From contig NW_013171816.1 of NCBI RefSeq assembly GCF_000151665.1, positions 1,064,204 to 1,128,203 of the forward strand: a stretch of DNA of 64,000 nt, in the 5' to 3' direction. Both the position numbers and the translations under genes were made by a program. Below are positions 1 to 64,000 of the stretch, in pieces. Positions within the stretch are counted from its first letter, which is position 1. Each line of letters begins with the position of its first letter. Source of the stretch: Blastocystis hominis (lineage: Eukaryota; Sar; Bigyra; Opalinata; Blastocystidae). The notes below the pieces were generated by a model. The model was not told the DNA's origin. It did not search any database and worked only from the letters and a program-made list of their open reading frames with translations.

Positions 1-352
1 GGCGTCGAACGCGATGTTTACGGTAGAAGCGGAGGACGCATGCGATGCAGACATTAATCTCGTTCACCGCGGTGGAGACGGATTTGTACTTCGCGAGGTT
101 CGTGCAGGGGAATGCGAGCGAGTACGCGAGGCAGCTGGCCGCTTACGCGCAATTGATTAACTCGGCCGATGATGTGAGGCGGCTGAAGGCGCTGGCGGGG
201 GAGTTGAAGGGAGAGAAGGACGTTGTGGTGGGGAACGAGAGAGAGAGAGTGAGAAATAGGGGCGCCATGGAATGGATTGGTTCAAAACGGTCGTGGTGCC
301 GATCGTCAAGGAGAATCCTCGGTTTTCCGATTTTCTAGTGGATTATATTTGA
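1..352 (+). CDS. 3' end of an unrecognised protein (partial)
   Basis: Only the last exons are in the window. A 28-nt intron (about 23-50) and a 32-35-nt intron ending near 264 must be removed to keep one frame. The spliced frame reads through a helical stretch (ALAGELKGEK) and ends with WFKTVVVPIVKENPRFSDFL and a TGA at 350-352. A TTTTGTTTGTG 3'-end motif follows directly (353-363). I do not recognise the family. The short C-terminal helical segment gives no catalytic motif, and the start lies upstream of the window. Confidence 0.55.
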
Positions 353-454
353 ATTTTGTTTGTGAGAAAAGGAAAGAGAGAGAGCAAAAGGAGATTCTCG
401 CTGTCACAAAAAACAACTATTTGCGTTTCAGTGTAAGTAGAAATCGAAGTTTAG

Positions 455-1558
455 ATGGATGAAACTACGCTCTGGCCTACCGAAGCCGGAGATTATGAGC
501 TTTTAGGGTTAATTGGCCATGTGAGATCCAATCTCGGAAATCATTTCGTAGGGAGCATTTGCGAAAGTTTACAAGGGCAGATGCAAGGTCAATAACTGTA
601 TAGTCGCTATCAAAGTCCTTTCTCTGGAGGACGTGTCTTCTAGCATATCAGATCTATGGAGAGAAGTTCTATCTATGAAACTCTGCAATCATCCGAACGT
701 TATTAAATGCCATTGCTGCTTTTGTGTGAATGATCATCTTTGGATTGTCACTCCTTTCATGTCAAAGGGCTCTTTGCTCCGAATTCTACAATATCTTAAG
801 CAACTCGGGAAGCTGGATGGCGGCGAAGGTCTTCCCGTAGGCGTGTCCGGAGGGCGGTAAACGCTAGGAAGACGTCATATCTGCAGTTCTGAAACAAGCT
901 GCGCACGGTTTGCAATATCTTCACAATTCAAATCTTCTCCACCGGTTCGCATTGCCTATTCTCTTCTTGACTCCCTAGCGACGTCAAAGCCGGCAACATT
1001 TTAGTTAATTCCGACGGCTCCGTGTGTTTAGCTGATCTCGGCGTTTCTCGAATTATGGAAGGCGCAATGAAGAAGGCGCACGCGCGTACGTTCGTCGGAA
1101 CTCCCTGCTGGATGGCCCCCGAGGTCATGTGTCGCTCGGATTACAATGCCTCGGTAGGCTCTCCCCCCTCTGGGCGTCTCATCGCTAGGCAGACATCTGG
1201 TCGCTGGGCATCACCGCGATGGAGCTCTTCAAGGGCTTCCCGCCGTACGCCCAGTACGAGCCGATGGAGGCGATCATTCGGACCTGCCAGGGGGATCCCC
1301 CGTTTTTTACCACGTACGGACCCTCCGCCCACACGCCCTCGCACGCGTTTCACAGCTGGGTGGAGATGGTGCTGAAGAAGGCGCCGGAGGAGCGGCCGTC
1401 GCTGTCGCGGCTGCTGAGCCATCGCTTTTTGAGTCGGTTCTCGGACGAGCAGTGCCGCGCGATTCTGCGCGGGTTCGTGGAGCGCATTCCCGATCTGGCG
1501 AGCGAGGCTGCTGCGGAGAGCGCCGCGCAGAGCCGGCCGGTAGCCCCGAAATGGAAGT
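455..1558 (+). CDS. STE20-type Ser/Thr kinase, OSR1/SPAK (Fray) subfamily
   Basis: About 324 aa after removing four introns (521-551, 837-867, 945-978, 1154-1188). It has a glycine loop ([12 protein letters not shown]), VAIK lysine, the subfamily signature [18 protein letters not shown] catalytic loop, DLG in place of DFG, and [14 protein letters not shown] activation segment. Known relatives phosphorylate cation-chloride cotransporters under WNK control. The conserved C-terminal substrate-docking domain of OSR1/SPAK is absent: the protein ends about 60 residues after the kinase fold. There is no encoded stop in the expected place. The frame reaches AAG-T at 1558 and the TGTTTGT motif begins at 1566, so poly(A) addition after T1558 would create TAA. 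Read-through would run into antisense of the next gene. Family assignment is strong; the polyadenylation stop is inferred. Confidence 0.88.
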
Positions 1559-1626
1559 TTTTGTGTGTTTGTGCGAAACAGAAAACAGAAAACAGAGGAC
1601 GAAGAGGAGAAGAAGAAGAGAATCGG

Positions 1627-4600
1627 TTAGACGTCGGACGGGGACACGGACGGAGAGACCGACACGGAGGACGAGACGGGGGGCGAGACGGGGGGCGAGA
1701 CGGAGGGCGAGGACGGGATGGGCTGCGGACGCGTCGGCTGGTAGGGCGACGAGCTCTGGCGCCGCTTGATGCCGGTGGACTCCGCCTGCGGCCGCGTGAC
1801 GGGCTTGCCTTCGCGCGTGAACTTCTTCCACTCCTCGTTGATGGAGTCCATCTGGAAGCGGTTGGAGAAGCGGTCCCAGCCCTCCGTGCTCGCCGCCGTC
1901 GAGTTCAGACGCGCGATCTCCTGCTCCGCCACCTCGCAGATCGCTTCGTACGCCTCCGGACGCCACATGCGGTAATAGACCTTCGGCTCCGCGCCCTCGG
2001 CGAGCGGCTCGGTGGCAGCGACGGGCTGAGGCGCTTCGTGGGGCTGGCGGATGAAGAGCTTGACGATGTTGGGCTCCTTGAGGAACTTGGCGTAGAACCG
2101 CGAAGTGGTGAAAGCGAGGATGTCCTTCTCGATGTCCGGAACGGTGGCCATGCGCTTGAGGATGCTCAGGAAGACGGAGGCGGTGCTCTGCGGCGAATCG
2201 ATGTCGTCGAGGTTGGAGAGGATCGAGTGGAAGGCGTAGAAGAGCACGCCGGCGCGATAGCAGGTGTCGCGCAGCACGTCGTTCTCGAGGATCACGTTCT
2301 TGAGGATCGACACGACCAGGAAGCTGCTGTCGTTCTGCTTCTCCACGATGGACGACGCGGCCAGCAGCAGCGCGATGTACGACCTCTCCTTGGTCTGCTT
2401 GTTGTTCCGCATGAACTCGTCGCGGCCGTAGGGCTTCGTGGAGATGAACTGCAGCGTGGTGAGCGCGAAGTCCTGCCCCACCGGCACGTTCGAGAAGATC
2501 ACGTCCACCAGGAAGCTCACGACCAGCGTGGTAAGCGAGGGGTCGTTCACCACCAGCGTGGTGCGCGTGCCCTCGCTCACCTCGAATTGGTCCTGCATGA
2601 AGTTCCTCAGGGCGTGCAGCAGAGAGCAGTACTCCTCGCGGTCCTTCTGCACGCCCTTCCGCACGCCGGGCAGACGCTGCTTCGCGTTCTCGATGAGTCC
2701 GGTGAGGAAGGCGGAGGGGTCCAGCGAGCAGAACGGAGAGTTCTTGTACTGCTCGATGAACACATCCGCGACGACCAGCTGCGCGTTGAGCGTCACGCGG
2801 TAGCTCTGCATGCGCTTGGCCACCTCGCTGGGCTCGTAGACGTAGACCTGCTCGTTCAGATGCACTTGGTGCGCCTCGCTCTTGAGGAACGTGAAGAGGT
2901 CTCTGCGGACGGCCTCGTTCCAGTAGACCTTCGCCGTCTCTAACGGGGTGTTCATGCGGTGAATGAAGCTCGACGGGTCCTCACTGCAGTTCAGCAGGAC
3001 CGCCTGCTCCTCCTCTTCGGTGCGGAACAGCGGGGAGAACAGCGTGATCATGTACTCGCGGACCATCTCTCCGAACTTGAACGACTTCATCATCTTGCCC
3101 AAAACCTGCAAGGATCGGTCCTGGACGTAGGGGTCGTATTCCTTCTCGTAGAACAAGCTCATATCGAGGAGCGTGAGGATCAGACCGCTCTTCATGATGC
3201 GCTGCACCACTTGGTCGTTGTTTTGGATGAACAGCTCCAGGATGTCCAGCACCAGCATTTCGCACGCGGTGTTGTCGTCTTGCAGCAGCGATTGCATGTC
3301 CGGCACCAGCTCGATGAGTCGCTCGCAGGCCGTCGGCGTGCCGAGAACCGACCGGAGCAGCACCAGCAGCACCTGCACGATGTTCCACGGCAGCGTGGAG
3401 TCGATCAGCAGACGGAACACGGAGCAGACGCGGGGATCGTTGATGAACACGCTCACCAAATCCCCGTAGACCTCCAGCAGCTTCATCAGCGAGCACACCG
3501 TCGCGTACAGGAAGCCGTTCACGCTCTCCTCGTTGCTCGGATCGGTCAGACCGCCTTGCCGAAGGTCCTGCAGCTGCAGCGTCTTCGCCACCAGCTCCTT
3601 TAGGAAGTGCTCCGGCGTGGGATCGGCCAGCGGGGCGTCGGGCTGCTGGAGGAACGGGTCCAGGAACACCTCGTCGATGACATATTCCGAGGCGAGGTTC
3701 TTGTAGATGCTGCGATTGGCCTGGTCCGCGCAGAAGGCGCTGACGTTCCAGCTCACGAGGGCGTCGCTGCTGGTCGCGATGTTGCTCTCCTCGCGGTCCA
3801 GCACATCCAGCAAGGCCTCCTGCATCGACCGGTTCCAGATCAGAAGCGGCGCGCGCACGTTGTCGCTCCGCACCATCCGAATGAACTCGCCCGCGCGCAG
3901 CGCCTTCACCAGACCGGGCGTCACGAGCAGCGTCAGCGCCTCCAGCACCTTGCTGGGGACCGTCACGTCGCTGCCCACGCCGATGAGCAGCTGCAGGCAG
4001 CGCTCGGTGAGCTGGATGAGCTGCTTGTCCAGCTCGGAGTGCTCTTCGAGGCAGATCGAGACCTGCAGGAAGAAGATCAGGCAGCCGGAACTGACGCAGA
4101 TGTCGAGGAGACGCGCGTGGTGGAGGAAGACCTCGAGGGTCTCCATGGCGATCTTGCAGACCTCGCCGTTGCGCTCGAGATAGTTGGGCTCGACGAACGA
4201 CGAGAGCGTGTGGATGAGGGTCGGGTAGCGAGCGAGCACGTCGCAGAGATGCGCGCCCGCCTCGCTGGCGATCAGCTTCACGCAGCTCAGCGTCTTGTAC
4301 AGAATCTGCGACTTGGGGAGGTCGCGCTGGCGGAGCTCGGGGAGGTCGTTGGGCAGGAATTGCTCGATCAGGTAGTTGAAGGACTCGAAGACGTCCGAGT
4401 CGGCGCAGTTGCGCACGTTGATCATGGACGGCTTGCCGAACGAGGCGGGGCACAGCGCCTCCGCGAGCACGGCGAGGACGTCGCCCACGATCTGCTGGCT
4501 GGACTCGAAGTTGAGGTCGCAGTTGAGACACTGCTCCATGGTGGCGAACTCGTTCTTGCCCACCTGGCTGACCTCCTTCTTGGTCTGCAGCACCTTGAGC

Positions 4601-7600
4601 AGGGACTGGAGGATCATGCGGATGTCGCAGAGCACCATCTCGTCGATGTCGCCCTTCATTCGCGTCAGCGTGGACCATCGCGTGTTCAGATTGTCGATCA
4701 GGTCGCGGAAGAACAGGACTGGGTCCACGGTGGGCGGGACGCTGCACTCCGGCTTGAGGAACGTCTCCAAGAACACGTGGCGAATGCACAGCTTGTTGTC
4801 GATGTTCTCGTAGTTGATCGGCTGCGGAGGCACGTATCTCCACACCGCCGAGGAGTCCGCGGCGATCTCCGCGCAGTACTCGCGCACTTGGTCGGCGATG
4901 CAGCTCCGCATGTGCTCGCGCATCGCTCGGTTCCAAATCACTTCGCTGGTCTCGACGCGGTCCGCATTGAACACGTTGCAGAACGCGCTCGGACCCTCGC
5001 GTTCCAGCAGGGCGATCAAGGAGTCGGGCAGGAAGAAGCGGAGGAACGAGTACTTCCGAGCCAGCTCGACGCGTTCCTCCGTGTTCTTCGCGTTCTGCAG
5101 CCGATTGCGAAGATCGGTGAGTTCTTCGTTGGCGTCCTGGAACGCGTTCTGCAGATCGGTGGGCTCCTGCATCACGTGGTAGCGATGGAACAGCTGCGCG
5201 ACGGGGATCGGCATGCCTTCCTTCTCGCAGCTCAGCAGCAAGAACACGCGGAAGATTCCAGAGCGGTAAATGAGCGTCTGGGCGGGCGTGGAGGTCTCCA
5301 GCGCGATCATGAGAATGGACGCCATCTCGACGAGATTCGCCTGCGTGGAGAGCAGTAAGGGGAAGCGAAGGAGACGCGAGAGAATGGCCTCGGTGAGATA
5401 GGCGCTGCGGATGCGCTTCAGACTCTCGCAGGTGTGGCGAACGATCGACAAGGCGAGCTGGCATCGATCGCCCGCGGAAAGATGCGGGCAGCTGCACTTC
5501 AAACTCGCTCCAGCGCTCGCTTCGCTCTCGCCTTCCGACTCGGATCCCGTTTCGGACGCCGAAAGAGACTCAGGCTGCGGCTCGGATTTGGCTCGCGGAT
5601 TCATCTCCATGACCGAGTCCGAGTCATCGTCCGAAATCGCATCGAACCCCGATTGACGGGGCGGCACAAGAGGCAGCGAGATCCGATCCGGCTTCGCGAG
5701 GTGCGTTCCCGACTTGCTGGACGCAATGGAAACGGCGGGGTTCATCGGGTCCTTCGGGTCCATTGAGGAGCGAGACTCGCTTAGCGGACGAACGGACTGC
5801 GCGCGCCCGGCGTGCTGGGCGTGCTGGGCGTGCTGAACGAGCTGCGTGACCAGCTGCGAAAGGATCGTAGCGATCGTGGAAACGCCGTTGTAGTCTTGGA
5901 ACTGCTCGGTCAACAGCGGGAACTGGCACACGAGGTTGAGGATCTGGAGAATCAGGCCTTCTAGGACGGTGTCGATCGCTCGATCTTCCAAAATGAAACA
6001 GAGATAGCGGAGAACGGGGAACTCCCGTCCCTTCTGCTCGTCGATCTGCACAACGCGCAGGATGAGATACAGCAAGGCGCGCCGCGTGTGCAGGTTCCGC
6101 GTGACGATGTACAGATCGCACACATGGCGAACGAATTCGGCGACGTTCACGATGCTCACCGTCTTTCCGTTCTCCAGCGCATCGAGCAGTTGTTGCAGAT
6201 AATACCCGTCCACGCACACGAACGCTTCGATCTGCGGGTAGAGCATGCGGAACCCTTCGAAGTCCCACACCGCGCCGGGCTCCGTCAGCCGCCGATTCTC
6301 CAGCTCCTTCAGCTCGCTCGCCAGCGCCTCCGAGACATTGCGCCGCATCTCCTGGCTCCAGATAAACGCGTAGTCGCTCTGCTCCTGCTCCAGCGAGGAC
6401 CAGAACCCCTTCCAATTCACGCGGCAGCCCGCCAGCGCGGTGAGCGCCATGTTCTCGGCCACCTCGATGTCCTGCGCCGTGTCCTCGATCGGCCGCTGCC
6501 GATTCATCCCCTCCAGCGCCAGCGGCTTGCCCTGGATCTCGAGGCGCTTCACGAGGGAGAGCGGGAAGATCCGCGCCAGCGTGCGCGCGCCTTCGACCGA
6601 GTCGGTGACGGTGAGCATCACGAACTCGCGGCTGAACGCGGCGGTGGGGGCGGCGGGGGCCTGCAGCGCGCGGGTGAGGTGCGCCAGGAAGCTGCCGTTC
6701 TGGAGGAAGAGGAGCTGCAGGCTGTGGAAGGCGTCGCGACTGCTGGTCAGCACGGCGGCCTTGAGGAGCTGCTCCATCGCGGGGAGGGACTGAGTGCAGG
6801 TGAGGAGGGAGAGGGAAGGGAGCAGGGGAGCGAGGAGCGAAAGCACGCTGGCGATTTGGGTGCCCGTGTAGTGATCGCGACGCGAGTTGAGCAGCTCGCA
6901 GAAAAAGAGACACGCTTCGGAGGAGGCGCGGTAGGAGGGATCGCGGTTCCATAGAATCATCTTGGAAACGGAGGCAAAACTAAAAAATGAGAAAAAAAGA
7001 AGAAAAAGAAGGGAGGGACATACCCGTTCTGATCCGTAAAGGCTTGGAAGTAGCTCTCTTCGGGAGGGTAGCTAGCCTCGTTGAGGCAAAAAGAGCGGAA
7101 ACACATGGCTCGAAGAGCTTTGATAGCCATTGCAATGCAGTCGGGAGTGAGCTGGACATAAAGAGAAGGTTTCAAATAGGACATTGTCGCTATTCTTCAG
7201 AACGCTTAGAATAGTTTCTATTAACTTGTCCGCGTTTTCGGAGGCGGAGTCGTAGGCTCCTGAGAAGAGCATAGCACAATAAATAGATTCTAAAATCAGT
7301 GTAATCTAGCGATTAGCTCAAATATGCAGAGAAACATCCTCGGAGTTCAAACTTGTCTCGGTTAGTTTTTCCTCTAAAAGGCCGAGCAGTAGATCCACAG
7401 GCTATTCATGAGGCAAATAATCGAATAACTACTTGTCGACTGGCCTTGTATTGCGGCAAATTGGAATTGTCCTATGGATAAGTCAACCGAAGCGTGGCTA
7501 CCATCATATTCGTGCAGTTGCTCACGAAATTCCTCATAGACTCGGAGGAATCAACATTTTGTTTTTTGATGTCTTTTGCAAACCGGGAGTAAGCTGTTTC

Positions 7601-7624
7601 TTCAACAGATAGAGTTCCTCCCAT
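1627..7624 (-). CDS. RME-8/DNAJC13-like IWN-repeat protein without a J domain
   Basis: About 1943 aa. The long last exon (1627-6979) is preceded by short exons separated by introns 6980-7023, 7152-7182, 7306-7335, 7402-7432 and 7472-7501. Repeats of the RME-8 IWN type are visible: ILWNRD, FIWSQEMRRNV, VIWNRAMREHM, LIWNRSMQEAL and VYWNEAVRRDL, together with the FLPDSL and PINYENIDNKL segments typical of RME-8. RME-8 acts with Hsc70 and retromer/WASH on endosomes. No HPD J-domain signature occurs anywhere in the predicted protein, so an Hsc70-activating role is doubtful. The start MGGTLS fits an N-myristoylation signal. The C-terminus is Ser/Pro/Val-rich. Encoded TAA at 1627-1629. The gene is convergent with the kinase. 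Confidence 0.82.
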
Positions 7625-7916
7625 TTCGAATGATTGAAATATAAACCAGTAGGTATGTCGTCGCGCCGTGATTTCCACTATTTAAGGTGCCTAGAACATA
7701 TTTAAACATATGCAAGAAACCGGTATTTTAAACATGGATTTCGTGGAAATCGCAACGGTTCAGACTCATATCCACCGGAACTGCATAACATACAAAACAG
7801 AACACATCCACCGAAACACACCACCCCAAATTGTTTATTGCAGCAAACAATAAAAAAACATCCACTTCAAACATACAGCGCATGAAACGTTGGCAACCAC
7901 ACCCACATCCACATCC
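7625..7916. other. intergenic
   Basis: Low-GC spacer between the start of the RME-8-like gene and the 3' end of the Mei2-like gene. It holds AT-rich sequence with a TATTTAA-like stretch near 7678 and short CCACA-rich runs. No gene, tRNA or repeat array was seen. Confidence 0.5.
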
Positions 7917-9106
7917 TTAAGGTTGTGTAACTTCTTCGTGGCTGCTTACTCTCGTAGAGCGATCAGAAACAATTCCATTCTGATTCAAACGATTAGGTTT
8001 CGCGATAGAACGATTATTCATTGAGAAAGTACGTGATCTAGATTGGCCGCTTTCCGCGTACGGCGCTTGACTCCTCCCTTGAATCCGTGCATAACAGAAC
8101 TGACAGACTTTCGTACTCTCCGTTTCCGGCCACGGCTGGTTCTGCATCTACGCCTCAGTTCCCAAACGCGCTCTCACAGCTCGATACGCCTTCGCTACAT
8201 CCGTCGTCGATGTGAACTGCACGAAACAATACCCGAGATTCCGCGAGGTCTGAGGATCCACGGGCATGCTGACGATGGTGAACTTGTTCCCCACAGCACG
8301 TTCCAGAACCGCGGAAACCTGGTCCAGACGGTACCGATTCGGCAGATTCCGCAGCATTATGTAGGTACGGGTGTCCTCGCCTGCATCGACCTTGGCAATG
8401 TCCACAACGTCGTTCAGCGGCTTTGGAGCTGCTTTCTTTAAAGAGGGCTGCGATTGAGATTGAGATTGAGATTGAGATTGAGATTGAGATTGCGATTGCG
8501 ATGGAGGTTGGAGTTGGGGCTGAAGCGGGGGCTGAGGCTGCAAAGCACCGCCCGGAGCAAGGGGACGAGAGGAACGGAGAGGACGAGGAGGAGGAGACGA
8601 ACTGTACGGCATGGAAGGGTACGACACAGAGGGAGCAGTGTAGTACGGCAAAAATGAAGGAGGCAGATTAAGAAACGGGTCCTTTTCCTCGATAGAATTA
8701 AAACGAGTTTGATAGGGAGCAATTCCGCCCTTGGCATAGGGATAGCTTGGAACCGTTGAAAAATGATCACTGGAACCAGAGTTGGACAGTAATTGCTCTG
8801 GCATCGTGCTTCTTCCAGTAGGTGCAAAAAACGCAAACTCACCACTACTTGGAGGCATAATATCCTGGTAGTTCGTGTAGTGAGCAGCTCTATTTGATCC
8901 AGGATTTTCAAAGTTAAGTCCTGAAGAATAGGCGAATGAGTTGAACGGCCCACTCCAAAAAACGGCACCGGCATTCTACGATTACAGACCATCCAAGGAC
9001 GTACTCCCTGATCTGGCAAAACAGACGAACTAACTTCTTGCGAATCCGAAGTATTCTCCTGAGTAGTCTACGCTAAAAGCCAGTGTCCGTGCGTACACTC
9101 TGCATC
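7917..9106 (-). CDS. Mei2-like RNA-binding protein (C-terminal RRM)
   Basis: Four exons; introns at 8148-8177, 8976-9004 and 9068-9096. The N-terminal half is Ser/Pro/Tyr-rich with an SQ-repeat tract encoded by GAGATT-type hexamers (about 8452-8504). The C-terminal RRM has the features of the Mei2 family: TYIMLRNLPNRY (RNP2), LGYCFVQF (RNP1) and, across the last intron, KVCQFCYARIQG, the motif that closes Mei2-type RRMs. Mei2 proteins bind meiotic or developmental RNAs in other eukaryotes; the RNA target here is unknown. The start was chosen at 9106 because splicing its short exon (Met-Gln-Ser) preserves the frame. Stop TAA at 7917-7919. Confidence 0.82.
8450..8505. repeat. GAGATT hexamer tandem repeat (coding, SQ tract)
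   Basis: About eight tandem copies of a six-base unit (GAGATT, with two GCGATT variants at one end) lie inside the Mei2-like exon and encode alternating Ser-Gln on the minus strand. The tract is likely to vary in length between isolates. Confidence 0.85.
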
Positions 9107-9213
9107 CCGGGTGGAAAAATACGGGAACAAACAAACAAAAAAATTATAAAGAGAAATACGGCACCATCGTCCTTTGTCAACAAACAGCTCAGCAAAAAAG
9201 CAACGGCTCCTTC

Positions 9214-11087
9214 TTACATTCCAAAGAAATCGAAGTTCATCGTCGACGCCTGCTGCTGGGGCTGCTGGGCGGGCATTCCATAGTTCATCGCGGGCTGCTG
9301 CGGCTGCTGCGCGGGCATTCCGTAATTCATCGCAGGCTGCTGCGCAGGCATTCCATAGTTCATCGCAGGCTGCTGGGGCTGCTGAGCGGGCATTCCGTAA
9401 TTCATCGCGGGCTGCTGCGGCTGCGCGGGCGTGCTGAAGAAATCGAAGCTGGCCTGCTGGGGCTGCTGCATGGTCTGCCGCGCGGGAGCCTGTGCGGCGG
9501 GCTGCGCGGAGAGCCCGGAGAAGGCGTCGTCGATGGAGGACACAGCGTTGAAGCCGAAGGGATCGTTGCTCACGGGCGCGGCCATCGGCGCGGCGGCGGG
9601 CGCGGGCTGCGCGGACAGGCCCGAGAACGCGTCGTCGATCGACGTGGCGTTGAAGCCGAAGGGGTCGCTGCTCGCAGGGGCGGCGGGCACCGGCGCGGGC
9701 GCGGCGGCGGGCTGCGCGGGAGCGGGCGCGGCGCCGAAGAAATCTGCGGTGAAGGGGAGAGAAAACACGCACCGAAATCGGCGGGCGCGGCGGCGGCGAC
9801 GGGCGCAGGGGCGGCGGCGAAGCTCTCCTCGGGCTCCTCCTCCTCCTCGCCCTCATCGCCGAGACGGCAGCGCGAGACGCGGTCGAAGACCGTGCCGGCC
9901 ATCTTCTTGACCATGGGGTGGTTGTAGGAGCCCAGCGCCTGGAGCTCCTCGGTGTTCTCCTTGAAGTACGCCTTGAATCCGTCCGTGTTCGGCGTGTTCA
10001 GGATCTCCTGGATGGTGTACAGCGCCTTCATCACCACCTTCCAGTTCTTGTCGGACAGCTTGCCCAGCAGGATCGGGCCCACCACCGCCGCGTCCAGGGT
10101 CTGGCAGGCGCCCGCGAAGCGCGCCAGCTTGTCCTTGGGGGGCTCGGGGCGCATTCCCTGCGGCGTGCACAGCTCCTCCACCAGCTTGCGCTCGTAGCTT
10201 CCGTCCGTCACCGCCGTTCCCGCCTTGATCACGGGGGGCTGGTACGCCGGCGCCGCGGGCACCGGAGCGGGCGCCGCCGCGGGCTTGCGCGCAAACATGC
10301 CGCCAGCGCGCGCCTGCTGCGCGGGCTGCGCCGGCTGGGCGGGAGCGGCCATGGCCGGCTGCGCAGGGGCGGCGCCATAGCGACCCGTCGGCTGCGGCTG
10401 CGCCGGCTGGGGCTGGCCGAAGGGACCCGGGGCGGCCAGGGCGGGCTGCGCAGGCTGCGCGGGCGCGGCGGGGTTGCCGCCGAAGGTGCCCTTGGCGCGG
10501 CTGAGCCAGTCGTCCTTGGGAGCGGCCGGGGCGCGGGAACCACCGCCGATGCCCTGCATGCCCGGCTGGGGCTGGGAGGACACCGAGGCGCCCGCGAAGG
10601 AGTCCACGGGGCGGGTGAAGTTGGTGCGGTTACGAAGCGTCTCGTTGAAGAGGTTGTCGATGGTCTCCTTGGCCGTCGTCTGGATGGCCACGTACACAGC
10701 ATCACCCTTCAGCGGGTCCAGAGGGCCCGTGAAAGACAGGCAGTCCTTGATGAGCTGGTGGTGGGCGCTCATTTCCTTCTGGAAATCGACACGACCATTC
10801 ACGATCAGGTACTACACGTTCGGACCCTGGTGGCAACCCTACGTTGATGATCTTAAGAGCCTTCAGCTTGATATTGGGATCCGACTTCTTTAAACGAGGA
10901 ACGAGCAGACCAACCAAATCCTTGCAGTTCTTAGGTCCAGCAAAGGTAGAGTCTAGAGAGTAGTACCCAAACTCCCCAAAAACCTACTAACAAGCTCCTT
11001 CAAAACAAATCCAGGCGTAGGGTTGTCGTCAGACGATGTACCCTTCGACACCAGGTTTCTGTCGCTCATAGTGTTCTTACTAGCCAT
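9214..11087 (-). CDS. Tepsin-like ENTH + VHS-like adaptor accessory protein
   Basis: Four exons; introns 9744-9772, 10812-10842, 10953-10987. N-terminal ENTH-like domain (KELVNSTFAG, LLVPRLKKSD, KLKALKIINYLIVNG), a Pro/Ala/Gln-rich linker, a second VHS-like helical domain (RFAGACQTLDAAVVGPILLG, NWKVVMKALYTIQEIL), then a low-complexity tail. ENTH followed by a VHS-like domain is the arrangement of tepsin, the AP-4 accessory protein. The tail has two DPFGFNA motifs with DDAFSGL, repeated MNYGMPAQQP units and a final DFFGM, consistent with adaptor or clathrin binding. TAA at 9214-9216; a TGTTTGTT motif follows at about 9180-9187 (minus strand). The AP-4 link is inferred from architecture. Confidence 0.75.
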
Positions 11088-11737
11088 GATACTGTGTGAA
11101 CTTCAAAAAATATCTATTCCCAAAGATTAGCACCCTTTCGATCTCCCACCCTCTTTTCCGAACACAGCACACACGGAATCCAACAAAATACATACCTGCC
11201 TAACAATATTTGGCATCACCAAAGTTGGCATTATTGCATCATACCGGTTTATGGAAAGATTTGTACCAGAATTGCCCATAAGGAATTATCGGTGCACCGA
11301 AGCTGATTGGCGCAGAATCAGTGCGCCCAATCAGCTTTAGAGAACATACCATTTTAATTGCTTATCCTCAGACCTTATGAGACATAGCGAAATCATTATT
11401 TAACTAGGCTATTTCCATGAAGACACTGCAGCTCTATTTATTTTCGATGACGGAAGCCCAAAATCGGTGTTTTCGAGTTTGAGTGTCGTTTTGCAGAAAA
11501 ACGCAGAACCAGGGCAGGATCCGAATTCGTTTAGGAAGCAACCACCGATTTAGTCGCGTTGGCTGCTGTAGCAAACAATCGAACCATTTTTCCCACCTCC
11601 CACCAAATGTCTATAATTACAATTCCGAACGATTCCCTGTCGAATACACTCGAAAAATCGATAGTACACGGACTGTTCTCAACTTGAACCTCAGTTTCAC
11701 TTTCTCAAATCGTATATTATAACTATTCTGATTTAAA
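11088..11737. other. intergenic between divergent genes, with a hairpin
   Basis: A 650-bp spacer between the divergent tepsin-like and Rpn2 genes, unusually long for this window. It is AT-rich and likely holds both promoters. An ORF reading plus at 11483-11722 has no family features. A strong inverted repeat lies at 11300-11337 (separate entry). Confidence 0.5.
11300..11337. repeat. near-perfect inverted repeat (hairpin)
   Basis: Left arm AAGCTGATTGGCGCA, short loop GAATCAG, right arm TGCGCCCAATCAGCTT. The arms pair over about 15 bp with one bulged base. It lies in the middle of the longest divergent intergenic spacer. Confidence 0.8.
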
Positions 11738-14700
11738 ATGAACGGATATATGTATGAACAGGGTAAAACGAATATCGAAGGCTTGTTCACCATGTTAGAA
11801 GGGTGGAACGAATCGGTATCTGTAGGCTATTCCCTTGGATTGTGATGAGTAGATTCTTGCAATTAAGCGACTTTTATCATGCGTTGACGAGAACTGGCCT
11901 GATATCACTCAACATTTGGAGTTTCTCATCAATACACCGAGCGATATATCGAAGGAACTTTCCTGCTACGTAAACTTCCTTATTTCTAAAGTTTGTCTTT
12001 TTTAGGAGGTGTAATGGTTAGTGCTATTTCCATATGCAAGACTTTTACAAAGCCCTGGACTACGCACTTCAGTCCGGTCCACTGTTCGATCTAAACGAAG
12101 ATTCGTACTTTGTCAAAGCGATGATCAGTACCTATTTCTATTTGCATTCTAAATGACCAGACACATGCATCGACGGATATAAGGAGGCTTGCAACAAGAA
12201 AGTTCCGGAATCCGAGATTCCGGATTCTATTCGTCAAATTGTGAATTTCATATTCTCCCAATCCCTCAACGCCCGCAACGTTTCCAACCTCGTGGGCATT
12301 AGTGTGGAATGCCGTCGTCTGGACCTTCTGGAGGCCTCGCTTCGTCGCACCGCGAATTCCATCGAGGCGGTCCACACGCTTCTCGATCTCGTTTCGACAT
12401 ACAACTACCCTCCCGACATCGAAGCCAGCCTCTACTCGCTCTCCCGCCGCCTTCTCGAGGAGCAGAGCGACTGGTTCGGCGTGTTCCAATGCCTGCTTCT
12501 CCAGCGCGACTTCCACAGCCGTGGGCCTTTCGTTCGATTGCTTCCTCGCAGTGCACTCCTTCCTCTCCTCGCTCGCCCAATCCGATCTCGCCGCTGCCTG
12601 CCAGATCTGCTTCCTCCTCTACGAGCTGAACGACCCCTCGCTTCTCCGCCTGATCCTTCGCGACCTGGCTTCGCACGACGACCCGTCGAAGCCCCTGGCT
12701 CCGATCCTCGCTCCCATTCTGGGAGGCGAAGTCTCCAACCGACTGTACCGCTCTCCCACTCCCTCCACGCCTAGCATCCACCAGCTCGTCGTGCGTCTGA
12801 ACCATCACGACAGTCGGCTCTTCGAGGACTACGTCCGTCTCGTCCACTACGCGGATACCAACGTGCAGCATGCCATGATGGTGGCGCACGGAATGGCCAA
12901 CATCGGAGGCACCGACGAGTTCGTCATGAACCACATCAGCTGGCTGAAGGAAGCCGAGAACTGGACCAAGTTCGGCATTATCTCGTCCTTTGCGCTATCC
13001 CACGTTTTTGACCCCGAGAAGGCGCAGGAGCATCTCAGAAACTACCTCACCAGCGAGAAGGAAGAGGAGCTGGGCGGTGGCTATTACGGCTTCTCCATTC
13101 TGATGATGGGCGAAGGCGAGGGCGTGGCTCCAGAGATCTGCACGCGGATGCACCAGGCACTGGAGACGCATCCCAACAAAGAGATGGTCGTCCATGCCAG
13201 CGCGTTGGGCCTCGGACTCATCGATTTCGGATCCATGGATCCCGAGCTCACCGACCTGCTCCTCAATCTCCTCGCGGTTTCCACGTTTCCACTCTCTGAG
13301 CTGTAGGAAAAGCCGTTCGAAGGGTTCGCCGCGGGAGTGGCTCTGGGCCTGGTGAACTGTGGCAGCGAGAATAGTATTTCGCAAGTGGAGTCGCTGATCC
13401 TGGACGTGCTGGTCCCCATCATCACGAGCACGTCGCACGACCGAATCGCCGTGGGCGTGGCGATCGGCATGGCTCTGATGTTCCTGCAGACCGGCGACCA
13501 GGGCGAATCGATCCTGCAGATGCTCCGAACCCACAGCAACGCCTATCTCCGCATGAGCGGCGCGCTGGGCACCGGATTGGCGCACGCTGCGCACCACACG
13601 CATCACGACGCCGTGGCCACGTGGACTGCAATCGCGGGGAATCACGCGTAGACTGCTCGACATGATCGCTGGCGACGTCTCCGAAAACGTGCGGCGCAAC
13701 GCGGTCATCGCGCTCGGCTTCGTCTTCATCGACCAGCCCGCCGCGTTCCTGCCCACCGCCCAGCTTCTCCTCCAGTCCTTCAACCCCCACATCCGCTACG
13801 CGGCCGCGCTCATCGCGGGAATCATCAACGCGGGCGCGGCCAACGCGCAGCTGAGCGACTTGCTGCTGAAAGCGATGGACGACCCCGAGGATTTCGTCGC
13901 GCAGGGCGCGGCGATCGGTCTGGGTGCGCTGCTGATGGAGACCAACGCGGTGAACACGCCGCAGGTGAGTCGCAGGGGGTCGGCTGGACGCGTAGAGCGC
14001 CGTGTATCGCGAGAAGATCATGAAGGTGCTGCGCAACGAGGGCTTCGAGGGCGCCAAGCGCGCCGACACCGTGCTGAAACGCCAGGGCGCGCTGCTGGGC
14101 GCGGGCCTGCTGGACGCAGGGGGTCGGAACATGGTGCTGAAGCTGACGGGAGTGGGCGGACTGCGTCGGCAAGCGGCGGTGAGCGTGTTCCTGGGCTGCC
14201 AAGTGTGGGAGTGGTACCCGCTGGTCCAAATCATGGTCAAAGCGCTCGTGCCCACGCTGGTGATCGGCGTGGACGCCTCGCTGCACATGCCCAAGGACTT
14301 CCAGATGCACTGCGACCAGGAGGAGGACCGGTTTGCGTACGTGGAGCCGGTGAAGAAGGAGGAAAAGGTCGAGAAGGCCACGGTCACCTTCAGCTTCCAG
14401 GAAAAGCCGAAGCGCGCGGCGCTGCAGTCCACGCTGCGGAGATCGAGCACGCGCGGGCAGAACGAATCGGATAGCAATGCGGAGGGAGCCGCGGATAGCG
14501 CGGAGATTGCGGACTTGGCGAAGAAAATGGGGTCGGGCGAAGTGGACGGCGAGGAAATCATGGAGGTGATGCAGGGAGAAGTTATGGCGAAGGCGGAGGA
14601 GCCGAAGTACTTTGCTGTCCCGAATGGAAATCGGATCACGCCGACGCAAATGCCCCATATGTACCTATTCCAACAGCGATTCAGGCCCGTCTTGGGATGG

Positions 14701-14862
14701 GAGTGGATTCGAACCATGAACACCACTCCTGGAGTGCTGGTGGTGAAAGACACGCAGGAAGGACCGTGCCAATATGTCGATGTGGATAATGGGGAGAGGA
14801 ATGTGGTCGAGTGCCCGCAACCCTTCACATATCATATCGTGGGGGAGATGGTTGTTGAGTAG
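11738..14862 (+). CDS. PSMD1: 26S proteasome regulatory subunit Rpn2/PSMD1
   Basis: Seven introns (11822-11852, 11991-12021, 12128-12160, 12521-12551, 13277-13306, 13621-13651, 13965-13995) restore one frame from ATG 11738 to TAG 14860-14862. The product shows the Rpn2 N-terminal helical region (CYFHMQDFYKALDYAL), the Leu/Gly-rich PC repeats of the toroid (GVALGLVNCGSEN, GALGTGLAHA, HIRYAAALIAGIINAGA, QGALLGAGLLDAGG) and the conserved acidic C-terminal tail before TPGVLVVKDT. Rpn2 is a scaffold of the 19S base, contacting Rpn13 and Rpn1. The gene is convergent with the next gene, and both share the palindrome at 14868-14883. The intron at 13277 carries the GTTTCCACGTTTCCAC unit found in introns of unrelated genes. 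Confidence 0.95.
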
Positions 14863-14867
14863 TGGAT

Positions 14868-14883
14868 TGTTTGTGAACAAACA
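14868..14883. terminator. palindromic two-way 3'-end element
   Basis: TGTTTGTGAACAAACA is a perfect palindrome that offers the TGTTTGT 3'-end motif to both strands. It lies 5 bases after the Rpn2 stop (plus) and 2 bases after the last coding base of the Cys-rich gene (minus). An identical copy occurs at 27250-27265, also between convergent genes. Confidence 0.8.
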
Positions 14884-14884
14884 G

Positions 14885-15445
14885 AAGAGTGGATGTAGCC
14901 CTGGACACGCAGATAGGAAATCAATTTGTAGGGATGGAGATAAGGTTTCACAGCCTATAAAGGAATCATGAGGACGCAGCGAATGTACGTTTGTAATGGC
15001 GTTGAAACAACTAGACGCATCCGCAGCACAAAGATCAAAGGTGACCGATGGATCCTACGCGTTACGCACCACGTAAATCACCTACATCACGCACGATGAG
15101 GAAAAGAACAAATCCAGCAGCGACCAGGCTGATATACAAGAACATCATCAGAAGAGTGAGCACAGTAGAAACACCGGCGCCGAAAAGACGGCAAATGACG
15201 CATTCCGATCTCCGGCAAGCCATGCAGCACCCCTTCAGGGGACAAGTTGCGCATTTCGTACACTCCTCGTTCTTCGACGTAGCTCCAGCATTCTTCGGAG
15301 CAGTGCTATTCACGGGCTTTGTCGCTTCTTTCTTCACAGCAGCCTTGTCCTCCTTTTTAGGAGCAGGCTTCGGATTGCTTTGGGGAGCTACTTCGGGCTT
15401 CTCCGCCTCTTTCTGAGCTTGATTCTTCTTACTTTTCTTAGCCAT
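14885..15445 (-). CDS. Cys-rich single-pass membrane protein, unrecognised
   Basis: Three exons (introns 14955-14988 and 15055-15085). Lys/Ala/Pro-rich N-terminus, then a nine-Cys cluster in about 25 residues (CTKCATCPLKGCC, then CRRSECVIC), then one hydrophobic helix (about residues 91-117), then a C-terminal domain ending YLRVQGYIHS. The Cys spacing suggests metal binding next to the membrane, but I do not recognise the family. The reading frame has no encoded stop before the TGTTTGTT motif: the codon after the final Ser is T plus poly(A), giving TAA. The unspliced ORF stops earlier inside an intron (at 15062), so a naive gene model would be wrong. Confidence 0.65.
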
Positions 15446-15554
15446 AATGAAAATGTATGAAAGATTCACGAAAAACTGGAATTCCAAAAATTCTCGACAT
15501 TTCAATTTCGTTTGGAATGTGTAAAAACAAACACGATAACGCTCCTATCGCTCG

Positions 15555-16601
15555 CTACGTCTGCTTTCCGAAACACTACAATAGAGATACAACACTCCAC
15601 GTACTATCACAATCGGCTTCTCCTTCAGCAAATATCCATTCACTGTAACCAACGCTTCGCGCGCCAACTCCACCGAAGGGAACGTAATAAACGCCTGGCC
15701 ACGCATCCTGCCTTCCATAATGCGGATCTCCAGTTTCCTACACTTCATCTCCATCTCCACCGTGTACGCGCTGGCTTCCTCGTCACTATCGAAAAAGCAT
15801 CCAAATAGGCGAAGCAAATCGTCCGCTGTCACGTCCTTCGCCATATTTCGCAGATACAGCTTGCAACTCGGATCGCCATAGGAGTAGTTTTTGAAGGCCT
15901 TCTGATGGCTCATCTCTTCTTTGCTGATGCGATGTTTCAGAATATCTTGTAGAGAAACGCAGGAACGAACAGCCGTAGGAGTAGCGAACATGTTCTTGAT
16001 CTCCGACTTGTCCACCGAAATGACTTTCGCCGGCTGTATCAAGGGTGCTTCCTTTGCAGGAGCTGTAGAAGGAGCAGGTGGCTGGATCACCTCGGTCTTA
16101 CTAAATGGATTATCAATGTGAGGTCGTTTGCTATCTAAAGTCTCCTCCTCCTCCTCCTCCTCCTCTTCTTCTTCTTCTTCCTCTCCTAATTGTTGTTGCT
16201 TCTTTTTCACGTTTTCTTCCTTAGCTTCATGGTTTCTCTTCAATACACTCTCTCCATAGGATTTGATCTCATCTTTTATTTGACCTGCTTCAGGCATTGC
16301 TGGACGCTTCCTTGCTGGACCGAAAGGAGGAGGTAAATTCATCTTGTTCATCAAATGAAGCACTTGAGTATATAGTTTGGGCACTGCAATAATGGCTATA
16401 CATAAGCTCGCCTCCGAAAGCTCACCATTTGTGATATTCGTAACGATGGTTTCATTGATTGGGGGATAAGAGTATTCGAGAAGAGGAGATGATGCGTAAT
16501 TAATTCTATAGGTAAAAATCTGAAATCGCATCACACCCCAATTCTGGAGCGATTGGTTCGATCCGCCGTCTCTCCCTCGTCTTCGGTTCCTGCTTGCTCA
16601 T
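15555..16601 (-). CDS. RNPC3: U11/U12 snRNP 65K protein (RNPC3), minor spliceosome
   Basis: Three exons (introns 15576-15604, 16506-16536). The central block YTQVLHLMNKMNLPPPFGP and the RISKEEM motif preceding the last RRM are hallmark RNPC3 sequence. The C-terminal RRM (LYLRNMAKDVTADDL, GRMRGQAFITFP, VNGYLLKEKPIVIC) is the domain that binds the 3' hairpin of U12 snRNA in other eukaryotes. The N-terminal RRM of human 65K, which contacts U11-59K, is missing: only about 23 residues precede the central block. A run of Glu follows the central block. RNPC3 is specific to the minor (U12-type) spliceosome, so its presence implies that this spliceosome exists here. The start ATG at 16601 lies only about 10 bases from the upstream gene's TGTTTGTT motif. 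Confidence 0.9.
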
Positions 16602-16671
16602 AGTGTCGAGGAACAAACACTGATCAATAACAAAAAACAAATCACTCTAATTGCGAGAGATGCGAACACCT

Positions 16672-18128
16672 CTACGCCACGAAATCATTCTGACCGACTT
16701 CTCCCTCCGCCACTGTTCCATTCGGACGGTTAATCGCATAGAGCGTTTCCCCATCGATCAAAATGCATCCACACAACGCGTTTCCATTTCGAAGTCCCTA
16801 CTCCTCAGTCCTCTCTTCCTCCGCGTCCTACACCCGATGTACTACAAATCGCGATATCGCGCGCGTCCTTCCCCACGGAAACGCCCTCCATCGTCGAATC
16901 CTGTCCCCGAAGCACGTGCGTCAGACCGTTTCCCGCCAAAAACCGACGAACCGCGCTTTCTCCCTCCCCCGAGCCCCCGCACGCGCCCTCCTCCCCCGTC
17001 CCCGCGGGACGCGGCCACAACAAATCCGCCACTAACTCGCTGGTCTCCAGATCGTCCGATTCCCGCGGGTCCGACTGCGCCGAATCCTTGGAGGGGTCGA
17101 AGGGCGCGGGAATCCGCCGGATCTGGGCGATGGAGCGCGGCGATCGGTCGCGGTGAGGCCGCGGCACGCCGCCGTGAACGCAGAACAGAACGTCGTCGAT
17201 AACCGCGGCAAGCGGGAGGTGGTCGAAGACTTGGTTGGTGCGGTCCCAGAGCTAGGAGGAACGTGGAAACGTGGAAACGTACGGTGAGAGCGAGGTCTTC
17301 GGGGAAACGGGATCGAAGCTGATCGAGAAAAGAAGAGAGCGGAGAAGACAGAGAACCGCTCTAGAGGTCGAGTGGAAACGTGGAAACGGGTACGTTGACG
17401 GACCGAATCTCATGGTTTCCACGAAGAAGAAACACTTTGTCATGGAACATGATCTTCTGGGAGAAGAGGTAGGAGAGCAGCTCCAGGTCGAAGAGGCCCC
17501 CGTCGACGTAGTCGCCGAGGAAGAGAAAAGTGCCCGGAGTGAGATGAATGCCGAGTGGCCACAATGTGCGAGCGAATGCGAGGAGGTCGGCTAGGTTGCC
17601 GTGGAAATCTCCAAAAACATACGCTGGGGATTTGAGTTGTAAAAGACGGGGCTCCGCGGAGAGGATATTGCCTAATGAAGAGATGGAGATGCTTCGTACA
17701 CATTTCCTCACATAGAAACAGATATTGGTAAACAAAATCATGTGATGAGAAAAAGGCGTTTGGGAGGGGAGCGTAACACTGTTGAACAATACTCTCCAAA
17801 TAACTATTGTCATCTTCATTTAAAGAATCAAGGATATCAGAGGATGAAATGCTGGCAGATCTAGATGATATGCATGATGCCGCACTTACCGAGCCAAGTG
17901 GCGTTTAGCCAGACCATTTCGAAAGAAAGTGTATAGAGTCGGGGCGATGGTGAAGTTCTTCTTGGACCTCTTCTCCATGCCTTCCGTTCTTCCCAACGCT
18001 GAACGGAGTTGAATTATTTCGTTCATCATCTGGCAACACTGGAGGCAGGTCTTAAAGTGGTCCCCGGCCATGTTGCAGTGGTGTCTTCCTGATTTAGAAT
18101 TGTTTGCTTCGTTTCTAGGATAATCCAT
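16672..18128 (-). CDS. PPP-family phosphatase homologue with degenerate active site
   Basis: Six exons (introns 16798-16831, 17252-17282, 17361-17393, 17672-17699, 17861-17889). PPP landmarks in order: FGDFHGN, LGDYVDGG, LRGNHE, FCVHGGV, DLLWPRP, VLRGQDSTMEG, CILIDGETL. In active PP1/PP2A enzymes the second motif is GDYVDRG, and the late motif is RAH with a metal-binding His. Here the Arg is Gly and the His is Gln. The phosphate-binding Arg that follows the DLLW motif in PP1 is also not apparent. Five of six metal ligands remain. This looks like a pseudophosphatase or a very weak enzyme. The N-terminal about 95 residues (start at 18128) match nothing I know. Two introns share the GTTTCCACGTTTCCAC unit. 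Confidence 0.82.
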
Positions 18129-18363
18129 AAAGAAGCGAAAGTAAGTCGATGTACAGAATGGAATAGATAATATTACTTGAATTACTTCCGAGAAAGTAAT
18201 TACTGGTCCAAATTAGAAAACACTTTTCTTTGAAATGACTAATCTGGGAGTTTCAGAAATGCGAATCGCACAATTCATACAGCAATCGTGTTTTCAAGCA
18301 AACAAACTCGGTATTTGCACGATTATTATCCATGACAACGCCCGTACAGACACTTGGAAGAAA

Positions 18364-18926
18364 TCACAGATCGGGGCGTTTCACATCAAAAGAGTCTAAA
18401 AACGATTGGAGAATAATGGCGGCAGCATTTTCGTCCTTCTTTCGCAATCCTCTGTTCCAGTCTCGCTTCTTCTGATACCGGTAGTCGTCCATAGCCATTT
18501 GGGTACTCCCCCATTCATCCTCAAACACAACTGGCATGGGCATTTCGGTATGATTCCAAAACTCGTGAATAAACAATTTGACATCTTCACACTGAATAGA
18601 TTCTTCTCCACTCTCCAAAAGTGGCAGTCCCACAACCTATCACTCACCACTCCGACACTCTTCTACAAATGCAAAGGTTCGATACTGCTGCACGAGCTTT
18701 ATTAGTGGGTTGGATTTAAATGGACGTAAACCTACTCTTGACGTAACTTCGCAAAATAACAATCGGTGCGGAGTAGCGTCCCTTGTGGGAGTGCAAGCGT
18801 GAGTGTTGGATCGGAAAGAGCGACTCCAACAAAAGTTGTTCCCACATCCAATCCTAACAATCTAGGTCGTATGTGGGCTACCTTGGAATATAGCGATTGC
18901 AACTGTTTTACAGTCAACACCGCCAT
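18364..18926 (-). CDS. YqgF/RuvX-fold putative nuclease
   Basis: Three exons (introns 18637-18666, 18732-18760). RNase H-like YqgF features: LLGLDVGTTFVGVALSD (first acidic residue), FVVGLPLLESGEES, and a C-terminal KKDENAAAIILQSFLD helix with the last acidic residue. The bacterial family processes rRNA precursors or Holliday junctions. In eukaryotes such copies are usually organellar, so a role in the mitochondrion-related organelle is possible. I cannot see a clear targeting peptide; the start MAVLTVKQLQSLYSKV is weakly amphipathic. TGA at 18364-18366; a TTTGTTTGC motif lies downstream on the minus strand (about 18299-18308). Confidence 0.78.
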
Positions 18927-19005
18927 TCTGCCAAATTATCGACTATTTTTGGAAAATAGAAAATTGTTCATTCAGTGTGTCAACGCGCGTTGCTAGTCGA
19001 GTACA

Positions 19006-21453
19006 ATGTTTCGAAAGCAAGCCAAGGTGTTCTGGATTGTGTTTTTGCTAAGTTTGTTATTCTGTGTGAATGGAGTGGAGTCTGAAGCATCCTATTATAA
19101 ATTCCCTATCTACTGGAAACGACTGAACAATTCCGAGTTTGAGTCCATTTATGGTAGGAAGCTCCACGACTACTTGTCATTATTTCCTACATATGGTGAC
19201 TCAAAGAAAATTGGGTAAATAATAGTGATTTGCACTGATCATCAGATACTTTTATTCACTGATTTACGTAGGAACTCCACCACAACGACAGACTGTGATT
19301 CTAGATACAGGAAGTAGCATTTTGGCGTTTCCCTGCGATTCGTGAGTTCTGCTTTGTTTTTTAACTGTAAGTTGTACTACGTGCGGAACTCATCAAAACC
19401 ATCCGTTTGCTCCATCCCTATCGAAAACGATCCGAATATCCTTCGTTCCAACTAAATAGTTTTTTCTTCACTCTACTCTGTGCGGTGCAACGAAACGACC
19501 TATCGTGGGAGATGTTCAATTTGTAAGGATGGGGTTTGTCACTTTACTCAGGTACCAGTTCGATCGTATTTTTACATAGTCCTATCTGGAAGGAAGTCAT
19601 CTAAGCGGTCCGCTCTTTTGGGACACGGTTTGGCTAGGAGGCAACATTCCGACATCTGCGCACGTTCCGCTGGGCGACAGCGCGTCCTTCTCTTCCTACG
19701 GAGTCTACCATCAATTCGGCTGCTTTACCGTCTCCGGCGGGCTCTTCAAGTCCCAACTCGCCGATGGCATCATCGGCCTCGCTCCCCGCGGTAGGTTTCC
19801 CCGTTTCCCCCTCCCTCAGAGATGTCGTTCATCGGCAGTTTCCAAAAACACATCCACGCGCTGCGCGCGGCGAACCCGCAGAGCGCCATCCGCGAAATGT
19901 TCGGGTTTTGCTTCATCGAGGGCGGGGGTTTCATGACGCTGGGCGGCATGGACGCCGCCGCGCCGCTTCGCCCGCTCTGCTGGACGCATTTCTCCTCCAT
20001 GGAGCGGTACTTCCGCGTGTTCACCGCGGGGATTTTCATCGGCTCCCAGAGGGCGTTTCGCGATCTCGGAAAGTGGAATTCGTAGAAACGGGGAAGGCGT
20101 TTCATGCAGGATGGGCGGCATCATGATCGACAGCGGTTCCACGTTTTCCTATCTGATTTCCAGCGAGTATCGGGTTTTTGTGCAGGCGTTTCACTCCGCG
20201 CTGGGCGAAGCGCTCCGCCGCGCAAACCGCACTTTCCCCGCGGTGAAGCGTCTACGCGTAGGAATGGTGGAATCGTGGAAGGTAGGAACACGACTGCTTC
20301 CGACTGGGTTCCGCGGGGGATCTGTCGCTGTTCCCCGCGGTAAAAATCGCGCTGGGCGCGGACTGCGCGCTGGAAGTGGCCGGGAGGTTCTACATGTTCC
20401 AGGCGGAGGGCTCGGTGTATTGCCTGGGCGTGTACTCGGATCCGTCGACGGTGATCGGAAATAACTTCCTGCAGGGACAGAGCGTCGTGTTCGACCTCGA
20501 GAAGAGACGATGGGGAGTCGGCGTGGCGAATATATCCGATTTGGAGGGAATTGGGGTCCTTTACGCACTGTAGCGCCAACGAAGCTATTCAGATGCAGAA
20601 TCATGAGGACATCACGCTCCCGCTGGCAAAGCGGAAAGAAAAGGATGGGAGACAACCCGCGGAGACGAAGAAGGCGGTTCAGAGCGGGAAGGAAACGAGC
20701 GCGAGCAAAACGGAAGAGAAGGGGAAGGATGGCAAGGCCACTCGGGATTCGACTGTTTCGATTGTTTCCGAATTGCAAAACGCAAATCTCACCGAAATCA
20801 AGCCTGGTCACGTGTCTGCAAACAATATGCAAACCATTATTCATAAAACCCAGCAAATTGCGAAGAATACCAATAAATTACTCAAGCCAGAGCGAGGAGA
20901 GAGTGCTTCGTCGGCAGAGAGGGCCGTCCTACCCTCCAGCAACGATCTATCAAGTTCTGTCACACATAATAGAACCGCGGGAATAAATAAAAATTTGACA
21001 GCATTGGTGGCGGATAATCAGATAGAGGAGAGCTATTTCGTTGTGAACAAGGGACAGCTGAGATTACCGAGGGTAGCGAAGGTGTCGGATGACACATTGA
21101 GGAATTGTAGGGTAATTTCATGTACACTGTTTATAGGGTTACTGGTGAACGTCTCTCTCATTCTCTCTGTGTGTTTTATATTTTTCTTAGTAGTCAAATA
21201 TTCATTTTTTCATACTTGTTATATACATATTATTAAGTTAATAAAAATGGGTAATCGATTGGTTACAGGATCTACTCACGAAAGCTCAGATAGCAAAATC
21301 CTGGGGCCAAGCGGTGCTGGTTCGGCTCAACCGCAGACTGAAGAATCGTCCACCTTAGGAAACGCGACCAACGTTTTCGACACTGGAGAAGATTGTAACC
21401 ATGTGGGAAATTCCCTGTTTAACTTGACTTTCCTAGAACGGATACATTATTGA
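19006..21453 (+). CDS. membrane-anchored aspartic protease (plasmepsin V/ASP-like)
   Basis: Signal peptide (FWIVFLLSLLFCVNG), then a pepsin-fold protease. First catalytic motif VILDTGSS, a nepenthesin-type Cys-rich insert (CTTCGTHQ, RCSICKDGVCHF), SYLEGS flap, LADGIIGLAPR, second catalytic motif IMIDSGSTFSYL and VIGNNFLQGQSVVFDLEKRRWG. Conventional introns: 19215-19245, 19342-19371 (ends AAG), 19552-19579, 19791-19819, 20073-20109, 20258-20285, 20556-20592. One more (19436-19476) fits only as an AT-AC intron. After the last intron comes a charged linker, one strong transmembrane helix (about 21118-21210) and a polar cytoplasmic tail to TGA at 21451-21453. The architecture resembles ER or Golgi-anchored proteases such as plasmepsin V; the substrate is unknown. 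The join to the C-terminal tail is less certain than the protease part. Confidence 0.82.
19436..19476 (+). other. putative AT-AC (U12-type) intron of 41 nt
   Basis: Between exon codons encoding LSKTIR and SVRCNETT no GT-AG intron restores the frame: the only two GT donors upstream of the TAG give the wrong phase or a 15-nt intron. The segment starts ATATCCTT, an exact U12-type 5' splice signal, and ends TTCACTCTAC. It contains TTCCAACTAA about 22 nt before the end, a partial match to the U12 branch site TTCCTTAAC. Removing it joins the exons in phase 0 and restores the expected protease Cys cluster. Confidence 0.6.
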
Positions 21454-21812
21454 TTTTCTCCCATTTCTCAACTCTGGATACCCCTTTAAACTACCAGAAT
21501 ATTTTAAAATTACGCAGTTTGTTTCAATGGCGGAATGGAAATATGTTCGGGTAAATTCGACGCATATTAATAAGCTAAAACAGCTTAGGGAGGGTTTTAT
21601 TTATTATTACGTATTTTTCTACGCCATTAGTTAACTGATTAGAAGTCTGTTACAGAACAAATCGCTTATATTAGAAAAGTCGAATCTGTAAGAAGAGGAT
21701 ATCCAGTAGGATATGCATTTCCGCCTGTATCTATACTCGAAACACATTCTTCACTTGAGTTGTTAGGTACTACATTTAATTAAAATACAATTAAGAACAA
21801 CCACGTCGCAAC
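21454..21812. other. intergenic, AT-rich
   Basis: Spacer between the protease and the orphan ORF. A TTTGTTTC 3'-end-like motif lies at about 21518-21525. Short open stretches exist (ATG at 21526, and 21653-21783 open in one frame) but I could not join them into a convincing gene. Confidence 0.4.
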
Positions 21813-23492
21813 ATGTTGAGTAGGTTTTTGAAGGAAATTTGTGCGCGCTTCGTGGATTTACTGGGATATTTAGTTAAGAATGAGAAAACAGAAGATAACA
21901 GTCCTAAACAGAATTCTTCGAATAAATTAAAGAAAGATAAATTATACACTCAGTTAGTCTCTATTTTAAAAGATCTCGTTAGTTGTTACCAAGAGAAGGT
22001 GGAATTGGAAAATACGCCAGCATGGATTGAACTGATAACAATCGATAATCTCTGTGAACTTGGGTATCATTTCTTTCAATGTATATGTCTTTTATCTTTA
22101 TTTGATGAATCGCTTATCGAAACATCAGTTGTTACGTTCATGGATCTGGTACTTCCAGCATTTCCTCCATTTAGTTCAATCCAAGACGAAGATCATGAAG
22201 AACTGACAAAAGAACAAATACAGCAAAGAGATTACATAACTGAACTGAAAACTCTTTCCAAATCGATTTATACCTTTTGTGCTACTGTTTCAGAGGATGA
22301 AGCTAGTTCAGATCAGGGTATTCGTACGATTCGACAATACATCCACCTTCTCAAAAGTACTCTTAAGGACATGTATTCTACCTATTCTTCATCCGAATTT
22401 TCCATGCCAAAAACGGTGGAAACTGAAATCCGACCAGAAACAAAGATAAATCAAATGACTTCAGGAAGCGAAGAAGACACAATGTTTATTTATGAAGGAG
22501 AGTCCGAGCGACCCATCGAAACCACAGCGCGACCCGTAATGTACGGTGCAACTGATGCGATGGCTCCGTCGTCAGTCATAGCGGAAATCCACAATCAAAT
22601 CTTCCATCGAAATTCGAATGAGAGAAGAGAATTGTCTGATAATTTAATGAGACAAAGTTTAAGTGGAAGTTTACAAAGAAAAACAAAGAAAGAAACAAAG
22701 AATCAAAATGAAGAAGAAGATCAAGAGGAAGAATACGTTTATGATTATTGTGCGGTAGTTGAAAGAACAGAAGAGACGGAAGCATATCATAGAGAATTTG
22801 ATAGATCTATATTTCTTGTTTATTCTGTAAATAGTTATGACCCATTTATTGGTCTGTTCGCATTTTCAGATTACATTCTAAACTATATCATAAAGAAATA
22901 TCAAAATACTGTTCTATTTGAAGCATATAAGAATGTTACCTATATAGATACGCAGACGATTCTAAATCGAATTAATTCTCTGCGATACATGAAGAAGCTG
23001 ATTCGGAAAGGCTACTTCTCGATAAATGGAGGAGTGATTCGCTATCGAAATCGCTATAAAAACGGATCAGCCATTTGCGCTGTCATGCAAGCGATCGTGA
23101 ATTTCACAGTCCTCGGGAGGAGTATTGAAGTCATCGAAACAGCGGTCTTTGGAATGAATGAATTGACGCATCGCTGTAGACATTATAGAATACCCAACGT
23201 TGTCCAGGCGAGGAGAAAACGTGCGGCTTCTCCCCGCCTGCTGACCGATCGACCCCCCAAAAATGGGGGTGGAGAGGGCAATGGGATCAGTAACGAAGGT
23301 GGTGCTACTAACGAGTCCTCAGAAGGCATCCGATCTGAAGACTTGCTGCACCACATAACGTTCTACCCGCTGCCTCAGATTCCATTCAACAACCACGTAT
23401 CCTTAAGTGATTACTTCACGCCTGATTGCCCTGTTTCTAACAAACACGCACAAAACATGATACAGATCCTAATTATAAAATGTACGACATAA
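21813..23492 (+). CDS. intronless orphan ORF, 559 aa, AT-rich
   Basis: One uninterrupted frame from ATG 21813 to TAA 23490-23492. The coding composition is visibly more AT-rich than the neighbours, and it is one of very few long genes here with no intron. The N-terminal half is helical (CARFVDLLGYLV, LVSILKDLVSCY); the middle is acidic and Ser/Thr-rich. The C-terminal part has NSLRYMKKLIRKGYFSINGG and VIETAVFGMNELTHRCRHYR, followed by a low-complexity Arg/Gly/Asn tail. No family is recognised. The 3' end overlaps the AMPK gamma coding region on the opposite strand by 20 bases. A TGTTTCTAACAAACA near-palindrome at about 23430-23444 lies inside the frame, so the transcript may be cut there and the real protein end earlier (poly(A) after GATTG would give TGA). 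Foreign or viral origin is possible but unsupported. Confidence 0.6.
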   Translation: MLSRFLKEICARFVDLLGYLVKNEKTEDNSPKQNSSNKLKKDKLYTQLVSILKDLVSCYQEKVELENTPAWIELITIDNLCELGYHFFQCICLLSLFDESLIETSVVTFMDLVLPAFPPFSSIQDEDHEELTKEQIQQRDYITELKTLSKSIYTFCATVSEDEASSDQGIRTIRQYIHLLKSTLKDMYSTYSSSEFSMPKTVETEIRPETKINQMTSGSEEDTMFIYEGESERPIETTARPVMYGATDAMAPSSVIAEIHNQIFHRNSNERRELSDNLMRQSLSGSLQRKTKKETKNQNEEEDQEEEYVYDYCAVVERTEETEAYHREFDRSIFLVYSVNSYDPFIGLFAFSDYILNYIIKKYQNTVLFEAYKNVTYIDTQTILNRINSLRYMKKLIRKGYFSINGGVIRYRNRYKNGSAICAVMQAIVNFTVLGRSIEVIETAVFGMNELTHRCRHYRIPNVVQARRKRAASPRLLTDRPPKNGGGEGNGISNEGGATNESSEGIRSEDLLHHITFYPLPQIPFNNHVSLSDYFTPDCPVSNKHAQNMIQILIIKCTT

Positions 23493-24744
23493 AATAGTTA
23501 AGCAAATCCACGAGCGAAATAATCCCGATTGGCATTTCATTTTCATCTACGATCACCAGCAGTCGCAGCTCCGTCGTCGCGAACATATCGAACACATACT
23601 GCAATTTATCGTCCTGGTGGCAGCACAGCGATTGCGACAGCTTGTGTCCCTACTCCTCACGCTCATCCTCGGCCCCTACGAGGGTCTCGAACGAATCCAA
23701 AGGCCGCTCGAAGCTGTCGATGTCCAAAATGTCCAGTTTGAAAATGTCGCTGCGCTGGAAGATCGTGGTGATGCGACCGTCCTTGTCCGTCACCAGAATC
23801 GACGAGATGTTCTTGCTCTCCAGCAGAAAAAGGGCTGCATCGTATCAATTGCACAGTTCTACCTTGCGCTACCGATGTTGATGAAGGGCAAGAAATCACA
23901 TCTTTGTACAGACCTAAATTCAGCTCGCGGATTGTTTGTTGATATAAAGGAGCGGAGCGATCGAACGAATATACAATATAACGAAGGATCGCGCTGTATG
24001 TGAGAATACCATACGCTTGGTCGTTCTACGCATAAAATCCAGAGCCTCATCCACGGACGTCAATTACGGGCAAGCGACGGATTCGATACTCTGACATAAT
24101 CCGCAGAATATCAATGAGCGATGTTGACGGCTTGCAATCCAAAAGTCTTCGTTTAGACTCGCTTCGCAGCTGAAATTCTATGGAGAAATAAGCAAATATT
24201 AACATACCCCGATATGTGTTGATATTGATGAACAGAATATTATCCTTTTTAGATTGATCATGGCGATGCATATTAATCTGCATTAAAACAGCCTTTATCA
24301 AATCACTGCTGTTGAACACCCCGATATAACAATTTTTATCATGGTTCCAAATGATTGCTTCTGCCACCTCTACAAGGAATTTAAATTCGCACTTCACTCA
24401 CCTTGATTTCGAAGACAGTCAAAAGCCAGGCAAATTGGCATGTTTGAATTGAAAACAGCTATCTTCCCACTGGGAGGAAGACAATCATAAGCAGTATGAC
24501 TTTTGAGAAAGTGAACAACCGTTTGAATCACATCATGTTGTTCTTCGGTTATTTGTTTGTGAACTGGCGCGGCTCTGGCTTCTTCCATGGATGTATTCTC
24601 CGTAGAGGGGGCAGTTGCTGTGTCTTTCTATACTAAAGAATCTTATTTACAATTCACAGTATCATTAGATTCTTGGGGCTGGTGAGTGTCAGAAGTAGAT
24701 AACTCACTTCCCTTTTCATCGTTCCCTTGCGTCGGTTGTTGCAT
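23473..24744 (-). CDS. AMPK/SNF1 complex gamma subunit (CBS repeats)
   Basis: Seven exons (introns 23650-23679, 23835-23862, 24026-24058, 24178-24207, 24370-24401, 24628-24657). After an acidic N-terminus it follows the gamma-subunit order: FLKSHTAYDCLPPSGKIAVF, IGVFNSSDLIKAV, SEYRIRRLPVIDND with YGILTYSAILRYIV, DVISCPSSTSVAQALFLLES with LVTDKDGRI, and LRLLVIVDENEMPIGIISLV. These are four CBS motifs, which bind AMP/ATP in homologues and set kinase activity to energy charge. Stop TAA 23473-23475. The minus-strand TGTTTGTT motif (23437-23449 region) lies inside the convergent plus-strand ORF. Confidence 0.92.
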
Positions 24745-25049
24745 CAGACAATACGAAAAGGCTCAGAAATCACGTACCACAACCCGCAAATAGAGTTGAA
24801 CTAAAAACTTGGAAACCCCTTTCCACAGTTTCTACGTTTTAGATATTTTAAAGATAATTTGCTGTCATTGGCGAGGATCCGGACAAGATCTAGTTAGGGC
24901 AGCGAAATATAAGCCGTACGCAAATAGATCATCCCTCAAAGCTATTCAAGAATCCGCTCCATATAGGGCGAAATCTATTATACGGATAATCAGTATTCGC
25001 AATATTATTCCAAATCGATCGAATACAACAAACAAGCAATAAAAGTGGC
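24745..25049. other. intergenic, AT-rich
   Basis: Spacer between AMPK gamma and NDUFA6, both on the minus strand. It contains the NDUFA6 3' motif TTGTTTGTTGT (minus) about 16 bases after its stop. No further feature seen. Confidence 0.5.
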
Positions 25050-25436
25050 TTACAGGTTAGGCTCGAAGTCAGATAACAGCTGGTCAAAATAGTCAGGTTC
25101 CTTGGCCATGAATTTATCACGCTCACGATAAGGCTCCTCAGAGAAGTAATAACGAGCCTGCTCTTCGTGGGGGTACTGCTGGACGAGCTCGTCCAATTCC
25201 ATAGCCCCTCTATACACAAGAATCTCAGCAACTCTAGGATCTCTCACGTCGGCGTTAGCATAGAACTTATTTTTCACAATCGTCTTCGCCTCGTTCAAAG
25301 TCAGATTCATTTGATACGTAGAAATGATTCTAGGCAATTGCTTGACAATCGCCTTGTAAAGACGAACTGCCTTCGCACTAGCAGCTCTCGAAGTGAGAGC
25401 AGGTCCCATTTCCATCAGCGTCTGATAAGCAGGCAT
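25050..25436 (-). CDS. NDUFA6: complex I LYR subunit NDUFA6 (B14)
   Basis: Single exon, 128 aa. LYR-type start (SAKAVRLYKAIVKQLPRI), then KNKFYANADVRDPRVAEILVYRGAMELDELV, which is the characteristic core of NDUFA6, and a C-terminal PHEEQARYYF. NDUFA6 is a matrix-arm accessory subunit of NADH dehydrogenase that binds acyl-carrier protein through the LYR motif. Its presence fits an organism whose mitochondrion-related organelle keeps complex I. TAA 25050-25052. Confidence 0.9.
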   Translation of the reverse strand: MPAYQTLMEMGPALTSRAASAKAVRLYKAIVKQLPRIISTYQMNLTLNEAKTIVKNKFYANADVRDPRVAEILVYRGAMELDELVQQYPHEEQARYYFSEEPYRERDKFMAKEPDYFDQLLSDFEPNL

Positions 25437-25686
25437 GATTCAGCAAATCTAAGTTTCTCTTGTTCAGATGGGAGTTTCATTGCGAAAAATACGAGCAATT
25501 TTTGGATTGTCTTTCGTGTTACTTTTCCAATTCTCAAAGTTCTGTATTAAATGGAAAGATCTTTTGCTTCTGTGTAATATCTAGTTCGGACTTGATTTTC
25601 TACAAACGTTTTTCAAGACTACAGCGTATGAGCACGGATTCTACATGATATTTAGCTTGTATAGGCAGCGTCTCAAAGTATATCCC
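25437..25686. other. intergenic between divergent NDUFA6 and UFD1
   Basis: Likely shared promoter region. One frame from about 25598 reads open into the UFD1 ATG at 25687, so an upstream UFD1 exon is possible; I could not place its start. Confidence 0.4.
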
Positions 25687-26766
25687 ATGCAAAAAAGAGA
25701 TTCTGAAGATGAATACGGTGATAAGAGTACTCTTTAGTTTTCCTTTTTATTGTAGTCATCCTCCCCGAGATGGCGATGGCGTATATTAGTATCTTGCTTA
25801 TATAGTGCCTTTCGTGTAGATGGCACGACTGCGCAGTATCCATTGATGTTCCGTATTTCCAACGGAAGTCAGTCGAGCTACTGTGGTGTAAAGGAGTTTT
25901 CAGCTCCAGAGAGGAATTGTTATGTTCCCCGCTGGGTTTTGCTTATTTTCTATGTTCCACGCCGTAGATAATGGCAAAACTCCGCATTTCCCCTGGTGAT
26001 TATTTGATTGTGGAAAACCTAAATCTTCGAAAAGCGACCTTTGTAAAGTTAAAGTTCCGTGATGGTACATTCGGCGAGCTTAGTAACCCCAGAGCAATGT
26101 ATTGTTTGAAAAAAAGAATCTAGGAGCGTAGTCTTGAAATCAAGCTGAAGAACTTTTCCGTGCTCTCAAAGGGCGATTCGATCACAATCGAGCATTTAGG
26201 GAAAGAATACATTATCGATATCATAGATACCCAACCGGACGATGTTGTCGTGATCGTCGAAACCGATGTGGAAGTGGACATCGAGTATGCCGAAGTGTTG
26301 GCTTAATTTGGTTTGGCTATGATGGCTTAGCGAGAAAATAAGTCCTGCGATCCAAGAGGAATCCGACGTCACGGAGCCTTCGCCGCAGATTGCGTATGCT
26401 GAGGAATCCGTATCACCCAATCGTTTTGTTCTTGTGTTTTTGTTACGGGCAGCCGATTCGCTGAATAAATTCAAATCGAAAAAGAACTATTTCCAGGGAG
26501 AGGCCCATTCATTACGATCCTCGGAGAGCTCGACCCGGTCTTCTGGAAATTCGCTGCGAACGTCCTCTGAGCCGCTTTCAGAATCCAATTCCGCGCATCG
26601 ATCTTCTGCCTTTGCGGTGCGATCAGCGAACAGTCCGCAACCAGCAACGGCAGCAGGCAGGTTAAGAAAAAGCGAGCCGGGTCCACAGCAGAGCGCATCG
26701 GAGAGTCGATTCGAGGAAATTGATAAAGAGCATCGGTTCCAAGGAGTAGGTCACCGATTGAAATGA
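25687..26766 (+). CDS. UFD1: UFD1, ubiquitin-fusion degradation cofactor of p97/Cdc48
   Basis: Seven exons (introns 25718-25755, 25789-25819, 25936-25967, 26099-26131, 26297-26330, 26423-26452). The spliced UT3 domain is clear: VILPEMAMAYINGT, YPLMFRISN, YCGVKEFSAPERNCYVPRW, LSPGD-like RISPGDYLIVEN, KATFVKLKF, LSNPRAILEIKLKNFSVLSKGD and VIVETDVEVD. The C-terminal part is Ser/Glu-rich with FQG elements resembling the Npl4/p97 binding region. UFD1-NPL4 recruits Cdc48 to ubiquitylated substrates, including in ERAD. The N-terminus is shorter than usual before VILP, so a 5' exon may be missing from this model. TGA 26764-26766, followed by a run of TTTG repeats. Confidence 0.9.
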
Positions 26767-26781
26767 GAATGTTAATTTGAT

Positions 26782-26812
26782 TGTTGTTTGTTTGTTTGTT
26801 TGTTTGTTTGTT
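26782..26812. repeat. (TTTG)n run forming multiple 3'-end motifs
   Basis: About seven TTTG units directly downstream of UFD1, giving overlapping TGTTTGTT motifs. Similar AAAC/AACA runs occur at 34530-34547 and 42800-42816. Confidence 0.7.
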
Positions 26813-26893
26813 AGAAAGAGGAGAGCAAATTGAGTACCGTAAAACATCTCGAAATGGATTCAAAAGAGTCCAATTGCTCAGTTTTAGGATTGA

Positions 26894-27245
26894 ATGAATA
26901 CGAAGCTCGTATACATTCTCTCGTCCATCGCAGTCATTATTGGTGCCATCTATATTCTCCTCGATGTGAATGCTAATGAAGACGAAACAGAAACAGAAGC
27001 CAGTTCTGAAGAATCCGGTGTAGAGTCAATACCTCAATTTATTCCCACTCACGAATGGCAAGAAGTCCTACCAAAACAGCCCATTCCTGCAGTACTTTAT
27101 AGTGTGCATTTTCGATAACGAATAGGGACTTGCGATCCGGTTTGATTTTGAAACAGGAAAGAATTATGCAAAGCTGCCCGATGAGAAAGAAGAAAGTAGG
27201 CCATCACCTCGGATGAACAAGGCTCTATTTGATGAGTCAATTTAG
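26894..27245 (+). CDS. SIL1-like membrane microprotein (N-terminal segment only)
   Basis: Two exons, intron 27092-27125, about 105 aa. An N-terminal hydrophobic anchor (LVYILSSIAVIIGAIYILL) is followed by an acidic stretch. Then comes PTHEWQEVLPKQPIPAG joined to LAIRFDFETGKNYAKL, which closely follows the conserved N-terminal block of SIL1, the ER nucleotide-exchange factor for BiP. SIL1 needs the armadillo repeats that normally follow, and these are absent: the frame ends at TAG 27243-27245, directly before the shared palindrome. It may be a truncated paralogue, a domain with a separate role, or a misjudged resemblance. Confidence 0.6.
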
Positions 27246-27249
27246 CATA

Positions 27250-27265
27250 TGTTTGTGAACAAACA
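27250..27265. terminator. palindromic two-way 3'-end element (second copy)
   Basis: TGTTTGTGAACAAACA, identical to the element at 14868-14883. It lies 5 bases after the SIL1-like TAG (plus) and 7 bases beyond the stop of the minus-strand gene ending at 27272. Confidence 0.8.
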
Positions 27266-27271
27266 GCAACA

Positions 27272-27982
27272 TTAATCAGTCTTGGGCTTTTCCTCTCCAG
27301 AAGTAGCTTCACCGTTGGCTTCGCCGTTCGCCTCACCATTCGCCTCACCATTTCCCTCTTCTTGCTGAGGAGGAGCAGGACGCAACTTGGCAGTTACAAG
27401 CTGCATAATCATCATTCCTCCCATCATAATGAGGTTTCCATACTTCTGGAAGAAGGTAGGAGTCAAAGCGACGACATTGCGCTGAAAGTTCAAGTGAACC
27501 AACTTACCGTCAGCATACTTTCTGACTGTGAAGTGGTTCTGGTTGTCAATGAGAACTTCAACATTCTCTCCAGATTCCGTAGCAAACACAGCCACCTACA
27601 CTCACAGCAACTCTAGAACACATACAAAACGCGTGCCATCGTAAAAAGGAACAAAATTAAGGGTCGCCACAGCCTTTTCTCCTTCCAGGAAGGTGCAACT
27701 TCTGTTCGATACCACAGACATCTCATAAGATTTCTCAATGTCGATCTCGTTTGTTTCCTCAATTACATGGGCAACACTCAAGCGATTCTCATCCATCTCA
27801 GTAACGTTAAAAACAAGCTTCTCAGCCACCTCTACAGCTCCTTCCACAGCCCCAGTATACTCTCTCTTCTCAATCTTCCAGGAACCCTTGAAATAATCGC
27901 CGACAAGGAAATTAAAGGGCTTCGCAGGAATACAGAAAGCAGACACAAAGAGAAGACCGACAACGAAAATAGAGGCACGCAT
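27272..27982 (-). CDS. secretory-pathway membrane protein, unrecognised
   Basis: Two exons, intron 27596-27625. Signal peptide (ASIFVVGLLFVSAFC), a lumenal beta-rich domain (FLVGDYFKGSWKIEK, FNVTEMDENR, SNRSC, VRKYADGKLVHL) with potential N-glycosylation sites, then one transmembrane helix (YGNLIMMGGMMIMQLVTAKL) and a short cytosolic tail of NGEA repeats encoded by 12-base units at about 27305-27355. The layout resembles small type I ER proteins such as EMC subunits, but no family signature is certain. TAA 27272-27274. Start chosen at 27982 because it begins the signal peptide. Confidence 0.7.
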
Positions 27983-28381
27983 GAAAAAATATAATTGTCG
28001 TGCTGAAAGTGAATAATTGGTGGGAACATTGATTTCAATGTGGTGAAGCACAGTGTATATATCATTTTTAAATACACTTTTGTTTTCTTCGGTTTGTATG
28101 GTTATAGATGGGGATCGCCATTATAAAACTAATGGATACATAATGCATGCTTTCCTTAATCATATATCACTATTAACTGATTCACAATGTGCGGTAGTGG
28201 GTGAAGCATGCCTTTTTCTTTTGGATCCCGTGTGTTTACAGGTGTTCCGATTCATTTTCGTGTTAGTAGCCTCAAAATAGCTTGAAAATGTCAGCCGAAT
28301 TACTTCCAATCACCCTCAAGTTTTTGTTTATCCAATCATTTTTGCCTACTTCGATTATGCTTCGCTTTAATTACTGATATT

Positions 28382-28579
28382 ATGGAAGAAAGTGCTGTGT
28401 CATTTGGGGTAATATCGACTCTAGGTGAGAAAGATGTACTTCGTGGAAGAGGTTTTGAAAGCTAGATGGTCTTGACCCTTGATCACTACAACAACATAGT
28501 GTTTTCGCTAAAAGGCGAAGTCGTAGGGGATATGAGCGGCAATCTAATTAGACGCAAACGATACATAGAAAGGATCTAA
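28382..28579 (+). CDS. possible small protein (55 aa), unrecognised
   Basis: ATG 28382 with one 30-nt intron (28436-28465) gives STLGEKD joined to MVLTLDHYNNIVFSLKGE, ending RRKRYIERI before TAA 28577-28579. The short beta-rich length is loosely reminiscent of Sm-like proteins, but key Sm residues are not convincing. There is no TGTTTGTT motif before the next gene starts at 28595. It could be a 5' part of the PH gene transcript. Confidence 0.3.
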
Positions 28580-28594
28580 TGAAGGTTGTGCCAA

Positions 28595-29624
28595 ATGTTC
28601 TCTCCACATCCCAATTCTCTATTTACTTCATCGAGTAACGATTCTGCAGCTGTTCCAAGTAGCGATCGTCAGCCGATCCACGTAACCACCCTCGATCAAT
28701 CCATGTGCTATCTTCTTTCTCGCACTCTAAATGGTGGCTCTAGAAGAGGAGTGTGAGTGGTAGACTATATTCAGAGTAAGCCTGTGTCCCTGGAAGACAA
28801 CTTCTTTTCCATGTACAGCCAACACCCGCTTTGTGATTAGAATCCTCGAAGGATGGGCAGAAAAGAAGGGAAAGCGCAGTTGGGCAGCTCGCTATTTGCG
28901 AATTTATGGAGAGCGACTGTTCATCTTTCGAAAAAGCTTTGAAGAGGTAGAGAGCCGTAAATCCGCCTCTTTCGTCCTTTATTTTAGAGCTCCCACTAAA
29001 TATTATCGATGTTCCTTTCGCCTTGATCGATTACGACGAGGATTGCACCATCAAGCTCATTACCCACCGAGAGGTTTGTTTCTGTTTTCCCTGAATATTC
29101 CATAGTATGAACTACGGTTCGCAGAGAAGGAGACTGCGGTCAAATGGTACCAGGAACTGTGTCAATACACAAGGCAAAGCAAGGAAAGTACGCAAAGCAC
29201 AGAGGGTGCAGAAAGCACAAGCCTGGCAACGGAAAGAAGTAATGAGAAACGCAGCGAGTCAGACGAGAAAGAAGAAGAAGAGAATGATGATGATAATGAT
29301 GAAAATGAAGTCAAGCGCAAAAGTAAATCACCTAAAATACACAACCCTCTCCGAAGAGGCGACACTCCCCAAATTTTCGTTTCTGCCGAATATTTACAAG
29401 CCAAACTCAGGGAAAGAGAGGAACGGAGAAGACGAATGGAGAGTTCAACCACAACGGCAAGCTCTGCCGAGTCTGCCGAAGCAACACCCCATTCCACTCA
29501 AAGAGAGCCTTTCGATTCTATGTCTTCCTCGAGCAGTTGTTGCACAACACCTCCCATTCCTCCTCGTCCTCCAAAACGAGACCACCACCAACCTACTACG
29601 CGAGTTGAGTTATGCAACTATTAA
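28595..29624 (+). CDS. PH-domain protein with acidic and Pro-rich tail
   Basis: Five exons (introns 28734-28763, 28813-28840, 28957-28987, 29074-29105). A Ser-rich N-terminus leads into a pleckstrin-homology fold: IILEGWAEKKGKRSWAARYL, RLFIFRK, FALIDYDEDCTIKLITHRE, and the C-terminal helix ETAVKWYQELCQYT with the invariant Trp. The tail is rich in Glu/Asp/Ser, then CTTPPIPPRPPKR, a likely SH3-type ligand. The lipid target is unknown. TAA 29622-29624; TTTGTTTG follows. Confidence 0.75.
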
Positions 29625-29759
29625 ATCTTTATTTGTTTGAAAGAAATCGAACAAAGACGAAATACCCCCTGGGTGGATTTTTCCTTGTATTGCAGCAGGC
29701 TTTAATATGGGGATACATATTTGCTTTTTGTACCCATTATTGTATTCAGTGGACTAGAA

Positions 29760-30839
29760 ATGGGTTTCAGTATGTATTTGACTGTTCAAACGTTATCACG
29801 CGACTTTGCAAGCAAATACTTACTTTCGGGTAGATGATGGTTCGAGAGGAAGGGGTGGCTTCTCGGGAAGTCGCGGAGGACGAGGTGGTAGCCGTGGTGG
29901 TGGCCGCGGAGGCGCTCGAGGTGGAGGTAGAGGAGGTGCTCGTGGAGGACGAGGTGGCGCCCGCGGAGGACGAGGAGGAGCGCGCGGAGGAATGAGAGGA
30001 GGAGCTAAAGTGACTATCGAGCCCCATAAGTATGATGTGCGTTGTATGATGTCAAGTGATAGATTCAAAGGTGTCTATATAGCCCATTCGTCTAAGGAGG
30101 ACGTTTTGTGCACATTAAACTTTGCTCCGGGAAAAACGGTGTATGGAGAGAAGAAGATCTCTGTGGACGTGCCTGTGGGTTCGTTGTTGTTTTTGTGATA
30201 AATAGGGAACCATCGGCGAGAAGAAGGAGTACAGACAGTGGAATCCTTTCCGTTCTAAGCTGGGTGCTGCCGTTATCGTACTCTTTCTGTTTATAGATAA
30301 TGTGTAGGGTGGTATTCGTAATATCTACATGCAGCCCGGTAGCAAGGTCCTTTATCTGGGAGCTGCATCAGGCACAACCGTATCTCACGTCTCCGATATC
30401 GTGGGTCCCGTACTCTCTTCCTTCTGTCTTCTCTCTCTAGACCGGTCTCGTCTACGCGGTGGAGTTCGCCCATCGTCCGGGTCGTGATCTGATCAATGTG
30501 GCGAAGACGCGTCCGAACATCGTTCCGATCATCGAGGATGCGCGCCATCCGCTGAAGTACCGCATGCTGGTGGGCATGGTGGACACGATCTTCGCGGATG
30601 TGGCGCAGCCGGACCAGGCGCGTATCGTGGGAATCAACGCGAAGTACTTTTTGAAAACGGGCGGGCACTGCGTGATCTCCATCAAGGCCAGCTGCATCGA
30701 CTCCACCGCCTCTGCGGAGGCCGTGTTTGCCGCTGAGGTGCAGAAGCTGCGCGAAGAGAAGTTCAAGCCGCTGGAGCAGCTGACGCTGGAGCCGTACGAG
30801 CGTGATCACGCGATGGTGACGGGCGAGTACCGACCGTAG
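29760..30839 (+). CDS. FBL: fibrillarin (Nop1), box C/D snoRNP 2'-O-methyltransferase
   Basis: Exons joined over introns 29770-29812 (43 nt, ends AAG), 30175-30205, 30278-30307 and 30410-30440. GAR domain (about 20 RGG units) then the fibrillarin fold: [45 protein letters not shown] (SAM site), [67 protein letters not shown] and [11 protein letters not shown]. It methylates rRNA guided by C/D snoRNAs in the nucleolus. The first exon (ten bases, ATGGGTTTCA) is the least certain part. TAG 30837-30839; TGTTTGTTGG lies about 70 bases downstream. Confidence 0.95.
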
Positions 30840-31166
30840 AGCAGCGATGGAGAGAGGAAGAGACGAGTCGTGGAGGAACGTAGATAGCCGAACCCTGTTG
30901 TTTGTGGTGTTTGTTGGATCAAGCAAGCAATCAAGCAAGCAAGCAAGAGCAATCGCATCATTCTCCGAGGATCAAAGAGCAAACGAATCTTTCTGGCCAG
31001 TTCAATCAACCTGATTGAACCATTTTTTAGAAGTCAATGAATTCCATCGCTCAATTCCCTTAGAATCAATGAATTCCATCGCTCAATTCTCCCTAATTTG
31101 CTGAATCAAACAACGCATAGTTCATTTGTTTATTCTCCTCAACGCCCTTCTTCCTCGCTTTCCAAT
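30840..31166. repeat. intergenic with CAAG-type run and a 24-bp direct repeat
   Basis: Spacer between convergent fibrillarin and EXO1. It holds an AAGC/AATC tetranucleotide run (about 30922-30950) and two copies of a 24-base unit starting TCAATGAATTCCATCG (31034-31057 and 31066-31089, period 32). No gene. Confidence 0.7.
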
Positions 31167-32562
31167 TCACTGCTGCGTGAGACTGCGTCGAAACTGGTCC
31201 AGGAACGCATTCACGCACTTCGCGGCCACCGGCGAGGGTCCGATCCTCTCCACCGTCGGTCTCTTTCGAGGCGGCGACTCCATCACCATGGCTCTCTTCA
31301 CCGCGCTCCCGCTCGCGAAGTCCAGATGGCTCAGATCTCCCTTTCTCGGCAATCCCCTTTCCGACGGCCGTTCGATCAGCGCTCGGAACGAGATCGACAC
31401 AAACGGGCTCGAGAACCGCACCTCTCCAGCCTCCCCGGGCTCCTCCATCCCCGCGGTTTCCTCCTCCATCGCCCCCACGGGACGCTGCGTCACCGGATCG
31501 ACCTCCCCCGCGGCAATGCGGACGGCCAGATCGGCGGGCAGAACGGGTCCGAGGTAGGCGGGCGGCTGCGCCTGCAGCGAGGCCGGGAGGGGGAGCAGCG
31601 GGACGGCGGCGCGGCGCTGCGGGTCGAAAACGGTCTGGTGGCGGAAGGTGAAGACGGCGCGCGCGAAGCCGTTCTCGTATTCCAGCGGAACCTCCGTCAC
31701 GCCGCGGAGATAGGCGAAGATCCCCGCGGGGGTGCGGCCGCGACTGACGGCCTGGTAGGCGCGGACGATGCCGATACCGCGGAGAGAAGGGAGGTAATCG
31801 CAGCCGGAGAGAACGCAGAGGTAGGTGAACATGTCGTGCGTCCAGTCGCAGAAGTTGAGCTTGGTGCAGTGGGAGAGACGGGACATGTCGATCTCCTCGC
31901 CAGTGCCTTTGTCGAGCTTGAAGAGCACGCGGCGACAGCCGTAGACGAGCGTGTCGCCGTCTTCGGTGATGACCAGGTCGATGTAGTTGTTTCGGAAGAG
32001 AAAGCCCAGCTGCGCGTCGCTCTCGTAGGGAGCCACGAGAAATTGGATGTTACGCTCTTTCAACTGGGCGATAAGGGGAGCATAGAGGTCTGGAGAAATC
32101 TCGAGGGCTCTGTAGAAGTAGTCGCTTGCCTCGTCGATCTTCCCTTCACGCTCTTTCTGTTGGGCAATTTCCATATTGCGCTGGCGCGCTCTAGCAATCA
32201 GATCGCTCTCCAACTCTCACTCGCGGCGACTTTCGTTTGTACCACCTTTAATAGGCAAATCGGCACCATCAAATACCACATAAGGAACAAGTCCTTCTGT
32301 GATGAGTTCGTCCAAACGATTTAAGCAATACTGAACTAATCTACTCATAAACTGAAAGCAGAAAATTCACTTAGAACTGTCATTATATAGAATGATATCT
32401 CTGGCACACATCTTACTTCCACGATGCAGCCTAATCGATTAGAAAACACGTCTACACCAACCAGCACATAATATCAATGCCGACTCTCAGACCTTTGAAA
32501 CAAGACAAAGATTTCGTTTCGGTTATTGATTTAAGCTGAGGGAGAAGGTTCACAATTCCCAT
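31167..32562 (-). CDS. EXO1: EXO1-type XPG/FEN nuclease, interrupted (possible pseudogene)
   Basis: XPG-N region MGIVNLLPQLKS and GLRVGIDIMCW, then across intron 32430-32460 LHRGSKMCARDI; FMSRLVQYCLNRLDELITEG and VVFDGADLPIK. XPG-I region APYESDAQLGFLF and VITEDGDTLVYGC, then LSGCDYLPSLRGIGIVRAYQ, and a disordered tail. EXO1 is a 5'-3' exonuclease of mismatch repair and recombination. Two defects appear. The join between CARDIILYND and FMSRL has no GT-AG intron that keeps the frame. An in-frame TGA (32217-32219) also sits where relatives have Arg in the RRER helix, reading SRRE-stop-ELESDLIARAR; a CGA to TGA change would explain it. This may be sequence error or a dying gene. Confidence 0.8.
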
Positions 32563-32659
32563 CAAACCTATCAATCCCGTAGAAAAACAGAATAATGACT
32601 TTCCCGCCAATTCTGGGTTCACATCGAGTGATTTGTAAAAAAAACAAGGGAGGCTCAAA

Positions 32660-33289
32660 CTAATGTAAACAGTTTCTTTTGTACAAATGCCATTTTCTAC
32701 TTCGTTCATTAATGAACCAGTTGTCAATCTTTTTCATCGAAAGTCCTGTCTGCGTGCACAAGCGTTCCTTGTCATGCAGCTTGGGGTAAGGACTATCTAC
32801 ATTCTCTTTAAACCATGCTTCCAAAATGTCCCTTGCTTTTCGTGGGATGTTCGGTCTTGTTTTCGTCTCCGCTTTCTTTGCGGTGGTATTCTTCTTGGTT
32901 TGGGTAGTAACTTGCACTTGAGTTTTCCACACCCTAGCAAATTCCACAATATCTTCCATAAACTTGATGCAAGTTCCAACTACAGCCTCCAGCCAGATGA
33001 TTTCCATCACGTTGTTAATGTCTTCTTCCGATGCAAATAACCCAGTACATTGACAGCCAAAGCTAAAATCGAAGCAATAGTTCTTTATTGTGTTACAAAA
33101 TGCGGAAAAACTGGGCTGGATCAACGCTTCGAATTCAGCATCGCATGCACACATGCCTTCAAATTCCTCCATGACGGTATAATACTCGTTAAGCCATTGA
33201 GGGAGTACGAGGCTGTCAATGTCACCTCTAGTGGTGTACTTCTTTTGAAAAATAAAATCCAAGGGCCCTCCTTGCTGGCTGAGATCCAT
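32660..33289 (-). CDS. TALE-class homeodomain protein
   Basis: Single exon from ATG 33289 to TAG 32660-32662, 209 aa. The C-terminal homeodomain reads RKARDILEAWFKENVDSPYP with the three-residue PYP loop insertion of TALE homeodomains, then KERLCTQTGLSMKKIDNWF and the recognition-helix sequence WFINERSRKW. The N-terminal region (EEFEGMCACDAEFEALIQP, LFASEEDINNVMEIIW) resembles the helical MEIS/KNOX-type dimerisation segments in position but is not clearly assignable. A DNA-binding transcription factor is certain; target genes are unknown. Intronless, unlike most neighbours. Confidence 0.9.
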   Translation of the reverse strand: MDLSQQGGPLDFIFQKKYTTRGDIDSLVLPQWLNEYYTVMEEFEGMCACDAEFEALIQPSFSAFCNTIKNYCFDFSFGCQCTGLFASEEDINNVMEIIWLEAVVGTCIKFMEDIVEFARVWKTQVQVTTQTKKNTTAKKAETKTRPNIPRKARDILEAWFKENVDSPYPKLHDKERLCTQTGLSMKKIDNWFINERSRKWHLYKRNCLH

Positions 33290-33301
33290 TGCTCTTATCA
33301 A

Positions 33302-33591
33302 ATAATTTATGTTTTGTCAAATTGAGTGATTGACAGAAGGTTCTGTGGACCAATCAAATTACTCGAACACAATTTCTTATTTCGTGGCATTTTCATTACG
33401 GGCTTTTATTTTTATGCATATTACAATATATACACTACAAACGAGTACAACAGGAATCAAAGCATTACGCGTGATTAAAACCTGTCAATTGGCTAAATCA
33501 GCCCTTTGACAAGTTAGCCTTTAAACTGTGCATTTCGCCCCATTTTCTTTCCCAACAAGTAGGGGACAATATAGTTCATTCAACAAACAAC
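33302..33591. other. intergenic
   Basis: AT-rich spacer between TVP23 and the homeodomain gene (same strand), probably the homeodomain promoter. It contains the TVP23 3' motif (TTGTTTGTTG, minus) at 33580-33590. Nothing else seen. Confidence 0.5.
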
Positions 33592-34455
33592 TCATTTCTG
33601 TCTGTTCATAAAGGTGGACTTGGCGACCGACATCGCTGCAGAACCGACCGCTCTAACCATCACAGATTCATTCATTACAAACTCGACTGCCTTCTGCGTA
33701 ACTGCCTTCGGGATAAATGTGAACATCGACATGGCGGTATTAGAATCTACTCATCAGAGCGATTCAGCGTACCCACTCTTTGCTGCTTGAATGTACGCGT
33801 ACAGATTGTATGCAGAGAGTGAGCAACCGACCAGAGTTACGAACAACCAAATTAATCGCAGCCCGAAGATGCAGAAAATCACGAAGAGCAGCCTTACATC
33901 AATGAAATCGAGAAAAAGCTACCAAATAGCTGTATTCAACACTTGGAAAGACCAGAAAATACGACTATCTGCCTTCGTCACTTTTTCGGGATGCTACGTT
34001 AGTAAAAAATGAAAGTGGAGTTACATTTGTTTTCTCGAAACGGAAGGTATTGGAAAGACCATCAGGGGAGATCACGGACCACCAACGAAGACCCACCAGA
34101 TAGCGCCCACTGAAATTCTTCACAACATAAAAGTCCATCGTGTGCATCAGCAAGACTATCACCAACTGGACCATATAGTCGCTCAAGAACAAGCCTCCGA
34201 ACAGATAAAACAGAATAGCACATGCCTACAATTAGATTGTAACCAAATACCTACCTTGAACGAACAATGGAAGAAACACGCGATTGGGTGACTAGAGTTA
34301 TTAAAGCTGTCACCAATCACAGAGACTGATACTCTAGAAACATCATCTTCCCATTCTACTTCTCACGTTTCATCAGCAATCTCCACATCCGGAAGAAAAG
34401 GATTATCTTCCTACTCGTCACCCCTTCCACCAGAAAATCCCACTTTGACCGACAT
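33592..34455 (-). CDS. TVP23: TVP23 family Golgi membrane protein
   Basis: Seven exons (introns 33747-33776, 33893-33922, 33994-34024, 34226-34254, 34334-34366, 34411-34443). Splicing yields SSHPIACFFHCSFK, three or four membrane helices and the family signature DFYVVKNFSGRYLVGLRWW followed by SNTFRFEKT and ADSRIFWSFQV. TVP23/FAM18 proteins sit in late-Golgi membranes and assist retrograde traffic with YIP proteins. The start exon codes only Met-Ser-Val-Lys. TGA 33592-33594 followed by TTGTTTGTTG. A C-terminal extension after the last helix is not typical of the family. Confidence 0.88.
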
Positions 34456-34628
34456 TGGTACCACAGGTAATAATGAAAAACGGATTTAATCACTGAACGA
34501 TTCAGTTCTTGATCATCAAACTGCTTTGAAACAAACAAACAAACAAATTACCAAAGAATTAAGTAATTAAAGAAAGAAGTAAATAAAGAAAGAAGTAAGG
34601 AAGTAAACATCGTTCGATCCCGCTTTGC

Positions 34629-35288
34629 TTACAAATCTGCAACACTCCACAAATAGGCTTGCTGCTTGCGCATTTTTGTTACATTCATTCGCACCAAACG
34701 TCGTGACTCATATCCCGTGCCTCGGCTAATTCCATCCCAACGATATCCGGGCAGAATGCCAAAACGATTCGGTGCAGGGAGCGGTCCGCGGTATTTGGGC
34801 TTCGTAGATTCCTGCTGGAAGTCGGAAACGGTCGGCTTGCTGTCCTTCTCCTTGTTATTTAATTCTTTCTCCAGATTTTCCTTCTCTTCGGCCTCTTGTC
34901 GTTTTTGCAGGAAATATTTATACATCGGGTCGTCCGGACGGAGTTCTTCCTTTTGCCGTCGGTTTAAGTCTTCGTCTGTAGCGTATTGCGTATATCCGGT
35001 TCTACTGACCTACATTCAATTCACGGAATCGATAGAAACTACCTTCATAAGTTCATCAATGTGTTCTTTATGCTGCCTTTTGGTTGAAGTCGCAACATTC
35101 CACTCGTAGTGCTCCTTTTCGAGTTCTTCCGGTGTCTATAGAGTCAGCGATCACAATAGATAGTCGGATACCTTGACCTTCTTTTGCTTTAAAAAACGAG
35201 CGATGTGCTCTTGCCTCGAGATCTTCTTTCCCGATTCATCGTAGTACACTGTCTGAGCAGCGATTTCCAGAGCTTTGGGGTCAGACAT
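34629..35288 (-). CDS. BUD13: BUD13/Cwc26, RES splicing complex subunit
   Basis: Three exons (introns 35010-35042, 35136-35171). The product begins at the conserved C-terminal region of BUD13: ETVYYDESGKK-like AAQTVYYDESGKKISR, DEDLNRRQKEELRPDDPM, then KPKYRGPLPAPNRFGILPG and YRWDGISRGTGYESRRL, ending AYLWSVADL. BUD13 with Pml1 and Snu17 forms the RES complex, which promotes splicing and retention of pre-mRNA. Only this core domain is encoded (about 197 aa); the long Ser/Arg N-terminus of animal BUD13 is missing. TAA 34629-34631. Confidence 0.9.
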
Positions 35289-35366
35289 TCGATTTTGTGT
35301 CACCTTTTCGAATTGGTGGGAGCGCAAGTTGTTTCCAAGTCTGAAAACTAGAAGCTGAGGAGTCCC

Positions 35367-38300
35367 ATGAATAAATTGTTACCGTGGAACTTACGATCTT
35401 CATCGAAGCCGTCAGAAATAAGCAATGGTTTGTGAGCGTACGCCTTGATTCATGCCTAGAAGTCAAAGAAGAATTACAAAGCTACACTACGTTTCTAAAA
35501 GGATACCATCATGATATGAATGCGATTTTGGGAGAACTGAACGATAACGGAAAGACTATATCGATGCCTGCCGTATCTTTCTCTTTGAATCGACTCATTT
35601 TGTAGAAGTCGTTCGTCACGACACATTATGTATCGGAGCAGATTTCATTGGAAAATGCTGACACAGAGGCACAGGATCTTTCTGAGTATTTTAACCAATT
35701 CCAATCTCTGATACAAGAGGCGAACGCAATGGAAGTTCGTCCATGGACTGGCTTTGAGTGTAGACCGCCATATTCGAAACCCACATTCCTCAGCTCGCCT
35801 TCATGTGCGGATCCAACTACGAATTCGGCCTTCCTTCGAACGTGAAGGACCGCCTGCTCCTCCTCGTGGGCAAAGAGATTCCGCTCATCCAGAACGCGTG
35901 CGAAGCCTTTTCTTCCTGCTTCTCCCTCATCGACCGCATCGTCTGCGTGCTCCTCACCGCTCCCGAGCAATGCCCGGCCACCGAGCGATTCTTCAAAGCG
36001 CAGCAGCAGCGCGACTCGGGCACCTTTTCCTTCATGCGGCAGAAAGCTTCGCGCAATCTCCCGCTCACCGCCGTCGCCTAGTGAGCCCTCCTCCCCGCGG
36101 TGACCCCCAGCATCCCCTACCAGCCCGTGTTCTTCGTGCTATTCCGCCTGTTCCACGCGCTGGTTTCCCTCCACACCGTCGCCTCGCAGCTCCGCGCCGT
36201 CTTCGCCCAAGTCCCCGCGCTTTCTTCGCCTCACTCCTAGTACGACGACCGCGTCGCCGCGCTCGAAACGCTCGAAACGCACGAAGAAGCCAAAGTGGTG
36301 CGCACCAATTGGACCGCCCTCCAAAAATCAGCGCTTTTTCGACCCCTCCCCACCACGCTGGCGCAGACCGCCGCCCCGCTGACCGAGCCGTTCGTGAACA
36401 TCGCGTGCGACCTGATCGAGCAGCAGGCGCAGGCCTACGCGAAGTCCTTCTCCCACGTCGTCGGCTTCGCCGGACTGATCGGGTTTTTGTGGTATCTCCG
36501 CGCCTATCCCGCGTGGGCGGAGCTGCCCGGCTATCGAAGCTGTCTGCAGGTTTTAAAAGGGGAGTGCCACTTCGAAACACTGTTCCGGGCCGCCAATATC
36601 GCGCTCTGCGACGCCGTGACCGAATTGACCGGCAAATCCAGCGCCTCCTTCGCCAGCGCCGAGAAACGCCTCCAGCACAAGACCGAATACATCCAGAAAA
36701 TGCGGGAAACCGCGGTTATCCTGCGAAAAATCAACGATCCGCAGCTGCACCTCGAGATCCCCGCGATTCTCGCGCTGCTCCGCGACGCCGCCGCGCTGTA
36801 CCAGCGTACCCGCGGGGGAGGACTGGGACGTAGGCGTGAGCATGTCGCTGCAGGCGTATTTGTTCTTCGCCTCCGCGGCGCGAAACGCCTGGACGGCCGA
36901 GAAAATCCGAGTCTGCTCGGCATTGCTGCTCCCTCTGATGCAGCTCAAAGTCGCTTTATTCGACAATCCCGCGGTGAAACGCCTCCTTCCCGCGCTGGTC
37001 GCCTTCCTGTTCTCCTCCTTTCCCGCCGAGGCGAAGAACCGCTCGCTGGCTCCCGCGGTTTTCTCGGAATTGGGGGAGTCGGCGTGGGACGAAGCGGCGC
37101 TGCTGTGGGTTTCGATGCGATTGGGCGTCGATTGCTGCCACAAACAATGGCTCCAAACCACTCTCCTCCTTCTCCTGCTTCGCCGCATCCAGCACGCCCA
37201 GTCCCGCGGGTTTGACCCCCTTTTCGCAGACTCCATCCCGCTCTCCGTCCTCCGAATTCTACCGAATTCCATCGAAGCCACGCCTTCTCGCGACATCCCC
37301 GCGTTTCTTCAGGCCTTTGCTCGCCTCCTCGCGCCCCAGCAGCGGCTCTTCGCCTCCCTCCCGCCTCCCCGCGGGGATACGCTCCGCCAGGCCGTGGCGC
37401 TGTCCGTGTTTTCCGCGGTTTTCGGGCGGCTGAAGGCGGCGTACTCGACGTTCGACGCGCTGGTTCGCGAAGAAGCGATTTCCGCGGATGTCGGCGTGTC
37501 CAGCAGAACCGCGGGGACCTCTCAGCGGGAGTTGCTGGGCGTGCTGGTAGGATTGTGTTCCATGGAGCCGTTCGAGGTGTTCGGGTGCGTCATCGACGTA
37601 CGGATTCCCGCGGGGCGTGAGGCATAGCCGCGACACATCGTGGAAATGGTGTATTCCCGCAACAACTACAACATCGGCGTGCGAAGTCGGCGGCAGTTTC
37701 TGGTGAACGAGCTGATCACGTGCGCGGCTTCGCGCGCGGGGCTTCGCCTGGTGGACGGGCTGATCCGTCCGGAGAAACTGCTGGTGGCGACGACGAGTTT
37801 GAAGAGCGGGAACGGACTGTTCAACGTGAACTACGAGCGGATTGATCGGGTTTTGATCAACCTGAACGAGCCGGCGCTGCTGTGCTGCGAGGGCGAAGAA
37901 GTGTGCGCGGGGAGTGTTCCGGAACACGCGGATTTGATCTATGTGAAGGATGTAGGGGAGGATGGCGGGAGTGAGGCGAAGACGAAGCAGATGGCGCGGT
38001 ATTTGACGTACAGCAACGCGAGCGAAGTGCTGGATTCGGTGTATCGAGCCAGTTCGCTCGCCGAAAACTGCCTGCATCGATTGGTCGACTCGCTGGCGGA
38101 GCGCAGCGTGCTGGAGGAGTGCAGAACGCAGCTGGGCGAGCTGGAAGTGAACGGGGTTTTCCTGTTTCCGTTCGTTCCGTTCGCGAGCTGCGCGGAGTTG
38201 GAGCTGAAATTGTCGAAGATCGACGCGAATTTTGTGCAGAATTTAACGATCACGCTGTCGAATTTGGGCGCGTTGATCTTCGTGCTGCAGCAATTCGCGG

Positions 38301-38563
38301 TTTTGTCGAATCGAAAGGAATTCGAGGGCGTGTTTAAGGAGATTCTGCGGAATTTCCGCGCGTTGTGTTGGAAGCAGGTGCCGAAGGAAGCGCTGCTGGT
38401 TTTGCTGGTGGTCGTGTTTCGCTATGCGCAGAAGTCGAGGCATTACAATGCGGCGTTGTACGGAGATAACGTGAGCTTCGCGCTGGGATTCTTTTTGTAT
38501 TTGTGCGGATTGGTGGGAGAAGAGGAGAGGGAAGTGAGGAATAGACCGAGGAATTCGAAGTGA
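35367..38563 (+). CDS. large helical protein, weakly WASH-complex SWIP (WASHC4)-like
   Basis: Eight exons (introns 35428-35459, 35573-35605, 35735-35763, 36081-36110, 36211-36240, 36806-36833, 37598-37627), about 994 aa, almost entirely alpha-helical. The N-terminal LQSYTTFLKGYHHDMNAILG and the C-terminal ALYGDNVSFALGFFLYLCGL resemble positions in SWIP, the WASH subunit that works with strumpellin on endosomes. The middle is too divergent to be sure. Alternatives are other long helical scaffolds of actin or trafficking complexes. The TGA at 38561-38563 is followed by the GAAT repeat region rather than a clear TGTTTGTT motif. CCGCGG is very frequent in this gene. Confidence 0.5.
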
Positions 38564-38601
38564 TGAACGTGTTTGAGATGCTGCAATCGCACTTGATATC
38601 C

Positions 38602-38930
38602 TGAATGAAGTGAATGAAGTGAATCATTGATTGATTGATTGATTGATTGAATGAATGAATGAATGAATGAATGAATGAATGAATGAATGAATGAATGAAT
38701 GAATGAATGAATGAATGAATGAATGAATGAATGAATGAATGAATGAATGAATGAATGAATGAATGAATGAATGAAATAAAATGAATGAATGAATGAATGA
38801 AATAAAATGAATGAAGTGAATTGAAGTGAATCATTGATTCATTGAATGAATTGATTGAATTGAATCGAATTGAATTGAATGAAATGAATGATTTGATTGA
38901 GTCATTGAATGAATTGATTGAATCGGTTTG
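38602..38930. repeat. (GAAT)n microsatellite, forward orientation
   Basis: A nearly pure GAAT tetranucleotide array (core about 38648-38774, more than 30 units) continues as GATT, GAAGT and AATAA variants to about 38930. Its open frames on the minus strand (repeats of Ile-His-Ser-Phe) are repeat artefacts. Confidence 0.95.
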
Positions 38931-39282
38931 CTTAACTGCACGATGAGTTTTATCACGTCAGCACGCACGATCGATTCTCTTCAGAGATGGAGAATCCGAT
39001 GAAAGCGCGAGGGAGAAGCGAATCAGTGACGAAGACGCGAGCCAAGACGCAGACAAGCTCGAATAACAGCGAGTATTGGAAACGAAGCCAGTATATCACG
39101 TATCTCCGCAATATATTTGAAATCACCGTGTTTATGTTCCGATTGCGTGTTTGTTGAGAAAGAAACAAACGACTGGAATGTGGATTCATTGCTGAATCAA
39201 GGTTTTCAGTTCCCATACAAGCTGAATTATTTCAGAAATCGACACATAACACAAACAATTTGATTCAAACAAACACTCCATC
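38931..39282. other. spacer between inverted GAAT arrays
   Basis: About 350 bp with no gene I can support. A minus-strand frame of 87 codons (38953-39216) has no start context or motif. It contains the UBA1 3' motif (minus TGTTTGTTTG, 39262-39275). Confidence 0.4.
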
Positions 39283-39319
39283 CATTCATTCATTCATTCA
39301 TTCATTCATTCATTCATTC
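39283..39319. repeat. (CATT)n array, inverted relative to 38602-38930
   Basis: Nine CATT units (GAAT on the minus strand) starting about 15 bases past the UBA1 stop, in its 3' UTR. They are in opposite orientation to the large array about 350 bp away, so the two could pair. Confidence 0.9.
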
Positions 39320-39332
39320 TTCTTCTTCCAGC

Positions 39333-42300
39333 TCAAATCTCCACGAAGATACTCGGCAGATCAACGTCATCCGCCATCAAATCATCCTCCGCTCCCTCCG
39401 GCGAGCAGAACGCCAACACTTCGATATACCGCATCCACGGCTCCGTTTCCTTCTTCGTCACCTCGCGATACACTTCCACGATTTCGCGATTTTCTCGATC
39501 CTGCGCATCATTCCCTCCCTCCTTTTCTTCGCCTACCTTCGTGTCATACGCGTCATACAGTCGGAAACTTCCGCAATACACTGCGTCCAAATTCACTTCA
39601 AATTCCCGTAACAAATATTCCGCCAGCGCTTTGAACGTTTTTCCATCCGCCTATTTCTCAACCTCCCCGCGATTCCTCACCTTCCGCAGCGTCACGTGAT
39701 CCCACTCCGTGAACGTCTTCTTTCCTGCGGTTAATTTCTCACAAGCCCCCGGTTCGCTAAAGTAAACCGCGGGAATTGACAGATTCGCGAAGCAGCTGCG
39801 ATACGCCTCGATTTCCTTCATTCCCGCGGTTAATTTGAACAGCTCCACGGCCACCGTGCCGGTCACGAACGCGGTCGTGGTGGAAATCGCGGGAATAATC
39901 TTCCCGCTAATTTTCTTCACCGTGTTTCGGTCCGCCTGCGTGATTCCGTAACTGCCGCTCAAAAAGCCCGCCAAATTTTACTTCGCCGCGCGGAGGTTGG
40001 CGCAGGCGGCGATGAAATCGATGTGATGATTGGCGTCGTCGTCCTTCTCGAATTCCGCGGGAATGCTGCGCACCGACTGGAGAACCGCGGGATTCGGAAG
40101 TTCCGCCGTCAGTTTCGCGATTATCTCGTTGGTGTTGGTGGTGTCTAGAATGATACAAAAACCGCGGTTTTCTACTGGTGTCGGGCACAAACGCGGGGAA
40201 TTCGATGGTTCGGAGGACTTCCAACAAGTGCGAATCATCCTCGATTTTTGGAATTCCGAGATTCTCCGCGTGCAGATACGCGGCAAACCGAACGAAGTCC
40301 ACGTGTACCGGATTCTATGTTTCAGAATTCGATTCGAAGGAATACGGTTTCGTCAAATTCGATGGCATTCGGGTACAGTTTGTTCCCGCTCCAGAATTTA
40401 TTCCCGTTCGAGTCCACAAAATCCCGCTACAAATCACTTCAATTTCCCGCGGGAATACAGGGAATTGATAGACTAGCTGACGAATCTCCGTGTAGAACAA
40501 TTTCCGGAACAATTTCGCCGCCCAGCGCACACAATCGTCGAACGAAACGCACGGGGAATCGACCAATAATTCGTGCAGCTGACGCACGGCTTCGTCGTGC
40601 ACATCCACTTTCTCCGCGATCGAGTCGAGATAACCGCGGGTGTCGCGATAGGAGCCGAGCGTTTGAATCGATTGGGCGAAGAGACCCTCGAAGGTGTCAC
40701 GTGCCCACTGAATTGTGTGCTCGATTTTGTACGGATAATTCTTCAGCTGCACAGCGGAATCTTCTCCTCTACGCCTTATTTCCCCGCGGTTCTGCCACCC
40801 TGCGGATCATTGGTCGCACCGTAACTCTCCGTCACGAACGGCACGACGATCTGCGTATTCCCGCGGGTTCCCAGCGTTCCGGATTCCAGAAGCGGCTTAT
40901 CAAAGCGGACGCAGCGGGAATCGACGTATTTGCGCGCCTCGACGTTGTCCAGCGCGTTGCAGACGAAGGTCAATCGCTCGAAGAACGCGTCGCTGAACAC
41001 ATTCTCCGTCTCGGGACCCACCTTCGTCTCGAAGAACTCGCATTTCACCTCCGGATTCATCGATCGGATCGCGCGAACCGCGGTTCCCGCCTTGCTCTGA
41101 CCGATATCTGTGTTCCGGAACAAAAACTGCCGCGACAGATTGCTCCGCTCGATGCGGTCCATGTCCGTCACCAGAATCGCGCCCTCCCCCGCGGTTCCGA
41201 CGCCCATTAGCGCGAGGTTTTTGAGCATTTCGCAGCCGATCGCGCCGGCGCCCACCAAAAATACCCGCGATTCTGCCAGCTTTTCCTGCAAGGTTTCCCC
41301 GAATACCACGATTTGACCGTCGTACCGACTCCCGATCTCCCGGCAATCCGCTACCCTCGATCCCCGCGGAAGTACCTACAGTGATCCTCGCGGGGAGGCA
41401 GCGCTTCGAAGGCGTCGTAGTACAAAAACTGTTTGATTGGCGTGAATTTCCCGCTGCACGCTTTCAGCACTTCCTGCCCCGCGATTCCGCCGAAGGCCGC
41501 GGTTATCGGGCAGATTTCGCCGCAGCAGGTCATAGCGAAGGTTCGCAGAACGGTTTCGTTCAGTTCCGCGGGACGGAGATCCTCGTCGATTGATTGGCTG
41601 ACCTCGTGCGCCAGCTCGACGAAGATTCCCGCGTCTTCGTCGTTCCACGGGCGCGGCACGTGACCAAACCGCTCCATGAAACGGTCGAGCGCGAGAACCG
41701 CGGTATGCAGAGCCATGGCGTGGTCCATTTTCCCGAAATCGGTGTAGAGAATATCCGCGGGATGCCGGTTGGCTTTCCGCAATTCCAAAAATCGGAGGGT
41801 TTTCGGCTGCTTGACCAGCGTGCACCAGCCGAAGGATTCGTAGGGAGACAGCGAGGACGTGTCGCCGATCGTGAATTGCTGGGGTCCGAGCACGTGGACA
41901 GCACGTGGCGCGCAGCCATTCAGTTCGACCATCCCGCGGATATCCGAGAAAGTGACCAGATCGCCGTCTTGGAAGGGGTGGCGGTCCTCGGTGATCGTGA
42001 CCAGGCCTTCCTTGTCCTACGCGTTAGAACCAATTGGGGAAACGGGGAAACCCACTCTGCTGATGTCTCCGACGAGGACAGTGCCGGGCTCGGAATCATC
42101 GATGTCGCTGACGTAGAAGGACTCGCCGAAATCGCAGAAAATGCGAACAGCGAGGCCGTAGTTGTTCACTCCCATGAAACACACGTTGTTAGCGTGACAG
42201 ATCGCATCGAGGGTTTCTTGCTCCTTGTTGGGGAGATTGGTAGCTACAACGACCTGCGGCTGATCGTAATACAAGGAAATGTACGCGGAAGGTTCTTATA

Positions 42301-42692
42301 TAGTCCTCAGTTATCTCCTCTTCGCGTCGGGTCACCGTCACGAACGGATTCAAGTCGCGAAGCTTCGGAAGGCAAATCTTTACCTTAGGGAAAGAAACCA
42401 AATCACACTTCAGCACGCGGTTTACCGAGATCCTCCTCCGTGATGTAGAAATTGGTCGACAAATCTTTAATGCATGCAGCCTCATTATCAAATATGGCAA
42501 CGTTCTTGATTCCAGCTAGAATGATATTCTTCGCTACAATGAACTCGATACATTGAGGTTACCGATTTCGACACCTAATCCCTTCATTCCAATAATGAGC
42601 GCGCTTGAATGACCCATCTTTTTCATTGCGTCCTCTCCCAGGACGTAGAGTTGTCTGCTATACAGAGACTCATCAATCTTCTGATCTTCCAT
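39333..42692 (-). CDS. UBA1: ubiquitin-activating enzyme E1 (UBA1), frameshift at catalytic Cys
   Basis: All UBA1 modules are present: [44 protein letters not shown], adenylation site [15 protein letters not shown] and [36 protein letters not shown], the catalytic-Cys half-domain, [31 protein letters not shown] and a C-terminal ubiquitin-fold domain ([10 protein letters not shown]). About a dozen short introns, for example 41351-41379 and 42017-42055, plus one of only 25 nt. The catalytic motif reads EEKIPLC and then hits TGA. The [17 protein letters not shown] that should follow directly is in the next frame, so one base appears to be missing at about 40745-40752. E1 charges ubiquitin for all E2 enzymes and is essential, so a sequencing error or a second intact copy is likely. 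Confidence 0.93.
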
Positions 42693-42849
42693 AGTAAAAC
42701 AATAAATCTCGCTTTCAGAAATAGAATAAGAAGCTTGTAAAAGGATCTGAACTGTATATCTTTTGAGGCGATTGTACTCCCCTTCTATTGAAGTATTCAA
42801 CAAACAAACAAACAACAAGCATTCAAATAATCAATCCACCAACCTATTC

Positions 42850-45800
42850 TTAATCCAACTGGGCTAACGCGTTCGAAATCTCCGAACACACTGCCATCGT
42901 GTCCTTCGCTTCGATCTTCCACTGGCTTTTCTCTCCGTCGCTTCCACTAAACAGCAGCGTCACCACATTCGGATGATCCTTCTTCTTCGCCATCTTCTCG
43001 ACCATGTCCAGCTTCCGACTCGCTACGACTGTGCATCGCTTCTCTCCAATCTTTCTCGCAATCACCAAGCATTGTTCTCCACTCATCAACATCGCGTTCT
43101 ACATCATCATCATCATCATCTCTCTTTCATCGCCTACTTTCACTTCCATCGCATCCACTTCGCATTCATTCAACTCAAACCGTCGCACCCCGTCCTCCAA
43201 CGCCTCCAACGCGATCAAATCCCCCGCTTCCAGCTCCCCCAGCTTCGTTTTCTCCATTTCCCGCGGTTCCTCCTCCTGTTTCCCCAGTTTCTCCGTTTCT
43301 ACGGTCGATACCTCCTTCTTCTTCTCGTCGCTGGCCTTGTTAACCTTGCTAACCTCGTCGTCGCTCTCCTCGGCGAGTTCCGCGGCCAATTCCTTCACCG
43401 ACTGCATCGCCTTCTGGATCCACGAAACGCCCGTCCGTTTCGACTTTTCCACGATTCGCTGCTGCTTCTCGTCCCACTTCTCGCGCGCTCTGCCGATCTG
43501 CATCTTCGCCTTGGCGGTGGTGCGCGTGGCGACCTCGGAACTTCGTTCGATCGCCTTCTGAATGAAATCGGAGACCGCGAAATACCGGCACACTACCCTC
43601 GATTCCCCGCGGGAGCCCTACCCTCGCAGCCCTCCGCGTGGTCCACCAGCCAATCCACGTGCCCGCACCGCCGCGCGAACTCGTGCGCCGCGAAGAAGCC
43701 GCCCGCCAAGCGACAAACGCGGGGAATCGCTTCGCGGCGCAGCACTCTACTCTTAAATCGGGGAAACGGGGAAACCGGAGACAGCGATTGACGTCTTCGT
43801 CTTCGTCGTCGTGCCGGTCGGGTTTTCCGGAGGTCAGCAGAACCACGGTTTTCTACGATGAAACGCCGCCAGAAAGAAGACTTTCCCGCGGATCTGCTCG
43901 AGGCAGCGCAAAACTCCCTCCAGCATCAGATCGGACCCCCACAGCTTTCCCTCCACGTGTAACGCCTCGGGCAGGCTCCCGCTGGCGCGCGAAGATTCCC
44001 CGCGCAAATCGAGGCAGACGATCCCCGCGGGAATGCTGCGCCGCGCTCCCGCCACCACGTCCCCCGGCGCGACCATCAGAACCGCGGGGGAGAACAGGTT
44101 GGTCTGGGAGTGGGCGGGCGGGACGTAAAAATCGCGGGAAAGCGCGCGTTCCACGCCGTAATTTCGGCGGCAAGCGGCTTCGAGCGCGGCTTCGTTTCCC
44201 GCCCATTGCGCCAAAAGCGCGTCGACGCGCTCCAGTTTCGCGGGATTCAGCAGACTACCTCGCAGTCCCGCGGGAATCTCCTACCGGTACATGGCGGCAA
44301 GCCGGCTTCGCCAGAGAGCCGGCGAGCCGCGCACCCCGCGGGGAAGCAGTCCCGCGGAAACCAGCGACAGCGCGCCGTACGCCGCGAAGAAAACCGACGC
44401 GGGCGTTTCATCGGAGAGGGTTTCGGCAGTGCGGAGAACCGCGGGGATCGCGGAGTCGGGAGTGGATCCCCACGGGAGAGACAGAATCGCGGTTTGGAGG
44501 GACTCTGCGTCTTGGATCTGCATCAAATCCGATTCGTGGAAACGGAGTAACGCCAAGAGGAGGAAAACCGCGGGGATCGCAGAGCCCTCCACCACCATCC
44601 GATCCATCAAAATCTCCGCCCACCGCGATCCCACAAGCGGAGAAACTGGGGAAACTGGGGAAACGGAGGTACCCTCGACCGATTCGGAGCGCGTCGCGTC
44701 TAGTCTCGACGCATCGTGGAATCATCTACCGATCGTGGAAACCGTGGAAACCGTGGAAACGGGGATCTCCTCGGGGGGGAGGAAGGCGCCGAGGATCCAG
44801 GCGGAGGGAAGGAAGCCGGGCTGCGCGGGCGGGGCGAAGTAGGGCGTGGGCGTTTCCTCGGCGGTCTGGAGAAAAGTAGAAACGTGGAACCCACGGTGAC
44901 GAAGTCGTCCTGCTGCTCGATGGAAAAGGAGAAAGGGAGAAACCAGTGGGGCGCGACGCGGTCGAGATGGCGGGAAAGCGCGGGGAAGTGGAATTCGGCG
45001 AGAAGGTGGATCAGCTCGTGCAGCCGCACCGCCGACCTCCCGCGGGAGAGCGAGAAAAGGGGAAGCCGGACGGTTTCCACGATGGAAATCCCGCGGTTGA
45101 GGAGGAGATCGGCGGCGGGGTCGATGGGTTGGGAGGAAAGAAGCGTCTTTTTCGGGCCTTCCAGGTCGCGGAGGTATTTCTCGGGGTCGCGGAATTCGAT
45201 TTCGAACATCTGGAGGAGGAAGAGGAGCGAGAACTCGCGGTTAAAGCCCATTTTTGTGAGGAAAAAAAGCGCGAGTTGCGCGAGCACTACGCTTCAGACG
45301 GCGATTCCGAGGCGAACAGGGGTGGTAGGCCGCGCTGGTGTGGATCAATACGCCGTAGATGACCCAGAGCGCGTCCTCGATCACTTTGGATTCGCTCTCC
45401 ACTAGGATCGACAGCATCATTAAGGTGATGTACTGTTTTCGGAGAAACAGCGGTAGATATGATGCAGGTAATCTTCGATGATGCCGCTGTTCACCGTGTT
45501 GACGCTCCATGCGTTGTCCGCCAGACTTGTCACTAATGAACTGTCGATGTCCAGCAGAATCGAGTACGCGCGGCAGCGAAGCTCTTTGCTCAACTGGTAG
45601 TTCGAACGCCGCAGGACCGAACGCACAAAACCGCGGTTCGGGCTGCGACGCGCCAGTTCCGATTGAAGCAACTCAGCGAGCTTCTGCGGATCGTCGGGAA
45701 GCGGTTCATGGATGTATGCAGGTTCAGGCTCTGGCTCCGGCTCTGGTTCTGCTTTTGCTTTTGCTTTTGCTTCTTGCAGTCCCGATTTGGATTGGGGAAG

Positions 45801-45902
45801 GGAAGCAGAGGTGGATGCCATGGTTTGCCCCGGATTCAAACCGCTTGGATTGAGGGAGGAAATACCCATAGAAGGGTCGTGATGCCTATGGAATAGCGAC
45901 AT
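42850..45902 (-). CDS. TBC1D23: TBC1D23-like trans-Golgi golgin adaptor
   Basis: Many short introns. The N-terminus has a Glu-Pro repeat (EPEPEPEP), then the divergent, probably GAP-inactive TBC domain (SVLRRSNYQLSKELRCRAYS, VRLHELIHLLAEFHFPALSR, WAEILMDRMVVEGSAIPAVF). A rhodanese-like domain follows (AGIVCLDLRGESSRASGSLP, GSDLMLEGVLRCLEQIR), then an acidic linker, and the C-terminal PH-like domain (IARKIGEKRCTVVASRKLD, KKKDHPNVVTLLF). This order is that of TBC1D23, which links endosome-derived vesicles to golgin-245/97 and the WASH complex. TAA 42850-42852. At least four introns carry GTTTCC units (43755-43785, 44640-44675, 44726-44760 and 44868-44900 regions) and two carry the CCGCGG core. 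Confidence 0.8.
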
Positions 45903-45985
45903 CGTACGAAAACGTACATGGTCGTAAAATCAGCCTGAAGTTCCCCAGACAAATCATGCATCGTATCCTCTAAAGTATCTGCTTT

Positions 45986-46287
45986 TCACTCGAAATCCAC
46001 AATGGTACCGTCAAATTCTCCAGGTTGTGTATCGATGCCGTCCAGAAACTTGGAAAATCGGTACCACGTTAAGAACTCCACAGCTCCACAATAAGGATAT
46101 ATTTTCTTTTTTCTCTGGTTCAGTAGATGAAGAATTGGCGTTCGGATCCACTTCTTGTGACACTGGAACTGGGTTTGCTGGCGCTTCCGTTGGCGTAAAT
46201 TCTGTTTGTCATACGACACAGGAATCACACACCTTGACCCCAGTCTTCATCTCCATCGGATTCTTCTAAAACAAACAAATTGCTCAT
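45986..46287 (-). CDS. possible small acidic protein, unrecognised
   Basis: Between TBC1D23 and the Tubby-like gene. One reading gives MSNLFVLEESDGDEDWGQ, a 31-nt intron, a Pro/Ser/Glu-rich stretch, a second intron ending CAAG, then FLDGIDTQPGEFDGTIVDFE and TGA 45986-45988. A competing reading keeps another frame and gives a basic protein with the same end. The TTTGTTTGTTTT at about 46268-46280 may instead be the 3' motif of the Tubby-like gene. Low confidence. Confidence 0.3.
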
Positions 46288-46370
46288 TCGTAAATAAAAT
46301 TAACCAAAAGTATTCCTAAAAAACAGTTGTACAAAATAACCCGATCTTTTGGAATTCAAATATCAGGCAG

Positions 46371-47379
46371 ATCACACAACAAATCGTGTTAACGCAATGC
46401 AATAGGCTTGGAATAGGGAGAGTGGATACTAGTCCATCAATCCATTCCATTGTACTCCTTACTTTGAAGTCCATCGTAAAGTTGTCCTTCCCGACTCGGC
46501 CAAATTGGAAAATAACGTTATTCATAGAATCCTCGATTTGAAAGTTTTTAACAGAAGGGATAGTGACTCGGTTTCGAAAGTCCATGTAGTACGTTTTCAA
46601 CTACTCGTAACAACATCTCTAAAGAACAGAAACATACCACCGGATCCCATTCGGGAGGTTTGGTGGAAAGAACGTTGATTTCCGGAAGGGTGGGATTCTG
46701 AGTATAAGATAGCGGGTTCTTCATATAGATTTTCATTTCGTAAGGCTTCCAAGAGGAAAAGAAATTCCTTTTGTATTTGATCAGCACTTCATTCAAATCA
46801 ACGAGTCTTGTACTATGGATCGACGCCATAATCGATTCATCGAGACAAGCGTAGTAGGTCGTGCCCAAAAAGTTTGACTTGACACAACCCACAGATGTTC
46901 GATCTTCCGCTGTGAAACGATTTTCGAGAGGAAGGCTATTGCAAGGATCGGTAGGAATAGACAAAAAGAGGACCGTATGAAAACCGCACATTTTTCGCCG
47001 TGCTGTGATCAGATATTTGTTCACTCTACCACTGACAAATTGAATCTGAACCAAACCCTCCAAACTGGACATACAAGTCGTAGTATTCGGAACGCATCCA
47101 GCCTACAAAGCGTCTTTGAATAAGGCACATATAGATTGAGCCATTATTAGGGGGAGGAGTGAATAGCAGCAAGAGATTGTTGCTTTCTGAGGGTCTCGTC
47201 AGGAAATCACTCAGCTGCTCATTCGTATTCGAAATAATAGCAAAATCATAATTCATTGGTGATGAAATAGTGCTGATGGAGTCACAACACGCATTATTCC
47301 AACACGAAATTGAAAATCGTATTTTTGTCCTTGTGCATTCAGTGAACCCGTGTTGCACTTGTAAATTGAGATTACTCAC
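46371..47379 (-). CDS. Tubby-like protein (TULP)
   Basis: Four exons, including a 25-nt intron after YYDLY and a 37-nt intron after EWDPV. Tubby-domain features: LLLFTPPPNNGSIYMCLIQR, VNKYLITARRKM, GCVKSNFLGTTYYACLDE, EMKIYMKNPLSYTQNPTLPE, then MDFRNRVTIPSVKNFQIE, IFQFGRVGKDNFTMDFKYPL and a final hydrophobic helix LFQAYCIALTRFV. Tubby domains bind phosphatidylinositol bisphosphate through a beta-barrel around a central helix. The usual PI(4,5)P2-binding Lys/Arg pair lies in the ARRKM region. Start either at 47379 or at the internal Met at 47256. The gene is divergent from RPAC2 with about 75 bp between starts. Confidence 0.85.
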
Positions 47380-47454
47380 TCACAAAAACGAATTGTTGGG
47401 AAAGTTGCATCATTCCCGTTTTCCTCGTTTATCAATTTGGCTTTTATTGGGAAC

Positions 47455-47858
47455 ATGGCTGAAGAAAGAATTGATGTGGACCATAAAGTGGAATATGTAG
47501 CTCACCGTGGGATATGATTTAGGGGTAGGGAGTGGGAATAAACACTTCGCGTACTTTTGTGTTCTATAATGAAGGCCATACGCTTGGGAACCCTATCCGA
47601 ACCATTATGATGCAGCAGTAGGAGCTTTTTATCGTGGAGTTACAGTTTTAGGGAAGGAGTCGAGTTCTGTGGTTATTCGGTGCCTCATCCTGTCGAAGCC
47701 AAGATGCATCTCCGTGTGCAAACTACAGGTTTGGGATAGTAGCAGGGTGCGTGATGTGTGTAGGAGAAAATGCGACGGAGGCTTTGATCAAGGGTCTGCG
47801 TACGTTTGAGCATATCTGCGATGTGATTGGCGATCGATATGAGAAGGCCTTGAATTAG
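47455..47858 (+). CDS. POLR1D: RNA polymerase I/III subunit RPAC2 (AC19)
   Basis: Four exons, about 100 aa. Introns of 32, 34 and 35 nt. Spliced product: TFVFYNEGHTLGNPIRTIMM, GVEFCGYSVPHPVEAKMHLR and ATEALIKGLRTFEHICDV, the bacterial alpha-like dimerisation fold shared by AC19 and RPB11. The CGYSVPHP motif distinguishes AC19. It pairs with AC40 in Pol I and III assembly. TAG 47856-47858; TTGTTTGTTGG follows at about 47883. Encoded at close to minimal family length. Confidence 0.92.
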
Positions 47859-47970
47859 TTTTTCTGTTCTGTCGTTTATGCCTTGTTTGTTGGATTTCTC
47901 TTATATTACTTTATCTCTTCTCCTCTCTTCTGCTTTCATTCATTCATTCATTCAACAAACGAACAATCTC

Positions 47971-50900
47971 TCACATATCATCAAATACGGATCTTTTTCC
48001 TGTTCCTTTTCCTTTTCCTTTTCCTCGTCCCTTCCCTCCTCGCCCTCCTCTTCCTCTTCCTCGTCCTCTCCGATGGACCAAACTGATATGTCGATTCCGT
48101 CCAGACACCATTTCGATCAACCCGCTCAGCAATTCATCGCAGAGAATGCATCCCGAATACTCCGTCTCTCCTCCCGGCAACGGCGTGCTGTTCTTGTTAA
48201 ATGACACTTTCAGCAGCGACGACTCGCACTCCTCACATCGTTTCTTCATTACCTGCACATCGTGCAAATTGGCGGTAAATCTTCGTCCCACTCCCTTCCT
48301 CTCCGCCTACCTGAAAATCATATTGCACTGATTGCAGCAGAGCTTCCAGTTCGGTCGACTCTCCAAGTCCAGCACCATCATCCCATTGCACTTCGCTTCT
48401 CCGTCCACGTCTTCCTCGTTCGGACATCTGCTCTTCACTCTCTTCCCATCCCCTACCGACACACGCCGTTCGCCAACAATCCGAATTTGCATGTCGGATG
48501 AAGACATTGATTGCACCCCTACGCTCGACCCTCCCCGCGGTTCTCACCATCAGCGACATTCCATCGAACGGGGGATTGTTGTAGCAGAACGGACACAGCG
48601 GATACGTGACCCCCACAAAACGCTCCGAATTCCCGCGGGAGTAGAGCAGCAAATCAAAACCGTCGAGCGGACATTTGAGTTCCTTGTAGAGTTTGATGGT
48701 CCCGTTGGGCGGGAGATTGTATCTATTTGGCAGGATCCCCGCGGGACTACGTGACATTGCACTGAGCGCAGTAGAGGCGGGGCGGCGGGTTTTTGACGTA
48801 TTTCATGAATCGTTTGCAGATTCCGCAGCGTGACAACGGTTTCCCCGAATCGACGAGGAGAGAAAACTCGGATTCGAACAAGGCGTCCATGTCCTAGAAG
48901 CGTGAAACGGAGGGAGAAACGCGCACGGCGATGTGCTCTTTGAAATAGATGAATTTCTGCTTGAAGACCAGCAGCGCGTGGTCCACGACGTCGTCCATTT
49001 TCGCCTTTCCCTTCGCGATGAGGGCGCATTCTTTCTCGATATTCCCGCGGACGATCGGCAGCACGAGCTCGGGATCGATGCTGTAGATCCCGTGGATCAA
49101 CACAATGCCTAATTTCGTGGGGATGAGCGTTCGCTTGGGGCCCAGCGACACGTAGTTGCGCTCTAAAATGTTCGCGATGTGAACGGGGATGGACGCATCC
49201 GTCCCGATTCCGTTTTTCTCCATCAAACTTATCAGCTCGCTCTCGGTTAAATACCCCGGCGCCGACGTGTAGCCGTCTCGCTCCGCGATTCGATCCACCT
49301 CCACCACCTCGCCCTACGTCTCTCGGTTTCCACGTTTCTACTTTTTGGAAGGAGTAGGCTTCCATCGCAAGTTCGGCTTCCGAAGCGTCGTTTTCGTCGT
49401 CGCTTTCGTCCTCGAACTGGCTGTGATACAGTGCGGTGAATCCCGGCTGCGTCACGCGCCGATAGGAATACGAAAACGTTTCATCGCCGCCTCCAAACCG
49501 CACGAAGGTGGTCACGAACTTGCAATCTAGATTGCACTTCGGTTTCACAGCCAACCGTCGCTCACCGTCGCCAAGAAATGCGTGGCGATCAAGTCGTACA
49601 GCGCGGATTCCCCGCTCGGAAGCGTCGACGGATCCACCGAAACCACCGGCGTGATCGGCGGATGGTCGCCGGCGTCGACGCCTTTCCGCGGGACGCGCAG
49701 TCCCCCCGCGATCAGCGCGTTGACGTAGCCTCCCCAGCGAGGATTGGTTCGATGCTGCTCGACCGCCCCGCTAGAACTCACAGACTGTGTTCCAAACAAA
49801 CAGGAGATTGTAATGCTCCGGATAGGCGGTGGTCTCTGTCCGCGGGTAGCTGATGTACCCTTTCAGATAGAGCCGTTCCGCGTATACGGTAGCTTCTTTG
49901 GGGCCCATTCCAAGCGATCGGGACGCCAGTTTCAGCATGGTCACCGTGTTCATCGGCACCGGTCGCACGCGCGCGCCGTTCGATTCGCGCACCGACAGCA
50001 CCGTCAGCGACGACACCGACGCCAGTTTCCGCGAGAACACGAAGAAGGACTAGGGAGAAACCGCGGGAATCAGTACTTCCTGGTCGAACAGCCGGCCGCG
50101 CTCCCAGGAGAGCGGGAGAACGCGGGAGTTTTTCTTGACGGTGACGTTCAGCGTCCAGTAGTGCTGCAGGTGAAAAGTGGAAACGTGGAAATGCCTCGCC
50201 CTTGAAGTTCTGGATCAGATCGAAGCGATCGACGCAGAAGCCGAGCGTCGGAATCTGGCAGGGGCCGTAGGAGATCACGGAGCTGTCGAGGTCGCTGTAC
50301 TTGTTGCGGAAGAATTGCGTCTGGAAGCGACTGAACGCTACGCCCACTTTCAGATCGAGTTCTTGGCGGGCATCGACCGCATGGGCTTCGTTCTCGTTGG
50401 GGTCTTTTAGGGTGCGCATCGCCTTGTGGATGTCGGGAGCCGTGATGGCGGAGTAATAGGCACGGTAGATGCGCTTTGTTTCTAGAATGGAAGCGAGGAC
50501 ATTGCGATACCTCGCCAATTCTTCATGACGGGTTTCACACAGTTTAGAACTTCGAAACAAATGTTCTCGCCTTCATTATCGCAATCCAACCAGAGGACAA
50601 CGTAATCACTACATTTCAACGACTCTATCTTTATCTACACGTTGGCTCCGACGCTGCGAAGGTGATGGATCACTCCTCCACTTGCTTCCTTGTGGATCGT
50701 CTTGGCAGAGAACAAGTCCAAGCAATCCGTCTTCTCCCAGTTCTGGTATTCGGGAGCAAAGTCCAGATTGAACACATGACCCACTACCGAGGTAACCTAC
50801 TCCGTCAAGCTTCAAGCAATGAAGCGTACCTTGAACGTCACTTGCTTGCCTAAGAATTCCCCGTCAAAGATGTGGATAGGGAGTTTGCCTGTTTTTGTCG

Positions 50901-50985
50901 TGTGTGTGCCTTTTGAAAGAATATTGGCCACACTTCCAGCGATCGATGGCTTTTCCGCCACCATCAGCACTACAGGAAGAGTCAT
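47971..50985 (-). CDS. TOP3: DNA topoisomerase III
   Basis: Type IA topoisomerase. Toprim domain [19 protein letters not shown] and [16 protein letters not shown] (acidic triad), [34 protein letters not shown] with SRFQT, active-site region [13 protein letters not shown] carrying the catalytic Tyr, and [19 protein letters not shown]. The C-terminal part has Cys-rich zinc-finger elements ([23 protein letters not shown]) and ends in a Gly-Arg-Lys-rich tail before TGA. It works with RecQ helicases to dissolve recombination intermediates. Introns include one GC-AG intron (50164-50194) and one that holds the GTTTCC unit in reverse orientation (49314-49341). A (CATT)n stretch follows the gene at 47936-47953. 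Confidence 0.93.
50164..50194 (-). other. GC-AG intron in TOP3
   Basis: Removing these 31 bases joins NFKGE to [13 protein letters not shown] in phase 0. The donor is GC, not GT. The body contains TTTCCACGTTTCCAC, matching the GTTTCC intron group. Confidence 0.7.
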
Positions 50986-51020
50986 GAAAATAGTTTGTGA
51001 AATTCTAGTTTACAGAGATC

Positions 51021-51981
51021 ATGAAAGAATACACAGTTGATATCTATTTGGAATATAGCGATCCCATTATTCTAGAGGAAGATCCAATTCAGCAGTTGAT
51101 CGCCAAAGCTCTATTTTGTGAGATTTATAACTCTATAGATAGCTGAACCTGACAAAAAGCGAATCATTGCATATAGGAAGAGAGAAGATATCAAAGTATC
51201 ATGGAGTACGTGCCATTCATCATAGATGGCTTTAATATCCTATCTACTACAAAACCAGTTAAAAGAAAAGCTTGGCTGCTCCATTCACAAAACGAAGTAC
51301 GGCAAGCCTTTGCTCTGTGTACCATTCGGCTTTTCTGCATAAATGTCAGAAAGACGAGAGGCTGTCAAATACATTCTACAGCGTTTCTCACCAAGGCGGC
51401 TTGGTTGCACTTGCTGCTTCTCCCGATTTGTATATTTTTAATCAAATTGATTCATTATCAATAGTCTCATTGGAGTTGATGTAATGCGTTCTGACTTCTC
51501 GATGTCTCCTCAACGCTTTTCTTTCCTCTTCAACTCGATACGCTCCAATTTCCACCCAAATGAGCAATCCACCATCACTTTCGATACATTCTACAGATAT
51601 TGGACGTTGAAAGAAGCATATCTGAAAGCAATCGGAGTAGGCTTGGGACATCCGCGTTATGATCCTGGATCTTTGGATTTCTCAAACGTTGTGGATGAAA
51701 GAGAAGATCGATGGGTCACGCTAGGCGTTATGAATGATGAGATTATGGATGATTGGCTCTTCTACACCACGAGGATTGATGAGTACTATATGGTTTCGAT
51801 TGCCTGTGGGAGAAGAAGTCGAATGGATGAGTCGATCCGGGAATTCGGGGAAATGGAAGATGTGGAGATCGAATGGGAACATCCAAAAATAGGAAATGAT
51901 CATACAATCGAATGCGATTTGTGCAGACTCAAGATAAATATCCAGTTCGTTCACGTTCAACAATTGTTTTTACCCTCTTGA
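51021..51981 (+). CDS. 4'-phosphopantetheinyl transferase (AASDHPPT/Sfp type)
   Basis: Four or more exons with introns of 25-35 nt. Spliced sequence reads SEPDKKRIIAYRKREDIKMA, HKTKYGKPLL, FYSVSHQGGLVALAAS, LIGVDVMRSD and RYWTLKEAYLKAIGVGLG. These are the three PPTase motifs: the SHQG turn, the acidic GVDVM and the WTLKEAYLK helix that bind CoA and Mg. It attaches phosphopantetheine to carrier proteins such as mitochondrial ACP or a fatty acid synthase. The C-terminus (DVEIEWEHPKI onward) extends beyond the fold. TGA 51979-51981. Confidence 0.9.
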
Positions 51982-52200
51982 TTCTATTTCATTTTTGTGA
52001 TATAACGTCGCGTGAATGACGAGAATGAGATCATTGTGTTCTTTAGTCATTATTTCTGTGGTTTCGTTGTTTGTTGAATTGTGTTGTTTTTACGCATAGG
52101 TTCTTCTCAATAGGCATATTTTCACTCCGTGTAGGTAATATTGAAGGGTACTGGAAGGTGATTGTTGCTTTTGTCAAACCTTGCTAATTTGTAGTATGTG
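51982..52200. other. intergenic
   Basis: Spacer between two plus-strand genes. TTGTTTGTTGAATTG at about 52068-52082 probably marks the PPTase transcript end. The rest may hold the promoter or a missed 5' exon of the glycosyltransferase. Confidence 0.5.
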
Positions 52201-53471
52201 ATGAACTCGAATATTAATGAGTCCCTTTATTCTCATGGAGATGGGCTTTCTTCCCGAAACGGTCAAGAATTCGATGTGACTTTTGCCTCCCAAGCCTCGT
52301 AGTTTTGTTTGTGTATGCTCACATTCAGAATAAATAGATGGGAATTTATGAAACAGATTTTGCGATTTTGGAAAGGGTGTGTTGATTGTTAACTTCCCTT
52401 CATCGTCTAGTCCTGTATCGATCGTCTATTATTTAAAACCGGACGAAGTTGAGACCTATAAGCGCCTCAAGGAGAAAACACCTCTCCGAGACAATGTGCA
52501 TCTAGCTTACATGATTCAGCACAATAACTCTCAATACCCCATCAATAAGCTTCGAAACAAAGCGATTTCCTACATTACCACCTCCCACTACTACTTCTCC
52601 GACATGGACAATTGGCCTTCCCGTTCTCCGTTTCCACTTTTCATCACCACATAGCGAATCTATACGACGAGCTGCTTCGTTTGCCGCGCTCCGCTCTGAA
52701 CGACGACAAATTGATCATCATCGTGCCTGCCTACCAGATCAAAATGGCGCCTTGCGACACTTTCCAGCAGTGCGTGGCCACGTTTTTTCCCTTGTTTTCT
52801 GCCATTCCAGATATGGGTCCTATTTCCCCAAGACCAAAAAGGACTTGCGCTCCTGCATCCAGGACCACCGCTGCCAGACCTTCCGTCCCCGCGAATGGCT
52901 GCATGACTACTACCCGCGGGGATGGTTCGATTCCAAGGAGCCGCTGATGAAGCTGGAATGCTTGCGATCTGATACGCAGGAGCCGTATGTGGTGGTGAAG
53001 CGGTCTGCGATGCTGCCTGCGTTCAACGAGTCTTTTGTGACGTACGCGTACGATAAAATCCAGTGGTTGGAGCATCTCCGACGATTAGGGTATTATTACC
53101 AAGTGATGGTGGAGGGATACTCCGTGGACGTTCCTCATCCTCCGTAGAGGTGTAGAGAGGGGATAAGAGGTAGATCTCCCTATCGCGATGATTTCTTCAA
53201 GCAAATTCGGCAAACACGCATTTTCCCGAATTACGATCTCTACCACGATTTTGTGGACCTGCTGAACAGAACCATCGAAGATCGGAGTGTTATCCAGCTG
53301 TGTCGAGGAGCGCGGATTAACCCGAGACGCATTTATTTTGCTTCCGATTTCAAAAAGAAACCGAAGAAGAAGGAGGAGGCAACGCAGGCAACGCAGGGAG
53401 TGCAGGAGATGCAGGCAACGCAGGGAGTGCAGGAGATGCAGGCAACGCAAGCGACGCAGACAGAAGAATAA
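52201..53471 (+). CDS. LARGE/B4GAT1-type glycosyltransferase (GT49 family)
   Basis: Introns include a 39-nt one ending at about 52331, a 34-nt one ending at about 52410, 52623-52654, a 29-nt one near 52782-52810 and a 30-nt one after 53144. Spliced product: DVTFASQASWEFMKQILRFW, KGPVSIVYYL, YPINKLRNKAISYITTSHYY with the DMDNWPS metal site, FRPREWLHDYYP, EPYVVVKRSAMLPAFNESFV and GYSVDVPHP. This matches the C-terminal catalytic domain of LARGE, which builds glucuronic acid-containing glycans. The metal motif is DMD. I see no signal anchor, so a 5' exon may be missing. The C-terminus has a 30-base tandem repeat coding VQEMQATQG. Confidence 0.85.
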
Positions 53472-53623
53472 ACGAAGAAGATAGTGCATATGTGTGTGTG
53501 TTTGTAATGACTCTATGCGTGGAATTTGTTTGTTGAAAACCAAGAGACGACGACAACGGTTATTTGGCGATTTTGGCGAAGGGTCGATTTGATAGTCAAA
53601 AGGCACAGAAAGAGAAACACGGA

Positions 53624-56043
53624 ATGGGTAAAAGAAACGGAGGAAAGAAATTCAGATGGAGGAATGGGAAGAAGCCTAAGGAAAACGTCTGGAGAACGAT
53701 GGAGGAGTGTCCTCGCGAGAGTGAACTGTTTGAAAACTATTACAAGCTCCAGAAAATCGTTCCCGAAGAGGAATGGGGGCAATTTATTGAAACTCTGGTG
53801 ATTTGTCGATTTCCTGGGTTATTTGTAGAGACGAGATCTTCCTACGACATTCCGCATCAATGAGGCCGACCCCAATTTTGATATCATCAAGAAAAACCTC
53901 AAGACCAAGTATCACTTTGATGGGACCGTGGAATACGAAGGCCAGCAGATCGGCTGTGTTCACCCGATCGAGTGGTACGAAGGGGAAGGAGCTTGGCAAG
54001 TAAAGGCAGTTCCTTTGTTTTCCTTAGATCGATCTCCACCGCAAGAAGCTCCGCAAGGTGGAAGCCTTCAAGGACCTTCACAAGTACATGATAGCTCTCA
54101 CGCTGTCCGGCCACATCGGTCGCCAAGAAGCCGTCAGCATGCTTCCTCCGATGTTCCTCGACGTCCAAAAAGACGACATTGTTCTGGACATGTGCGCCGC
54201 CCCGGGCTCGAAAACGCTCCAAATCCTCGAGAAGCTGCAAAAGCAAGATGGCCATGGCATCGTGGTAGCCAACGACGCGGACAGCAAGCGCGCGTATCTG
54301 CTCGTCCACCAAGTCAGCCACCTCAAGAGCGGCCGCATCATCGTAACGACGCACCTCGGCCAGCAATATCCCTTCCTTCGGTCCCTTCCCCGCGGTTCTG
54401 TAACCCCTAGATTCGACGAAGAACCGCGGGTATCGGCGGACTCGACGTGCCAGAGCGGCTCGTTCGACCGAATTCTGTGCGATGTGCCGTGCAGCGGGGA
54501 CGGTACGCTGGTATCTCGCATCTGATTGGCTGATTGAACGGTAGCGAAAAGCGCCCGATTTGTGGAAAAAGTGGAACATCAAGTACTCGCTGGCGCTGCA
54601 TCCGCTGCAGATCGCGATCACTCTCCGCGGCCTGAAGCTATTGAAGGTGGGAGGCCGCCTCGTGTACAGCACATGTTCATTAAACCCCATCGAGGACGAG
54701 GCCGTCGTCATGGCGCTGCTGCGTCGCTGCGGCGGCGCTGTGCGCATTGTCGACGTCCGCGACCGCTATCCCAAGCTGCGTCGTGCCGCGGGACTCTTTC
54801 AGTGGCAAGTCGTCGACGGACAAAACCAACCATTCCCGCGGTTTGACGCCATCCCCGCGGAAAACAGACGGCTGTACAGGGAGTCGATGTTCCCACCAAG
54901 CGAAGAGGCGTGTCGGGAGGCGCATTTGGAGTGGGCGATGCGGTTTTTGCCGCACCATCAGGACACCGGGGGTTTCTTCGTCTGCGTGCTCGAGAAAACC
55001 GCGGAAATCCCCAAGCTCGACAGAGAGGAGGAGGAGGAGGAGAATGAAACGCCCAAGGAGAACGAAACGCCCAAGGAGAACGAAACGCCCAAGGAGGAGG
55101 GAGAAAAAAGCAAAGCGATGGAAACGGAGAACGAAACGTCCAAGGAGAATGAAACGCCCAAAGAGAACGAAACGCCCAAAGAGAATGAAACTCCTCAACA
55201 ACAACAAGAGGAAGAAGAAGAAGAAGAAGAGAACGAATTGCTGGACGGCGATCTCGTTGGCATCGTGAAGGACGAGCAGCAGTATCTCGCTTTTCCCCGC
55301 GATTACGCCTAGAGTATTCTCCCAGAACCGCAAATACGACGTCCTGATCCCCTGGAACAAAGAGATGTACCCCCGTTTCCCCTTTTCTCCGTAGCCTCCC
55401 CGCGCTGCGCGCCTTCTACGGCATTTCCGACGCGTTCGACTGGGACTTGATCTACTCGCGCTCCGCGAACCACCACGTTCCCCACATCGTGGGATCCCTC
55501 ACCCGCAGATCCTCCTCTACGTGGACCCGGTGGTGAACGCGCTGTGTCTGCGCTCGCGCTCGGCGAAGCGGCTGAAGGTGGTGAACACGGGGCTGAAGCT
55601 GTTCGAGTACAACAGTCGGAAGTGCGAGTGCGCGTACCGCATTTGCCAGGAGGGATTGCCCGTGCTGCGGCCTTTCATGACCAAGCGCGTGGTCGCGGTG
55701 GATCGCACGGACTTCCTCCGCATTCTGGAGACGCAGAAGAACTCGGCGGAGCTCGCGGCGTTCGCGGAGGCCACGCAGAAGCAGCTGGAGGCGATGGAGG
55801 TCGGCGCGTGCGTGTTTGAACTCGATGCGGAGACGAGGAAGCGGCTCACGGAGAAGTTCCCCGCGTTCGAGAGGACGTTCGAGACGATGGGCTGCGTGGT
55901 GTGGCGAGGAACCAAATAGTAGGAGAGAGAGGGGAGAAAGAGTGATGCGTAGCATTAACATCCTCGTGACGGAAGTGGATATCGAGACGATGCGACGCGT
56001 TCTCACCATGGAAGAAGCAGAAGAAGAACAAAAAGAAAACTAA
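53624..56043 (+). CDS. NSUN2: NSUN2/Trm4 RNA cytosine-5 methyltransferase
   Basis: Nine or more exons. Product: KFRWRNGKKPKENVWRTMEE, FKDLHKYMIALTLSGHIGRQ, SAM site VLDMCAAPGSKTLQILE, NDADSKRAYLLVHQ, catalytic motif DRILCDVPCSGDGTL and second Cys in VYSTCSLNPIEDEAVV. The long C-terminal region (ILLYVDPVVNALCL, RLKVVNTGLKLFEY, GCVVWRGTKYINILV) is shared with NSUN2. The usual insert is replaced by repeats of NETPKE. It methylates tRNA C34/C48-50. The last intron (34 nt, ending about 55952) adds a C-terminal exon ending AEEEQKEN with TAA 56041-56043; TGTTTGTTAG follows. Intron 55367-55394 carries GTTTCC. Confidence 0.95.
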
Positions 56044-56096
56044 TGGCGTGTGTTTGTTAGAACAAAAATCGGTTTATAGCGATTCGAATGACTAGA

Positions 56097-57470
56097 TTAC
56101 AAGTGTTGCTCGCGCTTTATGCGATTCCAGACGTTCTTCACGTTGTCGCGATGGCGATTGTTCAGCTGGCGCCCGATCTCCGTGTCGCCCAAGCGCCCTT
56201 CCAGCTTCAGCTTGATCAGCAGCTCCGTTTCCCACTCAGCCCAAGGACTGGTGTTCGTCCGCAGCTTGCGGATCTGCTGATATAATTGGATATATGTGTA
56301 CTGCGGCATCAGCTTCGCGATTTCCTTCTCGCTCGCGCCGCTCTGGACATATTCCTTCAGCTGCTTCGTCGCAGCAGCCGTCCATCGCTCTCGCTTCTTC
56401 GAAAGACTGTTCTTCCACTTATTAATGCACTGACTCACGCAGCGAGTGCCCACATATCGCGAAATCTCGGTCCAATGACCTACACCGAAGCGATTAATGG
56501 CAGTATGGAGACGGTTGCACTCCTCTTTCGTCCACATCTTGGGAGGACTTCGACCACTTGGGTTCTCAAATATCTCTGACTCTGGGAGAAGCATCCAATC
56601 TCCATCGCTATCCTGCTCTCGCTCCTCAGAATGGTCTCGAACACGTTTATGCTCTCGTTCTGGCTCAGGTTCAGGTTCGGGTTCAGGTTCAGGTTCCAAA
56701 GGGAACGATCCTCTCTTCGATGGAGGATACTGAACGGGCATTTCACCGATCGTATTCTGATCCTGAGTGCTTTCTTCCGTATTCATTTCATTGGTATAAT
56801 TGATATCATCATTTATAAAATCATTATTATTAGTATTATTATTATTATTAAAAGTAGTAGTAGTCGAAGTAATAGTATAATTATCATCATTGCTATCAAT
56901 ATTATTCATTTCTTCTCCCTCTCCTTCCTCCTCCTCTTTCATCTCTTGCTCGTTAAAAAGTACTTCCGAACTGACTGATGTGGGAAACGCCACATCTTGG
57001 TTGGGAAGAGACATTGCAAGTGTCGCAGATTCATTGGCAGGTAAAACAGTACCATTTTCGAACGCGAACGAGGGAATTGGAAGACTTGAGTTGCACCGAT
57101 ACAACACACTAGAACCTCTTGGAAGCAAAATAGACTTGCTAACCGAGTCGCAAGAACCCAGAGGATTACAGAGCGGAGGATCGGACATCTCCAAAAACGT
57201 ATCACAACAGCATGCAGAAGAGCAACTGGCAACAGAAGAACTGCAATCAATAGTAGAGCAGCCATCAAAGCAAGAGGAGCAACCCATGGATGAGCAATCA
57301 AAGGAAGGACAGCAATCAATCTCACTGTCAACTGGAGAATAGCATCCATTATAAGAAATATCTCCATTCATCCATTCCTGGCTATAGTTGGGAAGATAAG
57401 TACAACTCGTACACAAAGGATTTGACTCCCCGAAATTGTTGTAATCATAAAGGGAAAGTACTTGTTCCAT
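56097..57470 (-). CDS. MYB-repeat transcription factor
   Basis: Single exon, about 457 aa. The N-terminus is Ser/Cys/Asn-rich with an acidic stretch, an Asn homopolymer (ATT/ATA-rich DNA at 56820-56880) and EPEPEPEPEP. Three C-terminal MYB/SANT repeats: MWTKEECNRLHTAINRFGVG with HWTEISRYVGTRCVSQCINK, RWTAAATKQLKEYVQSGASE, and WAEWETELLIKLKLEGRLGD with NRHRDNVKNVWNRI. They resemble SNAPc/Rap1-like or 3R-MYB arrangements; DNA binding is likely and the function unknown. ATG 57470 chosen as the first Met in frame. TAA 56097-56099; convergent with NSUN2, 53 bases apart. Confidence 0.88.
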   Translation of the reverse strand: MEQVLSLYDYNNFGESNPLCTSCTYLPNYSQEWMNGDISYNGCYSPVDSEIDCCPSFDCSSMGCSSCFDGCSTIDCSSSVASCSSACCCDTFLEMSDPPLCNPLGSCDSVSKSILLPRGSSVLYRCNSSLPIPSFAFENGTVLPANESATLAMSLPNQDVAFPTSVSSEVLFNEQEMKEEEEGEGEEMNNIDSNDDNYTITSTTTTFNNNNNTNNNDFINDDINYTNEMNTEESTQDQNTIGEMPVQYPPSKRGSFPLEPEPEPEPEPEPEREHKRVRDHSEEREQDSDGDWMLLPESEIFENPSGRSPPKMWTKEECNRLHTAINRFGVGHWTEISRYVGTRCVSQCINKWKNSLSKKRERWTAAATKQLKEYVQSGASEKEIAKLMPQYTYIQLYQQIRKLRTNTSPWAEWETELLIKLKLEGRLGDTEIGRQLNNRHRDNVKNVWNRIKREQHL

Positions 57471-57848
57471 CCTTAGACCAGAAAAAATACTGAGACTTTG
57501 AATACTTTGTGACTGGTCTTCCAGTTTTATCAAGAAACTTCCAGGAAAATTCTTGATATAATGACAATAAGGACTTTTGATTGGATTATTCGGGGAGTTT
57601 CATTCAGAAAAACAAAAAATTGATAGAATTTATGGATTTCCTTGTTTCCTTCACGCCGAACATTAGAAAGGCCATCTTGTACGTGTTGTAAGACGCTATC
57701 CGCTTGCTTGATACCACCGATAGAGATTACTTCACTTGGAGTAACAACGTATCAAATGGAATGATTTTATGATAATCATCATTTGAACTTCTTAAGCAAA
57801 CATTACTGGATGTAGAAGCAAATCGGAACTCAAAGTGACACTCAAAAA
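57471..57848. other. intergenic between divergent MYB and TRM13
   Basis: AT-rich. A possible short plus-strand frame starts at 57633 (MDFLVSFTPNIRKAIL) but needs 45-48-nt introns to continue and ends 11 bases before the TRM13 ATG. I do not call it a gene. Confidence 0.4.
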
Positions 57849-59554
57849 ATGGAAGATTCTATTTCGATTATGGAAAATGATGCTCAAGATAAGAAGCGAG
57901 AGCTTTCCGCAATTAGAAAGCAACAAAAGTAGAGCAGTGGGAGAGAGATGCGACCTATAGACTTGAGAAGAAAATGAAGAAAAAGGCACTCGGAGCAAAT
58001 GAACGAGATGAATCAAAATGGCCAAAATGTCTATTTTGGATAGCTAAGTGTGCACGCTTCTGTTCTGGAGAAAGAGCACCGGGAAGCAAATACTGTATCA
58101 ACCATATTCATATGGACCCATCGTATACTCCGCCAAACGACGCCACGTCGAGAAAACGAGTGGTTTGCCCGATCGATCCTTCTCATACGGTATTCGAAGA
58201 CAAACTAAGCAAACACATTAAAATTTGTAATAAGTCGAAACAAACACAACAAAAGCAGCAATGTCCGTATTACGTCGAGAATTTCAACTGTGGTTCTGAA
58301 GTTCAACACGAATCGCCGGCCTTCGATTCCCAAGAAGCCGTTTTTTTTCTTGTTCACGATTTCACAGTTAGAAGCAGCTCTTCGAGGAGCAGTTGGAGCG
58401 AAAGATTCGTTCTGTGTATCATGAGCTCTTTCCCAACGGCATCCCCATGCATGCTCTTCGCCCCGCTTCCTTTGATCCCTTTATTGCAGATAAAGCAGAA
58501 CGCGGAGCCACACAGGACTCGCTTCGCCATCTTTATCAGCAAGTGAGCATGATCAGCAACATGCAAGAGAAGTATGTTATCATTTTTTCCCTCCATTCAA
58601 CATCAGAAATCTCATCAATGAGGACTTTGTATTCGTTGAGTTTGGAGCCGGTAGAGGCATGCTCAGTCTCGGAATCGACTTCTGTTTAAACGGCGAAGTG
58701 GCGAATGAATCCAAGCCAAAATCCACCGATTCCCGCGGCAAGTATCTGCTCCTGGACATTTCGCCTGTCCGCTTCAAAGCAGATCGCTGGCTTCGCCACA
58801 AAGAATCGAATTTCAGTCGAGTTACGGGGAATATTCGCGATCTTGACCTGAGCAAAATACCCATTTTTTCTGTCAATGGAAACCAGAAGTTTGTGGGAAT
58901 CGCGAAGCATTTGTGTGGCGTTGCGACGGACTACACGATTCGGTGCGTTTTGAATGGGATGCAGAGCGGACTGGAGGTACATTGCGCGATGTCGTTGTTA
59001 GTAGTGTGTCGGCGTTTGCATTGCGACATGTTGTCACCATCGCTGTCAGTGGCACAGTTTCGTCGGACACGCGTTCTACAAGGCGCTGGTAAGCGAAAAA
59101 ACATAAAAAATGAATGAAAGGGATTCGAGGAAAAAGAGTGGGATTTTCTTCGCCGATTAACGAGCTGGGCGACGAGCACGGTGTGCATGGAGTGAGTGTG
59201 TGATGTAGAGTAAAGAGCATTCCTCAAGAGAAAAAGAGGAAAAGAAGAGGGAGGGAAAAGAAGAAGAAGATGAGAAGTGTTGTGTTAAGGAAGAGATGTT
59301 GACCTACAATTCTGTTAAAATCGATTTTATTAAGTGTGTTTTTAAAGGAGTGGAATGACGAAAAGACTTGATCCCGAATTAGGTCGCATGTCGAAACGAA
59401 TCATCGATTATTGCAGAAGCAAATTCATTGAGCAGGAAATAAACAGCATTTTGAAAGAGAAAGGAAGAGAAGATCGCTTTCATTCCGAACTTGTTTCCTA
59501 TTGTGAGGAGAAGGAAAGTGTGGAGAACTGTATTATACTGGGATGGTTAAATTG
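57849..59554 (+). CDS. TRMT13: TRM13 tRNA 2'-O-methyltransferase (CHHC zinc finger)
   Basis: About eight exons. N-terminal CCCH-type region CLFWIAKCARFCSGERAPGS, CHHC finger VVCPIDPSHTVFEDKLSKHI, then SAM site FVFVEFGAGRGMLSLGI, FVGIAKHLCGVATDYTIRCV and the catalytic block GVCIATCCHHRCQWHSFVG, ending SWATST, a Lys/Glu linker and DPELGRMSKRIIDYCRS with KESVENCIILGW. TRM13 methylates position 4 of tRNA acceptor stems. The frame reaches TTAAATTG at 59554 and TGTTTGTT starts four bases later, so poly(A) would create TGA. The RNase H2A start codon lies only about 25 bases further. The junctions near 59117-59355 are the least certain. Confidence 0.88.
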
Positions 59555-59579
59555 CGATGTTTGTTCCATTCTTTTCTCT

Positions 59580-60590
59580 ATGCAGCTCAAGTCAAATCTG
59601 TGGAGCTGTGAAATTCAAAAAAGCGAAATCCCAAAGGAATGTCTTGAGGAAGAGGTAATTGTGGGAATTGATGAGGCAGGAAGAGGACCCGTGGTGGGTA
59701 TCATGCTATTTTGATTCTTTATGTGTAGGACCGATGGTTTATGCTGCTGCTTACTGGGCAAAGTCAAAGAATGAGGAAATCAGCAATTTAGGGTTTGATG
59801 GTAAATTTGAATTTTGAATATGATTCTAGACTCGAAAAAGTTTACTTCGGGACAGCGAGATGGGTTCCGAAAGACAATCGACGAGACAGGTTCTATTGGC
59901 TACCTAATTCGATCTCTTTCTCCTAAAGAAATATCTGCAAACATGCTCCAAACGTATCCAACGCTTGATTCTGACTATCGATAGAGTTCCATATAACTTA
60001 AACGAAATGTCCCACAACGCTGCGATCAGTATGATTTCCGAGCTTCTTCGGATGAAAGTGCGCGTCTCCGAAGTCTATATCGACACAGTCGGACCCGCTG
60101 CGAAATACGAAGCCAAACTCAACCAAACTTTCAACTTCACAAACATCAAATTCAAAGTGGCCCCCAAAGCCGACTCCCTCTACAAATGCGTATCTGCCGC
60201 TAGTATCGTCGCAAAGGTATGTCTACTGAGTGCATTGGCATCATAGACGCATCGCGACGCTATTATCGAGCAACATCCCTGGGAAGAACCCTGCATGCAA
60301 GATAGATTGATAGGCAAGTTGGGCAGTGGATATCCTTCAGGTAGGAGTACATGATGGGATGAACGATAGATCCGATGACCGTCCAGTTTTTAGAAAGCGT
60401 AATGGATCCAGTGTTCGGGTTTCCGACGTTTATCCGGTTCAGCTGGAGCACAGCGTCGCGCATGCTGCAAGAGAAGCAAGCGGCGCCGGTGATTTGGAAG
60501 AACGAAGTGGAGAAAGAACCGCCGCTCAAGCGATTTGAGTACGAAGCCGCGATGCAGAGAAGGTGTGGTATAACAAAGAGCGAGTTTTGA
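59580..60590 (+). CDS. RNASEH2A: ribonuclease H2 catalytic subunit A
   Basis: Six exons with introns of 29-31 nt. IVGIDEAGRGPV carries the first Asp-Glu pair, DDSKKFTSGQRDGFRKTI follows, VYIDTVGPAAKYEAKL the third acidic residue and SIVAKTHRDAII the fourth. GKLGSGYPSDPMTVQFL is the typical C-terminal element. RNase H2 removes ribonucleotides from DNA and RNA:DNA hybrids. The start ATG 59580 follows immediately after the TRM13 3' motif. TGA 60588-60590; the convergent XRCC2 stop lies seven bases away. Confidence 0.93.
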
Positions 60591-60597
60591 GTTGTTT

Positions 60598-61532
60598 TCA
60601 TGATACAAAATGCAGGCCTTCGTTGTCGATTTGGTAAAAACACGACTGCTGGCCGTCCTTTACGTTGCAAATGCGCCAGGAATTCTCGACTTTCTCGAGC
60701 AGAAAACGATGCGAGAGAAGGAAAAACCAGCCTTTGAGCGGCATATAATAGAACGAAGCGGACGCAGCGTTCACTTCTACTCGAACACACTTCGAAATCA
60801 TTGTGTACTTGGGGATATCAGAATGAGAGAACACTTCTTCTCGCGTAAAAGACAACGAAAATGATGAAGAATGGAGCGAAACGTCGATTGAAGCGGTTCA
60901 TTGTTGCCCAAATCGTAGAGATAGGCGCTGAGGGAATCGAGAACGAGGAGACGAGGGGAATATGAATGGTTATTTCGAATGGAACAAAGGAAAAGAGCGA
61001 GATGAGTCATGTCTTTGGGACGATATACTTTGACACGGTTGAGAGCTTCGTTGTAGAGCTGAGATCTCTTTCTTGGGTCCTGGATACTCGAGAGACGTTG
61101 ACTGATGATCAACGCAAGCACATTCACGTTGAGTTTTCGATCTGTATCAAAAAAAGCAACATCCGACTGCAACCCTCCCACTTCCGTAGAGCATACGACC
61201 GATGCAATGACGAAATAACTCATCTTTGTATTAAAAAAGCCCAACAACAAAAAAAACTACAATACTCTTCCCCGACTTGTATCTACCGATAAACTCGATA
61301 GCCTCATATGCCTCAATCTGTGGCTATACGTAATACCCCCAACTTCGTGCCTTACGAGAATGGGTATGCCCGTTTGAATGGGATCTATCACTTTGCTTCT
61401 CAAATACTCATAGCCATTCATATCAAAGTTGAAAAAGTCATTTGGCAGAACCGAGCTGACTTCGTTCAGAATCGCCTCGTACCCTTCCTTTCGAGGTGCC
61501 TGCACTCCTTCTCCCCCTTCCTCAATGTCCAT
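60598..61532 (-). CDS. XRCC2: XRCC2-like RAD51 paralogue
   Basis: Exons joined over introns of 32 nt (before PQIEAYEAI), 37 nt (after GKSI) and 32 nt (after LISPK). Walker A is GRYKSGKS, followed by SYFVIASVVCSTEVGGLQS, VAFFDTDRKLNV, VYRPKDMTHLALFLCSI and the Walker B-like LLVLDSLSAYLYDLG, as in XRCC2. The C-terminal FYYMPLKGWFFLLSHRFLLE and CFYQIDNEGLHF fit the XRCC2 end. It acts in homologous recombination with RAD51. TGA 60598-60600. ATG 61532 starts about a dozen bases after the upstream gene's TGTTTGTT. Confidence 0.82.
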
Positions 61533-61559
61533 TTAACAAACAAAACGAAATCAACCAAA

Positions 61560-63364
61560 TTATGAACTAGCCTCCTTCTCAAAGATATCGTAGGGTTTAA
61601 ACGCCTCTCTAAACTCAGACGTAATCTTCGTCTCCTCCTCCACCGACTTCTGCAACGCCTTCCAATCATCCCCCACATTTTCCGCTTCGAGCAGCGAGCC
61701 GACGGCCTGGTGGAAAAACTGCATCTGCGGCCGCTTCTCCTTCACCACATACCCAAACCGCTTCGGTATTTCCTTTTCTCCCCACACTTCTGCGTAAAGA
61801 TAGTCATCTTTCCCTGCCCAATCCTCCAATTTTTGGCCCTATTTATGGAATTCCAAAAATCCCCACTTCCGGAATATCTTGGAAATGAAATCCGCGCTGC
61901 GTCGCCGCTGCGTCCAGCACGATTTTGACCACGCTTTCTGGGATAATAGCGGAATTCCAAAAATACCCTTCGTCGTTTCGATCGGCACAACTTGCAGATG
62001 GCAGTGCAGCGGATTGCGTGTAGTGAGGTTTCTCTCCCAGATAAGCACACTTTTCCCTTGGGCGCGGAACATTCTACGCATCATCTCCTTTTCGGCAAAC
62101 ACGACTTCACCAGCGCTTTTTTGTACTTCTCCATCTCTTCGACGGCTTCTTTTGGCAGCTGCAGCGTGCTCTGCCGATGAACCACCGGGATGATCAAAAT
62201 GTGTCCTGCGGTCAGCTGTCCCTTCGGGCACGCCAAATACGCGTTTTCCCCCACTCTACACATCGTTCTGGCGTCAAAAACCCACGTCACAATGAGATGC
62301 TTTTCTACATTAGGCGCTGCGAGGCAGAACCAACACGAGCTTCGGACCGCGCTTTCGGCCGCTCCAGCAGACTCGCCCGCGTTGACTCGCTTGTCTGGAG
62401 CCGAATCCGCGGCTCCCTGCGCGCGTTTGAAGGAGTCGAACGGCGATTTGGTCGCGAAGGAATCGCATTGTTTTCGCTCCTCCGCGGACATCTGTGAGGC
62501 CGGCACGACGTTCAGAGCATGCAGCCATTTGCGGCTTTTATCGGAGCCAGCGCGGACGGGGCCCAGACACACAATCCGCGTAATGGTGCCATCGATGTTG
62601 CGATAGGGAACACGCTCGTAGAAAGTGTTCTAGATCGAAGAACACGATGTGGAGATACCATTGAGCCCGCAAAGTGATAGCGAGGACGCACAGAGGCAAG
62701 CACTCGGCTAATGATGGGCGATCCTACAGAATGGCAGTCTGGAATGGAGGGGAAGCGAGAATTGTCGAGATTACGAAGCATTCTAGCGAATAAGGAGAAG
62801 GAAAGAAGAACGAACCCCAAAGCCCATTCTGCTGAGAAAACAAAATCCACGTTGGCTTCACCACTGGCAGCGATCGCCTGTTCAATTTGAGATTTGTGGT
62901 AATAAACGGATGAAGAGGAGGAATTGTTGTTTGTGTACTCCTTTTCGTCATAGATACCAGGGATGAACAAGACCTAAGTATAATTGAAATTAGATAGGTA
63001 GTACACGAAGGTCATTGATAGTTTGAAAGCTGACATCGGTCACCAGTGTCAAATTCTTTACTTTACTTAATTGGTCTCGCAACTCGTCGGAAATAACATC
63101 ATCTTTTAAAACAACATATGTTGGAAGCGAAAATGAAATGGAGGAATCTATCCGATCACTTTCCACCCAAATCAGTCTCTACCTATTTGGATCTGATTAT
63201 TCTCATCCAAAAACTTTCCAACGCAGAAGAGAACATCAAACGGACCCACCTTACTTGTGGCATATTTGTTCACTCTGTTTGAAACGTCTTTGATATTTCC
63301 TTCGATATCTCCGCAGATCAAAACCTACAGCTTCAGAGAAACAGTGAAAGCAAACCTTCACCAT
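61560..63364 (-). CDS. CWF19L1: CWF19L1/Drn1, lariat-debranching associated protein
   Basis: Several short introns. N-terminal metallophosphoesterase-like domain (VLICGDIEGNIKDVSNRVNK, FDVLFCVGKFLDE), then the CwfJ part 1 HIT-like region (SSCWFCLAAPNVEKHLIV, ACPKGQLTAGHILIIPVVH, LPKEAVEEMEKYKKAL) and CwfJ part 2 (VLIWERNLTTRNPLHCHLQV, EFREAFKPYDIFEK). The homologue Drn1 helps Dbr1 debranch intron lariats; relatives belong to late splicing complexes. TAA 61560-61562, then TTTGTTTGTTAA before the XRCC2 ATG. Confidence 0.88.
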
Positions 63365-63407
63365 CTCCTTAAGAAAGTATGAGTCTCACAAACAATCAAC
63401 TAAAACT

Positions 63408-64000
63408 ACAAACGAAACGAAAGTTTTCCTTTTCTCCGCCGTTTTCGCCTCACTTTCCGTATCGTTATATTCTTTGTTCGAGTAATACTTCTACGCGCCT
63501 ATACATCATTTTACGACCAGATACTGATACTGGAGTTAGAATGATCACTTTCGGCTTCTCCTTCGCTGGGGTTTTTGCTACAATTGGTTCCTTGGTAGAC
63601 TGCGATTTTGGAATCTGTAGAGAGGATTGACTACTATCCATCACACAACTCACCAAGGAATACAGCTGGAGCTGGAGCTGAAGTTGGAGCTGGAGCTGAA
63701 GCTGAAGCTGGAGCTGGAGCTTCATATCAGAGTCAGAATTGCAGCGGCTTTGGCTTTGAAGTTGTGACATATCAGAAAAGAGGACTTGGGATAACAGGTT
63801 CAGTCCGTTCACAGATGGAAGTTTGTCATTTTGCGAGAGTTCAACACTACATAACATACTATTCGCAACGATACGTTCCCTGGCTCAAGTTTAACTCTTG
63901 AGAATGAAAAGGGGTCGTATTGTTTGAAGAGTTGCATTTTAGGATATTGCTATCTGAAAATAGGCGGTCTGACGTAGAATTTAGCACCATTTGCGAAAAG
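63408..64000 (-). CDS. partial Gln/Ser/Asn-rich protein, 3' part
   Basis: Open to the window edge on the minus strand. Two introns are inferred: a 28-nt one after LSQGT, and 39 nt after the repeat tract ending QLQLYSL. A tandem CAGCTC/CAGCTT-type repeat (63664-63722) encodes alternating Gln-Leu. The end is uncertain. An encoded TAA at 63465 is available in the unspliced frame; alternatively a 40-nt intron leads to the TTGTTTGTG motif at 63389-63397. I do not recognise the family. Confidence 0.5.
63664..63722. repeat. hexamer repeat (coding, QL tract)
   Basis: About ten units of GGAGCT/GAAGCT on the plus strand, read on the minus strand as alternating Leu-Gln codons within the partial gene. 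Confidence 0.9.

Follow-up and report, generated by a model that had tools for sequence, protein, structure and literature searches.

A 65K gene and an aspartic protease gene in Blastocystis hominis

In the gut protist Blastocystis hominis, a gene for the U11/U12-65K protein (RNPC3) of the minor spliceosome, which is a rare second splicing machine, and a gene for a plasmepsin-V-like aspartic protease with a predicted U12-type AT-AC intron are found in the same window (the whole 64-kb stretch of DNA analyzed here, C2:1064204-1128203). The genome that was searched comprises 18,707,701 bases in 40 contigs. The features of the window are listed in Table 1.

Table 1. Genes and introns described in this study (window positions)
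Feature	Position	Strand	Details
U11/U12-65K (RNPC3) gene	15555..16601	(-)	Five exons, 308 aa, single C-terminal RRM, without N-terminal RRM
65K intron 1, GT-AG, 31 nt	16506..16536	(-)	Removal restores aligned PIAPELGINY...YPP block
65K intron 2, GT-AG, 30 nt	16396..16425	(-)	Removal restores TNITN/AIIAVPKLYTQVLHLMNKMN (slash, junction)
65K intron 3, GT-AG, 30 nt	15738..15767	(-)	Within C-terminal RRM
65K intron 4, GT-AG, 29 nt	15576..15604	(-)	Spliced translation
Plasmepsin-V-like aspartic protease gene	19006..20573	(+)	Eight exons, seven introns, 447 aa
Protease intron 1, GT-AG, 31 nt	19215..19245	(+)	
Protease intron 2, GT-AG, 30 nt	19342..19371	(+)	
Predicted U12-type AT-AC intron (protease intron 3), 41 nt	19436..19476	(+)	Donor ATATCCTT, branch-like TTTCTTCAC at 19463-19471, end CTCTAC
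Protease intron 4, GT-AG, 28 nt	19552..19579	(+)	
Protease intron 5, GT-AG, 29 nt	19791..19819	(+)	
Protease intron 6, GT-AG, 37 nt	20073..20109	(+)	
Protease intron 7, GT-AG, 28 nt	20258..20285	(+)	
Additional candidate AT-AC intron within the window, 40 nt	46061..46100	(-)	Branch-like TTCTTAAC

Removal of the four GT-AG introns (29 to 31 nt) from the 65K gene leaves a reading frame that opens with an ATG at 16601 and closes with a TAG whose last base is 15555. The top solved-structure match of the protein is the C-terminal RRM of 65K/RBM40 (5obn; residues 193 to 306), with an E value that improves from 3e-21 with the introns left in to 8e-25 once they are removed. According to both Pfam and the structure match, this RRM carries its N-terminal extension, and Pfam places the sole RRM of the protein at residues 228 to 300. 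The first 80 residues contain a block (IAPELG...YPP...LYTQVLHLMNKMNLPPPFG) that is common to six other aligned proteins, and the alignment with plant proteins named 65K spans up to 99% of the protein. A protein of Blastocystis sp. Blastoise (P0038) is present among the 120 matches listed. A search of the whole genome with 65K returned one gene and, as the sole additional match, a weak RRM stretch (E value, 5e-5); no second 65K gene was found across the genome. The initial annotation, in which positions 15555 to 16601 were called a clear RNPC3 gene, had the coordinates right, and the 5obn match, the plant 65K alignment, and the central block all agree with it.

RBM41, the 65K paralog that has the C-terminal RRM alone, resembles the protein encoded here in possessing a single C-terminal RRM of that kind. 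However, our protein has the LYTQVLHLMNKMNLPPPFG block and the IAPELG stretch, as in 65K proteins, while the N terminus of RBM41 is reported to be unrelated to that of 65K (PMC11039992). Because the central block is common to 65K proteins, an RBM41 identity was rejected. The protein thus shares with U11/U12-65K the central block, the C-terminal RRM with its N-terminal extension, and the occurrence of one gene, but it differs in being without the N-terminal RRM; as predicted from its other features, it is a divergent 65K ortholog and not a typical member.

The protease gene contains six GT-AG introns (28 to 37 nt) and one AT-AC intron (41 nt). Its two best named relatives are proteins of Blastocystis ST1 and ST4; identity is 57% with the ST1 ortholog (P0121) and 24 to 29% with the six aligned relatives other than P0121 to P0123. 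The best solved-structure match is that of plasmepsin V (4zl4; E value, 1e-21), and it includes the Cys-rich segment.

The junction at positions 19436 to 19476

U12-type introns are distinguished by the donor RTATCCTT, by a branch site that approximates TTCCTTRAC and lies a short distance from the 3' splice site, and by a YAC or YAG end. The donor at 19436 is an exact fit to RTATCCTT, and the intron ends with TAC. The branch-like sequence matches TTCCTTRAC by eye at seven of nine places, is not CCTTRAC, and stops 5 nt before the intron end. The donor octamer alone proves little: in a background sample of about 143 kb (both strands) it occurs 15 times, whereas its 60 permutations average 7.3 occurrences and the count for one of them reaches 71.

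All introns of at least 19 nt with six kinds of donor/acceptor pairs were enumerated in a tested stretch around the junction, and 34 pairs restore the frame (14 AT-AC, 7 GT-AC, 6 AT-AG, 4 GA-AG, 2 GT-AG, and 1 GC-AG). Of these, three remove 41 nt and thus keep the length of P0121 (19436-19476, 19456-19496, and 19459-19499). The first alone keeps the residues, giving SLSKTIR/SVRCNETTYRG against RLSRTIR/PVGCNEQTYKG in P0121 (slash, junction); the other two were rejected, with SVRCNE replaced in both. A 41-nt segment can be removed at 31 start positions (19421 to 19451); AT-AC ends result at a single one of these, and GT-AG, GC-AG, or GA-AG ends at none. The spliced protease is ungapped across the junction relative to both the ST1 ortholog and plasmepsin V. 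Hence, the exact U12 donor, the AC end, and the restoration of phase and of the Cys-rich segment, all of which had been claimed from the sequence, are borne out by the frame test and the alignments.

The further claim that no GT-AG intron can explain the junction does not hold. The remaining frame-restoring introns include two GT-AG pairs (107 and 131 nt), one GC-AG pair (77 nt), and four GA-AG pairs (26 to 89 nt), and it is homology, not frame, that disfavors them. Removal of a longer GT-AG intron by the major spliceosome (107 nt at 19405-19511 or 131 nt at 19381-19511) would leave an open frame in either case and yield a protein without the intervening segment, yet FAPSLSKTIRSVRCNETTYRG or more would be lost, for which counterparts exist in the ST1 ortholog and in plasmepsin V. 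Such lengths are also long for a genus whose introns are reported to have a mode of 30 bp (PMC5608401), and we regard this reading as highly improbable. Use of a GA-AG intron, for which the 26-nt pair (19434-19459) would be the likeliest candidate, has a precedent in the 59 and 9 GA-AG introns reported in Blastocystis ST1 and ST7, respectively (PMC5608401). However, the 26-nt intron is below the usual 30 nt and adds five residues (SKTILFSSLYSVRC) at a point where no in-frame relative in the alignment has an insertion, whereas the three longer GA-AG pairs remove conserved residues; a GA-AG intron is therefore extremely unlikely.

Alternatively, the junction might be a frameshift with no intron at all, due to an assembly error or a broken gene, given that it is read from one assembly. 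Against this, the metagenomic translation P0123 reads through the junction site in a frame that is not that of the protein, and its codons, counted by hand from the amino acids, fit a 40-nt intron with a ATATCCTT start and a TCNAC end, that is, the same ends with a length that differs by one base. Because P0123 fits 40 nt, the interior of the intron appears to vary in length while the flanking protein is kept. Moreover, a perfect U12 donor and AC end that delimit 41 bases are an unlikely product of error at the very site where the relatives align without gaps, and this explanation, too, is exceedingly improbable. We therefore consider it very probable that positions 19436 to 19476 are a U12-type AT-AC intron in an intact protease gene, removed by a minor spliceosome that the genome encodes.

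Minor-spliceosome components and further U12-type introns

Genes for three minor-spliceosome snRNAs score over the Rfam gathering score in the genome: U6atac (61.6 bits; C4:154865-154981), U12 (64.6 bits; C6:173891-174036), and U11 (49.5 bits; C2:1061533-1061659). A U4atac candidate (42.0 bits; E value, 6e-5; C1:522013-522142) is below its gathering score of 53. With the same four models, no match over the cut-off was obtained in 14 control genomes; at a lax E value of 10, sub-cut-off matches were found in 11 (U6atac), 7 (U12), 3 (U11), and 11 (U4atac) of the 14. The U12 gene keeps GUAAGGAAA, which we take to be the branch-pairing stretch, and the U11 gene keeps AAAAGGG near its 5' end. The 64-kb window itself contains no Rfam family at the gathering score.

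Four minor-spliceosome proteins were looked for (65K, 59K, 48K, and CENATAC). For CENATAC, which is needed for AT-AN introns (PMC11039992), two stretches on contig C40 are over the cut-off, with matches in none of the 14 controls. The 59K candidate on contig C6, at about 181.8 kb, is weak (20.7 bits; cut-off, 27), and none of the 14 controls has a match. The best CHHC finger found with the 48K model, at 58157-58231 of the window, was rejected as U11-48K, as the gene that contains it encodes a TRM13 methyltransferase, with both the CCCH finger and the domain of TRM13; two further fingers (C12 and C38) are over the cut-off, as is one of the 14 controls. The initial annotation had read the locus as a sign of a working minor spliceosome and had staked this on the presence of U12 or U6atac snRNA. 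Both genes are present, and together with U11, the sub-cut-off U4atac, 65K, CENATAC, and the weak 59K candidate they support that reading.

U12-type introns also appear to exist elsewhere in the genome. The pattern RTATCCTTN{5,35}CCTTRAC has 21 matches, of which 20 start with AT; its reversed control has 4. An AC or AG ends 5 to 6 nt past CCTTRAC in 20 of the 21, compared with 22.7% of random places at the same loci (P = 2e-12); in the exception (L034), no AC or AG was found within 12 nt past the branch motif. Where CCTTRAC occurs without an upstream donor, such an end is seen in three of nine cases. The implied intron lengths are 32 to 55 nt, a range partly bounded by the pattern itself. Twelve of the 21 loci were read as spliced peptides, and 10 of these (all except L028 and L036) were submitted to Pfam. 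In this spliced form, four of the 10 have a Pfam match across the junction; LSM12, RRM_5, and MA3 pass the cut-off, and ERAP1_C falls short of it. Two have a domain on one side of the junction, and the other four have no Pfam match. The excess of pattern loci over the control and the four junction-spanning domains both favor the expectation that the protease intron is not the only one of its kind in this genome.

The protease intron, whose end is 5 nt past its branch-like sequence, has the same spacing as the CCTTRAC set. In a study of human and mouse, the optimal branch distance of minor introns was reported to be 11 to 13 nt (PMC6717393). The spacing found here, 5 to 6 nt past the motif, corresponds to 6 to 7 nt from the branch A and is thus shorter, although the base from which the distance is counted may differ between the two.

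These data bear on whether the AT-AC intron might instead be removed by the major spliceosome, as is reported for certain AT-AC introns (PMC6717393). The donor agrees with the U12 consensus throughout, the spacing at the 3' end is that of the CCTTRAC set, and the genome has U6atac, U12, U11, and CENATAC, all of which argue against this, and we judge it very unlikely. Under the preferred reading, that of a U12-type intron removed by the minor spliceosome, U11 would pair with the donor ATATCCTT and U12 with the near-consensus branch site TTTCTTCAC, and the AC that ends 5 nt past the branch motif would serve as the 3' splice site. Catalysis would be carried out by U6atac and U4atac together with CENATAC. 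The 65K protein of the window would provide the U12-binding side of the U11-U12 bridge, in which its block PIAPELG...YPP...LYTQVLHLMNKMNLPPPFG would carry the 59K contact. The gene structures, the continuity of the junction in relatives, the snRNA genes, and the RRM content are shown here; that this intron is spliced in cells, with U12 as the agent, we infer.

The short 65K protein and U12-type splicing in Blastocystis

With Pfam, no N-terminal RRM was found in the first 96 residues of 65K at E values of up to 1. The first RRM is likewise absent in Blastocystis sp. Blastoise. The Blastoise protein P0038 and a EukProt transcript labeled complete (P0022) both start shortly ahead of the block and have their IAP at residues 9 to 10; Pfam finds one RRM in P0038, one sub-threshold RRM in P0022, and an N-terminal RRM in neither. 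The 65K proteins of Phytophthora nicotianae, P. infestans, P. capsici, and Pythium oligandrum have an RRM-like start, as judged by eye, and the IAP-like block starts at residues 74 to 154 in the three oomycete proteins in which it could be located. Two pieces of the oomycete starts (P. nicotianae and Pythium) score 17.5 and 17.6 bits for RRM_1 (cut-off, 20.7). The P. infestans model seems to be shortened inside the RRM-like stretch. An N-terminal RRM is recognized by Pfam in the 65K proteins of Balamuthia (29.0 bits for RRM_1 with the N-terminal piece), one plant, and one glomeromycete. The block is also the starting point of a 321-aa plant model (P0184), which may be a truncated annotation or an isoform, so that short 65K models need care. 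A search of the genome for a separate first RRM, with one Phytophthora piece as the query, gave a best E value of 0.5; this query is insensitive, since it also missed the other RRMs of the genome (101 matches). A loss of the first RRM in the lineage leading to Blastocystis is probable, with the oomycete side of this comparison consisting of sub-threshold matches.

The absence of an N-terminal RRM, as asserted in the initial annotation, is thus upheld by Pfam. The accompanying statement that this RRM is the contact to U11-59K has to be revised: in human 65K, it is the whole N-terminal half, which includes the first RRM, that is reported to bind U11-59K (PMC12084885). Therefore, loss of the RRM alone does not mean that the 59K contact is lost, and the block that is retained may be what counts for it.

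U12-type splicing in this genus has been reported before. Gentekaki et al. (2017) described 346 U12-type introns in 319 genes of ST1, along with the four snRNAs and all seven proteins; U12-type introns and components were also identifiable in ST7, and the 20K, 25K, 31K, and 35K proteins were reported for Blastocystis (PMC5608401). Larue and Roy (2023) counted 253 minor introns in ST1, 77% of them AT-AC, with a mean just under 42 bp and a median of 39 bp, the shortest average in their dataset, and weighed but rejected the possibility that these were false positives (PMC10639083). The intron described here agrees with those of ST1 and ST7 in genus, in the predominant AT-AC type, and in length class. 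Because the ST1 median is 39 bp, a length of 41 nt is ordinary for Blastocystis and not, as had been suggested, near a length limit. Counting against the U12-type reading of the protease intron is the report that, among 12 aligned minor introns of ST1, 11 were lost in B. hominis (PMC10639083). In view of the text of these two papers, U12-type splicing of very short introns in Blastocystis is correct and already published in kind. In the passages of text consulted, no earlier description of a single-RRM 65K or of a 5- to 6-nt spacing was found, and the shortened 65K and the tight intron ends seem not to have been described before.

It is conceivable, though we hold it somewhat doubtful, that the minor spliceosome of Blastocystis is stripped down, with a 65K that has lost its first RRM, a bridge formed via the central block alone, and 3' splice sites at a nearly fixed 5 to 6 nt (about half the mammalian optimum), features that together would explain its tolerance of U12-type introns of about 40 nt. 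Our findings offer what would be an independent confirmation that the Blastocystis minor spliceosome deals with introns of this size. They add two testable details, the 65K without an N-terminal RRM and the space of 5 to 6 nt between branch motif and 3' end, that bear on the minimal size of a minor intron and of the bridge protein. The short 65K represents a natural deletion that bears on the question of which part of 65K holds U11-59K.

Surroundings of the 65K gene

The gene for the minor-spliceosome protein U11/U12-65K (65K; window 15555-16601), with its single RRM, starts about 200 bp from a neighboring gene with a metallophosphatase signature, and this gap leaves hardly any room for an extra RRM exon ahead of the 65K start. 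About 20 nt past the 65K stop codon, at window 15526-15533 (-), lies TGTTTGTT, the motif described in PMC5608401 for Blastocystis stop codons that are made by polyadenylation.

Features in the window and on contigs C2 and C6 of the assembly
Feature	Position	Strand	Remarks
Metallophosphatase (PPP-type) signature gene	window 16805-17819	-	adjoins 65K; named by eye from motifs
AT-AC candidate intron, second of window	window 46061-46100	-	40 nt; branch-like TTCTTAAC
TRM13 tRNA methyltransferase gene	window 57917-59117	+	CHHC and CCCH fingers
U11 snRNA gene	C2:1061533-1061659		outside the window, some 2.5 kb before its first base
U12 snRNA gene	C6:173891-174036
Weak U11-59K match	C6:181797-181958

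Second candidate intron and the TRM13 finger

Removal of the second candidate AT-AC intron joins two open stretches. The genome's top match to the finger model of U11-48K, another minor-spliceosome protein, is the CHHC finger of the TRM13 gene, which is a trap in the search for U11-48K.

Neighboring snRNA and protein loci

Roughly 18 kb separate the U11 snRNA gene from that of 65K, and the weak match to the minor-spliceosome protein U11-59K lies about 8 kb away from the U12 snRNA gene. The occurrence of both neighbor pairs in one 18.7-Mb genome is a curious observation, spotted after the fact.
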